Shown here one piece after another: positions 1-64,000 of a DNA stretch of 64,000 bases. The DNA is from Stomoxys calcitrans (lineage: Eukaryota > Arthropoda > Insecta > Diptera > Muscidae): assembly GCF_963082655.1 (NCBI RefSeq), contig NC_081552.1:189546075-189610074 (forward strand), read 5' to 3'. The notes below the pieces were generated by a model that made no database searches, was not told the DNA's origin, and saw nothing but the letters and a program-made list of their open reading frames with translations. Position 1 is the first letter of the stretch. Each line of letters begins with the position of its first letter. Made by a program: the position numbers and the translations under genes.

Positions 1-969
1 TTGTTGTTGTCGCGTCTCTCAGCCACACTCAGTAGGTTGCACTTTGAGTATTTAAATTTTAAAATACTGTCAATGCTTGTTACAGCGAGTAACAAGACCA
101 TGATGATCATGAATATGAATCGAAATCCCAGAAAGCAAACTAAGGAAACAAGTTGTAGTTAGTGCTAAACATTGATTTAAATGCCATCTCCAGGCAGTGG
201 AGAATAAAGAATAGTAGTGATAGACTACGTACCTACGTATTTACGTACCATAAACGAAGAAGTCATCATACATTTCTATTGAGCTTTGGGCTGATTTTTT
301 GTGGTTTATTATTTTAAATTCTGACACTGACAGTTCGTTCATACATTCATATCTGCTACTCTCGCCGTTGGGATTATTGTTTCCACTCACGCACAGAGAC
401 TGTTGTGCTACTTTAGACTGAGCATTCATTTGCAGTCATCATTTGAACATTAGGGTGGAAGTTGTGATTGAATTGAGAAAATGGGGGCGACACAAAAGCC
501 TGTGTCTGTATATAAAATTTTATAAAAAAATTCAGTTAAATATTTTAGGACAAGGACTTTGTTTAAAATGATTTCAGTATTTATAGTGATTCATATATAA
601 GACAAGACTTGATTCATGACCTAATGGTTTATCAAATACACTCCAGCCTAAATTTTCCAATTTATATACATATATATTTTTTTTGCGGAAATATTTGAAC
701 CCCTTTTGTTCACATGCATTTTGTTCTAAGAAGCTGTTTATACTCACATGTTGTATGGTTCTGCAGCTGTCACATTCATTCATATGCTATCTTCAGCAGG
801 ATGATGAATGGGTGACTTTCCAATTTGGATATACGCAATTCAAATTGCAATTGACGCATCTAAAGTATGATATACACACATACGCTCAGCCAAGACAGGT
901 TCTAAACAGTTTTATGGATTTTAATAATAATTTAATTGTTTTGTTATATTTGATGTTTCCAATATTTTA
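1..969. other. Non-repetitive non-coding DNA
   Basis: AT-rich sequence with no recognised repeat and no convincing exon. Open frames here are short and lack known motifs. It is probably intronic or intergenic. Confidence 0.5.
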
Positions 970-1240
970 AAACTGGCGCAGAGGTAAGCATGTCCGCCTA
1001 TGACGCCGAACGTCTGGGTTCGAATCCTGGCGAGACCATCAGAAAAAATTTTCAGCGGTGGTTTTCCCCTCCTAATGCTGGCAACATTTGTGATGTACTA
1101 TGTCATGTAAAACTTCTCTCCAAAGAGTTGTCGCACTGCGGCACGCCGTTCGGAATTGCCTATAAAAAGGAGGCCCCTCAACATTGAGCTTAAAATTTGA
1201 ATCGGACTGTTCATGGGCAAAATTTGCAAATATTTAAAAA
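970..1240 (+). mobile_element. tRNA-derived SINE, family S1
   Basis: The head carries a tRNA-like region with the end of a pol III A box (GCGCAGAGG) and a B box (GGTTCGAATCC at about 1016-1026), followed by a body shared by at least a dozen other copies in the window: 'GGTTTTCCCCTCCTAATGC', 'CACTGCGGCACGCCGTTCGG', 'TTGAGCTTAAA' and 'GTTCATGGGCAAAATTTGCA'. This is one of the most complete copies on the + strand. Such elements are non-autonomous and depend on LINE machinery. No coding capacity is expected, and the frames reading through it are artefacts. Confidence 0.8.
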
Positions 1241-1406
1241 CAGTTATGGCGACAGTCCCACAAAATTGATCTACAACCACGTGGTTACAAAATTATAAAG
1301 GATTTTTTTCAAAATAAAAATTAAAAAAAAAAGTAATTATTAAAAAAAAAAATTAAAAGCAAATTTAAAAAAAAAAATATTTAAAAAAGCAAGAAAATAA
1401 CAAAAA

Positions 1407-1935
1407 TGGAAGTCACAATTTTTGTCCGATTCGGCTTAAATTTTGCACATAGTGTTCTATTATGACTTCCAACAACTGTGCCAAGTACGGTTCAAATCGG
1501 TCAGGAACCTGATATGGCTCCCATATAAACCGATCTCCCGATTTGACTTCTGAAGCTTCAATTTTCATCTGATTTGGCTGAAATTTTGCGCAAAGCATTT
1601 TGTTATAACCCCCAACAACGGAGCCAAGTATGGTCCAAATCGGTTTATATGGGAGCTATATCCAAATCTGATCCGATTTGGCCCATATTCAATCCCCAAC
1701 GACCTACATCAATATAAAATATCGGTGAAAAATTTGAAGCGCCTAGCTCTACGCGTTCGACCGATATCGTGATTTCGACAGACGGACAGACGGACATGGC
1801 TAGTTCGAATCAGAATTTGGAGACGATCAAGAATATATATATACTTTATGGGGTCTTTGACGAATATTCCGAGGTGTTCCAAACGGAATGACTAGATTAG
1901 AATACCCCCATCCTATGGTGATGGGTATAAAAATA
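1407..1935 (-). mobile_element. DINE-like repeat with internal head-to-head inversion
   Basis: The right part (from about 1635) carries the typical family end: GACAGACGGACA, GACATGGCTAG, 'AATATATATATACTTTATGG' and the terminal 'ATCCTATGGTG.TGGGTATAA'. The left part (1407-1634) carries the same internal monomer in the opposite orientation. The ~24-bp arms at about 1519-1542 and 1637-1660 are inverted copies with one mismatch. Confidence 0.75.
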
Positions 1936-4560
1936 TCGATGTTGTTCCCCTTAAAACATATGGGACCCATTACATAATGAAAGCAAAAAGACTGCATCCT
2001 CTTTTTTCTTTACTTGTTTTGAATCTCCGCCAACTATTTCATTCGTTATGTGCATAGTGTGGTCGCACAATTTGTTGCTTTGACTCGTTTTACTTTAATG
2101 TTTGTATAAGTGACTTGCCAAAGTTGTATTTAAATGTTGCCAACATATTAAACCACAAATGTCATTGTCCATAGCTGCAGCTAAACAACTGACTGACCTT
2201 CATGCCAAAGAACACCAAGTAGAGCAACACGCATCACACCACCACACACGCACAACAATGGTACGCACTTTTAACATACTCTTCGTCTCGCACATACCAG
2301 TCACCTGTCGCACTCTCACTTCTACCAATACTACTACTCCCACCTACTGTAACCTGTAGTTATAAAATTGTTTGCCTTGTTGTGAGCCTCGTAAAACATA
2401 TGCAAACAATAACAACAACATAAATGCAAGTGCCTCGCACGCCAAAGCCGCAAGTCGAGCCACGCACGCACATCACACCCCCCACAATACCCTCACCTAA
2501 ATAGTGATACTCTTTCTCTCGCAACATTTTTTTTATCTTACTCTCACCACTAATACTCCCACTAAAGGCTATGCATACACACACACATCCATAGCGTATG
2601 TTTTAGAAATGAAGCAACAACAATTTGCTGTGTTTATGCTTCTTCTTGTTTTTTTTTTTTTGGAAATGAATGGCTTTTCTTTAAGGCAAATTTATTATCA
2701 TATATATTCGTCACTTCTCTGGAAAAATATATTTCGATTGATGTTTAATTCATTAAAATCCATTCAGCCGTTTGGCCGTAATATGTACCGCAAAATCGCC
2801 ATTATAAAACATTGGCCGTGGCAAAAATCATAAACCTTATTTTTATTTGATTGAATCAACAAGATTGGACCGGTCTCATATTTACTTGCTAAGCACTCCA
2901 GAGAGTTTCACACACGCTCATAACAAATTTAAGCCTAGTCACTCATCCTTAATTAGGCGGTTAAAGCTCTTAAGACCATCTAGGCGAATGTGGACAAGAC
3001 CTAAGCAAAAAAAGGCCTCCAATCATAATTGGCATTAGCGGAGGTAGTTCTTCAGTGGGCCAAGTGAAGACTATGCCCATGATGAATCGTAGTTTTGAAC
3101 GCACCTTCTTTAATGATCCTCATGGACAGACTTGACCCAAGCAGTAAACTATTAATGCATCACGAGAAGAATGGTGGTTAGTTTGCACAGTCCATTGTTG
3201 TTGCCTGGGCCAGAGCATTGAAATGGCCGGCAGTATTATTGGTCATGCATGTCTTTTGGTATTTTCTGAGTGCGTGTCAAAACTTAAACTTGGGATAGGT
3301 TGGAGCACCCGCAAGGCTTACAATGGCTATTTAAAAGCTTAAGGCAGCCAAGGAGGATAAACTTTTCAATATACCGGTCTTTTTTGTCTTTCTTTGCCAA
3401 AGCTGGGAAAAAATCTTGGGATGTGTGTAATGGTATGAGTATATCATGGCAGTCTGCTGGGTATACTAGAGTGTCTTGTAATGCTTATTTCCTATACTAA
3501 TTTCGTGAAGTTCTTCCTGCTTCTTAGACCAACACTCAAAGGCAGTGTCATAGAGTGGAATGAACGATTTTTAAAATTGTTATGCTAGTATTTTGAAAAT
3601 GTCTAATTATGAATTTTCTAAAAAAAAATAGGCTATAAATTATAAATTTGAGCAAATTTTAATTTGTCTAATGTTTCTAAAGCTGTTGGCGTCTTAAACT
3701 TGTTCACAACTGTTATCCCCATTATATGGAGAACAAGCATGGACGGTCATTTAACATTTTCAACTGAATCCCAAACTGTGTTCATCTCACATTGCCCTCA
3801 TGTATGAGTTTGCCCAGGCGCGTATGTGTTAGTATATGAAAAGGTGCATGATTACCAACCACAATACAAAGAATATGTGCTTCTGCTTACCTGTCTGCAA
3901 ACTGGGCATGCGTGTCAGACCTTTAAACATTATTTGGAGTTTTTTTTTCGCTTTTGTTTTGCTCTCCATCAAAGTTGGGGTTTTGTTGCTTGTTCTTGCT
4001 GTTGCGCTGCACTTCACAATGTTTCGACAATGATAAATTATAGCTGTCCTCATTGTCTGCGACATGTTGTGATCTCTTCGGCGTATTTGTGTGTGTGTGT
4101 TTTTTTGGGATTATTATTGGAGCTCCAAAAAAGCTCTAAAAATACCACAAGACTACAAGCAGCAGAAACATAAACAAAAGATAACCTCGAAAACAGCTGC
4201 TGTTTTCTATAAATTTGTTGCCTTTCCCCATTCTCATCTCCCCAACTAAATGGGAACTTGAAAAGGTATCGAAGGAGAGAAAAAAGCAATCGAAAAGAGA
4301 AAAAAATCCCTAACATTTAACACCACCAGGTGCACTAAACTTTTGGGGATGTTTAGGTTTTATGTTGTAGTCGTTCTCAATGGTTATGGCTTGTTTTTAT
4401 GAAATAATTGGTCTGATATGTCCTTTGAATGTGATTTTTATGTGCTCTTTGGCAGTTATGCCCTCTACCATCAGCAGTCTAGGGTTGTGCTCTACAATAG
4501 GCTTGCTGCGGGTACATAAAGTCGTTGCATTTTGTAATATCTCGAAATATAGTTGCTGTG
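1936..4560. other. Mostly unique non-coding DNA
   Basis: There are short C/A-rich tracts (2220-2600) and scattered homopolymers, but no recognised transposon and no credible exon. Short open frames on both strands have no recognisable domain. Confidence 0.5.
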
Positions 4561-4985
4561 ACATAAAAAAAAAACAAAAAAAGTTAAAAAAATAAAAGGA
4601 AAATGAAAACAAAAAAATAAAAGGAAAATGGAAATTAAAAAAAAAAAAATAAAAGGAAAATGAAAATGAAAAAAAAGCAATAAAAGGGAAATTAAAAAAA
4701 AAAATAAAATAAAAGGAAAATGAAAAAAATACATAAAAGGGAAATGAAAAACAAAAAAAAAAATAAAATAAAAGGAAAATGAAAATGAAAAAAAAAAATA
4801 AAAGGAAAGGAAAAAAACAAAAAAAAAAAAAAATAAAAAGAAAGGAAAAAACCAAAAAAAAAAAAAATAAAAGGAAAGGAAAAAAACAAAAAAAAAAACA
4901 AATAAAAAGAAAGGAAAAAAACAAAAAAAAAATAAAAGGAAAATTAAACAAAAGTTAAAAAATTTTACAAAATAAAAGAAAATTA
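4561..4985. repeat. A-rich low-complexity tandem tract
   Basis: Degenerate tandem repeats of AAAATAAAAGGAAAATGAAA-like units. It creates a long phenylalanine-rich open frame on the minus strand that should not be read as a gene. Confidence 0.9.
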
Positions 4986-5004
4986 AAATGAAACCAGTAA
5001 GTTA

Positions 5005-5625
5005 AGGCAAAAGTCGGGCGTAGCCGACTATATAATACCCTACAACTACCCTACAATAATAAATTCAGGCAATCGATATATGTATATGAGAGCTTTATCT
5101 AAATCTGAACCGACTTTTTTCGAACAGATCGTTTGAAAATTGTTGTCACTATGGCCACATAAGTGAAAATCCGGCGATAAACATCTATGGGAGCTATATC
5201 TAAATCTGAACTGGTTTTGATGAAATCTTACAAATATGTTCAACTCAGTAGCAAAACAATCCGTGCCAAATTTTGTATTGATCGGTTGAAAATTTTAGTT
5301 ACTATGGTCATTTAAGTGAAAATCGGGTGATACATATATATGGGAGCTATATTTAAATCTGAACCTATTTTTACCAAAAAAAATAGCGTTCGTCCTTGAG
5401 CCGAAAAAGTGGCATGTGCAAAATTTCGTGACGATTGGACAGCAAATACGACCTGCACCTTGATTACAAGAATATATGGACTCATAGACGGACATGACTA
5501 AATCGAATCAGAAAGTTATTCTGAGTCGATCGGTATACTTATCACTGCCTCAAGCTCTTCTCCTTCTTACCGTTGCAAACAAATACACAAATTTATGATA
5601 CCCTGTACCACAGTGTAGGGTATCA
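5005..5625 (+). mobile_element. DINE-like element, second subfamily (E2)
   Basis: It starts with the hairpin GTCGGGCGTAGCCGAC (5013-5028) followed by TATATAATACCCT, and contains three divergent 'GGGAGCTATATCTAAATCTG' monomers. It ends in a palindrome with arms GATACCCT/AGGGTATC at 5597-5624. The termini differ from those of the main family, so I treat it as a separate subfamily. Confidence 0.6.
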
Positions 5626-6070
5626 AAATTACAAAAAAATGGAAAAAACATGAAAAAAAAACTTAAAGAAAATAAAAAAAAAATAAATGAAAAATTGAAA
5701 AAATAACAAAAATAAATTAAAAACAAATACAAAAAAATGAAACAAAAAAAAAAATAAATAAAAAATTAAAAAATTAAAAAAAATAAAAAAGCAATGACAA
5801 ACCTAAATTCAAATAAGTACTATAAAAAATAAAAAAATAACAAGTAAAAAAAAAACAGTTCGGCTCTTCGTCTTCTTAGCGTTGCAAACAAATGCACAAG
5901 CTTATAATACCCTGTACCACAGTGGTGGTGTAGTATATAAACATTAAAAAAAAAAAATTAAAAAAAAAATTAAAAAGAATAAAAAATTGAAAAAAAATAA
6001 AAAATAAAAAAAAAATAAAAATTAAAAAAAAATAAAAATTAAAAAAAATAACAAATTAAAAAAAAAATAA
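5626..6070. repeat. A-rich tracts with a second E2 terminus
   Basis: Low-complexity A/T sequence (5626-5850 and 5943-6070) flanks a repeated E2 right end at about 5860-5942. That end repeats the 'CTTAGCGTTGCAAACAAAT' and 'ATAATACCCTGTACCACAGT' seen just upstream. Confidence 0.7.
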
Positions 6071-6980
6071 GTCAAGATCCCAGACAGATTTATATGGCAG
6101 CTATATCAGGTTATTAACCGATTTGAATCATGCTTGGCGCAGTTGTTGGATATCATAACAAAACACGTCGTGCAAAATTTCATTCTATTCGGATAAGAAT
6201 TGCGCACTCTAGAGGCTTAAGAAGTCAAGACCCAAGATCGGTTTATATGATAGCTATACCAGGTTATGGTCTGATTTGAATCATACTTAGCACAGTTGTT
6301 AGAAGTGATACTAAAACACTATGTGCAAAAATCGGATGAGAATTGCGCCCTCTAGAGGCTCAAGAAGTCAAGACTCAAGATCGGTTTATATGGCAGCTAT
6401 ATCATGTTATGGACCGATTTGAACCATACTTGGCACCGTTGTTGGATATCATAACAAAACACGTGGTGCAAAATTTCATTCTATTCGGATAAGAATTGCG
6501 CACTCTAGAGGCTCAAGAAGTCAAGACCCAAGATCGGTTTATATGACAGCTATACCAGGTTATGGACTGATTTGAACCATACTTAGCACAGTTGTTAGAA
6601 GTGATACTAAAACACTATGTGCAAAAATCGGATGAGAATTGCGCCCTCTAGAGGCTCAAGAAGTCAAGACCCAAAATCGGTTTATATGGCAGCTATATCA
6701 AAACATGGATCGATATGGTCCATTTACAATACCAACCAACCTACACTAATAAAAAGTATTTGTGCAAAATTTCAAGCGGCTAGCTTTACTCCTTCGGAAG
6801 TTAGCAGCTTTCGATAGACAGACGGACGGGCAGTTGGACGGACATGGCTAGATCGACATTAAATGTCGCGACGATCAAGAATATATATACTTTATGGGGT
6901 CTCAGACGAATATTTCGAGTAGTTACAAACAGAATGACGAAATTAGTATACCCCCCATCCTATGGTGGAGGGTATAAAAA
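6071..6980 (-). mobile_element. DINE-like element with tandem internal monomers
   Basis: Several ~165-bp monomers (ATCGGTTTATATG.CAGCTATA ... TTGCGCCCTCTAGAGGCTCA) lead into the conserved end block: AGACGGACGGGCAG, GACATGGCTAGATCGAC, 'AATATATATACTTTATGGGG', GAATGACGAAATTAGTATAC and the terminal 'CCTATGGTGGAGGGTATAAA'. Confidence 0.8.
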
Positions 6981-6984
6981 TTAA

Positions 6985-8095
6985 CAAGTAAAAGGCATTA
7001 AGTTTTCCCATGGTGGAAGTCGTAACAGAACACCGCATGCAAAATTTCCGCTAAATCGGATGAAAATTGCGACTTGTAAGGACTCAAGAAGTCAAACCGG
7101 GAGATCGGTTTATATGGGAGCTATATCAGGTTATATATCGATTTGGATCGTACTATGCAGAGTTGTTGGAAAGTCTAAACACTAAATGCTCAGTTTCAAT
7201 CAAATTGGACACAAATTGCGGCTTGTAAGGCCTAAAGAAATCAAATCGGGAGATCGGTTTATATGGGAGCTATATCAGGTTATAGACCGATTCGGACAGT
7301 ACTTTGCACAATTGTTGGAAGTCGTAAGAGAACACTACATTCAGTCAAATCGGACGAAAATTGCGGCTTGTAAGGGCTCAAGAAGTCAAATTGGGAAATC
7401 GGTTTATATGGGAGCTGATATAGCTCCATTCAGACAGTACTTTGCACAATTGTTAGAAGTCGTAAGAGAATACTACATGCAAAATTTTAGTCAAATAGGA
7501 CGAAAAAGCCCAATTTTCGTCCTATTTGACTTAAATTTTGCATTGTAGGGGCTTAAGAAATCAAATCGGGAGAACGGTTTATATGAGAGCTATATCAGGC
7601 TATTGACCGATTTGGACCGTACTTTGCACAATTGTTGCAAGTGATAACAGAACACCGCATGCCCAATTTCAATCAAATCGGACAAATATTGGAGCTTGTA
7701 AAGGCGCAAGAAATCAAATCGGGAGATCGGTTTATATGGGAGCTATATTAGGTCATTCACGGATTCGGACCGTATTTGGAACAGTTGTTGGAAGTCGTAA
7801 CAGATTACCCCACGCAAAATTTGAGCCAAATCAGACAAATATTGGGGCTTGTAAAGATTCGAGAAGTCAAATCGGGAGATGGGTTTATATGGGAGCTATA
7901 TTAGGTTATACACGGATTCGGACCGTATTTGGAACAGTTGTTGGAAGTCCAACAGAACACTACATGCATTCGACCGCTATTGTGGTTTCGACAGACGAAC
8001 GGACATGGCTAGATCGACTCAGAACGTCGAGACGATCGAGAATAGCGGAATGACTAGACTAGTATACCCCCATCCTATAGTGGCGCGTATAATAA
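6985..8095 (-). mobile_element. DINE-like element, tandem array variant
   Basis: About six monomers of ~160 bp with 'GGGAGATCGGTTTATATGGG', differing from the preceding element by 'TTGCGGCTTGTAAGG' in place of the GCGCCCTCTAGAGG form. The end block (ACAGACGAACGGACATGGCT ... 'ATACCCCCATCCTATAGTGG') is at 7985-8085. Open frames in it merely read through the repeat. Confidence 0.75.
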
Positions 8096-9379
8096 CATGG
8101 AAAAATTCCATGTTATAAATAAAATACATCTTTCTAATAACATTCACTTCCTGTCACTGTGTTCTTCTATATTTCAACTTTAAACCTTCCGCTATACAGT
8201 ATTCACTTGACTACCTGCCTATAAGATCCTTGGAATTATCTTTTGTTACCCTCACGCTTAGGTTCCGAGTATGGCTTTATGTTCCTGACATTATTTCGTT
8301 TCACATAGTCTTTGTAGGGATTCTTTTGTAATAGGCCGTTACTGCTTGTTTTGTGCCGAGGATCCTTTTAAAAAGGCGACTAGTAATTCGATCACTACAA
8401 TGTATGGTTGATGAAACCATCTCTACCGCCACTTGTCCTTTTTTAGGGGATGAACAAAATCACCTGCTCTCGTAGATGAACATTTTTTCTCAAGTACTGC
8501 AAAAGTAGGGTTTCAACAGGATGGCAAGAGGTTAGAGACACAATTTGTCATTGTAATAGAGTGAACGTTAAACACAATAGAATAAGTGATCAGAAATATT
8601 CTTCACAAAGTAAAATTTTGTTCAACAAAAATTTTTTTTCTACAATAGTGGCTGTAAAGGAAAGCCCCACTCCATTATTGCTTTGAACATGAACCATATT
8701 CGAAGAACGTTTTATTTATTATTTGACATATTGTATGTCTATATTCAATGTAAGATAATTCAATATTCAATTAAAATTCTATTAAGACTACAAGTACATC
8801 AATTATTCTCCCCCCGCCTCGCCCTGTACGTTGATCTTTTGTTCAACTCGACATGATTACATTTTATTTCGTACACATAAATATTTGTTTTAATTTACTC
8901 TGACTTTTGTTGGTTTCCTTGTTTCTTCAAATGTGTATTCTTTGTGATTTTCTTTGTTCTTTACATCTCGGGAATATGTCGTTCCATTGTGTCTCATGCA
9001 CTTAGAAAGACATGTCAAAATCGTTGTGTCCACCTGAAGAAGACATATGCAAATGTTTGTTTGTACAATCGTTAATAAAATTCTTGAGCTGTGAAAGGAA
9101 AAGAGAAGCAGAGTAGATCTTTAAAGCATTGTGTTTAGTATATAAGTAAGTTGTGATTTTTTAAGAGTAAAATCTTATAAAACTCTCCAATTTTCATCAT
9201 TTATTCAAGGTTTTTAACGAAATCGACAACTAAGACTTCGCCACTTAGGTCCATGGTACAATTTTGCTAGGATTTCCATATGTATTGCACGAATAACAGG
9301 TATTATGTTATACTCTAGGCCTCACTCTTTTTTGACTTGTCCACATAAATCAACGACTTGATGGCCAACTCTGAGGACC
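8096..9379. other. Unique non-coding DNA
   Basis: No repeat family or coding motif recognised. AT-rich sequence of intron type. Confidence 0.45.
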
Positions 9380-9475
9380 ATTTCTGATGTTCTTGCCAGT
9401 ATTCGAACCCAGGGGTTCAGCGTCATAGGCGAATAGGCGGGCATGCTAACCTATTCGCTATGGTGGCCTCCTTTC
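9380..9475 (-). mobile_element. S1 SINE, tRNA-like head only
   Basis: Reverse-strand B box (ATTCGAACCCAGG) and the 'CAGCGTCATAGGCG' and GCTATGGTGGCCTCC of the S1 head. The body is missing. Confidence 0.7.
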
Positions 9476-9764
9476 TCGCGAAGTACGAATTTTAATAATA
9501 AATTTCAACGATTTGCAAGCGTTCCTCCTATTGTGAGTTCCTTCATGATGAAATGGCAGAGTATACTGAACACTTTTCACTTTTACAGATAAGATTATCA
9601 ACCAGTTCTGCCAACCCGCAAAGCTTGCATACTAAAATTGGAATGCAATGATGATTCATCGCTGATGTTGGTATTTTATGATAACTTTTGTCCTCTAATG
9701 CTATCACCAAATACATCATCGATACTTCCTGCCATCCATCGCACTTACTATTAAGTTAATGCCC

Positions 9765-9905
9765 AATACAAATGCAAATTTGCCCATAAACATTCTATTA
9801 AGAAACAGAGGCAAAAATATGAAGGGACCTACTTTTAATAGCCGGGGTCCGTGCGGCGACATCGCTTTGGGGAGATGTTGTTACATGTCATAGTACCACA
9901 CCACA
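9765..9905 (-). mobile_element. S1 SINE, body fragment
   Basis: Reverse-strand S1 body: 'CAAATTTGCCCATAAACATT', CATTAAG-like, CTTTGGGGAGA and CATGTCATAGTACC. The tRNA head is absent, and the fragment abuts the LINE remnant that follows. Confidence 0.65.
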
Positions 9906-10790
9906 TGAACAGATCAAGTTATCTTTAGTCTCGTTCTCATCTTCATCAAGACAACTCTTGCAGAAGACATTGTGCGAAGATCCCAGGCGCGCCGCCTGTC
10001 AATATGTTCAACGACCTCTTATTAAACGCCAGTAACTCCTTCGTCTTCCGCCAGTCGATGATAGGCCAGAGCGCCTTAGCGGTCATGAACAGAGCAAGTG
10101 CTCGATAGTCCTCCTCATCAAGACAACTCCTGCAGAAGTCGTTGTGCGGAAATCCCAGGCACGCCGCCATGCGACCTATGGCAAGGGGTTATGACGCCTG
10201 TTAATGTGATCAGCGACCTCTTTTTGAACGCCGATAACACCTACGCACTCCTCCGGTCGATGACAGATGCGCGCCGTCATGCGGCCTATGGAACAGTGTT
10301 CGGTTATGATCCCTGGCAATGTACTCAGCGACATCTTATCGAACGCCAGTAACTACTTCGTCCTCCTGCGGTCGATGACAGACCAGAGCGGTCATGAACA
10401 GAGCAAGTGCTCTTTAGTTTCCTTCTCATCTTCATCAAGACAACTCCTCCAGAAGTCATTGTACGGTATTTCCATGCGCGCCGCCATGCGGCCCATGGCA
10501 CAATGTCCGGTTATGACCTCAGTGAATGTGTTCAGCGACCTCTTATGGAACGCCAATAACTCCTTCGTCCTCCTCCGGCCGATGGCAGGCCAGTGCGTCT
10601 AGCGGTCATGAACAGAGCTAGTGTTCGATAGACTCCTCCTCATCCTCAAAAGTCATTGTGCAGTTATCCCACACGCTTCGCCTTCCGGCTATGGTACGGT
10701 GTACGGTTATGACCCCTGTCAATGTGTTCAGCGACCTCTTATTGAACGCCAGTAACTGCTTCGTCCTCCTCCGGTCGAGGACCAAAGATC
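9906..10790 (-). mobile_element. LINE family A ORF2 C-terminus, tandemly multiplied
   Basis: Minus-strand translation gives repeated blocks such as KELLAFNKRSLNILTG and LGFPHNDFCRSC. These resemble the segment downstream of RNase H in I/LOA/R1-like LINE ORF2 proteins, which carries a Cys-rich motif. The anchor 'TTCAGCGACCTCTTATTGAA' recurs at about 10009, 10211, 10326 (shorter unit), 10533 and 10729, so the unit is ~200 bp and present about five times. Intact LINEs have one copy. Frames are broken, so it is a pseudogene. The RNase H domain expected between this part and the RT is not visible. Confidence 0.7.
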
Positions 10791-11353
10791 CTCCTGCAGG
10801 AGTAAAAAGCGCACAGTGCCTTACGGCTCCTTTCCTCCGTATTCCTTTTCCAGGATAGCTTCGAATCGAGGACTATGCCAAGGTAATTCGCTTCTTTTAA
10901 CAGCTGCCGGGTGATTCCGTCCAATAGATCACATTGGGGGTTACCCCTCACTTTCTACCGATGACCCTCCTGCAGGAGTAAAAAGCGCACAGTGCCTTAC
11001 GACTCCTTTCCTCCGTATTATTTTTCCCGTATAGCTTCGAATCGAGTACTATGCCAAGGTACTTCCCTTCCCTGCAGGGCGATTCCCTCTAAGGACGAAA
11101 GTGGGCGGAAATCTAAACTCCGGTATCTTGAAGCTGTGAGTGAAGAGCACCGCTTCGTCTTTCATGGGAGGGTCCTCAAACCATTTCCCGTAGGTCATCG
11201 CGACAAACTTCTTAGTGATTCTTCTATGATCTCGCTTATTGTCGACAGTAAACCTGCCTCGGAAAAACACGATGTCTTTCGCATAAACGATTATCTTTGT
11301 GCCATCTCCACCGAGATTCAATAGGATTTCGTTCATCACGAGGTTCCATAGAA
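10791..11353 (-). mobile_element. LINE family A reverse transcriptase, palm and thumb (decayed)
   Basis: Minus-strand RT remnant. The catalytic box is VYAKD at about 11274-11285, where active LINEs have YADD, so a catalytic Asp is replaced by Lys. Downstream, NYLGIVLDSKLSWK and KALCAFYSCRRIFG match the thumb region of LINE RTs. The stretch 10791-10966 is repeated at 10967 to about 11075 (period 176 bp), giving two copies of the thumb block. The element is interrupted upstream by a SINE. Confidence 0.75.
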
Positions 11354-11518
11354 TCGAGTTGGGCGCTCCGAGTTGGTAGCGTGCTTGGATTACCAGTGCA
11401 AGGGTCGTGGGTTCGATTCCCGCTAGATGCCTTGGTCTGTCGCTACTGTGGCTTCACAATGGACTTAAAATTGTCTAAGTGAGTCTGTAAAGGACTCCCA
11501 CTTTTACCTAACCAAACC
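11354..11518 (+). mobile_element. tRNA-derived SINE, family S3, inserted in LINE RT
   Basis: It contains a tRNA-like head with GTTGGTAGCGTGCTTGG (A-box region) and GGGTTCGATTCCCGC (B box with a pairing T stem). A short tail ends in TTTTACCTAACCAAACC. The direct repeat TCCATAGAA flanks it at 11345-11353 and 11519-11527, which I read as a 9-bp target-site duplication. It splits the LINE A RT frame. Confidence 0.8.
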
Positions 11519-12340
11519 TCCATAGAAGGGGAATACCCCTCGCTGCTGCGTTCCTCTTGTCACCCGTCTTCTGACCACACTATCTCCCAAGTTCCCACTA
11601 ATAATCTTGCCACAAGGCATATCCGCTTTATAGAAGGCCTCCTTAATAGCCCAAAAGGCTGCCATAGTGTACTCCTGCCGGAGGGACTTCTCGACATCTC
11701 GTCCCACTTCTTAAAGGGTCGTCTCCACCAAGCTGCCTTTGAGGTATGAGTGTTGTTCCCCACTAAAGTTCTACGGTGTCAGTCCCTCTCTCACCTTCAG
11801 GTCTATCAGTATTTCCAGTGTTGTGAGTAAAAACGATAACAGACCAATAATCCTTTATCGTGCTGTGGTTTATTTTTCCCTTCTAGAGGGATAAAGATCA
11901 CCCTGACCTTCCTCCATGCCCTTGGTTTTCAGGACCATGTCAGGCTCGCCCGGTAAATCCGTTCTGGTCAGGGCGGGGAGACTCTAAGAGACTAGCAGCT
12001 CCGGGATAATACCTTCAGATCTGACCGATTTAAGTGGCTGGTAAGCGCTGACTTCCTAACGATATCCCTGCTGAGGTCATCCGCCAAGGCCGCATATGTA
12101 GGTGGGTGTTACAATATCTTAATAGCCGACCTCTTCCCAGCCGCCCGCAAAATGCGTCTCCATCAGAAGTTCCGCCGCCTGTTGACCGCTCTCGATATAA
12201 GTCCCGTCCTATCTTCTAAGGAAGCCAGGCGTGCTTGGGTCCTTCGATAGCGTTTTGCGCATCCTAGATGATTCGCCAGTGCTTTTCAATTCTCCACAGA
12301 ATTTCGCCTAGGAACTCCACTTTGCCTTCCTCGTCTCCTG
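11519..12340 (-). mobile_element. LINE family A RT, N-terminal half (decayed)
   Basis: Minus strand. The RT box that is normally GTPQGG appears as GTQQRG at about 11537-11554. Further upstream AWRKVRVIFIP (about 11880-11920) corresponds to the 'W..A.VVFIPKPGK' motif at the start of LINE RTs. Frames contain stops and shifts. A second, diverged copy lies at 48775-49560. Confidence 0.75.
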
Positions 12341-12640
12341 CTTAAGTACAAACATTTGTAAGACGTCAAGTTGAGGATAAACCATAAGAACTAAAAATAT
12401 TTTAAAATTGAGTAAAAAATCCTTTAAGAAATGACATTTTTACTTTAGAAAAAGTTAGAAAAAAATGTTTCAGCGTACTTTTTCATAAAATAACTCGACA
12501 TGTGGCGTCGTCCAAACGTTTGTATTTGTGAAGGCCTTTTTTGAGGTTTCACCAGGATCTATCATACTACTATTAAGTTAAAAACTCCTTAACATCAAAT
12601 GAAAGCTACTTAGCCAAACAAAAAATTTCCTTAAAAGGTT
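12341..12640. repeat. Flank shared with 49560-49825
   Basis: Non-coding sequence that aligns along its length with 49560-49825, for example the 'CTTTTTCATAAAATAACTC' and TATCATACTA segments. It belongs to a ~1.45-kb paired segment. Confidence 0.65.
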
Positions 12641-12900
12641 GACAAATTACAAATGTGCCCGTGAAAATGGCATTAAGGAGCAAGGGGGGGTGCCTCTCTT
12701 ATATCAATAAGTGCTGTCCGATATAAGTTCAAAGGGACCTCCCTTTTATTGCCGAATCCGAACAGCATACCGCAGAGCGACGCCACTTAGTAAAGAAGTT
12801 TCCACTGCTTGATAACCTAAGGTAAATACCTTACATGCCGCTGAATTCTTTTTTGATGCTCTCGCCGGGATTAGAACCCTCTGAGCCACGGTGGTGGTTG
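12641..12900 (-). mobile_element. S1 SINE, diverged copy
   Basis: Reverse-strand S1 body (GAAAATGGCATTAAGGAGCA, 'CGAACAGCATACCGCAGAGC', GACGCCACTTAG) and a worn head (CCGGGATTAGAACC ... GAGCCACGGTGG). A homologous SINE occupies the same position in the paired segment at 49825-50090. Confidence 0.65.
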
Positions 12901-13035
12901 GAAAATTGGATATCTTTAAATTTAGTATAATTTGTATATATTTAATAAAAAATATCTTAATACCGAGTTAAAAATCCTTCAGTAAAGGAAATTTTTACTA
13001 AAAAACAGAAAAATTACTTATCTAGAAATTAAGTT
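12901..13035. repeat. Flank shared with 50085-50222
   Basis: 'TTTAAATTTAGTATAATTTG' and the following A/T-rich sequence are also found at 50100-50222. Similarity ends abruptly at about 13035 and 50222. Confidence 0.6.
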
Positions 13036-14518
13036 TATCAAATTTTCCAAGTTAAAACAAAATTTCTTTCTACATACTTTTTCATAACATAACTGCACTG
13101 TTTTGATGTTTCAAGAAGGCCTTGCCATCACTAGCAAAAAAACATAAAATGTACCTAAAATCGTCCCACCTCTTTCTTTCATTCTTTCTTAGAAGTTAAT
13201 TTCCAATGACTGCTTCTAATTTGGTTATCTAACACCCATAACCAAACCAGATGTTACTTTTCTACTTCAGTTTATTGAATTTTTCTAATTGACTTGGAAT
13301 GGTTGGAAATAGCAGCCATGGCCAACTGTCAGATCAACAGCGATGAGACAAAAAAAATTCTAGCTAAATCCCTAAAGCCCTTTTAGTTTTGAACGAGGGA
13401 AAATTGAAAGCCAATATGAAAACCAAACAAATAACAAAATCGAAAAACGTATGAAAAAGCGTCAACAGTGAATATGCTAACATTAAACTTGTTAACAAAT
13501 GAAGCTGGGCCATCTCGCCTAAACGTCTGTCCGTCCGTCCGTCCGTCCATCCGGGATATGGATAGACGGAGACGACAAGTGTTGACAACAAAGCCAATGT
13601 TGATGCTGCGTTCTGAGCTATTCGTTGCTGTTGCTTTGGTTGTCGTCTCTCTAATGGTGGTGACCACAATGCTGTTGATGATGATGATGACGCGATGACG
13701 CCGTTGATGTCGCCGTGATGATACCGATTTGCTAAATGACTTTTGAACCTCTCGAATATTTCTACTCTTTGACGTTATATGGGGAGGGTATGAAACGTTT
13801 TGTTTGTTTAACGTTTTGATGTTGTTGTTGTTGTTTCGTTTTTGAACTTTTTTGCATCTTCTTCGTTTAACTCTTTGCCAGGGCTTAGTAGTTGGCTTAT
13901 TTCAAAATCTCAGCGATAATGGATGATAGTTTGGCTTCTGGCAGCAATTTTTGTTTTTAGTCAACGAGACCAAACCAAAACAGACCAGACCAGACCAGAC
14001 CTTCCTTCGTGCCATGGTGCTTTTATTTATCGCTCAATCTCTTTGATGGTGATGGTTTCATCAGTGTCAGCGAAATATTGGAAATCATTGTCATCAACTC
14101 TGTTATATGTGGCTTAGTGGCGGCAGCACCAAGGGCTTTTGTTGTCTTGTATAGCATTTTAGCCTTTAGCAAAAAATGATACCGGCCTTTCCTTTCCTCG
14201 TCTGGGGAAGAGTCAACTTTAAGATGTTAATTCGCCTTGTTATAACCTGTAAAGTCATCTTGGTGATGAATGGTATGGTCACCAACTGTTTTGAAGGCTC
14301 CCCAATCCATTTCGATTAAGGTTTGATTGGCTTTATAACATGCATGGTGTGATGAATTGGTGAATGGAAATGGTTTAGATTTTCCAACTCTAAAACATAT
14401 TCTATAAATAATGCTATCTCATAAGTAAGGTTTTTTTTCAATTCATGCTATGCGGACGCAGAATAGAGTGGACCTGTAGTTTAAGAACCCAGGGACTACG
14501 TCCTATTTCCGATTACTA
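13036..14518. other. Unique non-coding DNA with microsatellites
   Basis: It contains (GTCC)n at about 13524-13548, (GAT)n at about 13675-13690, (TTG)n at about 13818-13835 and (GACCA)n at about 13980-14002. No exon signal is convincing. Confidence 0.5.
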
Positions 14519-14765
14519 ATACAAATTTGCCCATAAATATTCCATTAAGGAACAGTGGCAAACTTCTTACATATCAATGAGTGCTGTCCGATTCAAATTT
14601 AGGCTCAATGATAAGCGAACTCCATTTTATAGCCCATTCCCAACGGCTTGTCGCACTGCGACACCTTTTTAGAGAGCGAAGTTTTTACATGGCATAGTAT
14701 CTCACAAATGTCGCCAGCATAAGGAGGAAATAACCATTGTTGAAAATTCACGATACAACGCCACC
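14519..14765 (-). mobile_element. S1 SINE, body without intact head
   Basis: Reverse-strand S1: 'ATTCCATTAAGGAACAG', CACATATCAATGAGTGC-like, 'CGGCTTGTCGCACTGCGACA' and CACAAATGTCGCCAGCAT. The tRNA head is replaced by unrelated sequence at about 14760. Confidence 0.75.
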
Positions 14766-14984
14766 TATATGTGAAATTTAAAATTATAATACAGAAAACC
14801 TCATACAAAAAATCCTAATACAGAAAATCCTAATACAAATGTAATAACAACCAAATACAACGAAATAAAAAAGAAATTCAAACCCAAATATGACGAAAAA
14901 TAAAATTATTATAAAAATCAAAGTAAATAAAAGTTCTCTTTTATGGATGTCAAATTTAATTCACCACTCAATAGAAGTAATAGG

Positions 14985-16047
14985 CACACTGTGGTCCACT
15001 GAGAAAAAGTGGGATACAACTATTTACAGAAAATAGAATTTGGACCACGCTCTTTGTGAATCTATTCAATTTGAAGTATTAAAGAAACCAAGATATTGGC
15101 CATTTTTGGCAAAATTTGGTAATTTTTCCATATGATGCCCCATTTTTCACAGTAAATGGGCCCCTGTGGCCAACTGGGAAATAGTGGGCTGAAACCGTTT
15201 ACAGGATATATAATATGGACCACGCTCTTTCCGAATCTTTTAAATTTGGAGCCCTAAGTATTAAAGAAACTAAGATATTGGCCATTTTTGGCAAAATTTG
15301 GTCATTTTGTCATATGATGCCCTATGTTTCGAAATAAATGGCCCACTGTGGCCAACTGGGAAATAGTGGGCTGAAACCGTTTACAGGATATATAACATGG
15401 ACCATGCTCTTTCTGAATCTATTAAATTTGAAGCCCTAAGTATTAAAGAAACCAAGACATTGATAATTTTTGGCAAAATTTGGTCTTTTCTCAAATGATG
15501 CCCCATTTTTCCGAGATAATGGCCCACTGTGGCCAACTGGGAAATAGTGGGTTGAAACCGTTTACAGGATATATAATATGGAACACGCTCTTTCCGAATC
15601 TATTCAATTTGGAGCCCTAAGTATCAAAGAAACCAAGACATTAATAATTTTTGGCAAAATTTGGTCTTTTCTCAAATGATGCCCCATTTTTCCGAGATAA
15701 TGGCCCACTGTGGCCAACTGGGAAATAGTGGGCTGAAACCGTTTACGGGAAATATAATATGGACCACGTTCTTTCCGAATCTATACAATTTGGAGCCCTC
15801 AGTAGTAAAGAAACCAAGATATTGGCAATTTTTGGCAAAATTTGGTAATTTTTTCACATGATGCCCCATTTTTCATAGTAAATGGCCCACTGTGGCCAAC
15901 TGAGAAATAGTGGTCTGAAACCGTTCACAGGAAATATAATATAATATTTACCGTTTACAGGAAATTTTTCCGAATCTATTCAATTTGGAGCCCTAAGTAT
16001 TAAAGGAACCAAGATATTGGTCATTTTTGGCAAAATTTGGTCAAATT
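14985..16047. repeat. 181-bp satellite, about six monomers
   Basis: Monomers start at about 14985, 15161, 15342, 15523, 15704 and 15886, marked by 'CCCACTGTGGCCAACTGGGA'. Each also carries AGTGGGCTGAAACCGTTTAC, CGAATCTATTCAATTTGGAG and 'TTTTTGGCAAAATTTGGT'. Spacing is 176-182 bp. The fifth and sixth copies show small internal changes. Confidence 0.9.
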
Positions 16048-16685
16048 TTGTTTTTTATTTTTGTTTTTGTTTTTTTAGTTTTAATTTTTTTTTGTTTTTT
16101 TTTTGGTTTTTTTTTTGTTATTTTAGTTTCGTATTTTTTTTTCTTAGTTATATATTTTTGTTATTGGTCTGCTTTATGTTGTTGTTTTTCTGTTTTATAT
16201 TGTTTCTTTTGTTTTTTCATCGAAAAAAAAAATTAAAAAAAGGGGAAAAAATTGTTTTGTTTTTGCTTTTCTTTGTTCTTTTCTCTTTTCCTTTTTTCCT
16301 TTTTTTCTGTCTTTCTGTTTTCTTTTTCTTCTGTTTGGTGATTTTTTTGTTTTTTTATTTCTTTTTATTTTTTTTATATTTATTTATTTTTATTTGTTTG
16401 TTTTTTGTTTACTTTTTGTGCCTTTTTTCATTTTGTGATGTTGTTGTTTTTGTGTTTTTTTTTCCTTTTTTCCTTTTTTAGTTTTGTGTTTTTTTTTTAG
16501 GTTATATTTTTTCTTTTTTTGTTTGTTTTATGTTGTAGTGTTTTTGTTTTATCTTGTTTCCTTCGATTTTTCTTTGACCACAAAAAAAAGAAAGAAAGAG
16601 AACAAAAGCAAAAAAAAAAAAGATTTTCTTGTTAACTTTTTTCTCTTCTCTTTTTTCGTTGTTTTCTTTATTTTCTGTTCACTAT
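16048..16685. repeat. T-rich low-complexity tract
   Basis: Long poly-T-dominated sequence that produces spurious Phe-rich open frames. It directly follows the satellite. Confidence 0.85.
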
Positions 16686-16741
16686 AGAGGGCGCAATTCG
16701 ATTTGACTGATATTTAACGCGAAGCATTTTGTTTTGTTATA

Positions 16742-17015
16742 ACGCTGAAAGTCTGGGTTCGAATTCTGGTGGGCCCATCAGAAAAAAATTTTCACCGATG
16801 GATTTTCCCTCCTAATGCTGGCAACGTTTGTCAGGTACAGTGCCATGTAAAAACTTGTTAATGTTGAACTGCGGCACGCCGTTCGGACTCGGCTATAATA
16901 AGGAGGCCCCTTATCATTGAGCTTAAACTTGAATCGGACTGCACTCATTGATATGCGAGAAGTTTGCCCCTGTTCCTTTGAGAAATGTTCATGGGCAAAA
17001 ATTTGCATTTGCATA
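16742..17015 (+). mobile_element. S1 SINE, 5'-truncated
   Basis: It begins within the tRNA-like head (GGGTTCGAATTCTGG B box at about 16755) and includes a full body to 'TTCATGGGCAAAAATTTGCA'. It sits next to a DINE-like fragment on each side, so it probably inserted into one. Confidence 0.75.
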
Positions 17016-17044
17016 TGACTTTTATTTTTTAAAAAACTCCATCA

Positions 17045-17458
17045 TAGGGTATACTAATTTCATCATTCCGTTTGTAACACCTCGACATATGCGTCTAAAA
17101 CCCCATAAAGTATATATGTTATTGATCGTCATGACATTTTAAGTCGATCTAGCCATGTCGGTCGGTCTGTCGAAAGCACGCTTACGTTCAAAGGAGTAAA
17201 GCTAGGTGCTTGAAATGTTATTGATGTTTGTTGGTTGGGATTGTAAATGGGCCATATCGGTCCATGTTTCGATATAGCTCCCATATAAACCGATCTCCCG
17301 ATTTGATTTCTTGAGCCCTTGGAAGCCGCAATTTTTGTCCGATTTGGCTGATATTGGGCACGTAGTGTTTTGATATGATGCATTTATCACCAGATTATGA
17401 TGGAAGGTGTTTTTGGGTATCCAAAGATCGGCCCGGCCAAACTTAACGCCTTTTTATT
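17045..17458 (+). mobile_element. Short DINE-like element
   Basis: It starts at GGGTATACTAATTTCATCATTC, runs through the conserved CCATAAAGTATATATG and GATCTAGCCATGTC block, and carries one monomer. It ends with the terminal hairpin GATCGGCCCGGCCAAACTT and a T-rich 'CCTTTTTATTTG'. Confidence 0.7.
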
Positions 17459-18640
17459 TGTTTCTTTTCTATCTTTATCCTTTTTTCCTTCTTTCTGCCG
17501 TTTTTTTTTCAATTTTTTCTATCCTCGCAAGGGTAAATTTCAGAAAATTTTCGTAGAATGTTGAATTTCATAAAACAATATGTCAACATTCAATTTTTCC
17601 TCGACTTTCATGTCGCCAAAATTCGATTTTTTTTATAAAAATTTGTTCATCATTCCAATTTTTCTTTAGAAAATTCATTTTAAATCTGATTTTCAAAAGA
17701 CCACCATTTAAGTCATGTTTTCGCTACACTCCCCATGACAAGTTGGAAAATTTGCCCTGCACCTCATTCGTTTTACTTTATGTTTATTATTATAGCGTAT
17801 TGCAATTTTCCCCAACCCAAAGCTCACAAATTCAAGTGTATGGTGATTACAAAACATCCATAACTGTCATTATTTTAAATTGTCTTAATGGTTGGCTACA
17901 CTACACATACTTCAAGATTAGATGTGTCTGCTGATGTGATGTGGTGTTTGGTCGGTCATTCGTCCCCTCGTGTTTGCATGCATTTAACTCTGTGAACACG
18001 TTTTGAATTTAATCAGGTTCACAATAAAGGTTAATTTGCGTTAGGTCGTTATGGTCAATGAGTGTGTGTGTGTTTTTTTTCTTTGTTTTTGTTTCCATGT
18101 ATTTGTTGTTTTCTGTATTCTTTGAATGTAATTTCAGAACATTGGTCTTTATAAAAAGGGGGACTTCGAAGAAATTGTGTCTATTTACAAGAGACAAAGT
18201 GCTGGGAGGAATATGTTGCCCCATTGCCTTCCACCAGTTCATTATACAATTTGGCAGCACAAATTAATTGTTATATGCAAACCATTAACTTCTTGTTGCA
18301 TGTGTATGTGTGTTTAGGTGAAATCATTTTGTAAAAACTTTGAAATAGTTCGTTACATTGTTGCCCCAAAGTTTTCTGTGATATTTTATACTGGGGATGT
18401 TTTTCTTACAAAAAAAAATTTACCTCTTACGTGATTTTTTTTTTGAGGCTTCTTAGGGTCAATATGCTTCAAAATCAAAATTTTTTTCCGACTTTTTCAA
18501 GAGTTTATTTTGTGAAATCTATTAATAAGAGAATAAATATTTTGTTCTGTTTTGTTACGTTTACAGTTTTTACTAACATATGTTTACATTTGCATTATTC
18601 TCTTATTATTATTCTCTTATTCTGTTTACACTCTAAACTA
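17459..18640. other. Unique non-coding DNA
   Basis: AT-rich sequence with small GT microsatellites (about 18061-18075). No recognised element or exon. Confidence 0.45.
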
Positions 18641-19385
18641 TTGCAACGGAATACTGTAACTTTGTATTGTTTCTGTCCTCCTTCGTGTTCATCGACGTCT
18701 CTATCCTCTGTTATATGCGTAAACTTTCAAGAGTATACCTCTCTCTTCCTTCCTCTCTCTGTCAAGAATTCTGACAGCTTTTTAAGTCAATGTTGTGTCC
18801 CGTCTCGTTAATGTGTTGTTATAAAGCTGAGCTTTCTCTGCCTTTCTTGATGTCTGCTTCGTGTTCTGTCATTCGTATCTTCAGTTTTTGTCGAGTGATG
18901 CCCACATAACACATATTGCATTGTTCCCCTTCTTTGCCATTGCACGTCAATTCGTAAACTTCGTTTTCTAGTTGGAGTTTGTCTGCTTTGGTAGTTGTTG
19001 TTGTGAACAGCTTTTGTAGTGTGTGGTTTGATTTGTATGCGATTGTTGTTGTTTTATTTTCTCTGTTTGGTGCCCAAGCATTGTTCTCTGTTAATTTGGG
19101 AATATATGGTACACCGTGAAAATAAATATTTTCCGATGATTTTTCATATTTGTATTGTATTGTTTGGGGGTGAATTACTTTCTGAATTAGAGTCTTAATG
19201 AGTGAAGGTGGAAAATTGTTTAATTTTAAAATGGTTTCTATTTTTGCTATATTGCGTGTAATATATTGCCCGTCACTAAGGTCGATGACTTTTTTGATCA
19301 AGTTAGTTGCCATATTTGTCTTTATCCTTTTAGATTGTGTTGAGTTGTAGTGAATTACCTTATATTAGCTAATATTTATTGGAAA
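18641..19385 (-). mobile_element. Penelope-like element 3' part with GIY-YIG endonuclease (decayed)
   Basis: The minus-strand frame 19313-18819 (164 residues; the in-frame sequence extends a little further upstream) contains NLIKKVIDLSDGQY near its start and then a GIY-YIG-type endonuclease. VYEL (residues 119-122), CYVGIT (135-140), a conserved Arg at about 147 and His at 151 fit the arrangement in Penelope-like retroelements, where the domain follows the RT and nicks the target. Cysteines at 124, 132 and 135 fit the CCHH motif typical of these endonucleases. Beyond the frame end, HINETGHNID, VRILDRE and YTLESLRI can be read only by changing frame several times, so this copy is inactive. No RT domain is visible, so it is 5'-truncated. 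Confidence 0.8.
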
Positions 19386-19419
19386 CTGGTAGAACAAACT
19401 ATGGTTATCCTTGCGCATT

Positions 19420-20415
19420 ATTATACCCTCCACCATAGGGGGGTATACTAATTTGTCATTTTGTTTGTAACTCCTCGAAAAAAATCCTCTGAGACACCAG
19501 TAAGTATATATATTCTTGATCGTCATGACACTTTAAGTCGATCTAGCCATGTCCGTCCATCCGTTGATCTGTCGAAAGCACGCTAACTTTCGAAGGAGTA
19601 AGACTGGACGCTCCTTCATATAAGTGTAGTGTTTTAGTTATGATTGTAAATGAGCCATATCGGTCCATGTTTTGATATAGCTGCCATATAAAACGATCTT
19701 GGGTCTTGACTTCTTGAGCCACTAGTGGGCGCATTTCTTATCCGATTTGGCTGAAAATTTGCATGACGTGTTTTGTTATGACTGCTAACAACTGTGCTAA
19801 GTGTGGTTGAAATCGTTCCATAACCCAATATAGCTGTCATATAAACCTATCTGGGGTCTTGACTTATTGAGCCTATAGAGGGCGTAATTATTATCCGATT
19901 TGGCTGAAAATTTGCATGACGTGTTTTGTTATGACTGCTAACAACTGTGCCAAATATGCTTAAAATCGGCGTATAACCTGATATAACTGTTATATAAACC
20001 GATCTGGGATCTTGGCTTCTTGAGCCTCCTTATTATTTGATTTGGCTAAAACTTTGAACCACGTCTTCTCCCATTGCCTTCAACATACATGTCAAATATG
20101 GTCTGAATCGGTCTATATCCTGATACAGCTACCACATAAATCGATATTCCTATTTTACTTCTTTAGCTCCTAAAGGATTCAATTCTTACTCCAATTGGCT
20201 GAATTTTAACACAATTCAGCTTTAGTTTTCAATTCAATTATGGTCCGAATCAGACCACAACTTGATGAAGCTCCAATAGCTTACCAATTATTTTTTGTTA
20301 TCCTTTGTTTGCTTAAAAAGAAATACCGGGAAAAGAAATCGACAAATGCGATTCATGGTAGAGGGTATATAAGATTCAGCTCGGCCCAACTTAGCACGCT
20401 TTCACTTGTTACTAC
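19420..20415 (+). mobile_element. DINE-like element with both termini
   Basis: It begins 'TTATACCCTCCACCATAGGG', then the conserved core (TTCTTGATCGTCATGACA, GATCTAGCCATGTCCGTCC), then about four monomers, ending with GGTAGAGGGTATATAAGATTC, CTCGGCCCAACTTAGCACG and 'TTTCACTTGTTA'. At about 1 kb it is one of the best-delimited copies. Confidence 0.75.
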
Positions 20416-20469
20416 TAACAAAAATCTTTAACTCGGAATTGCTAGGACCCGAAAGGCTTCGATTTAACC

Positions 20470-20795
20470 AAGTTTATTGACGGCAGTCTTCTGGCTTGTG
20501 CCATCCTCAGAGAAGGCATTTATCTCCTTCTTACACTGCAAGACTGCTCGTGGACCTTACCGTCTTGGTTGTTATTGCCCTGATGGCTAGGTTACTGTCA
20601 GCAAAGCAGTTCACACTCGATGTGCTCGCGTGAAAACCACACTACCTCACGTATTCCGTTAACGCCCGGATGTCCGCCTGCAGTACCATGTTATGGTCCG
20701 GCAGTCTAAAACAGACTTCAGCCCTTGGGTTCTTAACGTAGACCCCAAGGCCCACTTTGTCCTCTAGCTTTGGCAATACTAGGATTCCTTCAGTC
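20470..20795 (-). mobile_element. LINE family B RNase H domain (decayed)
   Basis: The minus strand encodes a worn RNase H, recognisable by near identity with the + strand copies at 50406-50790 and 62090-62440 (KLEDKVGLG, DHNMVLQADIRA, INAFSED). It lies downstream of the family B RT and is interrupted by stops. Confidence 0.7.
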
Positions 20796-21065
20796 CAAGA
20801 CTATGCCGTTGGCAGCAATTCCTCGCACTCAACCGCAAGTGTCGTCTCAAGTATCCATAGGAAACCTCTTCCATTCCTTCCAGGTTTCCTATTGTCTTCT
20901 CGTTTACACCGCGATGGTATGAGCTGCTGCCATCCTCAATCCATTCATCCCAGTGTCGTATCAGATATCCGATCGGAAACCTCTTCCCTTCCTTCCAGGT
21001 TTCCTATCGTCCCCTCGTTTATATCGCGATGGTATGAGCTGCTGCCATCCTCAATCCATTCTCCC
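20796..21065 (-). mobile_element. LINE family B linker with 115-bp tandem duplication
   Basis: Sequence between RNase H and RT. The block with GGAAACCTCTTCC ... 'ATGGTATGAGCTGCTGCCAT' occurs at about 20850-20946 and again at about 20965-21062. The + strand copy at 50330-50410 has it once. Confidence 0.65.
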
Positions 21066-22180
21066 ATCGCCTTAAGTCTCATAGCCACAGTGGCTGCCTC
21101 TCACCTATTCTGTATGTCAATGGGTCGGATATGTATTGTAGAATAGTCTCCAGTGCCCTAGTGGGCATGTTTTCTGAATCTTTTGTATAGTCCTTGTGTT
21201 GCACTTTCTCTCCATAGCAGTCCACCAAACTAATTAGGCATAAGTAAGTACTGTAGAGCCAGTGGACTATCCTCGGATTCAGGCCCCATTTCGAGCCTAC
21301 GGTCCGTCTAGATAGTGCCCAACATCTGTGAGCCTTCTCAGTACACTCCTGAATGTGACAGTTCCAATTAAGTTTCCTATCCAAGATCACTTCTAAGTAT
21401 TTGATGTTGTCAGATATCGAAATCCTTCCGTTGAGGAAACGTGGTGCGTTAAATTGAACCACCTTCGGCTACCTCGTGAACAGGTATATTTTAAGTCTTC
21501 TCTGGGTTAACTTTGCGATCTCTGGGTCTAGCCCAGCCATATGCCAGACCCTTTCGGCCCTTCTGCACAGCTGATTCGGATCCTTAACCCTAAGAAGTAT
21601 TATAACATCATCTGGGTAGCAGACGGCTCAAATTCCTCCTCAGTCAGCATCCGTAATAGGTTATTTATGGTGGTCACCCATAGGAGTGGCGGTAAAATGC
21701 CCCCCTGTGGCGTGCCCTGTGCCACTTTCTCTCTAATATTTATGCCATGCAACACACAATTTATCCACCTGTTCCTTAGCATATGGTCTATCCAGTCTCT
21801 AAGGATCGGCTCCACTGGTACTGGTCTAAGGATTGGATCAGTGTGTCGGTCCGCACATTGTTAAAAGCCCCCTCGATGCCAATGCATACCGCCAGTGTGT
21901 ACGTTTTGGCATCGAAGAATTCTTCTATTTTATGCACAACCTCCTGCAGGACAGTCTCCACATAGTCATGCTGTTTGTATTTGAGGCGTACGCTGGATAG
22001 TATCTACAATACGTTCCATGATTTTGAGTAGAATGGACTGTAGGACTTTGGTGTCGCATAACTTGCCTTTACGGCTATGGGTATTAACACCACCCTTGCC
22101 TCCTGCCAGGCTTTTGGAGTATATACAAGTCCTAGGAACGCTGCGAGAGTAGTGGCCAGATGAGACGCCAGATAGTCGGC
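21066..22180 (-). mobile_element. LINE family B reverse transcriptase (decayed)
   Basis: Minus-strand RT remnant. QGTPQGGILPPLLW is at about 21680-21720. The catalytic box reads YPDD (21607-21618) in a shifted frame, where YADD is usual. The thumb region IKYLEVILDRKLNWN and LNPRIVHWLYSTY is in the frame 21462-21079. The order RT then RNase H on the minus strand fits the I/LOA/R1-like LINE group. At least one frameshift separates the GTPQGG and YPDD segments. Confidence 0.8.
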
Positions 22181-22199
22181 CTACTTTTATAGTAACGTC

Positions 22200-22590
22200 G
22201 GAAATATTCCATCAGGTGGAATAAAGTGCTCATTTGTTAACCGATTCTCTCGAAATTTGGCAGGAGGAATTTTCTTATAACTCTCAATATTACTAGTGAA
22301 TTTCATAGAAATCGGTTCATATTTAGATATAGCTGCCACAGTTGTATATCGCCCGATTTTCACTTCTAGAGGCAGTACAAGCGCATTTATTGTTCAACTA
22401 TGCCAAAATTTGGTCCAACGCTTTCCGTGACGACTACCACAATATCTAAAGAATTTAATCGAATCAGATCCATATTGCTTGGAATTTGATACGAATTGTT
22501 TTATAAACCCATCTGAAAACATCCGCCGAGTTCCATCAAAATTGGTTCAGAATAAAATATAGCTTTGTATTTATGGGGTAGGTGTATGGG
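22200..22590 (+). repeat. Diverged DINE-like or related dispersed repeat
   Basis: It contains AAATCGGTTCATATTTAGAT, ATAGCTGCCAC, 'GCCCGATTTTCACTTCTAGA' and 'ACGACTACCACAATATCTAA'. The monomer resembles the main family but termini are not recognisable. Confidence 0.5.
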
Positions 22591-22591
22591 T

Positions 22592-23385
22592 CTATACAGT
22601 CGATATCGCTCGTCTTTTGCCTTTCTTTATTGGTTTATTCTTGCGATCGATATTTATACTATACATAGCTTTTACGATTGGTGTTGTAATATTCAAAGTG
22701 TCGCAGGTGTTGCCAACAATGTGAAACAAATCTCCACTCTCATAAGGTATGCCGTTTATTCGTAGATCACATTCAATTTGTAGATTATCGAATTTTTGTT
22801 GACTGGTTTTTATTTGCTTCATTTCGGCTTTAAAATTTTCGATCTCATCAAGCATTTGATTAATTTTGCTCACGACTGTCTCAACAAGCTCGACCCCCTA
22901 TGTCAGATTTGTTAATTTTGAATCTATTTGACTTACGTCTCCTTTGATGTCGTTCATACTGTTATCGACCGTAGGCTAAGAGACGCGATTCGTACTGACC
23001 AATGAGAGACTTGATCAATTCCGTTTGTTTCTCAAACCTCTTATCTATAAGCTGTAGCACGCGGTAGGGGGATTAATTTGAGAGCCTCTGTGTTTGGTTT
23101 ATGCTCTTCTCCAGAGCATATAACCTCTCTCACACGTTTTGGTGCCCTCAACAACATTTCTGCAGGAGTTGTGTCGGTGTGGGTGGACGATGAGAGAGTT
23201 GAAACTGGCATCTCAGACATAATGAGCACAGATTCTTTATTTTGTTTTTGTATATTGAGATTTAGTAATGCACTTTGCATTCCCAGACTTGGAAGTTTAT
23301 TTTGGGGGCTTTCCATGTAGTTATGGGTGAAATGTGAATTTTTAATGAATTTTGTAGCAGCACCACTTAACAACGTTATTAGCAA
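22592..23385 (-). mobile_element. LINE ORF1-like remnant, coiled coil plus RRM-like
   Basis: The minus strand contains EMPVSTLSSSTHTDTTPAEM (about 23150-23220), a charged, coiled-coil-like stretch (KINQMLDEIENFKAEMKQ) and CDLRINGIPYESGDLFHIVG followed by NTCDTLNI. The last resembles the RNA-binding fold in ORF1 proteins of many insect LINEs. The frame is broken between the parts. A second copy is at 25640-26140. Confidence 0.6.
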
Positions 23386-23389
23386 TTTA

Positions 23390-24395
23390 TAAATGTTATG
23401 TTAAGTTAATGTATGTTAAATGTATTTCGCGGCATCAAATTACATTGTTATAAACTGTTATACAAAAACGTAAATAACATCGAGAGAGGCATATCTCACT
23501 CCATGTTTAAGCTCTCTATCTCACAAATACAGTGATATGTAACTACATTCGTGTAAGAATGCTCTCAACATCCAAATGATCATCGTTCTGTCGGAACTCT
23601 TTTAACTCACCTGTTTAAATGCATGTTCTGTTCTTACTTATAAGTTTTGATGTTAGACACGTGATGCATTTTTGTAATAGGTAGTGAAATACGAAGATGG
23701 ATTAATATTAAGACTCTTGAAAAGCCTATTTAAATGAGAACAACGTTTGTAAAATTGTCATTCCTTCGCCAACTCTTTTTTTAATATAGACAAAGAGGAA
23801 ATTTGCACTGTGTATCATTTTTGGAAGGCACTGATAAAAAAAACAACTATTCCCTATAAATAAAATAAATTGAGTATACAGCCATAAGCAGACCTGGTGT
23901 CTATTGTGGCATATACCAATCGAAGAACTGTACTGGCGAGCTGCCTTGCAAGTTCTCGAATAAAAATAAAAAAATTATTATAAAAAAATAAAACAAAATT
24001 CAAAAAATCTTTAAGGTGATTTGCCCTCACCTTACAATTTTACTTTAGTAAAAAAGTTGAAGATTTTTTTTTTTTTTAACAAATTTCCTTATATTTAAAA
24101 TTTCGAGAGTGTTAAAAATACGATGGAATTTCTTTGTCTTAAGAAATTTTATTGAATTTTTCTTCAATTGATGTTTTTGTTTTGAAATTTCATTACATTT
24201 TAATGTCGATGGAATTTCTTTCTCTGAATATTATAATACGATAGAAATTTCTAATAAAAATCAAATGCTTATAAGAGGTCCTTTTCTCATATTTATCTCA
24301 TTTGTCACCTAGAACTCTGACGTTTTATAAATTGCCAATAGCTTATTCTTGCTATGGAAATATTTTGTTTACCTAAGTCAATTAACGCCTATTCA
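23390..24395. other. Repeat-poor non-coding DNA
   Basis: AT-rich sequence without recognised repeats or exons. It leads into the candidate recursive splice site. Confidence 0.5.
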
Positions 24396-24423
24396 TTTCT
24401 TTTTTTTTCATTTTAGGTAAGTG
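24379..24423 (+). promoter_or_regulatory. Candidate recursive splice site (ratchet point) 1
   Basis: A pyrimidine-rich tract (ATTCATTTCTTTTTTTTTCA, then TTTTAG) ends at AG 24415-24416 and is followed directly by GTAAGTG (24417-24423), a strong 5' splice site. A possible branch point, TTAAC, lies about 30 nt upstream. Juxtaposed 3' and 5' splice sites define a zero-length exon, known from long Drosophila introns, where the spliceosome removes an intron in steps. The -3 base is T (TTTTAG), slightly weaker than the usual CAG. The position lies outside any repeat. Confidence 0.6.
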
Positions 24424-24463
24424 TGACAACTGCATTCTCCAAATGTCCTTGCCTGTGATGATG
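24417..24463 (+). other. Possible RS-exon of ratchet point 1
   Basis: If the regenerated GTAAGTG is not used, the next good donor is ATG|GTAAGA at 24464, giving a 47-nt exon. Dual donors of this kind accompany recursive splice sites in animals. This is inference from splice motifs only. Confidence 0.35.
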
Positions 24464-24479
24464 GTAAGAAAAATCACAA

Positions 24480-25380
24480 AAAGTTCAGCTTTTTCTTAGT
24501 TATGCTGCAGAAAATTGGCAAATGAATTTTGTCCATCAGTTTGATGGGAAATCTTTTAATACGATAAATGTTGCCATAACTTAGTCATTCATAACTTGTT
24601 TTAAGTTTTTGACAAATAACCTTTGGCACTTAGGTTAGTAAATATTAAAGTTTGTTAGTAGAAAGAATAGAAAAGAAAATTAAATGAAATGAAATTCCTT
24701 GGCAAATATTTGGGTGTCTAGAGTTGCTTGTGCTTCACAGATATGAAATGCATGGAAAATTTCCAAATCCCATTAAGTGATTCATTCACAATGTGCTGTC
24801 AAGTCATTTTATGTCCATTCGAGTGAAGATTCTTTGCCCTTTTTGATGCCTGGGAAGAGTGAAGGGAACGAGTCTAATGTTGGTTATTTTGTTGGAAGAC
24901 AATATACAACATTTAGGACAAAATTGTAATAAAATCCGAACATCGACCTGATAGACATAAGCCAACAAAATCAAAATAAGGGTTGGTTTTATATTTCATT
25001 TGTCTCGTACTTGTGCCCTGATGGAGGGCCAAAATAACCACTGGAGGTGGGAGACTAGACAAACACATTGACATTGCCAGGATTAAGAAACGAATTCGAT
25101 ATGATGTTGTGGCTGTGCATAGATTATACACTGTCGAAATTTTTATACATAATTTCCAAGAAATTATGATGCTAGGGATTAAGGACTTTTGACTGTGTTA
25201 TAATTTTGGAAGAAATTTTCTTTAAAGGCTAATCCATTTTAAGGAAAATTGTTTTTGAAGCACCAAAAGGGATAAAAATTATTAAGCGTTTGAATTGAAA
25301 GAAATCATACTCTATATGCATCGATCGTAGAGGACTCTGAACGTTATCGATGAGTAGAGAGTGCAAGCTGGGGGTTAGAT
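24480..25380. other. Repeat-poor non-coding DNA
   Basis: No recognised transposon. Possibly conserved intronic sequence around the ratchet point. No exon seen. Confidence 0.45.
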
Positions 25381-25638
25381 TTCTGTTTTGCCATGTCCCA
25401 TTCCCAAAGTCAGAAAAAGGTTAGAACGAGGAGGCTAAGAGTGGTGCTGATTTATCTGTACCTCTCTGTGGCCGCCTCGAACGAACTGCTTCTAGCACCC
25501 TCTAACTTTTCCGTCGACATTGCCATGATTAAGGAACCTTATGTTGTTAGCAATAGTGCCTCTGGGCTAGGCAATAATAACTACACAGTCGTGGCAGTGA
25601 AATCAACAATTTGCAACAAATCCTCTTTAGTCTCGTAG
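25381..25638 (+). mobile_element. LINE endonuclease N-terminal fragment
   Basis: The frame 25393-25638 reads LRVVLIYLYLSVAASNELLL, then SVDIAMIKEPYVVSNS. The 'A.IQEPYV' block is the first catalytic motif of APE-type LINE endonucleases (Glu of EP retained). It stops after ~80 residues and abuts an ORF1-like fragment in the opposite orientation. Confidence 0.65.
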
Positions 25639-25639
25639 G

Positions 25640-26140
25640 GTATTCCATTTATTCATTGATCACATGTAACTTGTAGATTTTCGGCTTTCAAATGTTCGAT
25701 CTCGTCATGCATTTGATTAATTTTGCTCGCGACTGTCTTAACAAGCTCGACCCTCCTCTCAGTCAGATTTGTCAATTTTGAATCTATTTGACTTTTGTCT
25801 CTTTTGAGGTCGTTCGTACTCTTATCGAACGTAACTAAGAGACACGACTCACACTAACCCATGAGAGCCTTAATCAATTTAGTTTGTTTCTCAAACCTCT
25901 TATCTATAAGCTGCAGCATGCGGTAGGGGGAATCGTAATTTGAGAGCCTTGGTGTTTGGTTTATGCTCTCTTCTCCAGAGCATAACACCTTTCTCACACA
26001 TTATGGCGCCCTCACACATTTCTGCAGGAGTTGTGTCGGTGTGGGTAGACGATGAGAGAGTTGAAACTGTCATCTCATCGTAATGACATAATGAGCACAG
26101 ATATTTTAACAAGCAAAAATTTTGACAAATGCAATGCACC
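25640..26140 (-). mobile_element. LINE ORF1-like remnant, second copy
   Basis: Minus strand: MTVSTLSSSTHTDTTPAEM, HKPNTKALKL and the coiled-coil region resemble 22740-23240 closely, with small indels. The 5' region differs after about 26095. Confidence 0.6.
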
Positions 26141-26157
26141 CTGAAAAAAGTCGGCCA

Positions 26158-26400
26158 CTATCGGCAACCTGTGGGCGCGCTCGGTAGCTCGCAGCTTAGC
26201 TTCTCGTTACAGCTATGAGCACCAAACAGAGCGGACCTCAAAGTTCCAGCCTGTGTGGTGTTCACAGCTATTCCGTGCCCGGTTTTCGTGTTGTTGTAGC
26301 CACATTTGCAGCTGCTTCGTATGGAGCCTTGCACTATCCGCAACCCGTGGACGCTCAATGTTCCTGCCTGTGTAGTGCTCACAGCTATCTCGTGACGGGT
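26158..26400 (-). repeat. Dispersed repeat R, partially duplicated
   Basis: On the minus strand CACGAGATAGCTGTGAGCAC and 'CACGGAATAGCTGTGAACAC' are two copies of one segment about 130 bp apart, followed by GCGAGCTACCGAGCGCG. The same repeat is found on the + strand at 48285-48700 with a (CAA)n tail, so it may be a SINE or a LINE 3' end. Confidence 0.55.
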
Positions 26401-26608
26401 TTCTTCCTCTTTTTTCTTGGCTTATTCGTTTATTTCGTTTTTCTGTCTTTGCATCGTTCTGTAGTGTATCTACTTTTCTTCTACTTCCTTCTAGAGCAAA
26501 CTTTGGCGCCAAAGTATAGACTGCGACAGGCTGCAAACTCAGCATCGCTTCCTATCCAACCCGCGGTGTAGACCTCAGCGGCCCCGTGACTCCGGCGATT
26601 ACTCTAGG

Positions 26609-27046
26609 GCTGGCAAAATATCGGTGGCACTATCGATATTTAATTTTTTGTCTAAATATCGATTAATATTTTTTCTACCGATACTTACGGCAAAGTTAAA
26701 TTTTTTGTGCAAAATTTTACAAAAATAAGCGATTCGACACTGAATGTATCCCATAAGTTACATTGCGGCTCTAGAGGGCGCAATTTGTACCCATTTGGGC
26801 TTAAATTTTTACATTGCGCTATTATATTATAGGGCGCTATTTGTACCCATTTGGGCTTAAATTTTGTACAATGATTTCCTCGTGACTTCTATTCGGTCAG
26901 TGTATTGGTATTGCTTCTATGTAAATCGATCTACAGATTTCTACTACTCATTTTCGTTTGGAGTATAGATGATGGGAAATTATCGATAGTATCGATATTT
27001 GTTATTAGAAATATCGAATGTTGCGATTATCGATAGTTTGCCAGCT
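26609..27046 (+). mobile_element. TIR element rich in ATCGATA (family T)
   Basis: The ends are inverted: GCTGGCAAAATATCG at 26609 and, on the other strand, GCTGGCAAACTATCGA ending at 27046. Subterminal regions are full of TATCGATA motifs. The interior holds 'TGAATGTATCCCATAAGTTA', GAGGGCGCAATTTG and CTACTACTCATTTTCGTTTG. No coding capacity. Other copies are at 33630-33845 (partial) and 61098-61696 (inverted, with an insertion). Probably a MITE, superfamily unknown. Confidence 0.65.
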
Positions 27047-27049
27047 GTA

Positions 27050-27735
27050 GAATACTTTCGAACACATGTCATCCTATCCAAGCTTCTACTATATTACAGA
27101 ATCCATATGTCAGAACCGGTCTTATGATAACTTTGTACAACTAGTAGATCATCTTTACTCTTAATAATCACTTCAAACCTCAAACACTGCTGCAGTTGTA
27201 CTCCTGCAGAATATTTGTTGGTATAAAAGGCAGGTCTGTACATACTGTGCCTTACAGCTTTTCTCCTACGTTTTCCTCTTTTCAAGTTTTTATATCGCGC
27301 ACTAGACCTAGATATTTTGCTCTTTGGACCATTGCTAGGTGACTCCATTGAAATATGGGGGATCAAAATTCTGGTACTTTATGTTTACAATTGATAAGCA
27401 TCGGCATTGTCTTTCTGGGCTTCATACCCAAACCGTTAATCGTTGTCCAACTCGATACTCTAAAGCATAGATGAACAACAACACACTCACACACACACTC
27501 CCTCCCAGAATAGTCACTTTTTAGGTCCTTTTGTATGATAGTTTGTAGAGATTTCAAAATTTACAACAACAAAATACATTACTATCGGAATTCTATCATT
27601 CATGTTTCGCTAATTAGTTTCTCAAAATCAACTGTTATTGGTACAAATTTAAAAATAGATTCTTTGTTGTTGTTTTGGATACTACCTTAAAAAACCTCAC
27701 ACAAGAGAATGTATGTTTACTTAGGCTTCTGTAAT
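27050..27735. other. Unique non-coding DNA
   Basis: No recognised repeat beyond a short (CA)n at about 27480-27500. No exon motif. Confidence 0.4.
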
Positions 27736-27744
27736 GAAAAAAGG

Positions 27745-27850
27745 CCGGTAGCACAAAGGGATAACATACGCCTCACAATCGTAAGGTTGGCTGTTCAAAT
27801 CCCAGTCAGGGAAAATCATTGCAAATAAAATCTTCGACTTTAAACTCGAT
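27745..27850 (+). mobile_element. tRNA-like sequence, probably SINE head (family S4)
   Basis: GGCCGGTAGCACAAAGGGAT (A-box-like) and GGCTGTTCAAATCCC (B-box-like) are 35-40 bp apart as in a tRNA. The anticodon stem pairs only partly and the T stem is poor, so it is not a functional tRNA gene. A short A-rich body follows. Confidence 0.5.
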
Positions 27851-27869
27851 TTGAAAAAGACATAAATTA

Positions 27870-28435
27870 GAAAGAGAAATAAAAATAAGGCTCACTCTAA
27901 CTGGTAAAAAAAACATCAGGCCAAAAAAAAAAAATATATTTATTTTTATTAATGACGTTGATAATCGAATTTTAAACTTTTTTTAGTCCCTATTTAGTCA
28001 CTCATGGGTATATATCGCCAAGTGGCACGTTTTCTCCCGTACCGAGACACTAATTAGTGTAAAAAATGATATCGCCTGAGATTGTTTTCAACTTCCTTGA
28101 GTGCAGATTTAGTAACTCGCGCGATAGAAAATGTTTGGAGGGTAACGGCATATAAATTTCTATGCCCGTGGGCATAGGAAAAACGAACATTAGCACACGG
28201 CGTACAGTGCGCCTTCGTTCGGTCGACGATTTGTTGTTATTTTCCACTTGGTTGATTGTTCGGCTCATACTACCACTTATACAAACACAATTTAGTATTT
28301 TGAACTGTGTTAGTGTGCCCATCACTGCTTAAATGAGACCGTTCGTCCACCTTGACATATAGGAACCCGCTACCCACCTACGACAAACCCTAATGAACCC
28401 TTCAAAAAAGTTCATCAGCGATAGTTATGCCCTCA
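27870..28435. other. Unique non-coding DNA
   Basis: Contains an open frame on the minus strand (28325-28050, 91 residues) with no recognisable domain. Codon use and context do not support a real exon. Confidence 0.4.
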
Positions 28436-28439
28436 CAGG

Positions 28440-28640
28440 GGTTACATAAGGAGTTAGTGGAAGTCTGCAATCAGACTCACTTTGACATTTTAATTCTTTG
28501 TGACACCTACCACAGGATCATAGAGAAGAGAGTAGCCTTCTAGATTCCATCAGATAAAATCTTATAACTTGTGAACCTTTAAATCCGCTGATTCTGTCAA
28601 GTTTTCAAAGAAACACGATTCCTCCTGCTTAGCTTTTATT
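28440..28640 (+). repeat. Dispersed repeat Q, copy 1
   Basis: 'GGAAGTCTGCAATCAGACTC' with inverted arms GTCTG/CAGAC, then CACAGGATCATAGAG, GCCTTCTAG and ATAACTTGTGAACCTTTAAA. A related copy is at 42470-42660. Confidence 0.5.
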
Positions 28641-29825
28641 GTCACAGTTGTTAGACATACTTTATCGATATTGAAGTCACATGTTAACTCGATAACCACA
28701 CTTTCTCTAGTTACTTTGGACTTATAGAGATTTATTTTCTCTTAGCATATTTGCATAGCTGTTTTATTAAATATTGCTGTTCTAAGAGGCTGAAACGATA
28801 AAAGCATTTATCGAAAATCTTTTTTGTTGTGTTATTTTTGTCATTTTGTTTATATTTTTCCTCTTTCGTCCTTTCTCGATGCTGCGTACAAATAATCCGC
28901 CATCGGCGTCACCCTCACCCTCAGCCACAGCCACAGCCACAGCCCCAGCCGCCTAGTCATCATATCGACTCTGCCTTGCCTGCCAATGTAAACAAATGGA
29001 TGAGAGCTGAGCGAACAGAGAGCAAAAAAGCAAAAGAAACACATTGAGACACATCCCCACTCATAGCAACATTGAAAATATTTCAATGTACGCAATTGTG
29101 TGTGAGAATAAAACAACCAAAGCAACCCCCTGCCGTAGGGCGCGGTGTTCAAAACAAACCAACAACATTATTGAAGGTCATCGATCTTAGACACTCTCCA
29201 GTTATAATACACTCGCATCATAACAAGTACAGCAGCAGCAATAACAACAACAAAAACAGCAAATGCAAAAACAATATCAAAAGCAGCAGAACAACCAAAG
29301 TGGCAAAACATTACAATTAGTTGTTGTAAATTTTTGCCCGTTTCGTTTGTCTGACAATGCTGGGGGTTGCCGCAACCAAGCAAAAACGGAAAAACAGTGT
29401 TATATGGTAATGAAAAAAAGGATCTCTCGTTCCTTCTTCTAAAGAGTAAAAATATTAACTTATTGTTAGAGATGGACTTTCTAGCCGGATATTCATGTAA
29501 TATGCGGGTTAAATATATTGTAGATAACAGGTAAAGATGATTTCAGTTATGTCAATTATGAACTAAATCGGCTATTTTTTCAACAGGGATTAAGACATCC
29601 AACTTCCTTGCCAAGTAAGGTCAAAATTGGTCTACCACCTGATACAGGTTCTATACAAACGTAACTCCCGATAGCCAGTGGGATAAAGCCGAAAAAACTA
29701 GGAAAAAGTATGCCGTGAAGAACGGCTACAGATATCTCTGAAAAATGGAATGGTTAGAGCTGAGGTGTTAGTGAGATCGTTTCAAAGATATATCTCTACC
29801 CGTTCTCACTCGGGGTATTTTTTAC
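28641..29825. other. Unique non-coding DNA with CAG/CAA-rich tracts
   Basis: (CAGCCA)n at about 28920-28950 and CAA/CAG-rich sequence at about 29230-29300. It resembles intronic or UTR sequence of fly neural genes, but no exon can be supported. Confidence 0.45.
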
Positions 29826-29829
29826 TATA

Positions 29830-31235
29830 TATACTAATTTCGTCATTCAACTTGTAACACTTCGACATATGCGTCTAAGACCCCTTAAAGTATATATATT
29901 CTTGATTGTTATGACATTTTAATGCCATGTCCGTCCGTCCGTCTATCGAAAAACGCTAACTTTCGATGGAGTAAAGCTAGGCGCTTGAAATTTCGCACAA
30001 GTACTTCTTATTAGTGTAGGTCGGTTGGGATTGTAAATGGGCCAAATTGGTCCATGTTTTGATATAGCTGCCATATAAACCGGTCTTGGGTCTTGACGTC
30101 ATGAGCTTCTAGAGGGCGCAATTATTATTCGATTTAGCTGAAATTTTACATAAGGTGTTTTGGAACCACCTTCAATAACTGTGCCAAGTATGGTTCAAAT
30201 CGGTTTATAATCTGATATAGCTGCCATTTAAACCGATCTCCCGATTAAATTTATTGAACTTCTAGACGGTGCAATTCTTATCCGATTTGACTGAAATTTT
30301 GCACATATGGGTGGGAAATGACTTCCAACAACTGTGCCAAGTATGGTCTAAATCAGTTCATAACCTGATATAGCTGCCATGTAAACCGATCTTAGATCTG
30401 GACTTCTTGAGCCTCTAGAGGGCGCAATTATTATCCGATTTTACATGAGGTTTTTTGGTACTACTTTCAATAACTGTGCCAAGTATGGTCTAAATCGGTT
30501 CATAACCTGATATAGCTGACATATTAACCGATCTCCCGATTAGACTTATTGAGCTTCTAGAGGGCGAAATTCATATGCGATTTGGCTGAAAATTTGCACG
30601 TGGGGTTTTGGTATGACTTGCAACAAATGTGCCAATTTGGTTGAAATTTTGGATTGTCGTTTTGGTATGGCTTCCAACAATTATGGTCTAAATCGGTTGA
30701 TAACCTGATATAGCCTGAATTTCCCGGAAATTTTGAAGATGGTATTTTTCTTTGACTTCTAACAGCCGTGACAAGTACGGTCTATATGGGGCAATAAGTT
30801 GATGTGGCAAATGCAAATTTTGTTGCCCATGAACATTCCACTAAGGAATAGGGGCAAACTTCTCACATATCAATGAGTGCAGTCCGATTCAAGTTTAAGC
30901 TCAATGATATGGGGCCTCCTTTTTATAGCAGAGTCCGAACGGCGTGCGGCAGTGCGACACCTCTTTGGAGAGAAGTTTTTCATGGTAGTACCTCATAGTA
31001 CCTCACAAATGTTGTTAGCATTAAGAGGGGAAAACCACCGCTGAAATTTTTTTTCGGATGGTTTCGCCAGGATTTGAACTCAGGCGTTCAGCGTCACAGG
31101 TGGACATGTTAACCTCTGCGCTACGGTGGCCTCCTTGGCTTATACATATATTGAAAGAGTCATTCAAAGAACTTGACAAATGCGTTCAATGGTGGAGGGT
31201 AAATAAGATTCGGCCCGGCCGAACTTAGCACGCTC
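29830..31235 (+). mobile_element. DINE-like element with nested S1 SINE
   Basis: Start block 'ACTAATTTCGTCATTCAACT', core 'TAAAGTATATATATTCTTGA', several TAACTGTGCCAAGTATGGT monomers, then a SINE (30820-31135), then the end with GGTGGAGGGTAAATAAGATTC and the hairpin TTCGGCCCGGCCGAA (about 31211-31225) and CTTAGCACGCTC. The SINE must be younger than the element. Confidence 0.8.
30820..31135 (-). mobile_element. S1 SINE, full-length reference copy
   Basis: The most complete copy. Read on the minus strand it starts GGAGGCCACCGTAGCGCAGA, giving the A box TAGCGCAGAGG, then CGCCTGAGTTCAAATCCTGG (B box), then the full body to ATGGGCAACAAAATTTGC. It lies inside the DINE-like element. Confidence 0.85.
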
Positions 31236-31860
31236 TGTTTTTTTTGCTATTTTTAATTTTTATATAAAATAGTTTAATATAGTTCTTATCTAACCTTTAG
31301 GTAGATACCTGCGTATTTTCTCAATTTTTGCACGTTTCATTTATCTCACTCTATTCTATTTCATATGTTATGGCAACCCTGTTCTTCAATTCGTGTGTGA
31401 GCTGGAAGGCAACGTTATTTTGTAGTATGGGGCTGGCTTTTGCCCGTATAAATACAAAATTTTGTCTGTGCTTCCACCCTTCTACCAACCAAGCAATAGA
31501 CAAAAGAGAGGGAGTTGTAGTGAGTGCTCCTGTTTTTGCTGTTCAGCCAAAAAGGGTGTGTTGGCAGTGAAACAAAAAACGATGTTTATATGGTAAAAAG
31601 CCTCTGGGGGGAAAATTGCAACTATTTAAAGATGTATGAGTGTGCGAGAGTGTGTGTCTATTCCAAGCACAAAAAAAAAAAATCATGTGGCCATATGTTT
31701 CATAGGCATGTTTTATTTAAAAAATAAATTTATGGAAATTTGCGAACAAAAGTTACACCGCAATATGAAGGAAAAAATTAAAAAAAAAAATTGACTTTAG
31801 AATCGAGAAGTTTGAATGCTGCGAAAATATTATCCTTAGGCAAATATTTCGAAACAAATG
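31236..31860. other. Unique non-coding DNA
   Basis: No repeat family recognised. Short open frames have no known motif. Confidence 0.45.
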
Positions 31861-32510
31861 ACAATACCAAAAGCTTAGACAATGGAAAACTTTCGGCAGG
31901 GCCGAATCTTGGGAACCCACCACCATGGATTTTGTTAAAAATTTGTACAAAATAAATTTATTCTACATACCGAACTTCTGCCAAACCATCAAAAATTAAA
32001 GCTTCTACTAACCGAACAAGGATCGGTTTATATGGGAGCTATATTAGGTTATAGACCGATTTGGACCGTACTTGGCACCATTGCTGGAAGTCAAAACAGA
32101 AAAATTTCAGCCAAATCGGACAAGAATTGCGGCTTTCAGTGGCTCAAGAAGTCAAATCGGAAGATCGGTTTATATGGTAGCTATATCAGGTTATAGACCG
32201 ATTTGGACCGTACTTGCCAGATTTGTTGGAAGTCGTAACAGAACACCACATACAAGATTTCAGCCAAATCGGAGAAAAATTGTGGCTTGTGAAAGCTGAA
32301 GAAGTCAAATCGGGAGATCGGTTTTATGGGAGTTATATCACGTTATAGACCGATTTGTACCGTACTTGACATAGTTTTTGAAAGTCATAAGAGAACACCA
32401 AGTACAAGTCATACAAGTCATAAGCCTTAGAGTGCTTACCACAGACAGTCAGACGAACGGACGGACATGGCTAGATCGATTAAAAATGTCATTACGATCT
32501 GAAATATATA

Positions 32511-33536
32511 AAGGGTGATTTTTTAAGAGCTATGGGAGAGTTTTTCAAAAACATAAAATTAAAAAATATAGAAAGTTCTATATCATCTCACGGTAGAGCT
32601 CACCATTCGCATCATCTTTGAAGAAGTACGGTCCAATGATGCCGCCAGCCCATAAATCTTACCAAACTGTGATTTTTTCTGGATGCATTGGTAGCTCTTG
32701 CAATGCTTCTGGCTGATCTTCATTTCAAAATCTACAATTCTGCTTATTTAAGTACCCTTTGAGCCAAAAATGAGCTTCGTCGCTGAGCACGAGAAGCGCG
32801 ATGAACTTTCTTAACAGCACCCATAAAATTTGCAAGCGTTGTTCATTTATATGACGATTTATGTTTAAATTATAGACCAAACTAAAGATGTTTGACAATG
32901 AAACAAAACACGAAACGTGCGTGAGCTGTTCAAACCAGTGTTGTCAAAAAAAGATAATGGCTTTCCTTTTCCTTTTCCATTTGCAATCTGCGATCATTGA
33001 GCTCGTCTCGAAAGAGAAACAAACAAACATTTTATAATTTAATGATCTTCGCCCTAACAGGCAAAAAACTTGAAAAATTAAAAAAATCGACAGAGCCCGG
33101 CCGAGATTCGAACTTGGGCACACGTTGCCGCTGATTAGCGTTCGAAGCCATCAATACAACTTCCAATAGATGTACAGAATCATGTGTACCACGAAAGTAG
33201 TGTAATTGCCACAGAAAGAAAGTCTGTCATTACACAAAAACACATGCATTGGGAAAAGTACAGCTAATAGACGGGGTTGTCGAGCGTAGTTCATGTGGTA
33301 ATTGTATCATAGATGCGTTTTCGCAATTAATACGATTCAAATACAACATAACAACGCACAGCCTTTGAAGCCATCGCACATTTATATGGTTGAAAAGTCT
33401 TCTAACCAAATTACGAAACCCGTCCCATAGTGGTTTGGTGTGTGTTGCTATCTTTGGATTTCCTTTTCCACTTGCACTCTCCGATCATTGAGCTCGTCTC
33501 GAAAGAGACGCAGATAATAGCTTAAAAATCACCCTT
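32511..33536 (-). mobile_element. mariner/Tc1-type DNA transposon, internally deleted
   Basis: Terminal inverted repeats AAGGGTGATTTTTTAAGAGC at 32511 and AAGGGTGATTTTTAAGCTAT at 33536 reading inward, flanked by TA on both sides (32509-32510 and 33537-33538), the target duplication of this superfamily. The minus strand at 32600-32775 encodes a transposase fragment: HFWLKGYLNKQNCRF, EALQELPMHPEKITVW and WAGGIIGPYFFKDDANGE. Two in-frame stops and loss of the rest of the gene make it non-autonomous. It carries a nested 549-bp insertion. Confidence 0.85.
32963..33511 (-). mobile_element. Nested insertion with 11-bp target duplication, ~48-bp direct repeats and tRNA-like segment
   Basis: AGATAATGGCT (32952-32962) and AGATAATAGCT (33512-33522) flank it, and the related transposon at 37110-37130 has this site uninterrupted. 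Inside each end is a ~48-bp direct repeat with 'GATCATTGAGCTCGTCTCGA' (32967-33016 and 33461-33508). A tRNA-like B box is present on the minus strand (AAGTTCGAATCTCGG, about 33101-33115). It could be a SINE dimer or a small terminal-repeat element. No coding capacity. Confidence 0.6.
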
Positions 33537-33629
33537 TACTTTATGGGGTAAGACCCCAATATTTCGATGTGTTACAAACAGAATGAGGACGTTAGTATAC
33601 CGCCATCCTATGGTGGAGGGTGTAATAAT

Positions 33630-33845
33630 CGATCCGTATCTGAATGTATCCCATAAGATACATTGCGCATATAGAGGGCGCAATTTTTATCGGATTTGGC
33701 AAACATTTCGAACAATGATTTCTCTCATGACTTGCAACTGACTTATAATTTCGGTCTGTGCATTGATATTGCTTCTATATAAATCGATCTTCCAATTTTT
33801 ACTACTCATTTTCGTTTGAAATATGTTATCATTCGATAACAGATA
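33630..33845 (+). repeat. Family T fragment without termini
   Basis: 'TGAATGTATCCCATAAGATA', GAGGGCGCAATTTTTAT and CTACTACTCATTTTCGTTTG match the interior of 26609-27046. Terminal repeats are missing. Confidence 0.6.
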
Positions 33846-33980
33846 AAAATAACCGATAAATCACGATTAGCACAGTTTTATTAAACACCAAATGTAAAAA
33901 TGCGATAAAATGTTTCTTGCTGTTCAATTTTATCTACCAATTCTTTGAAATATGGTGCACGATCTTATCCAAAGGCATTT

Positions 33981-36414
33981 TTATACCCACCACCGTAGGA
34001 TAGGGAGTATATTCATTTAGTCAATCCGTTTGCAACACATCGAAATATCAATTTTCGACCCTACAAAGTATATATATACTGCAGATTGTCGTAAAATTCT
34101 AAGACGATTTAACCATGTCCATGTGTCTGTCCGTCCGTCTGTGGTAATCACTTTAGAGCCTTGAAAAATTGAGATATTGAGATGAAATTTGGCACAGATA
34201 CGTCTTTTTGATGCACGCTGGTTAAGTTCTTGAACGGACCAAATCGGACCATATTTGGATATAGCTGCCATATAGACCGATTTTCCGATAAAGGGTCTAA
34301 TGCCCATAAAAACTTTATTTTTTATCCGATTTTGCTGAAAACAGTGAGTGGTTCAAGGCTTCCTGACCAACTGACCTAAACATGGTTCAGATCGGACTAT
34401 ATTTAGATATAGCTACCATATAGACCGATTACCCGATAAAGGGTCTGAAGACCATAAAAGCTTTATGCGCCGATTTAGGGCCATTGAGTTATTTTTAGCC
34501 TCCTGACATCTGACCAAAATATGGATTAGACTGGTCCATATTTAGATATAGCTGCCATATAGACCGATCTCCCGATAAGGGGTCTGACGACCGTAGCTTC
34601 AGCCTTATTTCTTACCCGATTTCACAGAAATTTGAAACAGTGGGTTATTTTAAGCCTCCCAACATCCGACCCAAATATAGTTCAGATCGGCCTATATGTA
34701 GATATAGCTGCGATATAGACCGATCTCCCGACAAAGGGTCTGAAGGCCATAAAAGCTTTATTTTTTTATCCGATTTCGCTGAAATTTGAAAGGGTGAGTT
34801 GGTTAGGACCTCCCAACATCCGACTTAAATATGGTTCTGATCGGACTATATTTAGATATAGCTGCGATATAGACCGATCTCCCGATAAAGGGTCTGAAGA
34901 CCATAAAAGCTTAATTTATGACCCGATTTCGCTGAAATTTAAAACAGTTTTAAGCCTCCTGACATCTGACTTAAATATGGTTCAGATCGGACTTTATTTA
35001 GATATAACTGCCATATAGACCGATCTCCCGATTAAGGGTCTGAAGCCCATAAAAGCTTTATTTATTACCCGATTTCGTTGAAATTTAAAACAGTGGGTTA
35101 TTTTAAGCCTCCCGACATCTGACCTAAATATGCTTCAGATCGAACTATATTTAGATATAGCTGCGACATATACCGATCTCCCGACAAAGGGTCTGAAGCC
35201 CATAAAAGCTTTATTTTTTTATCCAATTTTGCTGAAATTTGGAATATTGCGCAGTTTTAAGCCTCCCAACATCCGACCCAAATATGGTTCAGATCGGCCT
35301 ATATTTAGATATGGCTGTCATATAGATAAAGGGTCTGAAGCCCATAAAAGCTTTATTTATTACCCGATTTCGCTGAAATTTGCAACATTGGGTTATTTTA
35401 AGCCTCCCGACATCTGACTTAAATATGGTTCTGATCGGACTATATTTAGATATAGATGTCATATAGACCGATCTGCCGATAAGGGGTCTGAAGCCAATAA
35501 AAGCTTTATTTATTACCCGATTTCGCTGAAATTTAAAACAGTGAGTAGGTTGAGACCTCCCAACATCCGACCTAAATATGGTTCTGATTGGACAGTATTT
35601 AGATATAGCTGCCATATAGACCGATCTGCCGATAAGGGGACTGAAGCCCATAAAAGCTTTATTTATTAACCGATTTTGCTGAAATTTGGAATAGTGCGCA
35701 GTTTTAAGCCTCCCAAAATCCGACCCAAATATGGTTAAGATCGGACAATATTAAGATATAGCTGTCATATAGACCGATCTGCCGATAAAGGTTCTAAAGC
35801 CCATAAAAGCTTTATTTTTTAACCGATTTTGCTGAAATTTGAAACAGTGAGTAGGTTAAGACATCCCAACATCCGACCTAAATATGGTTCTGATCGAATT
35901 ATATTTAGATATAACTGTCATATAGACCGATCTGCCGATAAGGGGACTGAAGCCTATAAAAGCTTTATTTATTACCCGATTTCGCTGAAATTTGGAATAG
36001 TGCGCAGTTTTAACCTAACATCCGTCCCAAATATGGTTAAGATCAGACTATATTTAGATATAACTGCCATATAGACCGATCTGCCGAGGAGGGGAATGAA
36101 ACCCATAAAAGCTTTATTTATTACCCGATTTCGTTGAAATTTGAAACAGCGAGTTTTTCTAAGCCTAACGATATCCGACCCTAATATGGTTCAGATCGGT
36201 TTATAATTGGATATATCTGCCAAAAAGACCAATATTTTGTTGTACAAAATTGAATGGTGACATATTTATTAGACCACTCAATGTCCGTGCCGGATTTGGT
36301 TGCTTAAGTTGTCCAATTTTCACCGGATTATGACGAAATGGGGTTTACATATATACTCGAGGTGGTGGGTATCCAAAGTTCGGCCCGGCTGAACTTATTG
36401 CCTTTTTACTTGTT
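33981..36414 (+). mobile_element. Large DINE-like element with ~13 tandem monomers
   Basis: The start TTATACCCACCACCGTAGGA and core 'AAGTATATATATACTGCAGA', GTCCGTCCGTCTG are followed by an array from about 34250 to 36240. Each ~150-bp unit has ATATGGTTC.GATCGGACTA, ATATAGACCGATCTCCCGAT and CATAAAAGCTTTATTTATTA. Marker positions: about 34274, 34423, 34561, 34717, 34870, 35017, 35171, 35467, 35617, 35770, 35925 and 36073, plus one unit near 35324 with the marker lost. It ends with 'GTTCGGCCCGGCTGAACTT' and CCTTTTTACTTGTTA. Confidence 0.85.
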
Positions 36415-36419
36415 ATTTT

Positions 36420-36850
36420 TTAATTCTCTGTAGTTCAAGGCATGAGTAATCGGCCGTTATCTTACAATGTCGGTAGTTAGGTTTATTGTTCTACCAATCC
36501 AAATTAGAAAACTCGCACAAAAACTTTCTTTGTCTCTTATCACTCTGAAAAGTTAACAAAAATCAATGTTGTGGACAATAAATGCCAGGGGAGATATTGA
36601 CGATAGTCCTTGAATTAACAAAAAGGTTAAGGAATATGATCGGCAGTGCATAGTTGAAAATGTTATAGAAGAACATTCGAACAAGTCTGTGGCCGAGTGT
36701 GTCCAAAGTATAGGCTAGAAGAGATTGATGCTAAAATCTCTGGTATCTAAGAATCCTCGTAGGCCATCATATGGGCCAATATCTCTAAAAAATGTGTTAT
36801 GATATGAAATAATCAGAATCAAATAAATTAAACCAAAGTTTTCAAATTTA
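36420..36850. other. Unique non-coding DNA
   Basis: No motif or repeat family recognised. Confidence 0.4.
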
Positions 36851-37133
36851 AGCGGGATTTTTTTTTGAGTGTTCTTCATTTATTTATTAACTATAAACAA
36901 ACATTTGGACTAATAAACATCTTTGGTGAAAAACGTTGGGGCTCTGTCTACGACAAAATTGCAAGAATTTGTGACAACTTCAAAGGAAAAATATTGTTGT
37001 AGCGTTGTTCGTTTGTAAGACGATCTATGGTTAAATTATAGACCAGAACTTAAGATGTTTGACAGTGAAATAAAACAGCTCACGATGTTTAAACCAGAGT
37101 TGCCAAAAAAGATAATAGCTAAAAAATCACCCT
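36851..37133 (-). mobile_element. Second mariner/Tc1-type transposon fragment
   Basis: The right end GATAATAGCTAAAAAATCACCCT (37110-37132) and GTTGTTCGTTTGTAAGACGAT, AAATTATAGACCAGAAC, GATGTTTGACAGTGAAA match 32833-32960. The left terminus is probably near 36851 (GCGGGATTTTTTTTTGA), but this is weak. No transposase domain remains. Confidence 0.6.
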
Positions 37134-37134
37134 A

Positions 37135-37310
37135 TTTACGAAACGTTTAGCATGTCCGTCTATCCCGCTGAATGCCTGTGCTGGAATAATGGTGGGAACA
37201 TCATTTTTCGGCGGTGATTAGCCCCTCCTAATGTTGGTGACATTTCTGAGGCATTATGCCATGCAAAAACTTCTGCCCAAAGAAGTGTCTTACTCCGGCA
37301 CGCCGCGCAC
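37135..37310 (+). mobile_element. S1 SINE, 5' part (split copy)
   Basis: Head AGCATGTCCGTCTATCCCGC and body 'CCCCTCCTAATGTTGGTGAC' ending at CCGGCACGCCGCGCAC. The rest of the SINE resumes at 37822. Confidence 0.7.
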
Positions 37311-37324
37311 AGTGTTGCCTCTCA

Positions 37325-37700
37325 GTGTATTGGTTCGACAAAAATAGAGTTATCATAAAGCTCTAAAATTTTGCACAGAGGTATATTTGAGTGTAGTATA
37401 GAAAAAAGTGCAGTATGGTCCAAATCGGTCTATAACATGATTTAGCTCCCAAATAAACCGATCTCACGATTTAACGTCTTGAGCCTCCAGAAGACGCATT
37501 TTTTTCAGGATTTGTCTAAAATTTCACATAATACCATTTTTTTAAGAGTCTCAACAACTGCCACAAGTATGGGCAAGATTGGTCTATTAGCTGATATAGC
37601 TCCCATATAAGCCAATCTCCCGCTTTAACACTTTGAGCCCCCAGAGGGTGCAATTATTATCCGATTTGCATAATGAATTCTGCTACGACTTTCAAAAACT
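37325..37700 (-). repeat. DINE-like fragment inside a split SINE
   Basis: Monomers of the main family (TCCAAATCGGTCTATAACAT, CCCAAATAAACCGATCTCAC, 'GCCAATCTCCCGCTTTAAC') without termini. It lies between the two halves of one S1 SINE. Confidence 0.6.
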
Positions 37701-37821
37701 CCACCACCGGAGTCGGACTACTGAGCTTGAGTTGCCCCTACTACGAACCGCTCTCTGACTCCGGCTAAATACAACTCGCTGTTGTAGTCGGAGTCCAGGG
37801 CTAATTTCCGTAGCCCTGGTT

Positions 37822-37935
37822 CGGACTTGGCTCCTTACCATTGAGCTTAAACTTGAATCTGACAGCACTCATTAATATGCGAGAATTTTTCCCCGATTAC
37901 TCAATGGAATGCTCATGGGCAAATTTGCATTTTTA
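37822..37935 (+). mobile_element. S1 SINE, 3' part (split copy)
   Basis: 'TTGAGCTTAAACTTGAATCT', CACTCATTAATATGCGAGAA and GCTCATGGGCAAATTTGCAT complete the body begun at 37135. Confidence 0.7.
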
Positions 37936-37939
37936 TGAT

Positions 37940-39340
37940 GACTGCTCGCAGCCATTGATATGCATTTGGAAAGGTGCTTAAACCCTCTAGTCAATTTCAT
38001 TGCTCTGCTGAAGTCCACATGACAGTCATTTGTCCCCTGCTTACTATCCACTGCTGATAGTAAGCACAACGTCAACAGCAACACATCACTTGTGTGCACG
38101 CAAAAAATAATTCGTTTCACATAAAGAAATTTTTCCAAGGAATGTTTGTATGTGCCTTAGAAATTCGTTTTGTTTTTTCTTGTACCTGGTAGTCATTTGT
38201 CTGTTGCTTTAATGATTTTTTGTCATTGGACATACCGTAATTTTGGTACCTAGGTCGAAATTTTCAAAATTTTCACTTTCGAGTTTACCAACCGCGCGCG
38301 ACCAATCTGCTCTTTGCTCAGTCCAAAAAAGGGGCTTGCTTGGGCTTAGAAATAGATTCAACAGTTTATTAAAAATAAACCGTCTAGTTTTTTCTCTCCG
38401 ATCACACTATTCATGTAGCGCATATCCTTTTCAATAACTTGTTCCCATAAACGTACAAATAGCTGCTCAATCCTTTTATACAATGATGGCTATATAAACT
38501 AGGGTCTTAAACTTAAATCACATCAATTTAAATATTAAATTTCTTTGATACCTATCCCCTTGCTTCGAAGGAATTCTTTTTTCCACTCCACCCTGTCAAA
38601 GTTATCCTTTTATCTCAAAGTTCTTCCATATATAGAGACGCGTACTTGTGTGGCAATTTTTCAAATAAAACTTTACAGCGGATTGATGCCACATCATTCC
38701 ACAGAGAGACCACAATTTCATTTTCATTCTTTCTCTTTTTTTCTTTTCGTTTATCTTAAACTTAGTTTGTATGCTCTCTAGGACCAATGTGAGTGGGGGT
38801 GGGCTGAAAATCTTTTTTCCCCTTATGGGGAGACAAACAACGAATTTTCTTGAATGTCCTTTGCATTTATTGCTACGTTCATGCAAAAGTGTTTTTTGTT
38901 GTTGTTGTTGTTATATGTAGCTACAAGGATATCTGAGAGAAAAGGATCCCGCAGGACTTTTAAAGTCTGCATGTTGTTTCTATGATGCATAAAAAATAAC
39001 AGAGCACACTTTTAGGTGTGTTTATTTTTAAATATCTGGAATAATATTTACTTCACTTTAATCCATCCAGCAATTGACACAGATTAAAAAATCAATGAAG
39101 AAAAAAGGATATTCAAATATGCTCACAGAACTTCTTGTAAAGTTACATACAAGTGAAAAATGAGATAATTGATTATAGAGTATTTGAGAGAGGACCTTGG
39201 ACCTCGTCGAAAGCTCCATACTCAACTTCGATTTAAGTTCCATTTAAATATACGTTGGGATAGGTTTTATGGATGGCATAATTTCCAATCTATTCTTCAA
39301 GACACCACCATGTCGCAAAAGTTAGCATTCTTTGTCGAAA
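37940..39340. other. Mostly unique non-coding DNA
   Basis: (TTG)n at about 38895-38912. No recognised element or exon before the SINE head at 39345. Confidence 0.45.
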
Positions 39341-39344
39341 ACCA

Positions 39345-39405
39345 CCTGAGTTTGAATCCTGGCGAGACCTTTAGACAATTTTTCGGTGGTAGTTATCCCC
39401 CTCTT
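39345..39405 (+). mobile_element. S1 SINE head fused to a LINE
   Basis: GAGTTTGAATCCTGGCGAGA (B box) and 'TCGGTGGTAGTTATCCCCCT', truncated at the start of a LINE RNase H fragment. Confidence 0.6.
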
Positions 39406-40040
39406 ACTGACGATTGGCAGGCAGCTATGAAATCCCTGAAGAATGTATTTCTAAATTCAAAAACCTTCCTTAACTGTCGCAGATCTCTCAACGAAATGGC
39501 TGAACAGTTCAAAATGCTTCTGTTCAGGGTGCCAGGCCACAGAGTTATCCCAGGGAATTGTGGAGCAAACTTGCTTGCGAGACTAGGAACTGCCTTAAAC
39601 ATTTCAGGGGAACTGAAATTCGTGGGTATGCCTCTAGCGACGTGTAAGCTAAGTTTTCAGGATCAGACCCAAAGAGCAACGAATGACAGATGGTCACAAA
39701 GAGGGTGTTGTGAAGACTCCAAATTTATGTGGTCTAATCTTTACTTAAAGAGTTCTACAGCTTTGCTGTAGCTGGCTAAAACAGACGTCTCAGTCATTGT
39801 GTCCGTCATGACAGGTCACTGTTTGATCAGACAACATGCTGACAGACATAAGGCTGCCAGTTACGGCTTCTGCAGAAGATGCGAGGACATCGCAGAAGAA
39901 AAATCTGCTGTGGATGTGTCAGTCAGAAGAAGTTTCGGTTCTCATTTCTTTGAGAACTTGTTTGAATTAGCGCATGTGAACATTTCCAAGTTGTTGGGCT
40001 TTTTAAAGCGATCTGAAAGGTTAATGATAGGAACTTGAAA
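39406..40040 (+). mobile_element. LINE family C RNase H and C-terminus (decayed)
   Basis: The + frame ending at 39771 reads DWQAAMKSLKNVF, MAEQFKMLLFRVPGHRVIPG, NCGANLLARLGTALNI and VGMPLATCKL, the second half of a LINE RNase H ('VPGH' motif; the final catalytic Asp of 'ADELAR' is replaced). After a stop, MTGHCLIRQHADRHKAA and GFCRRCEDIAEEKSA continue the Cys-rich C-terminal region, followed by NISKLLGFLKRSERL, which looks like the natural C-terminus. It has no RT. Confidence 0.75.
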
Positions 40041-40049
40041 CCATCTACC

Positions 40050-40985
40050 TTCTCCCGTTGTTCCTGTGGTATCACAATGGAAGAAAACGCCTAAATTTAA
40101 ATTTTAAAACCAAAATTTTTAATGGCATGTTTACATGGCATAGCAGCCGTTCGTACTCGGCTGAAAAAAGCAATTCGCTTATCATTGAGCTCAAAACCAC
40201 ATTGTCATTAATGGAATATTCGTGGTCGAATTTGCAGAAGGTCCCAAATTTGTATGCCACATTTATTGAGTCCCATTATTGTCAACATCGGTTGGCAAGT
40301 CCGCTCGAAGGAGTTTTGGGGTGGGGTGTTCCCCTTTCACTTTTAGCCCTGAATCGATTGGCATGTCAGCTCGAAGGAGTTTTGGGGCGGGTCGTTCCCC
40401 TTCACTTTTAGCCCTAAATCGGTTGGCATGTCCGATCGAAGTGGTTTTGGGATAGGGCGCTCCCCTTCACTCTTTCTTTATAACAGCCATGTAAAAACTT
40501 CTCCCCCAGGAGGTGCTGTTCGTACTCGGCTGCAAAAAGCAAGTCGCTTATCATTGAGCTTAAAACCACATTTTCTTTAATGGAATATTCGTGGAAAAAT
40601 TTGCACAAGGTCTCAAAGTTGTCAACATCGGTTGGCATGTCCGCTCGAAGGGGTTTGGGGATGGGGTGCTCCCCTTCACACTTCCCCTTCCTTCATAGCA
40701 GCCATGTAAAAACTTCTCCCCCAAGAGGTGCCATTTCTACTCGGCTGCAAAAAGCAAGCCCCTTATCATTTAGCTTAACCAGCTTTTCTTTAATGGAATA
40801 TTCGTGGACAAATTTGCATAAAGTCCCAAATTTTTATGCCACATTCATTGAGTCCCATTAGTGTCAACATTGGTTGGCATATCCGCTCGAAAGAGTTTTG
40901 GGGTGGGTCGTTCCCCTTCACTTTTAGCCCCAAATCGGCTGGCATGTTCGCTCGAAGGGGGTTTTGGGTAGGGCGCTCCCCTTCA
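40050..40985 (+). repeat. Composite tandem repeat (SINE body plus G-rich unit)
   Basis: S1-like body pieces (ACTCGGCTGCAAAAAGCAAG, TTTAATGGAATATTCGTGG) alternate with G-rich blocks GTCCGCTCGAAGG.GTTTTGG and 'GGGCGCTCCCCTTCACT'. SINE-like pieces recur at about 40150, 40508 and 40734. G-rich pieces recur at about 40300, 40365, 40428, 40638, 40880 and 40950. Confidence 0.65.
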
Positions 40986-41144
40986 CTTTTAGCCCTAAAT
41001 ATAGTAGAGGATAAATCTATCTTCTTCCAAATATCATTTAGGTGAATTCCATATGAATTCTGGGGCCAACAAGTTTAAGGTTAGCATGTTCCCTTTTGAT
41101 GCTAAACATCTGATTGACAAATCCGGCGAGAACTACAAAATTTC

Positions 41145-41285
41145 CCAGGAACATTCCATAAAGGAGCAGGGGATACTTCTCTCAATGAGTGTAGTCTGAT
41201 TTATATTTAAGCTCATTGATAACGGGCCTTCTTTTTAACGCCGAGTCTGGACGGCGTGCCGTATAGCGACACCTCTTTATATTGG
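41145..41285 (-). mobile_element. S1 SINE body fragment
   Basis: 'GGAACATTCCATAAAGGAGC', CTCAATGAGTGTAGTCTGAT and GACGGCGTGCCGTATAGCGA. The head is missing. Confidence 0.65.
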
Positions 41286-41519
41286 CTGGTGGTTCTAAGA
41301 AAAGGACGGATGGGTTATATTGTTGGCCTACTCTCCAGAAACTTGACCCCAAATTTGTTCCACAATCATAACATTCTTTATAATTCTTTTCATCTCACTG
41401 TCATGTTCCTTTGGCGGGTCTATATGACCCACCGCAGGGGGAGGATGGACGAGAAGAGACCCTCCTAGGGTAGATGTGAAGCCCCTTCTAGGCACATGGT
41501 GCCATAATTGTTCTAATCG

Positions 41520-41790
41520 ATAGGGATGTCCGCTCGAAAGGGTTTTGGGGAGGGGCGTTCCCCTCCATAGTTGACTTTAAATGTAAATAGCAGAGTACGA
41601 ATCCTTCTTTTCGCAAATAACGCTTAGGTGACAGACCCTTTATAAGTGATAGATAACTTGGACGACATTTAATTTTCATAGAAATTTTGGCTACTTTTAA
41701 ATTTTTATCGAAAATGTTGCCAAAAATTGGTTTGATGATGATGTTGGGAGTCTTAGACCACTCCACCAGCATTCCACTTTTGTTTCATAC
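41520..41790 (+). repeat. Dispersed repeat with G-rich head (P)
   Basis: GATGTCCGCTCGAAAGGGTT, GGGGCGTTCCCCTCC and GCAGAGTACGAATCC. An inverted relative is at 54560-54720 (CCCTACCCCAAAACCCATCC, GGACATGTTTACC). Confidence 0.5.
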
Positions 41791-41799
41791 TAAACTGTG

Positions 41800-42465
41800 A
41801 TATTAAGCTATCAGACTCCCTATACACATTCAAAAAAGTTGTAAGATTTCCATATCGCTTTCAATCTAAATATAAATTATTCAATAAATGTCATTTGCAA
41901 TGAAGAAGGCACGGTTGTTTTCTCAAAATTAGTGACGCAAAATATTTTCTTTCCTCTCTACTCTCTTATGGTTTGTGTCATTTTCGTTAGCTTCATAACA
42001 TTTCCTTTGCGTTGCATACTTTTGGGATTTCCTTGAATTTGAAGCATACCTTGTGGCGCCGAATTCTTAGAGACACAAAGAATTCAGGAAAACTGCTGCT
42101 GTTCGTTGAATGAATCAATAAAACAACAAGGAAGTATTTTTTCGAGTTCCAAAGGATTTTAAGAAACAGGAACTTGTTATCAATATTTTGCTGTTGTTCA
42201 AACGTGAGGAAGCCACCTCAGTGGTGCGGTAAATCTCTGTGTGGGAAGGGACATTTTTTCAGTATTGTGTCCTGTGAAGAAGTATTGGATATTTTATTAT
42301 TCCCGCCATTCATACGATGACAATAAATTTTACCATAATGCCAAAATTCGTCTTGCCACCACCATTTTGCAATGATTCAACGAATCTTTTGTGCTGCACT
42401 GTTTTTGTTATTTCCATGGCAATAGTGGGCAAATATATTCCAGGACCGTATTTAGTGGGGTTTTT
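41800..42465. other. Unique non-coding DNA
   Basis: No recognised repeat or exon. Confidence 0.4.
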
Positions 42466-42469
42466 TTTT

Positions 42470-42660
42470 GCGGCAGTCTGCAATTAGACTCACATAGGCA
42501 TTGTAGTCCAATGTGATGCCACAGGACTAAAAGAAGGAAAATGCCTTCTAGTTACTAAAGTTGAACCAGCCAAAAAGTCTTTTAAAACCTAATAACTTGC
42601 CAATGTTCACATGCGCTAATTCAGAAAAATCTTAAAAGAAATCAGAACCGTAATTGGAAA
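42470..42660 (+). repeat. Dispersed repeat Q, copy 2
   Basis: 'CGGCAGTCTGCAATTAGACT', CACAGGACTAAAAGAAGG and GCCTTCTAGTT match 28440-28640. Confidence 0.5.
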
Positions 42661-42669
42661 TTAGCTATG

Positions 42670-43550
42670 CGGTAGACATCATCAAGTCTAGATTGGGTCC
42701 CCAATTTGTGACCATCTGTCATCTGTTGCCCTTCGGGATTTTATTTTCAATAATTAGCTTACTTGACTCTCTGTAGTGTAGGACAGTTCCTACTCTTTCA
42801 TGTTCATCTGTTCCATAATTGCCTAGGATATATTTTGCCTAAAATTTAGTATTCAAAGAACATTTTTTCAAAAATTAATTTTTCCATAGGAAATTTTGTC
42901 GTTGATGTTCTTCAAGCGCCCTCGCGCTTGTTGCTCTACAAACGGAAATTCAGATTCACATTCTCTCAACACATCGTTTGCTACACTTACACTGCCATTC
43001 CTTTTGGTTATGGCCAGCTGATGGTGTTCTGAGCCAACAACCGAGCGCAAAATTTGTATTTGCCTGGGAATTTTTCCGTAACAATATCTCTGAAACGGAT
43101 TTACGGTTATGTAAACCCAATAGAGTTGAATATAGTGGGCCATACATAGAATACAGTGTGTGTGTGTGTGTGTGTGTGTAGGTGTGTGTTTGAGAATGTG
43201 TTGGTCTACTTGTGTTTGCCATACCATTTTTACGTTTGGTCTGTTGTAGGTGTAGTGCTTGGGGTTGGTATAGGTGTAGTAGATGAAGCCAAAACTTCGT
43301 GAAATTTCCAGACCCTGCTGGCTAAGAGACCACCACACGCGTACCGCACATTTAACTGGCAACGTGGAAGTGAAACAAAATATGCTCTCGCACACACCCA
43401 CACACACACACATATATATATATGTATATGTATACCCACACAATCAAACAAATTTAATCGGGCCACTTTCTAAGCACATGACTTTGGTGGATGTGCTGGT
43501 ATGTCCTGCCTAGTCTGTGCCAACATCAACTCTATTTCAGATACATAATA
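42670..43550. other. Unique sequence with (TG)n and (CA)n/(TA)n microsatellites
   Basis: (TG)n at about 43157-43179 and CA/TA-rich repeats at about 43394-43432. The open frames across them are low-complexity. Confidence 0.6.
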
Positions 43551-43559
43551 AAAGGTGTG

Positions 43560-45170
43560 GAACTTTAGAGTGTTACTTCTTTAAAAATATGGCAAACATT
43601 TGAAGTTAGAAAATATAAATCACTTGGATCACTTATTTAGAGAAATTTCGAAAAACTTTCTCAAAGTGTTATACTGTTATAAACATCTCGTTTTCTGATT
43701 TACATGTGAAATTTTAGGTAAGTTATTTTGTTTTTAGACAAATAGACACAAGGCAACTGATTTGAAAGGGAATTTTCGTAAAATCAAAGCCATTGTATAA
43801 CAGTTAGTTTTTATTGTGCAACACTTAATTTTGAATTTATGATACTTATTTTTGAATTTATGACACTTAATTTTGAATTCATGACATTTAATTTTGAATT
43901 CATGACACTTAATTTTTAGTTGCCAACACTTAATTTGCGTTTTATAACACTCAATTTTTATTTTATGACACTTATTTTTAATTTTATAACAAATCTTTTA
44001 TTTTATAACACTTAGTTTAGAATGTCAATTCTTTAAAAATATGGTAAACATTTGAAGGTAGAACCGATGGATCACTTGGATCACTCATTTATAGAAATTT
44101 CAATAAACTTTCTCAAAGTGTTATAATGTTATAAACATCCTGTTTTCTGATTTACATGTGAAATTTTAGGTAAATTATTTTGTTTTTAGATAAGTAGACA
44201 CAAGGCAACTGATTTGAAAGTGAATTTTCTTAAAATCAAAGCTTATGTATAACAGTTAAATTTTATTTGGCAACACTTAATTTTGATTTTATGATACTTA
44301 TTTTTTATTTTATGACGCTTAGTTTTTGTTTACAACACTTAATTTTCATTTTATAACACTTTAGATTTTTATAACACTGAATATTTATTTTATGACATTT
44401 ATTTTTAATTTTATAATACTTATCTTTTATTTTATAACACTTTAGAGTGTCACTTCTTTAAAAATATGGCAAACATTTGAAGGTGGCACACATAAATTAC
44501 ATGGATCACTTATTTACGGAAATTTCAATTAACCTTCTCAAGTGTTATACTGTTATAAAAATCTTGTTTTCTGATTTACATGTACAATTTTGGGTGAATT
44601 ATTTTGTTTTTAGACAAATAGACACAAGGCAACTGATAAGTGAAAATCAAAACTTATGTATAACAGTTAGATTTTATTTTACAACACTTAATTTTTAGTT
44701 TACAATACCTCATTTTCTTTTTATAACACTTAGTATTTATTTTATGACACTTATTTTGAATTTTATAACACGTATCTTTTATTTTGTAACACTTTCTTCG
44801 TATTTCGTAAAATGTAATATTTACTTTTTAACACAATTTTCTACTTTATTATAACACTTAATTTTAATATTATGACACTTAATTTTAATTTATCATACTT
44901 AATTTTTATATTAAAACACTTTATGTTTATTTTATAATACATAATCTTTAGTTTATGACACTTAATTTTTGTATTATAACACTTTATTTTTATATGATAG
45001 TACTTGATTTTTATTTTACGACACTTAATTTATGTTTATTTATAACACCTAAATTTTATATTATAACATTTGATTTTTATTGTATAACAGTTAATTTTTT
45101 AATTGATAGCACTTTATTTTTATATTATAACACTTAGGTTTAATATTATAACACTTGATCTTTATGTTAG
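43560..45170. repeat. AT-rich minisatellite with higher-order organisation
   Basis: The short unit resembles TTTTATTTTATAACACTTAA (~20-25 bp). From 43573 a longer unit with 'TTAAAAATATGG.AAACATTT', GATTTACATGTGAAATTTTAGG and ACACAAGGCAACTGAT occurs three times (anchors 43581, 44033 and 44458; periods 452 and 425 bp), each followed by short units. From 44700 to 45170 only short units remain. Confidence 0.85.
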
Positions 45171-45174
45171 AATA

Positions 45175-45430
45175 CAAATTTGTCCATGAGCGTTGCATTA
45201 AGAAGCAAGGGCAAACTTTTCACATATTAATGAGTGCTGTCCGGCTCGAGTTGTAAGCTCAATGATAAGGGGCCTCCTTTTTATAGGCAAGTCAGAAGGC
45301 GTGCCGCAGTGCGTCACCTCTTTGGGAAGAAGTTTTTACATAGCTGCCATATCATTGTACAAATGGCAGTGGTTATCGCCACCTAACGCTGGCGACACTG
45401 CTGGCAATGGTTTCTAATGTTCACGCCAGA
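45175..45430 (-). mobile_element. S1 SINE inserted in the minisatellite
   Basis: 'CAAATTTGTCCATGAGCGTT' to AACGCTGGCGACACTGC with the usual CGTGCCGCAGTGCG. Minisatellite units resume at 45440. Confidence 0.75.
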
Positions 45431-45520
45431 AACACAGAAATGCTTAAAAACAGTTGATTTTTATTTTATAACAGTTAATTTTTATCTTTAAGCACTTAGC
45501 ATTCATTTTATAACACAGAA
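45431..45520. repeat. Minisatellite remainder right of the SINE
   Basis: 'GATTTTTATTTTATAACAGT' and TTTATAACACAG continue the array. Confidence 0.75.
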
Positions 45521-45529
45521 TTCTTCTTT

Positions 45530-46450
45530 TATGTGGTAAAATCAGTCGTCTCCATGGACAACCTAAGGACACACAAAACTCTAGTGTTTTTTTAAACCCT
45601 CGGAGGAGGAACGCTTCGTGAGCTGCACTAAATCCGGATTTACCTACACTTGCGTTTGTGTAGGTAAATCCAACTGGGTGACTCTGGACCATGATTTGTG
45701 TTTGATTCGGTTCTGCCATTATTGTCATGGTTGGAAATCGGCGTTTCCTGTTTGGCATCATATTCGGAATTTCCGCAGTGCATATTCTCATCGGGTCCCT
45801 GATCGGGCGCCATTTATAGCGTGGTTGTGGTTTGTGTGGTAAAGTCAGTCGTCTCCATGGTCAACTTTACGCCCCACAAACCTTAAATGGTTACACAAGT
45901 TAATTAGAATCGAGGGTGGATTAAGCTCGATGGATAGGTACTCCCAAGTTCATTGTTGCTGTTGGGTGCAGTTGTCGACGGCAGTCGATTTATACTCGTA
46001 GTTGGTCGGGAACTTTCGATGTGCGTTGATGCGGATGCGGTTTGTTTAAACTCAACGTTCAGGCCTTCGTAAGCTTAAGGGCGTCCTATTGGTGCTTTTG
46101 GTCGGTGTGGTTACCTGCGGCAGTCGATTCATAGTTGATCGGGAAATTTCGATGTGCTTTGGTGAATGGTGACGGTTTTCTTTGCGGGCATCGGATGGCA
46201 TGTGGGACCCGGCGGGTTTAGAATTGATCGGGAACATTCGGTGCCCGTTGATGCGGGTTTGGTTTGTTTCCACTCAACGGCGAGGTCTTCGCAAGTTCGA
46301 GGGCCCATTGTTGGTGTGTTTGGTCGGTACGGTTACCGACGGTAATCGATTTATAGTTGATAGAGAACTTTCCTTTGTCTGTGCGGGCATCGGATGGTGT
46401 TTGGAACAGATACGGAGCGCCTTATTATCGGACGCTCGTGATCGTCACAT
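45530..46450. repeat. Locally duplicated, unidentified repeat block
   Basis: TGTGGTAAA.TCAGTCGTCTCC occurs at about 45533 and 45837 (~304 bp apart). Between 45985 and 46410 a ~230-bp unit is repeated: GTCGATTTATA/TAGTTGATCGGGAA, 'GTTGATGCGGGTTTGGTTTG', GCGGGCATCGGATGG. No protein motif recognised. GC content is higher than in neighbours. Confidence 0.5.
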
Positions 46451-46850
46451 TCGACTGAAAGACTATAGTCGTGGAACTGGTCGGCGGATACAGTGATGCC
46501 GTCTTATGGAGACTTGGCGTGGGCAGGTGCTGGAGGCTGCAGGGTTGCCAATGTTCTGTGGCCGAGATTCTTTGGAACGAAGAACTTGTATTGTTTTTGG
46601 GAGTCCTTACCGGCCACTGTGGGAAAACGTTAACTTGTATTGTTTTTGGGAGACCTCACTGGCCACTGTGATGTCGGGGTCTGGGGAAATGAGGAGGAGT
46701 TTGATACATTTGAGCATATGCAGCATAACACTTCTTCTCTACTCTGAACACTCTACAGTCTTTCGAACCCCTAGTCATTTTGGACTTCTGTCAGATCCCG
46801 GGATGGCTGACGAAGCAGCTCTCTTGTCGGTGAGACTTAAGTTTTAAGCA
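46451..46850 (+). mobile_element. LINE ORF2 C-terminal remnant
   Basis: LTGHCGKTL (about 46600-46630) and FGLLSDPGMADEAALLS near the end resemble the 'TGHC...' region and C-terminal tail of RNase H-bearing LINEs. Frames are broken, and a short internal duplication (ACTTGTATTGTTTTTGGGAG, twice) is present. Confidence 0.5.
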
Positions 46851-46894
46851 ATATTGCAGTTGCTTGTAGAAAACAACTCAGAATATTCATAGTA

Positions 46895-47045
46895 AACTGC
46901 AAATTTTGTTCACGAACATTCCATTAAGGAACAGGACAAACTTCTCACATATCGATGAGTGTTGTCTGTACCTCACAAGTTGCGACAGCATTAGAAAGGG
47001 ATAACTACCGCTGATGTTCTTGCCAATATTTCTTTACTAGTGATG
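46895..47045 (-). mobile_element. S1 SINE, internally deleted
   Basis: 'TTCACGAACATTCCATTAAG' and CACATATCGATGAGTG, then a jump to CACAAGTTGCGACAGC. Confidence 0.65.
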
Positions 47046-47049
47046 TTAT

Positions 47050-47685
47050 ATTGTATTATAAAAAACTGTTATACATGAAATGTTATATTAAGCAAAAATT
47101 TCTCAGTTTTTTGCTTATATTATAACCCATCAACTTAAATTAAAAAATACTTACTTTGAGTATCATCCATCTAGGCTCTTGTCACCTCTAAAATCCACAC
47201 CCTTTATATCTGGGCTTTAACACTTAACCAAACCTTTCCTCGCTTTAGTTTTATCCATACACCAATATTTATTTAGGTATCCTTTAGGGCGTGTTAGCAA
47301 ACTGTAAACGGCATTGGCGGCTGTGTGTTGTTTGTCACAATGCGTGTAGGTTCTTGGATCAATGGTTACGGTTTGGTAACCACAGATGCCGAAGGAAATA
47401 CCACGTCGCCATAAATACCAGTACCTCTAATATGTTAGGTATATTGGGAGGAAACCGAAAAATTTAAGCACTTTAGAAAGCAGACTTGGCAATCAGATTA
47501 TTAAGCATTGCGCTCCCTTAAGGGATGTGTGAATGAGTATAATTTTTATGGGCAAATTTGAATCCTGGGGTCCTTCGAGCGATTTTGAGCGATAATTAAA
47601 TAAAATTAAATCTTGTGGCGGTAACCAAAAAAACTATGCAACAGGGTCAGTGCTTTCATACGAAAAATTTTGGCAAAAAACTTGT
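47050..47685. other. Unique non-coding DNA
   Basis: No recognised element. No exon signal. Confidence 0.4.
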
Positions 47686-47689
47686 AAAA

Positions 47690-48260
47690 GCGTGCTATGT
47701 TCGACCAGCGGAATCTTATATACCCTCCACCATGGATAGCATATGTCAAGTTCTTTGCCTGGTTTCCCTTTTTCAGGCAATCAAAGGATAATAAAAGATA
47801 ATTATCCTGCTATTGGAGCTATATCAGATTATGGACCGATTCGGGTCATATTTGGTAGAATTCATTTTGCAAAATTCCAGCCAAACCGCATAAAAATTGC
47901 ATCCCAGAAGAGCTCAAGAAGTAAAATCGGTTTATATGAGAGCTATATCAGGTTATGAATCGATTCAATTTGGCACGTATGTTGAAGGTCGTAGGAGTAG
48001 TCATTGTGAAATGTTTTAGCCAAATCAGACAAGAATAGCGCACTTTAAGGGGTAAAAAAGCGCAATCGGGATATCGTTTCATTTGAGAGCTACAATATAT
48101 CAAGTTTTAGACCGTTTCAGGTTCTGGACCGATATTTGGCACATATGTTTAATGTCTAAGAAAATGCCACAGTACAAAATTTCAACCAAATCCTATAAGA
48201 ATTGCGTGCTATAGGGGCTCAAGAACCAAAATCGTAAGATCGGTTTATATGGGAGCTATA
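47690..48260 (-). mobile_element. DINE-like element, left part
   Basis: Terminus AGCGTGCTATGTTCGACCAG and 'ATATACCCTCCACCATGGAT' followed by three to four monomers. It is cut at about 48260 by repeat R and resumes at about 48707. Confidence 0.75.
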
Positions 48261-48284
48261 CTAAATATATAATATGGCCCGGCA

Positions 48285-48700
48285 CGGGATAGCTGTGAGC
48301 ACCACATAGGTTGGAACATTGAGGACCAATCTGTGTAGTGTTGATTGCTGTCATGAAAAGCTTGGTTGCGAGCTACCAGGCGCGTCCATAGGTTCCAGAT
48401 AATGGAATGCTCCATGCGGAGTAGCTGTAACGGCAGTCGCGGACAATTAACGGTATCGAGCGGAGCGTCTCAGTGACAGGCCGGGCGGCATCGGCTCTTG
48501 CGCGAATACTGAGTGTCTATGATGCTGGATATGACAAGGCGAGTTATTGGCGCCTTTAAATAACCAATGGCCACCCTATTCCTGCAGTGATCGGTCCTTT
48601 GGACCGGAACGAGCTTGCTCACCTACAGGAGATTGACGTGGATAGCCACCTCCACATGAAAATCTGGCTGCAACAACAACAACGCCATAACATGGACCGA
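48285..48700 (+). repeat. Dispersed repeat R with (CAA)n tail
   Basis: CACGGGATAGCTGTGAGCAC, GAGCTACCAGGCGCGTCCA, 'AACCAATGGCCACCCTATTC', CTTTGGACCGGAACGAG and GAGATTGACGTGG, ending in CTGCAACAACAACAACG. It is flanked on both sides by DINE-like sequence that would otherwise be continuous. The tail suggests retroposition. Confidence 0.65.
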
Positions 48701-48705
48701 TAGGG

Positions 48706-48760
48706 CCCATTTACAATTAAAAATCATCCAAAAAAACCCATTATTAGTCCCTGTGAGATA
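48706..48760 (-). repeat. DINE-like element, right remainder
   Basis: 'AACATGGACCGATAGGGCCC' ATTTACAAT continues the monomer interrupted at 48260. The conserved end block is missing. Confidence 0.55.
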
Positions 48761-48774
48761 ATAGGGTAGATTCC

Positions 48775-49560
48775 CGTGCGGCGCAGTGCGGCCACTATTG
48801 ATCCTATCTTCACATTATTGAAGGCCCCTTTAATATCCTAGAAAGCCACCATAGTGTACTCACTCTGCCGGAGGGACGTCTAAACCTCTCGAACAACTTT
48901 GTGAAGGGCCCTCTCCACCGACCTGACTTTGAGATATGCGTGTTGTGCCCCACTGAAATTCACCGGCTTCAGTACCTCTCGCATCTTTATGTCTAACAAT
49001 TCGAGTGTTTGAGTAAAAACGATGACAGACTAAAGGGCCTATAATGCTTCCTCGTGCTGGTGATAAAGACCACCACCGCTTTGGTGATAAAGACCTCCCT
49101 GACCTCCCTCCATGGCCTTAGTATGTAGAACCATGGCAAGCATGCCTCGAAAATCCGTTCTAGCCAGGGCAGGGTGACTCAAGAGACTCCGGCAACAGTG
49201 CCGGGATAATACCCTCAGTTTCGACCAATTTAACATTTTCTCGTCAGCTATATCCCTGATGAGGTCATCCGCCAAGGCCGCATATGTAGGTATTGCAATA
49301 TCCTGGTCGCCGACCTCTTTCTAGCCGCCCGGGGAAAATGAGTCTCCATCAAAAGTTCCACCGTCTCCTGGCCGCTTTAGGTATAAGTCCCGTCCTACCG
49401 ACTAGGCTAGGCCAAGATCATTCGAGAGCACTTTGGCAACCTAGATGCCTCACTAGTGCATTCCAATTCTCCACAAAATTTCGCCCAGGAACTCCTTTTA
49501 CCTTTCACATGGCCTTCTTAAAGTTGGGATTAACATTTGCAAGACGCCAAGTTGAGGATA
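48775..49560 (-). mobile_element. LINE family A RT fragment, second copy
   Basis: The minus-strand frame 49275-49039 reads MADDLIRDIADEKMLNWSKL and KAMEGGQGGLYH (degenerate 'A..EAKVVFIPK'). It aligns through its length with 11590-12340. A small local duplication (GGTGATAAAGACC, twice) is specific to this copy. Confidence 0.7.
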
Positions 49561-50222
49561 CTAACATTTAAACTAAAATTATTTTAATATCGAGTTAGAA
49601 ATACTTCAACAAACGAAATTTTTACTTAAAAAAAAGTTTCCAGTGTACTTCTTCATAAAATCACTCTGCCTTTGGCGTCGTTCAAAGTTTTGTGCTTGTG
49701 AAGACCTTTCTTTGTCTAATCATTACAATCTATCATACTATTGTACTTTAGGATAAGAACTTTTTAACATCAAGTAAAAACTCCTTCGTCAAACAAAAAA
49801 TCCTTACAAAGTTGAAAAATTGCGAATGTGCCTATGAAAATGCCATTAAGGTACAACAGAGGGGTACTTCTCTCATGTCAATGATTGCAGTCCCATACAA
49901 GTTTAAACTCAATGGTGAGTGACCTCACTTTTGTTGCCATGTCCGAACGGCATTTCGCAGAGCGACACCACTTAGCAGAGTAGTTTGAACGATTAATAAT
50001 CTGAGGTAAATATCTCACATACCGCTCTAAGTTTTTCCTGATGTACAGGCAGGGATTTGAACTCTTGGAGCTACGGCGGTGGTTGGAAAATAAGTCACCT
50101 TTAAATTTAGTATAATTTGTATATATATTAATAAAAATATCGTAACATCGAGTAAAAAATACTTCAACAAAGGAAGTTATTACTAAAAAAAATAAAAATT
50201 ACTTATCCTTAAATTAAGTTGC
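49561..50222 (-). repeat. Segment paired with 12341-13035, including an S1 SINE (49825-50090)
   Basis: The same order as at 12.3-13.0 kb: LINE flank, A/T-rich spacer, worn S1 SINE ('GAAAATGCCATTAAGGTACA' ... CTACGGCGGTGG) and 'TTTAAATTTAGTATAATTTG'. Similarity ends at about 50222. Confidence 0.7.
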
Positions 50223-50787
50223 ATAGTGCCAACTCTGTGAGGGCAATGGAGAATATTCTAGATATTCGACCCATTAACAGATAAGGTGTGAGGCAGCCAC
50301 TGCGGTTATGAGACTTAAGGCGATGGAAGAATGGATTGCGGATGGGAGCAGCTCATATCATAATCGAGGCGACGATCGGATACCTGAGACGAAACTTGAG
50401 GCCGAGTGCGTAGGCATTGCTGCCGGCGGCACAGTCTTGGACTGAGGGAACCCTCTGGAAGATCATTTTACACTGATGGATCAAAGCTAGAGGATAGAGT
50501 GGGTCTGGGGGAGATCTGTTTTAGATTGCTTGACCATAATACGGTCTTGCAGGTGGAGATCCGGGCGATCACGGATTTCGTGAGGTGGTGTGGTGCTATC
50601 TCGAGGACGTCGAGTGTGAACATCCTTACGGACAGTAAAATTGCCATAAGGGCAATAACAACCAGGACGGTAAGGTCACGAACTGTCTTGGAGTGTAAGA
50701 AGGAGATTAACGCCTTCTCTGAGGATGGCGGAATTCGCATCGTTTGGGTGCCGGGCCATAATGGAGTAGAGGGGAATGAAATGATAA
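50223..50787 (+). mobile_element. LINE family B RNase H (decayed)
   Basis: The + frame 50406-50792 contains YTDGSKLEDRVGLG (catalytic Asp at residue 24), VEIRAITDFV (Glu), NILTDSKIAIRAI (Asp) and IRIVWVPGHNGVEGNE. The fourth acidic position (NE.AD) is lost because unrelated sequence follows. Upstream 50223-50405 matches the RT-RNase H linker of the copy at 20.8-21.1 kb. Confidence 0.8.
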
Positions 50788-50892
50788 TTTAGGTTGGAAA
50801 GAGGGTGCGGATATAAATTTCCCCCATGCCACACTGGACATACACCTAAGCCAGTAAACGGCTTGTTGTGTGCTCCCAAAACTAAAAACTAA
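50788..50892 (+). repeat. Short dispersed repeat V, copy 1
   Basis: TTTAGGTTGGAAAGAGGGTG, CACTGGACATACACCTAAGC, ACGGCTTGTTGTGTGCTC and an A-rich end. A second copy is at 57277-57391 next to another RNase H fragment but in the opposite relative orientation, so it is an independent element, perhaps a SINE. Confidence 0.55.
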
Positions 50893-52655
50893 CGGGTTAT
50901 ATGACAGCTATATCAAGTTATGGACCGATATGAACCATATTTGGAACAGTTGTTGAAAGTCAAGCTAAATCAGATAGGATTTGCACCCTCTAGAGGCTCA
51001 GGAAATCAAGATCCCAGATCGGTTTATATGGCACCTATATCAGGTTATACACCGTTTTCAACCATACTTAGCACAGTGGTTGGAACTCATAACAAAACGC
51101 GTCATGCAAAAATTTCAGCTAAATCGGATAGGAATTACGCCCTCCAGAGGCTCAAGAATCAAGACCCCAGATTGGTGTACATGACAGCTATATCAAGTTA
51201 TGGACCGATTTGGACCGTATTCGGTACAGTTGTTTAAGGTCATAACGAAACAAGTCGTGCAAAATTTCATCGAATAGGACCCAAGGTGGGTTTGTATGAC
51301 AGCTATGGCAGTTTATATACAGATTTTAACCATTCTTAGCACAGGGGTTGAAACTCATAGTAAAACACCTCTTGCATAATTTCAGTTTAATCAGATAGGA
51401 ATTGCGCCCTCTATTGGCTCAAGAAGTCAAGACCCAAGGTCTGTTTGTATGACAGCTATGTCAGGTTATAAACCAATTTCAACCATAACAAAACATGTCA
51501 ACCCAAATTTCAGCCAAATCAGATGGGAATTGCGTCAAAATTCAAGATAGGTTTATATGGCAGCTATATCAGGTTATAGACCGATTTCAACCATACTAAG
51601 CACAGGGGTTGGAACTCATAATAAAGCACCTCTTACAAAATTTCAGCCAATTCGGATAAACTGAAGAAGTCAAGACCCCAGATCGGTTTATATGACAGCT
51701 ATATCAGGTTATGAACCGATTTGAACCATATTTGTCACAGTTGTTGAAAGTCATACAAAAATGTTATGCCCTCTAGAGGCTCAAAAAGTCAAGACCCCTG
51801 ATCGGTTTATATGGCAGCTATATCAAGTTGTGAACCGATTTGAACCATATTCGACACAGTTGTTGAAAGTCATAATGAAATACCTCATGGAAAATTTCAG
51901 CCAAATCGTATAGGAATTGCGCCCTCTAGAGGCTCAAGAAGTCAAGACCTCAGATCGGTTTAAATGACAGCTAGATCAAGTTATGGTCCAATTTGAACCA
52001 TATTTGACACAGTTGTTTAAAGTCGTAGCGAAACACGTCAGGCAAAATTTCAAACAAATCATAAAGGAATTGCGCCCTCTAGAGGCTCAAGGAGTCAAGA
52101 CCTTAGATCGGTTTATATGACAGCTATATCAAGTTGTTTTGAAGCATATTTAGCACACCTCATGCAAAATTTCAGCCAAATCGAATAGGAATTGCGCCCT
52201 CTAGAGGCTCAAGAAATCAAGACCCCAGATAGGTTTATATGACAGCTATATTAAGTTATGAACACGTCAGGCAAAATTTCAGTCAAATCGGATAGGAATT
52301 GCGCCCTCTAGGACCCCAGGTCGGTTTATATGACAACTATATCTAGTTATGGACCAGTTTAACCATATTTGACACAGTTGTTGGAAATCATAACAAAACA
52401 CCTCATGCTAAATTTCAAGTTCAGAAGTCAAGATCCGCGTAAGGTTTATATGGCGGCTATATCAAAACATGGAACGCTATGGCCCATTTACAATCCTTCG
52501 ATAGTTAGCGTGCTTTCGACAGACAGACGAACGGACATGGCTAGATCGACTTGGAATGTGTTTACGATCAAGATTATATATATATACATTATGGGGTCTT
52601 GGGAGCATATTTCAAGGTGTTACAAACGGAATGAAGAAATTAGTAAACCACCCCT
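50893..52655 (-). mobile_element. DINE-like element with ~10 tandem monomers
   Basis: Units of ~150-170 bp with ATGACAGCTATATCAAGTTA, 'ATTGCGCCCTCTAGAGGCTC' and AAGTCAAGACCCCAGATCGG run to 52480, with partly deleted units. The end block has ACAGACAGACGAACGGACAT, GGCTAGATCGAC, 'ATATATATATACATTATGGG' and GAATGAAGAAATTAG. Open frames are repeat read-through. Confidence 0.85.
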
Positions 52656-54297
52656 CTTATGGTAGCGTGTGTCGTTTGCCTTTCTTATGCCCACCTCCCC
52701 AATATTCAATTAATTCGCACTTTTGTTATCGCCAAGCCACATGCTACATTTAACCAAGTTTTTTCTCTCCATATTTCCCATGTATTTTGTTTTTGTTTTG
52801 TCCTTTTTAAAACCCTTCACATGGTGGCGATTGGCTTAACATAATAAATATTTCTGGACTCATTCTTGGACTTTCTTAAGCAGAAATTTCTTTTCTGGTC
52901 ACATTGGCTGGTCATGTTTCATTTTATTTCCTTTGGTTATTCGATTTGTCATTTTATGAGCCAAAAAAGAGAAGCAGCACAAAAACAGAAAGAAATGCCA
53001 AATCAGCTCATTTTTATGAATGCTCTGCACGTTAATAATGGCCCATGGTTTGTGTTCCACTTTCCTTAAGTCTGAGCAGGAGCTCCGTTTCTCAAGAGGC
53101 CATGGTGCTAATGGCCATGATTACGATGTTGATGATGATGATGTGGGTGGGTTGCTTGCTGTTGTTGTTGTTGTTGAAACTATCACTGTTCCCGAAGAAG
53201 AAATAAAATTTATGGCTACTCTCTTTTTGATAATGATGCCGACTGTGCAGTGGGTGTGTGCGCCTTAAATGCAAAGTGAAAGAAATTTCAGCATAAGCAA
53301 AATTAATATGCCGCTATTGAAAATGTTATGAATAGCTTTAGAGTGAAAGGAAAGGGAGACAAAGGATTCTTAGGAAAAAAAAATGGAACTTTAAGGTCAT
53401 TTTATTAAGCAGTTCAGTTTGCGTCAATGTGCCGTATATATCTTTAAAATCAAAATCGAGCTTCCGTTTCATAATTTAAGGCGGGGTACTATTTTCTGCT
53501 GGCAAAAAAAGTCCACGACAAGCAGAAAAGTTTTTTATTTCCGAATTTTTTTAAGTACACAAGCGGATATATTTTGTAATACAATAACTTCCATTGTTGC
53601 TATTGTAATTTGTTCAACCTTGTACAGTACCTTGGGGTGTATGCAGTGAAAATGAGGAATAAATCCTAAGTATAATGGCCAAGGATTTTCCGTTGAACAA
53701 GGTGGGAGTGAAGGATTTTCTCGGAAATTTGTTTGATTTCTCTTCAATAATAAAACACAATTTGTTATTTCAAGTTGCCATTTAACATTCAATGTCATCC
53801 GACAATCCTTTTTAACCATTATCCGCCACGCGTAATTCCATGAAATAATGGATGGCTTGCCTTGCCCTCTAACCCTCAGACCCATCATTGTGAAATAGGA
53901 GTGTTATGTGTGTTTTTCAACAACTTTCAAAATTTCGCCATCTAAAGAAGTTGATGTACATGGGCGTTGTCAAAGTGGAAATGGCAAACGAAAATGTATG
54001 TAATTTTCATGTTAAAATGTCATAAATGAATGTCGAATACTTTGGGCCTCTTACAACTAAATTTGAAAGAATAATTTTTTTTTTTTGGAAAACAAATGAA
54101 TTGCAACACCTTAACAACATTTCATTGTAGAACAATAAAAAGGAGGTATTTTTGTGGGGTAGACTAGGGACATTTTTGCTACAATTACAACTACCGATTT
54201 CAAGGAAACCTTTTAAGTGTCTTAAATCCCACCAACGGCTCCCTTTTGCCATTATCGAAAAGTTGGAATAACTTGAAAAACCTATTCCGAAGAAATT
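52656..54297. other. Unique non-coding DNA
   Basis: Repeat-poor, with GAT-rich sequence at about 53127-53150 and (TTG)n at about 53160-53176. No exon supported. Confidence 0.5.
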
Positions 54298-54350
54298 GCA
54301 AATGCAAATTTGCCCATGAACATTCTATTCAGGAACTGGGGCAAACTTTC
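54298..54350 (-). mobile_element. S1 SINE tail fragment
   Basis: 'CAAATGCAAATTTGCCCATG' AACATTCTATTCAGGAACTGGGGCAAACTT only. Confidence 0.6.
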
Positions 54351-54367
54351 AATCGAAACGGAAAACA

Positions 54368-54545
54368 ATAAAGAACAAGTAAAAGGATGCCAAATTCGAT
54401 TGAGACGAATCCTCCACTATGGATCGAATTTGTCAAGTTCTTTGGCCGATATCTCTTTATAGGCAAACTAGCATTCCGGTGGTCTGCTTCGCTGCCGAAA
54501 GCGAAATTGTGTATACCCCATTGTGGCAACCCAAAAACACAAAAT
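54368..54545 (-). repeat. DINE-like terminus fragment
   Basis: AACAAGTAAAAGGATGCCAA and 'ATCCTCCACTATGGATCGAA', TTTGTCAAGTTCTTTGGCC mark the family's terminus on this side. No internal monomers follow. Confidence 0.55.
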
Positions 54546-54559
54546 TGATATAAAACGTT

Positions 54560-54720
54560 AGGGTTAAATAACCGTGGGGGACGCCCTACCCCAAAACCCA
54601 TCCAAACGGACATGTTTACCTATTCGAACAATATTGGTATCAAATAAAAGTTATTTAACAGAAGAATACGAACCTGATATAACAACAAGCATCGCGATGG
54701 TCGTTTCGGATACCCCCTTT
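54560..54720 (-). repeat. Dispersed repeat P, inverted copy
   Basis: CGCCCTACCCCAAAACCC, CAAACGGACATGTTTACC and 'AGAATACGAACCTGATATAA'. Related to 41520-41790 and the G-rich units at 40.3-41.0 kb. Confidence 0.5.
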
Positions 54721-54852
54721 TTAGTGTTGGACCTAGGCAGTCACTCGATTTATAAGATTATGAAGTTTTGTAATAATTGCGTATAAGATATCAGAAATCT
54801 ATCTCCTTCTGTAAAGTACTTTCTTTACAGAAGGGGTACCAAGAAAAAGAGA

Positions 54853-55690
54853 GCGTGTACCACCGTGTTTGCCTTCAAAAGACTTCTTTGCTGGAGCTTC
54901 TTCATCCATTCTGACAACATGACCTAGACGATAACTATGTTATCGTCGTCATACATCTCATACAGCTCGTGGTTCATACGTCGCCTATATTCTCCATTAA
55001 GGCAAACTGGTCCATATATTTTTCGAAGAATCTTTCTCTCAAATACTCCAAGCACTGCCCTTCACTCTGCTTTCACAAATACCCATGCTTCAGAACCATA
55101 TAACAGCACGGGTAGTATCAGTGTCTTGTAAAGTGTAGTCTTCGTCTGTCGAGAGGTGGCCTTGTTTCTAAACTGCTTACTTAGTCCAAAGTAGCAACTG
55201 TTTGCCAGTATTATTCTTCGCTTAATCTCAAAACTGGTGTCATTCGTTTCGGTTATGGCGGTGCTGAGGTAGATAAAGTTACTGACTGTCACAAAGTTTT
55301 GGTTCCCAACTTTCTCCATTTTCTTTATCTGCTCGGTTGTGCAAGGCTTTTGGGAGTTGAAACCATCTATTTCGTCTTATCTCCATTTACTGCCAACCCC
55401 ATTTTCATTGACTCTCTTTCGACTTTCGATTCTGCAGGGTGCAGTTACTACTTCCGGTGACCGGCCTATTATATCAATGTCTTCGACATAGGCGAGTAGC
55501 ATGTGTTCTCTTAAGATTAGTGTGCCATATCTATTCACATCTGCATCTCGTATAATCTTCTCCAGCAGGATATTAAAGAGATCACACGAGAGGCTGTCTC
55601 CTTGTCTGGAACCTTGTTGGGGATTAAATGGTTCGGAGAGATTCTTTCCTATTCTTACTGAGGAATGCGTATCAGCAAGTGTCATCCAGC
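54853..55690 (-). mobile_element. RTE-like LINE reverse transcriptase (decayed, 3' part missing)
   Basis: Minus strand. The frame 55685-55377 has GSRQGDSLSCDLFNILLEKI, the RT box before the active site, then AYVEDIDIIGRS (about 55470-55495), where an active enzyme has AYADDIDI, so one catalytic Asp is now Glu. The frame 55319-55062 continues with NFIYLSTAITETNDTSFEIK and KTTLYKTLILPVLLYGSEAW, typical of RTE-type elements. It stops in GKHGG-coding sequence at 54853. The missing 3' part is represented by a separate fragment at 61168-61372. Confidence 0.8.
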
Positions 55691-55739
55691 AGAGTCAGCC
55701 TACCACGAAAATAAAAATCTACCAATTTTGGTAGGAACC

Positions 55740-56042
55740 TACCAAAAACGACAACACTGGTCTGACCCAAGATCGGTTTATCTGGCAGCTACATCAAAGC
55801 ATGGACCGATGTGGCCCATTTACAATCACAACCGACCTACACTAATAAGAAGTAGTTTGCAAAATTTCAACATCCAGCTTTACTCCTTCGAAAGTTAGCG
55901 TGCTTTCGACAGACGGACGGATATGTCAAGATCGACATAAAAAGTCATGACGATCAAGAGCATATATACTTAGACGCATATTTCGAGGTGTTACAAACGG
56001 AATGACGAAATTAGTATGCCCCCGACTATGGTGGAGGGTATA
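55740..56042 (-). mobile_element. DINE-like element, short
   Basis: One monomer, then 'GCTTTCGACAGACGGACGGA', CGATCAAGAGCATATATACTT and the terminus CGACTATGGTGGAGGGTATAA. The conserved TTTATGGGGTC is deleted. Confidence 0.75.
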
Positions 56043-56045
56043 ACA

Positions 56046-57125
56046 AATCTTCTTACCGCCCAATATTTACTGTCAAGGTGTAATCGTATCTTAATTTTGA
56101 GTGCTCTATCTAAATTCGTAACGAGTGTATCATTTTGTACATTTTAGTACCTAAATGTAGGGTTTTAAATAATCTTCGAACACCCAATATTTATAGCCAA
56201 GTTGTACTTGTATCCTAATTTTGAGTCACCCTACATGTCAAATTTCAGACCTCTAGCTCCATCTGCAAAGAAAGTACCAAATGGTACCAAAATGTGAATG
56301 AGTTGTGAATGGATTATTTATTCACCCATTACATTTTTCCTAGTTGTACCTGCATGCCAAATTTTAAATCTCTAGCTCCATCTGTAAAGAAAGCAGCAAA
56401 TAGTACCAATTTTCTTAGTTGAACATACATGCCAAATTTCAGACCCCTTGCTCCATATATGAAGAACGTACCAAATGGTACCAAATTTCCGATCTCTAGC
56501 TTCATCTATGACGAATGTACTAAATGGTACCAATTTTGGTACAAAAATGTGCGAGTGGTGAATAGATCATTTAGCCACCCATCGTATATTTCTTAGTTGT
56601 ACCTACATTCCAAATTTCAGACCTCGATAACGGTCAAAACAGAAAGTACAAAATAGTACCAATTTTAGTACCAAAATGTTCGAATTGCAAAAAAGTCATT
56701 TAGTCGCCCATCATATATTTCTAAGTTGTGCCTACTTCCAAATTTCAGACCTCAAGCTTCATCTATGAAGAAAGTACCAAATGGTACCAATTTTGGTACC
56801 AAAATGTGCGAATGGTGATTTGGTCATTTAGCCACCCATCATATATACCTTAGTTGTAACTTAATTCCAAATTTCAGACCTCTAGCTTCATCCATGAAGA
56901 AAGTACTAAATGGTACTAATTTTGGTACCAACATGTGCGAATGGTGAATTGGTCATTAAGCCACCCATCATATGTTTCTTAGTTCTACCTACATTTCAAA
57001 TTTCAGACCTCTAGCTTCATCTATGAAGAAAGTACTAAATGGTACTAATTTTGGTACCAAAATGTGCGAATTTTGAACAGATCATTTAGCCACCCATCAT
57101 ATATTTCTAAGTTGTACCTACCTCC
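56046..57125. repeat. 127-bp satellite with GGTACC palindromes
   Basis: About eight units. The marker 'CCAAATTTCAGACCTCTAGC' is at about 56237, 56357, 56432 (short), 56485, 56609, 56733, 56863 and 56997. Each unit carries GTACCAAATGGTACCAATTT and TTTTGGTACCAAAATGTGCG, i.e. nested palindromes around GGTACC, and TTAGCCACCCATCATATATT. The array begins exactly where the DINE-like element ends. Confidence 0.85.
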
Positions 57126-57276
57126 GCTTGAGGACTACAAACAGTCCGCTTGAGGACTTTAGAAAATGGGACCACAAATGAAGATTTGACAGCCCGAACA
57201 ATTTTTTGGAATGCCAAGGTAACCAACATTAGGGGCCTTCAAAAAGGCGCTCGGACCACCTAGGGCTTTGCATAGA
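57126..57276. other. Short unassigned sequence
   Basis: A small direct repeat (CCGCTTGAGGACT, twice) at 57122-57150. Otherwise nothing recognised. Confidence 0.4.
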
Positions 57277-57391
57277 TTAGGTTAGGTTGAAAAGAGGGTG
57301 TGGATATTAATTCGCCCCTTGCCACTATGGACATACACCTAATCCAGTAATCGGCTTGTTGTGCGCTCTAAAAACTATAAAAAAAAACCTC
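57277..57391 (+). repeat. Short dispersed repeat V, copy 2
   Basis: TTAGGTTAGGTTGAAAAGAG, CACTATGGACATACACCTAA, 'TCGGCTTGTTGTGCGCTCTA' and an A-rich tail. Matches 50788-50892. Confidence 0.6.
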
Positions 57392-57770
57392 TCAAAAGAA
57401 AATCCTTGCTCTGCTAAGGCCCGGCTCCTAAATTATGCAGATCGGGCCAGTCTCAGAGAAGGCGTTTATCTCCTTCTTACACACCAAGACTGTTCAAGAC
57501 CTTACCATCGTGGTTTTTATTGCTCTGATAGCCAGCTTACTGTTCTAAAAGATGTTCACACTCTACGTCCTCTCGATGACAACACACCACCCAACGCATT
57601 CCCAGATCGCCCGGATCTCCGCCTGCATAGCCATATTGTGGCCAGGCAGTCGAAAACATATCTCACTCCCTGGGTTTCCAATGTAGACCCCCAGACCCAC
57701 TCTGCTCTCTAGCTTTGATTCATTTGTGTGGCATGAACTTCTAGAAGGCAATACCAGAGTTCCGTCAATG
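57392..57770 (-). mobile_element. LINE family B RNase H (decayed)
   Basis: The minus-strand frame includes ESKLESRVGLGVYIGNPGSE, ICFRLPGHNMAMQAEIRAIW. The first catalytic motif is CHTNES where YTDGS is expected, so the Asp is lost. Its upstream RT part is found at 58360-58600 beyond two insertions. Confidence 0.75.
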
Positions 57771-57906
57771 CAGGATCGGTCTATATGGTTACCATATCCA
57801 AATATGGTCCCATCTGGACCACATTTGACAGAAATGGGTAGTGGTCTGCCAGAACACAACTGCCAAATTTCATCGAAAAGAGATCGGTCTACGTAGCGGC
57901 TATATA
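57771..57906. repeat. DINE-like fragment inside a LINE
   Basis: 'GATCGGTCTATATGGTTACC' ATATCCAAATATGGTCC and GATCGGTCTACGTAGCGGCTA. It continues as TAACTAAAATCTGATTT after the MITE at 58149. Confidence 0.55.
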
Positions 57907-58146
57907 TTGGGTTGCCCAAAAAGTAATTGCGGATTTTTTAAAAGAAATTAAATGCATTTTTTAATAAAACTTAGAATGAACTTTTTATCAAATATACTTT
58001 TTTTACACTTTTTTTTCTAAAGCAAGCTAAAAGTAACAGCTGATAACTGACAGAAGAAAGAATGCAATTACAGAGTTACAAGTTGTGAAAAAATTTGTCA
58101 ACGCCGACTATATGAAAAATCCGCAATTACTTTTTGGGCAACCCAA
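57907..58146. mobile_element. mariner-type MITE, 240 bp
   Basis: Perfect terminal inverted repeats of about 32 bp starting TTGGGTTGCCCAAAAAGTAA, flanked by TA (57905-57906 and 58147-58148). The interior is AT-rich with no coding capacity. The terminus resembles those of mariner elements in insects, so it would have been mobilised by a mariner transposase. Perfect TIRs suggest it is young. Confidence 0.9.
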
Positions 58147-58359
58147 TATAACTAAAATCTGATTTTATGAGATCAGTAGGTCAGGTTTATATACAAAGAA
58201 TACGAAATCTTTAAACATTGTTTGGAAAATATTTTTATACCCAAAATATCTGCAAAACTATGAATATCGAAATTAATAGCCAGTAAAGGTATTTATTGGG
58301 TATTTACCCAATAAATACCGAATCGTTGGGTATTAACCCGGTAGAAACCCATCTCTACC

Positions 58360-58600
58360 TATTCTCTATACATTCTTCCATCGCCATAAGTCTCATAGCC
58401 GTAGTGGCTTCCTCACACTTAATTTGTATGTCGGATGTTTTGTATAGTCACCAATGCTCTAGAGAGAGTGGTCCTCATCGTTCCAAGGACAACATGTTCT
58501 CTGCACCTTTTGTATTATCCTTACGCTGCACTCTACCAAACTAGTGAGTCCGTAAGTAACCATAGGTTCAATCACGCTCCTGTTGAAAACATGACATCTT
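58360..58600 (-). mobile_element. LINE family B RT thumb fragment
   Basis: 'CATAAGTCTCATAGCCGTAG' TGGCTTCCTCACAC and ACTAGTGAGTCCGTAAGTAA match 21070-21260 on the same strand. The same LINE probably continued into 57392-57770 before later insertions. Confidence 0.6.
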
Positions 58601-58639
58601 CCGCACCTGGAAAGTTATCCACTTTCAAAACTAATGCGT

Positions 58640-58740
58640 AAATACTTTTTAGTGATTTAGATGGGTGGGATTTGTAAATTGGCCAAATCGGCCCAAGTTT
58701 AAATATAGTTGCTCCCATTTAGAATCACAATTATTATTCA
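58640..58740 (+). repeat. DINE-like fragment
   Basis: 'TTAGATGGGTGGGATTTGTA' AATTGGCCAAATCGGCCC and AGTTGCTCCCATTTAG. A degraded monomer only. Confidence 0.45.
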
Positions 58741-58744
58741 ATTT

Positions 58745-60260
58745 GATTTAATCATCCCTTTTAGTATAATTAAACAAAATCCAGTTAAGTTGTAGTCATT
58801 AAAACAAGAAACTGTAAACATTTCGAAATTTAATTATTTATTTCCAAAAAGTTCAATCTGTCTTTGGTTGCATTAAAAAAACTTGGAAATATTTTTGTAT
58901 AAGTATGTGCAGCACACACACACACACACACACACACTATTACTGTAAGTTTCATCAAAGCAAAACATATTAATTTCGAGTGCATACATGCGGTTGTTGT
59001 TAAGTATCATAGAATGTTGCATACTTTGAGGGATACCGAAAAAAGTTACTCAACTACGCATGCTGTTCTGGTTTCCAATTTCTTTCCCTCCCCTTTCAAC
59101 TGTATCTAACTGTCTGTCTGGTGTTAGTTAATAAAATTTCACCCAATCCCTATTTGCTGGGGTGTGTAGGAGTATGCACCATCTTTCTCCCTATGTTCCT
59201 TACATCTTGGCAACATTTGCTAGATATCAAAGGCACATTGAATGTAAAAACACCAACTACTGCTTGTAGAATCAGAAGCAGCAACAACGGCAACAGCAGC
59301 AGGGATGCAAAAGGAAAACATTGTTGTGCCCGGGTTTTGGATTTGCTGTTCATATTGTGCTGGTCACGAAAACCAAATATTTGCATTTGAACTTTACGAC
59401 CAAAAAGGCAAAACTAAACCTCTACACAATAACAACTACAACAACAAGGAACATATCGAATAAGAAAAACAAAGCAGTACACATTTTATATTTGTTAAGA
59501 ACTTTTGTAAACGATTATGGCAGTAGAAGAGTACAAAAATAAGAAGAAGAGCAAGGAAAACCAACTTTTTGTTTTTTTTTTTTTTGAGTGATATGGCAAC
59601 GCAAAGTTTGGAAATAGTACCACAAAATCGAAAGCAACTAAAATCTAATTAAAAGCTGCAACTTTTAATGCTTTCCATTTCTTTTTTTCTACAACATTAT
59701 TTTGAAAAATAAATTACTGCATGCTTACAATGTGAATAAATAGAGAATTGTTTTACTACTCCTAATGAAACAAGTAAATCAGAAAAGTTTAGATTTTTGT
59801 TTTATTAAAAAATATATGTGGCTTTAATTAGTAGTTCAAAATTGTTTTTCAAACGAATTCAAATTGGTTATTTTTCATGTTAAGCCCTTAGTAATCGGTT
59901 AACGCTGTTAATTAGCAGTTTCAGTTATTGACAGAAATATGTATGCTTTACTTTTGGTAAGGCGCCCTAAAGTATGCAACATTAATACCATTTAAACAAA
60001 TTCATTATTAAACCCCATATATAGATTTTTAAGTGCTTTAGCATTATTCTCCACTTTTAAGATTTGTCATTTAGTTATTCACGATTACTTTGAAGCCTCT
60101 ATGCTGATGATGATGTTATGGTTATTTTGTTGATTGGTTTTTGTTTGGCTGCATGGCATTTGATTTCTGAGTTTTCTTAATATTCAACATGGCTGATGGT
60201 CATCATTATAGATGTGCATAATAATTTGTATTATATATAATTGCTTTTGAAATAACATTT
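58745..60260. other. Repeat-poor island with (CA)n
   Basis: (CA)n at about 58913-58937 and CAG/CAA-rich sequence at about 59275-59300. No recognised transposon. Part of the flank of ratchet point 2. Confidence 0.5.
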
Positions 60261-60264
60261 AATA

Positions 60265-60303
60265 ATTCTAATTGGTTTTTTTTTCTCTCATTGCAGGTAA
60301 GTG
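60265..60303 (+). promoter_or_regulatory. Candidate recursive splice site (ratchet point) 2
   Basis: A textbook arrangement: branch-point-like TTCTAATT (about 60266-60273), pyrimidine tract TTTTTTTTTCTCTCATTG, CAG ending at 60296, then GTAAGTG at 60297-60303. The combined 3'/5' site YnCAG|GTAAGT is the known consensus of zero-nucleotide exons in long Drosophila introns. It lies in a repeat-poor island and on the same strand as the site at 24416. Confidence 0.7.
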
Positions 60304-60371
60304 CCACTTCAAATGTTGGAAACACAAAAAAAAAAATAAAGGAATAATGTATGTACCAGTAATTGGAAAAG
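60297..60371 (+). other. Possible RS-exon of ratchet point 2
   Basis: A second strong donor, AAAAG|GTAAGG, lies at 60372, so skipping of the regenerated site would define a 75-nt exon. It contains in-frame stops, so its inclusion would likely break a reading frame. Inference only. Confidence 0.4.
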
Positions 60372-60505
60372 GTAAGGTACGTTATTAGCAAAATATAGTT
60401 TAAAAAATGTTTGACAGACTAGCCGGCCGAAGACTGGTCAGCAGGGGCTTTTGACAAAGACACCTGGTTGGAGTCTTAAGGACAAGGCCGAACCTATTCT
60501 ATTTT

Positions 60506-60785
60506 CAAATGCAAATTTTGCCCACTGAGGAACAGGGGCAAACTTCTCACATATCAATGAGTGCAGTCCAATTCAAGTTTAAGCTCAATGATAAGGGATC
60601 TCCTTTTTATAGCCGAGTGCGAACGACGTGCCGTAGTGCGACACCTCTTTGGAGAGAAGTTTTAGATGGCATAGTACCTCACAAATGTTGCCAGCATTAG
60701 GAGGGGAAAACCACTATTGAAAGTTTTTTCTGAAGGTCTCGCCAAGATTCGAACCCAGGCGTTCAGCGTCATAGGCGGACATGAC
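60506..60785 (-). mobile_element. S1 SINE, nearly full length
   Basis: 'CACATATCAATGAGTGCAGT', CGAACGACGTGCCGTAGTGC and AATGTTGCCAGCATTAGG, ending in the head AAGATTCGAACCCAGGCGTT. The extreme 5' end is truncated at CGGACATG. Confidence 0.8.
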
Positions 60786-61097
60786 CTCCGTTGCTATTCT
60801 ATCTTCGCATGCCTATAATTTGCCTAGGCCATCGGTCTACCCCGGAAAACCAACACGCTCTTTAAGAGTTTGGAATTATAGAAGGCGCATCGCTTTCAGG
60901 TTTATTGAGAGGCTTGGTGCGAATGAACTCTCACTAATAGGGAGAGAGACTAAATTGGTCTCGGGGATTCGCTGCACAGGCTACCATAAAAACTACACAT
61001 TTAGGTCACCTGGAGGGCATCCCATGCCTAAAAGAACTAGGGCGAACAGTACTAAGATGGGTCCAATAACGTTCGCTAGGCACACTTTGGTGGTGGA
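60786..61097. other. Unassigned sequence
   Basis: An open frame runs through it on the + strand but its product has no recognised motif and joins a TIR element. Possibly an unknown repeat. Confidence 0.35.
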
Positions 61098-61696
61098 TGT
61101 AGAGCTTGCAAACTATCGATATACGCAACATTCGATATTTTCGATATTTCTCATAATAAATATCGATAGTACCTACTTACTTACTTTAATTGGCTATGAC
61201 AGAACATTTGTTCCACTAGCCGTACGTAGAATAGCGTTCCAAGCGCCTCGATCTTCTGCGCTCATTCTAAAATCTCTGACACCAAGTTTCGAGGTGTCTC
61301 CCACCACTTGATCTTTCCATCGGGCTTTTGATCTTCCCGGTTTGCGTGTACCACCGTGTTTGCCTTCAAAAGTATACTTCGATAGTGTCGATAGTTTATT
61401 TCTCATCACCTATATTTCAAACGAAAATGAGAAGTAAAAATCGGGAGATCGATTTAATGCATCAGTTGGATGCCATGAGAGAAATCATTGTACAACATTT
61501 TAGTCCAATAGGATGAAAATTGCGCCATCTATAGGCGCAATGTAACCTAACAGATACATTCGGTGTCGGTTGGCATATTTTTGTTCAATTTTGCAAAAAA
61601 ATTAACTTTGCCGATAGTATCGATGGGAAAAATATTAATCGATAATCGGACAAAAAATAAAATATCGATAGCGCCATCAAGAATTTGCCAGCTCTA
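61098..61696 (-). mobile_element. Family T TIR element with nested RTE fragment
   Basis: Ends AGAGCTTGCAAACTATCGAT (61103) and TTTGCCAGCTCT (about 61687-61698). ATCGATA motifs are near both ends. The interior matches 26609-27046 in reverse (CTATATTTCAAACGAAAATG, GGCGCAATGTAACC, 'AACAGATACATTCGGTGTCG'). It is interrupted at about 61168-61372. Confidence 0.7.
61168..61372 (-). mobile_element. RTE-like LINE 3' end, 5'-truncated
   Basis: Minus strand: FEGKHGGTRKPGRSKARWKD, then KLGVRDFRMSAEDRGAWNAI, the usual C-terminus of RTE-type ORF2. It ends with a (AAGT)n tail (TACTTACTTACTTT on the + strand at 61168-61185), as expected for a LINE 3' end. The 5' truncation point lies in the same GKHGG codons where the copy at 54853 breaks off. 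Confidence 0.75.
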
Positions 61697-61699
61697 GGT

Positions 61700-62820
61700 G
61701 ACAGTTTTCGATAAGGGAGAAGAACAGGACTGTATACCTAGGAATAGTAGGAGTGGGATAGTCAATGGATTGTCATCAGTATACTCCGATGTTCTTACGG
61801 AAATTCCTGGGTCTCCTCCAGTTTGTGACGAGGCAGGGTGGTATCGGGGTCTATACAGACTTCAATGCCTTCGGGGATCAACAATCAATTGAAATGTATC
61901 ATTGTGCGCTAAAAAACATTGGTGAGATCTGGCCAGTTGCAGCACTACATTTAGTCAAGAAGGAAGATATTCCTTGTCGATCAATGGCGCATGCTTGGAT
62001 ACCAAGGATTCCCTCTGATCCTGAATCCATACTTGGAAGACTAAGGGAATGTACTAGGATTGACGGGAACCTAGTATTGTCATCTGGCAAATCGTGTTAC
62101 ACGGATGGATCAAAGCTAGAGGACAGAGTGGACCTGGGGGCTTACATTGAAAACCCAGAGACTGAAATCTATTTTAGTCCGCCTGATCATAATACGGTAG
62201 AGATCCGGGCGATCACGGAATGCGTGAGGTGTTGTGCTGTTAACGCGAGGTTGTCGAGTGTAAACATCTCCACGGACAGTAAAATTGCCATAAGGGCAAT
62301 AACAATCAGGACGGTAAGGTCACAAACAGTCTTGCAGTGTAAGAAGGAGATTAACGCCTTTTCTGAGGATGGCAAAATCCGCATCGTTTGGGTGACGGGC
62401 CATAACGAAGTAAGGGGAATGAAAGGGCAGACGATTTGGCACTAAAGGCCAGAGGACTGTCTTCAATAAACTTGGTTAAGCCGAAGCCTTTCGGGTCGAC
62501 GCAGTCCGAGTTAAAGGTGAGGGCGGTGAATGTGCTTGCAGCCCTGTGAAACAGTCGAAAGGACGGCGAAAATCCTATGGGGAGATCCAGATCGTGAGAA
62601 GATGAGGCCATTACTAAAAGGAATTAAGAAGGAGATCAGTATAGCTATTGGTATCATAGCGGGATTCGTAGGACTACGAGCTCACTTATGTTGAATCGGT
62701 GCCGTAAGTGATAGCATGTGTAGGGCAAGCGGGGAAGATAATGAGACGTTGAAGCATTTCCTTTGTCATTGCCCGGCTTTCGCATCTAAAAAATCGGATA
62801 ATAAATGTGGCTTTATGGGC
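61700..62820 (+). mobile_element. LINE family B RNase H and C-terminus (decayed)
   Basis: The frame 61765-62445 (226 residues) has YTDGSKLEDRV (Asp at residue 114), VEIRAITECV (Glu 146), NISTDSKIAI (Asp 171) and IRIVWVTGHNEV, where VPGH has become VTGH. A frameshift at about 62420 precedes the remains of 'ADDLALKARG'. Further on, CRASGEDNETLKHFLCHCPA (about 62719-62777) gives the C..HC-type Cys/His motif at the end of such ORF2 proteins, in another frame. All three first catalytic acids remain, so this is the best preserved RNase H in the window, but it is not functional as a LINE. Confidence 0.8.
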
Positions 62821-62829
62821 CTGAGACCC

Positions 62830-64000
62830 TAAATCGGTGAATCGGTCTTTATAGGGGCTATATCAAGAAATAGTCCGATATAGCCTATCTTCGAACATAA
62901 CCTGCTAATGGACAAAAAAGGAATCTGTGCAAAGTTTCAGCTCAAAACCTCTATTTTTAAAGATACAGACGGACGACATGGCTGTATTAACCTGATCGCT
63001 GGATCAGGTTATAGACCGATTTGGACCATACTTGGCACATTTGTTGAAAGTCATAGCAAAACACCACATGCTCACTTTCAGCCAAATCGGACAAATATTG
63101 CGGCTTGTAAAGGCTCAAGAAGTCAGATCGAAAAATCGGTTTGTATGGCAGCTACATCAGGTTATAGACCGATTTGAACGCTATTTGGCACAGTTGTGGC
63201 AAGTCATGACAGAGCACTATGTTCAAAATTTCAGCCAAATCGGACAAAAAATGCGACTTGTAAGGGCTCAAGAAGTCAAATCGAGAGATCGTTTTGTATG
63301 GCAGCTATATCAGGTTATAGACCGATTTGAACGCTACTTGGCACAATTGTTGGAAGTCACAACGGAACACTATCTTCAAAATTTCAGCCAAATTGGATGA
63401 AAATTGGGGCTTCCAGGGGCTCAAGAAGTCAAATCGGGAGATCGGTTTATATGGGAGCTATATCAGGTTCATGACCGATTTGGACCATACCTGGAACAGC
63501 TATTGGAAGTTATAACAGAACACTATGTGCAAAATTTATGCAAAATCGAACACAAATTGCGGCTTCCAGGGGCTCAAGAAGTCAAATCGGGAGATCGGTT
63601 TATATGGGAGCTATATCAGGTTATACACGGATTTGGACCGTATTTGGAACAGTTGTTGAAAGTCGTAACAGAATACCCCACACAACATTTCAGCCAAATC
63701 AGATGAAAATTGAGGCTTCCAGGGGCTCAAGAAGTCAAATCGGGAGATCGGTTTATATGGGAGCTATATCCAAATCTGAACCGATATGGTCCATTTGCAA
63801 TCCCCAACGACCTACATCAATATAAAGTATCTGTGCAAAATTTTTAAGCGGCTAGCTTTACGCGTTCAACCGCTATCGTGATTTCGACAGACGGACGGAC
63901 GGACATGGCTAGATCGAATCAGAATGTCGAGACGATCCATGATATATATATATTTACTTTATGGGGTCCCAGATCATTATTGCAAGTTGTTACAAACGAA
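62830..64000 (-). mobile_element. DINE-like element with tandem monomers, cut by window end
   Basis: About six monomers ('ATCGGGAGATCGGTTTATAT' GGGAGC, ACAGTTGTTGGAAGTC-like, TTGCGGCTTCCAGGGGCTCA) lead to the end block GACAGACGGACGGACGGACA, TGGCTAGATCGAATC and 'ATATATATATTTACTTTATG'. The terminus lies beyond 64000. Long open frames across it are repeat read-through. Confidence 0.85.

Follow-up and report, generated by a model that had tools for sequence, protein, structure and literature searches.

The junction at 60296|60297 on the + strand of a 64,000-nt stretch of Stomoxys calcitrans DNA (C1:189546075–189610074, called the window below; the 1.07 Gb assembly is repeat-rich) is, judging from its sequence features, very probably a functional Drosophila-type intronic ratchet point within a very long + strand intron. 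Drosophila, which has a small genome, is where ratchet points have been studied most thoroughly. We directly observed the anatomy of the motif and its rarity under chance, a ladder of six sites all on the + strand, donors of cryptic recursive-splicing exons (RS-exons) downstream of these sites, and the genome-wide enrichment of a stricter form of the motif. Together with the strength of the motif and a repeat-free island around it, these observations lend support to the recursive-splice interpretation that a sequence-only reading of this DNA had offered.

Anatomy and score of the junction

The following features were located at and immediately downstream of the junction.

60268–60272, + strand: branch-point-like CTAAT found by a YTRAY scan of the sequence, the A at 60271 being the putative branch nucleotide, 26 nt upstream of 60297
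60276–60296, + strand: polypyrimidine tract and acceptor ATTGCAG|, with 14 pyrimidines at 60276–60289; acceptor score, 9.2 bits
60297–60302, + strand: donor |GTAAGT that the ratchet point is predicted to regenerate; 9.0 bits including the preceding CAG
60297–60371, + strand: predicted cryptic RS-exon of 75 nt; with GTACGT at 60377 as its donor, the length would be 80 nt
60372–60377, + strand: RS-exon donor AAG|GTAAGG; 6.5 bits, compared with 9.0 for the ratchet-point donor

An acceptor and a donor are thus juxtaposed around a central AG|GT, and a cryptic exon with its own, weaker donor lies tens of nucleotides downstream. The uninterrupted pyrimidines (60276–60289, n = 14) are followed by ATTG, by CAG at 60294–60296 and by GTAAGTG from 60297, and the sequence-only reading had described the CTAAT, the long pyrimidine tract, the CAG and the GTAAGTG exactly as they stand. 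It had also called the junction a merged 3'/5' splice site near the ratchet-point consensus. The junction scores 14.5 bits, and no other AGGT on either strand of the 264 kb analyzed (the window and 200 kb downstream) scores higher. The interval that it delimited ends at 60371, the final base before the donor GTAAGG, and includes the 75-nt cryptic exon, which it did not mention.

The acceptor and donor weight matrices used for these scores, the 10-bit cut-off and the island length cut-off used below were our own choice. We compared the score with two null models of the same sequence context, and it exceeded what either produced by chance: in 60 simulations from a fourth-order Markov model, the best scores averaged 8.2 bits and reached at most 13.7, none attaining 14.5, and in block-wise dinucleotide shuffles (n = 100) the maximum was 12.3 bits. 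Acceptors of at least 9 bits occurred once on the + strand and once on the – strand of the 264 kb. A loose IUPAC scan of the window that allowed up to two mismatches gave no enrichment (16 matches found vs 26.8 expected), so that it is how strong this site is, and not the core motif alone, that carries the ratchet-point claim; of the 16 matches, 60296|60297 alone had fewer than two mismatches. A further candidate at 43711–43723 (ATTTTAGGTAAGT) was rejected, having a weak tract and a score of 3.2 bits.

Same-strand ladder and repeat-free islands

Six sites in the 264 kb scored at least 10 bits, all of them on the + strand and none on the – strand, whereas the shuffles yielded a mean of 0.16 such sites for both strands. 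That all six lie on the + strand is expected of an intron transcribed from that strand. Their junctions, obtained by AGGT scoring, are given in window coordinates.

24416|24417, + strand: the window's second predicted ratchet point, with the sequence TTTCTTTTTTTTTCATTTTAG|GTAAGTG; 12.5 bits
60296|60297, + strand: the junction described above
118884, + strand: ladder site beyond the window (L007:4884)
152533, + strand: ladder site beyond the window (L010:8533)
205237, + strand: ladder site beyond the window (L016:1237)
242831, + strand: ladder site beyond the window (L019:8831)

The ladder covers 218 kb, with gaps of 35.9, 58.6, 33.6, 52.7 and 37.6 kb (mean 43.7). These gaps were more even than under a Poisson model (P = 0.005), a result from a small sample that depends on the score cut-off. 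GTAAGT or GTAAGC starts at the first base of all six sites; the site at 152533 is weaker, with the donor GTAAGC and an RS-exon donor of only 1.0 bit. The seventh-ranking site, at 146368 (8.7 bits), was dropped: it lies within a repeat and has a poor donor, GTACGG, and its best downstream donor scores 1.1 bits. On the same strand, further sites with the strict pattern defined below, each with an RS-exon donor, were found at C1:190252087 and 190278679. The sequence-only reading had taken 60296|60297 for the region's main functional element, which is overstated, because 24416|24417 also lies in the window and four more sites follow within 183 kb downstream; the ladder, the downstream RS-exon donors and the genome-wide enrichment of the motif had escaped it.

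We further analyzed the repeat content around the sites by blastn self-comparison.

58587–60500: island around 60296|60297
23240–25678: island around the 24416 site

The first island had no match (at least 60 nt, E 1e-8) elsewhere across approximately 354 kb of sampled genome; the repeat-poor island proposed earlier is therefore real, and somewhat larger than the 1.5 kb claimed for it. When the 264 kb was compared with itself and with 30 other loci, a sample so small that low-copy repeats are invisible in it, repeats covered 64% of its length, and the uncovered islands of at least 1.2 kb, a length cut set after inspection, numbered 23 and totalled 39.5 kb (15% of the 264 kb). Five of the six ladder sites, all except 118884, fell within these islands (binomial P of approximately 4e-4 by our own arithmetic). 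Such a placement would fit selection against insertions, without proving it. Decoy splice sites were not scarcer on the + strand of the 264 kb, either for donors of at least 5 bits (48 on + vs 46 on –) or for acceptors of at least 6 bits (56 on + vs 36 on –); this lack of depletion counts against a simple selection picture.

Splice-site and codon scoring detected no convincing coding exon in the 264 kb, which is consistent with one giant intron but is not proof of it, and it is in this sense that we infer an intron. We also searched for exon-like pairs (acceptor of at least 5 bits and donor of at least 4 bits, 25–120 nt apart) and found 10 acceptors on the + strand and two on the – strand, five of the 10 being ladder sites. 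One + strand pair, L020:9503–9559 (acceptor 5.0 bits, donor 6.4 bits, 57 nt), has no donor at its start and may represent a small exon belonging to the same gene as the ladder. AATAAA occurred 281 times on the + strand and 307 times on the – strand of the 264 kb.

As for the other sequence in the window, a Pfam search with 10 of the 31 listed open reading frames produced a single hit, to an RNase H domain, in the frame at 61762–62445. This frame starts 1.5 kb downstream of 60296|60297 and is probably a mobile-element remnant; a protein search with it yielded no relative at E 0.001 among 159 candidates. Neither an Rfam nor a tRNA scan found anything in the window. A tandem repeat with a 153-bp period (CGGTTTATATGGCAGCTATATCAGGTTATAGACC...) occurs at 6023–7969, 32024–32402, 50893–52494 and 62921–63843 and, inverted, at 19618–20248 and 29988–30635, and is thus present in both orientations across the window. 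A diverged array with a 21-bp period and ACACTTAATTTTTATTTTATA-like units occupies 43767–45519, and a long A-rich low-complexity stretch with a strong AT skew lies at 4563–4997.

Cryptic RS-exons and the genome-wide class

A donor of at least 6.5 bits lying 25–90 nt downstream, as at 60296|60297, was found for 0.4% of random positions (n = 3,000). The 24416 site has the same arrangement.

24417–24463, + strand: predicted cryptic RS-exon of the 24416 site, 47 nt, with the donor ATG|GTAAGA at 24464

For the six ladder sites in order, the distance to the GTRAG donor was 47, 75, 32, 53, 61 and 40 nt. We extended this comparison to 38 sites, comprising the six local sites, all 30 loci of a genome-wide scan and two later loci (146368 was excluded); a smaller set for downstream donors comprised 21 of the 30 loci (read on the + strand) and seven local sites including 146368. 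Among the 38 sites, 34 had GTRAG 25–90 nt downstream, compared with 10 of 148 shifted control placements (individually 2/36, 4/38, 1/38 and 3/36), and YTRAY was present within –50 to –18 at 29 sites, compared with 13/38 and 8/38 in two controls. The four sites lacking an RS-exon donor were L022, L030, L041 and L042. RS-exon lengths ranged from 32 to 75 nt (n = 34), the 75-nt exon at 60297–60371 being the longest, and 13 of the 34 were multiples of three, which indicates no frame preference. The ratchet-point donor was stronger than the RS-exon donor in all 34 cases, 28 of which had been preselected for a perfect GTAAGT.

The strict pattern searched for genome-wide consisted of nine pyrimidines, NN and YAG|GTAAGT. 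It occurred at 279 places, compared with 56 for the reversed pattern, a control in which the base content is kept and the base order differs; none of the six ladder sites, 60296|60297 included, matches it. In the 100 places listed first out of the 279, adjacent pairs 10–100 kb apart comprised 19 on the same strand and 0 on opposite strands, where random placement predicts approximately 2.8 of either kind, and pairs up to 300 kb apart comprised 28 on the same strand vs two on opposite strands. This count omits two neighbor pairs less than 10 kb apart (L045/L046 is one) and includes L041/L042, 25 kb apart, among the 19. The same-strand excess among neighbors indicates that ratchet-like sites generally cluster by strand in this genome.

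Near-identical sequences were noted in two strict-pattern pairs, L041/L042 and L045/L046, the latter 1.6 kb apart, which suggests local duplications or repeat copies bearing ratchet-like motifs. Since L041 and L042 lack an RS-exon donor, they may be repeat copies and not ratchet points; all four loci were retained among the 38 sites.

Alternative explanations and comparison with Drosophila

Three other explanations were weighed against a ratchet point. A chance match within AT-rich intergenic DNA would account for the host exon not being found in 264 kb and for the unenriched loose scan; we consider it the least probable of the three and highly unlikely, because the null simulations never attain 14.5 bits and because the same-strand ladder, the RS-exon donors and the repeat-free islands would all be left to coincidence. 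A cassette exon, whether ordinary or poison, that starts with GTAAGT by chance and undergoes no re-splicing would look much the same at a lone locus where a donor follows the acceptor after 75 nt. This, too, is very improbable, given that GTAAGT or GTAAGC stands at the first base in 6/6 ladder sites and that the anatomy of acceptor, GTAAGT and RS-exon donor is repeated genome-wide.

An expressed recursive exon, in which the 75 nt of 60297–60371 would sometimes be retained in mRNA as are the Ubx microexons, is unlikely, if less so than the other two. The length is a multiple of three, phase 2 is open across the entire exon and no longer exon was found among the 34 measured; however, the coding score is negative (–3.4, for the 80-nt version), the ratchet-point donor exceeds the RS-exon donor (9.0 vs 6.5 bits), and RS-exon lengths here show no preference for multiples of three. 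The Ubx microexons m1 and m2, of 51 nt, are described as expressed RS-exons (PMC8605326). The predicted exon resembles them in having a donor directly after the acceptor and in being short and open in one phase, and differs from them in bearing no sign of coding selection.

If 60296|60297 is a ratchet point, the spliceosome would first recognize the cryptic exon 60297–60371 by way of its acceptor and of GTAAGG, the donor at its downstream end. Next, the upstream exon, which would already have ratcheted to 24416 if that step came earlier, would be joined to 60297, and the joining would regenerate a donor (exon end|GTAAGT) able to outcompete the weaker RS-exon donor. The cryptic exon would thereby be removed with the next segment, which would end at the next site 58.6 kb farther on. 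Transcription, use of the junction, the order of these steps and one intron common to the six sites are what we infer under this model.

Intronic ratchet points, or zero-nucleotide recursive splice sites, have been described in Drosophila (Hatton 1998, Burnette 2005 and Duff 2015, as given in citing papers; Pai 2018, PMC6110457). The sites reported here are similar in that 3' and 5' splice sites are juxtaposed at AG|GT, several occur per presumed very long intron, and they are strand-specific. According to Shepard 2009 (PMC2773006), fruit-fly introns longer than 50 kb contain 2.196 sites per 100 kb vs 0.101 on the complement; our density of approximately 2.3 per 100 kb vs 0 on the opposite strand, obtained with our own scoring in a region chosen because it contains 60296|60297, fits this value. 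Drosophila ratchet points are described by Joseph 2021 (PMC8605326) as acceptor ends of cryptic exons of approximately 50 nt, whose own donor generally loses to the ratchet-point donor, and the predicted exons here, of 32–75 nt with predicted donors weaker than those of the ratchet points, resemble these. In contrast, the typical segment in Drosophila S2 cells, where the sites were found by RNA, is 9–15 kb (Pai 2018, PMC6110457), whereas the segments here, known from sequence alone, measure 33.6–58.6 kb (mean 43.7); weaker sites were possibly missed, in which case the true segments would be shorter.

Among the matches listed from the titles and abstracts of a partial literature collection, none concerned ratchet points in such flies, which is no claim of absence in print; in the same collection, recursive splicing with intron expansion matched only an unrelated paper, and Musca domestica with recursive splicing only a review of another gene family. 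Seven high-confidence ratchet points are the maximum reported for a Drosophila intron. The phenomenon is known in kind, and the more interesting part is the same-strand ladder, with its long segments and with most of its sites in repeat-free islands. It is conceivable, though we hold it doubtful, that the ladder belongs to one intron of approximately 700 kb or more, which would take in the + strand sites at C1:190252087 and 190278679, with more than seven ratchet points, in which segments grew several-fold as transposons expanded the genome and the sites were kept in repeat-free islands. If this were true, the Drosophila segment size of 9–15 kb would not be a limit of the splicing machinery. 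The ratchet anatomy, including the cryptic RS-exon, can be seen in the bare sequence of a repeat-rich 1.07 Gb genome, and such a genome would serve as a natural experiment on whether recursive splicing caps segment length or merely needs periodic landing sites, and also of whether selection keeps transposons off ratchet points.
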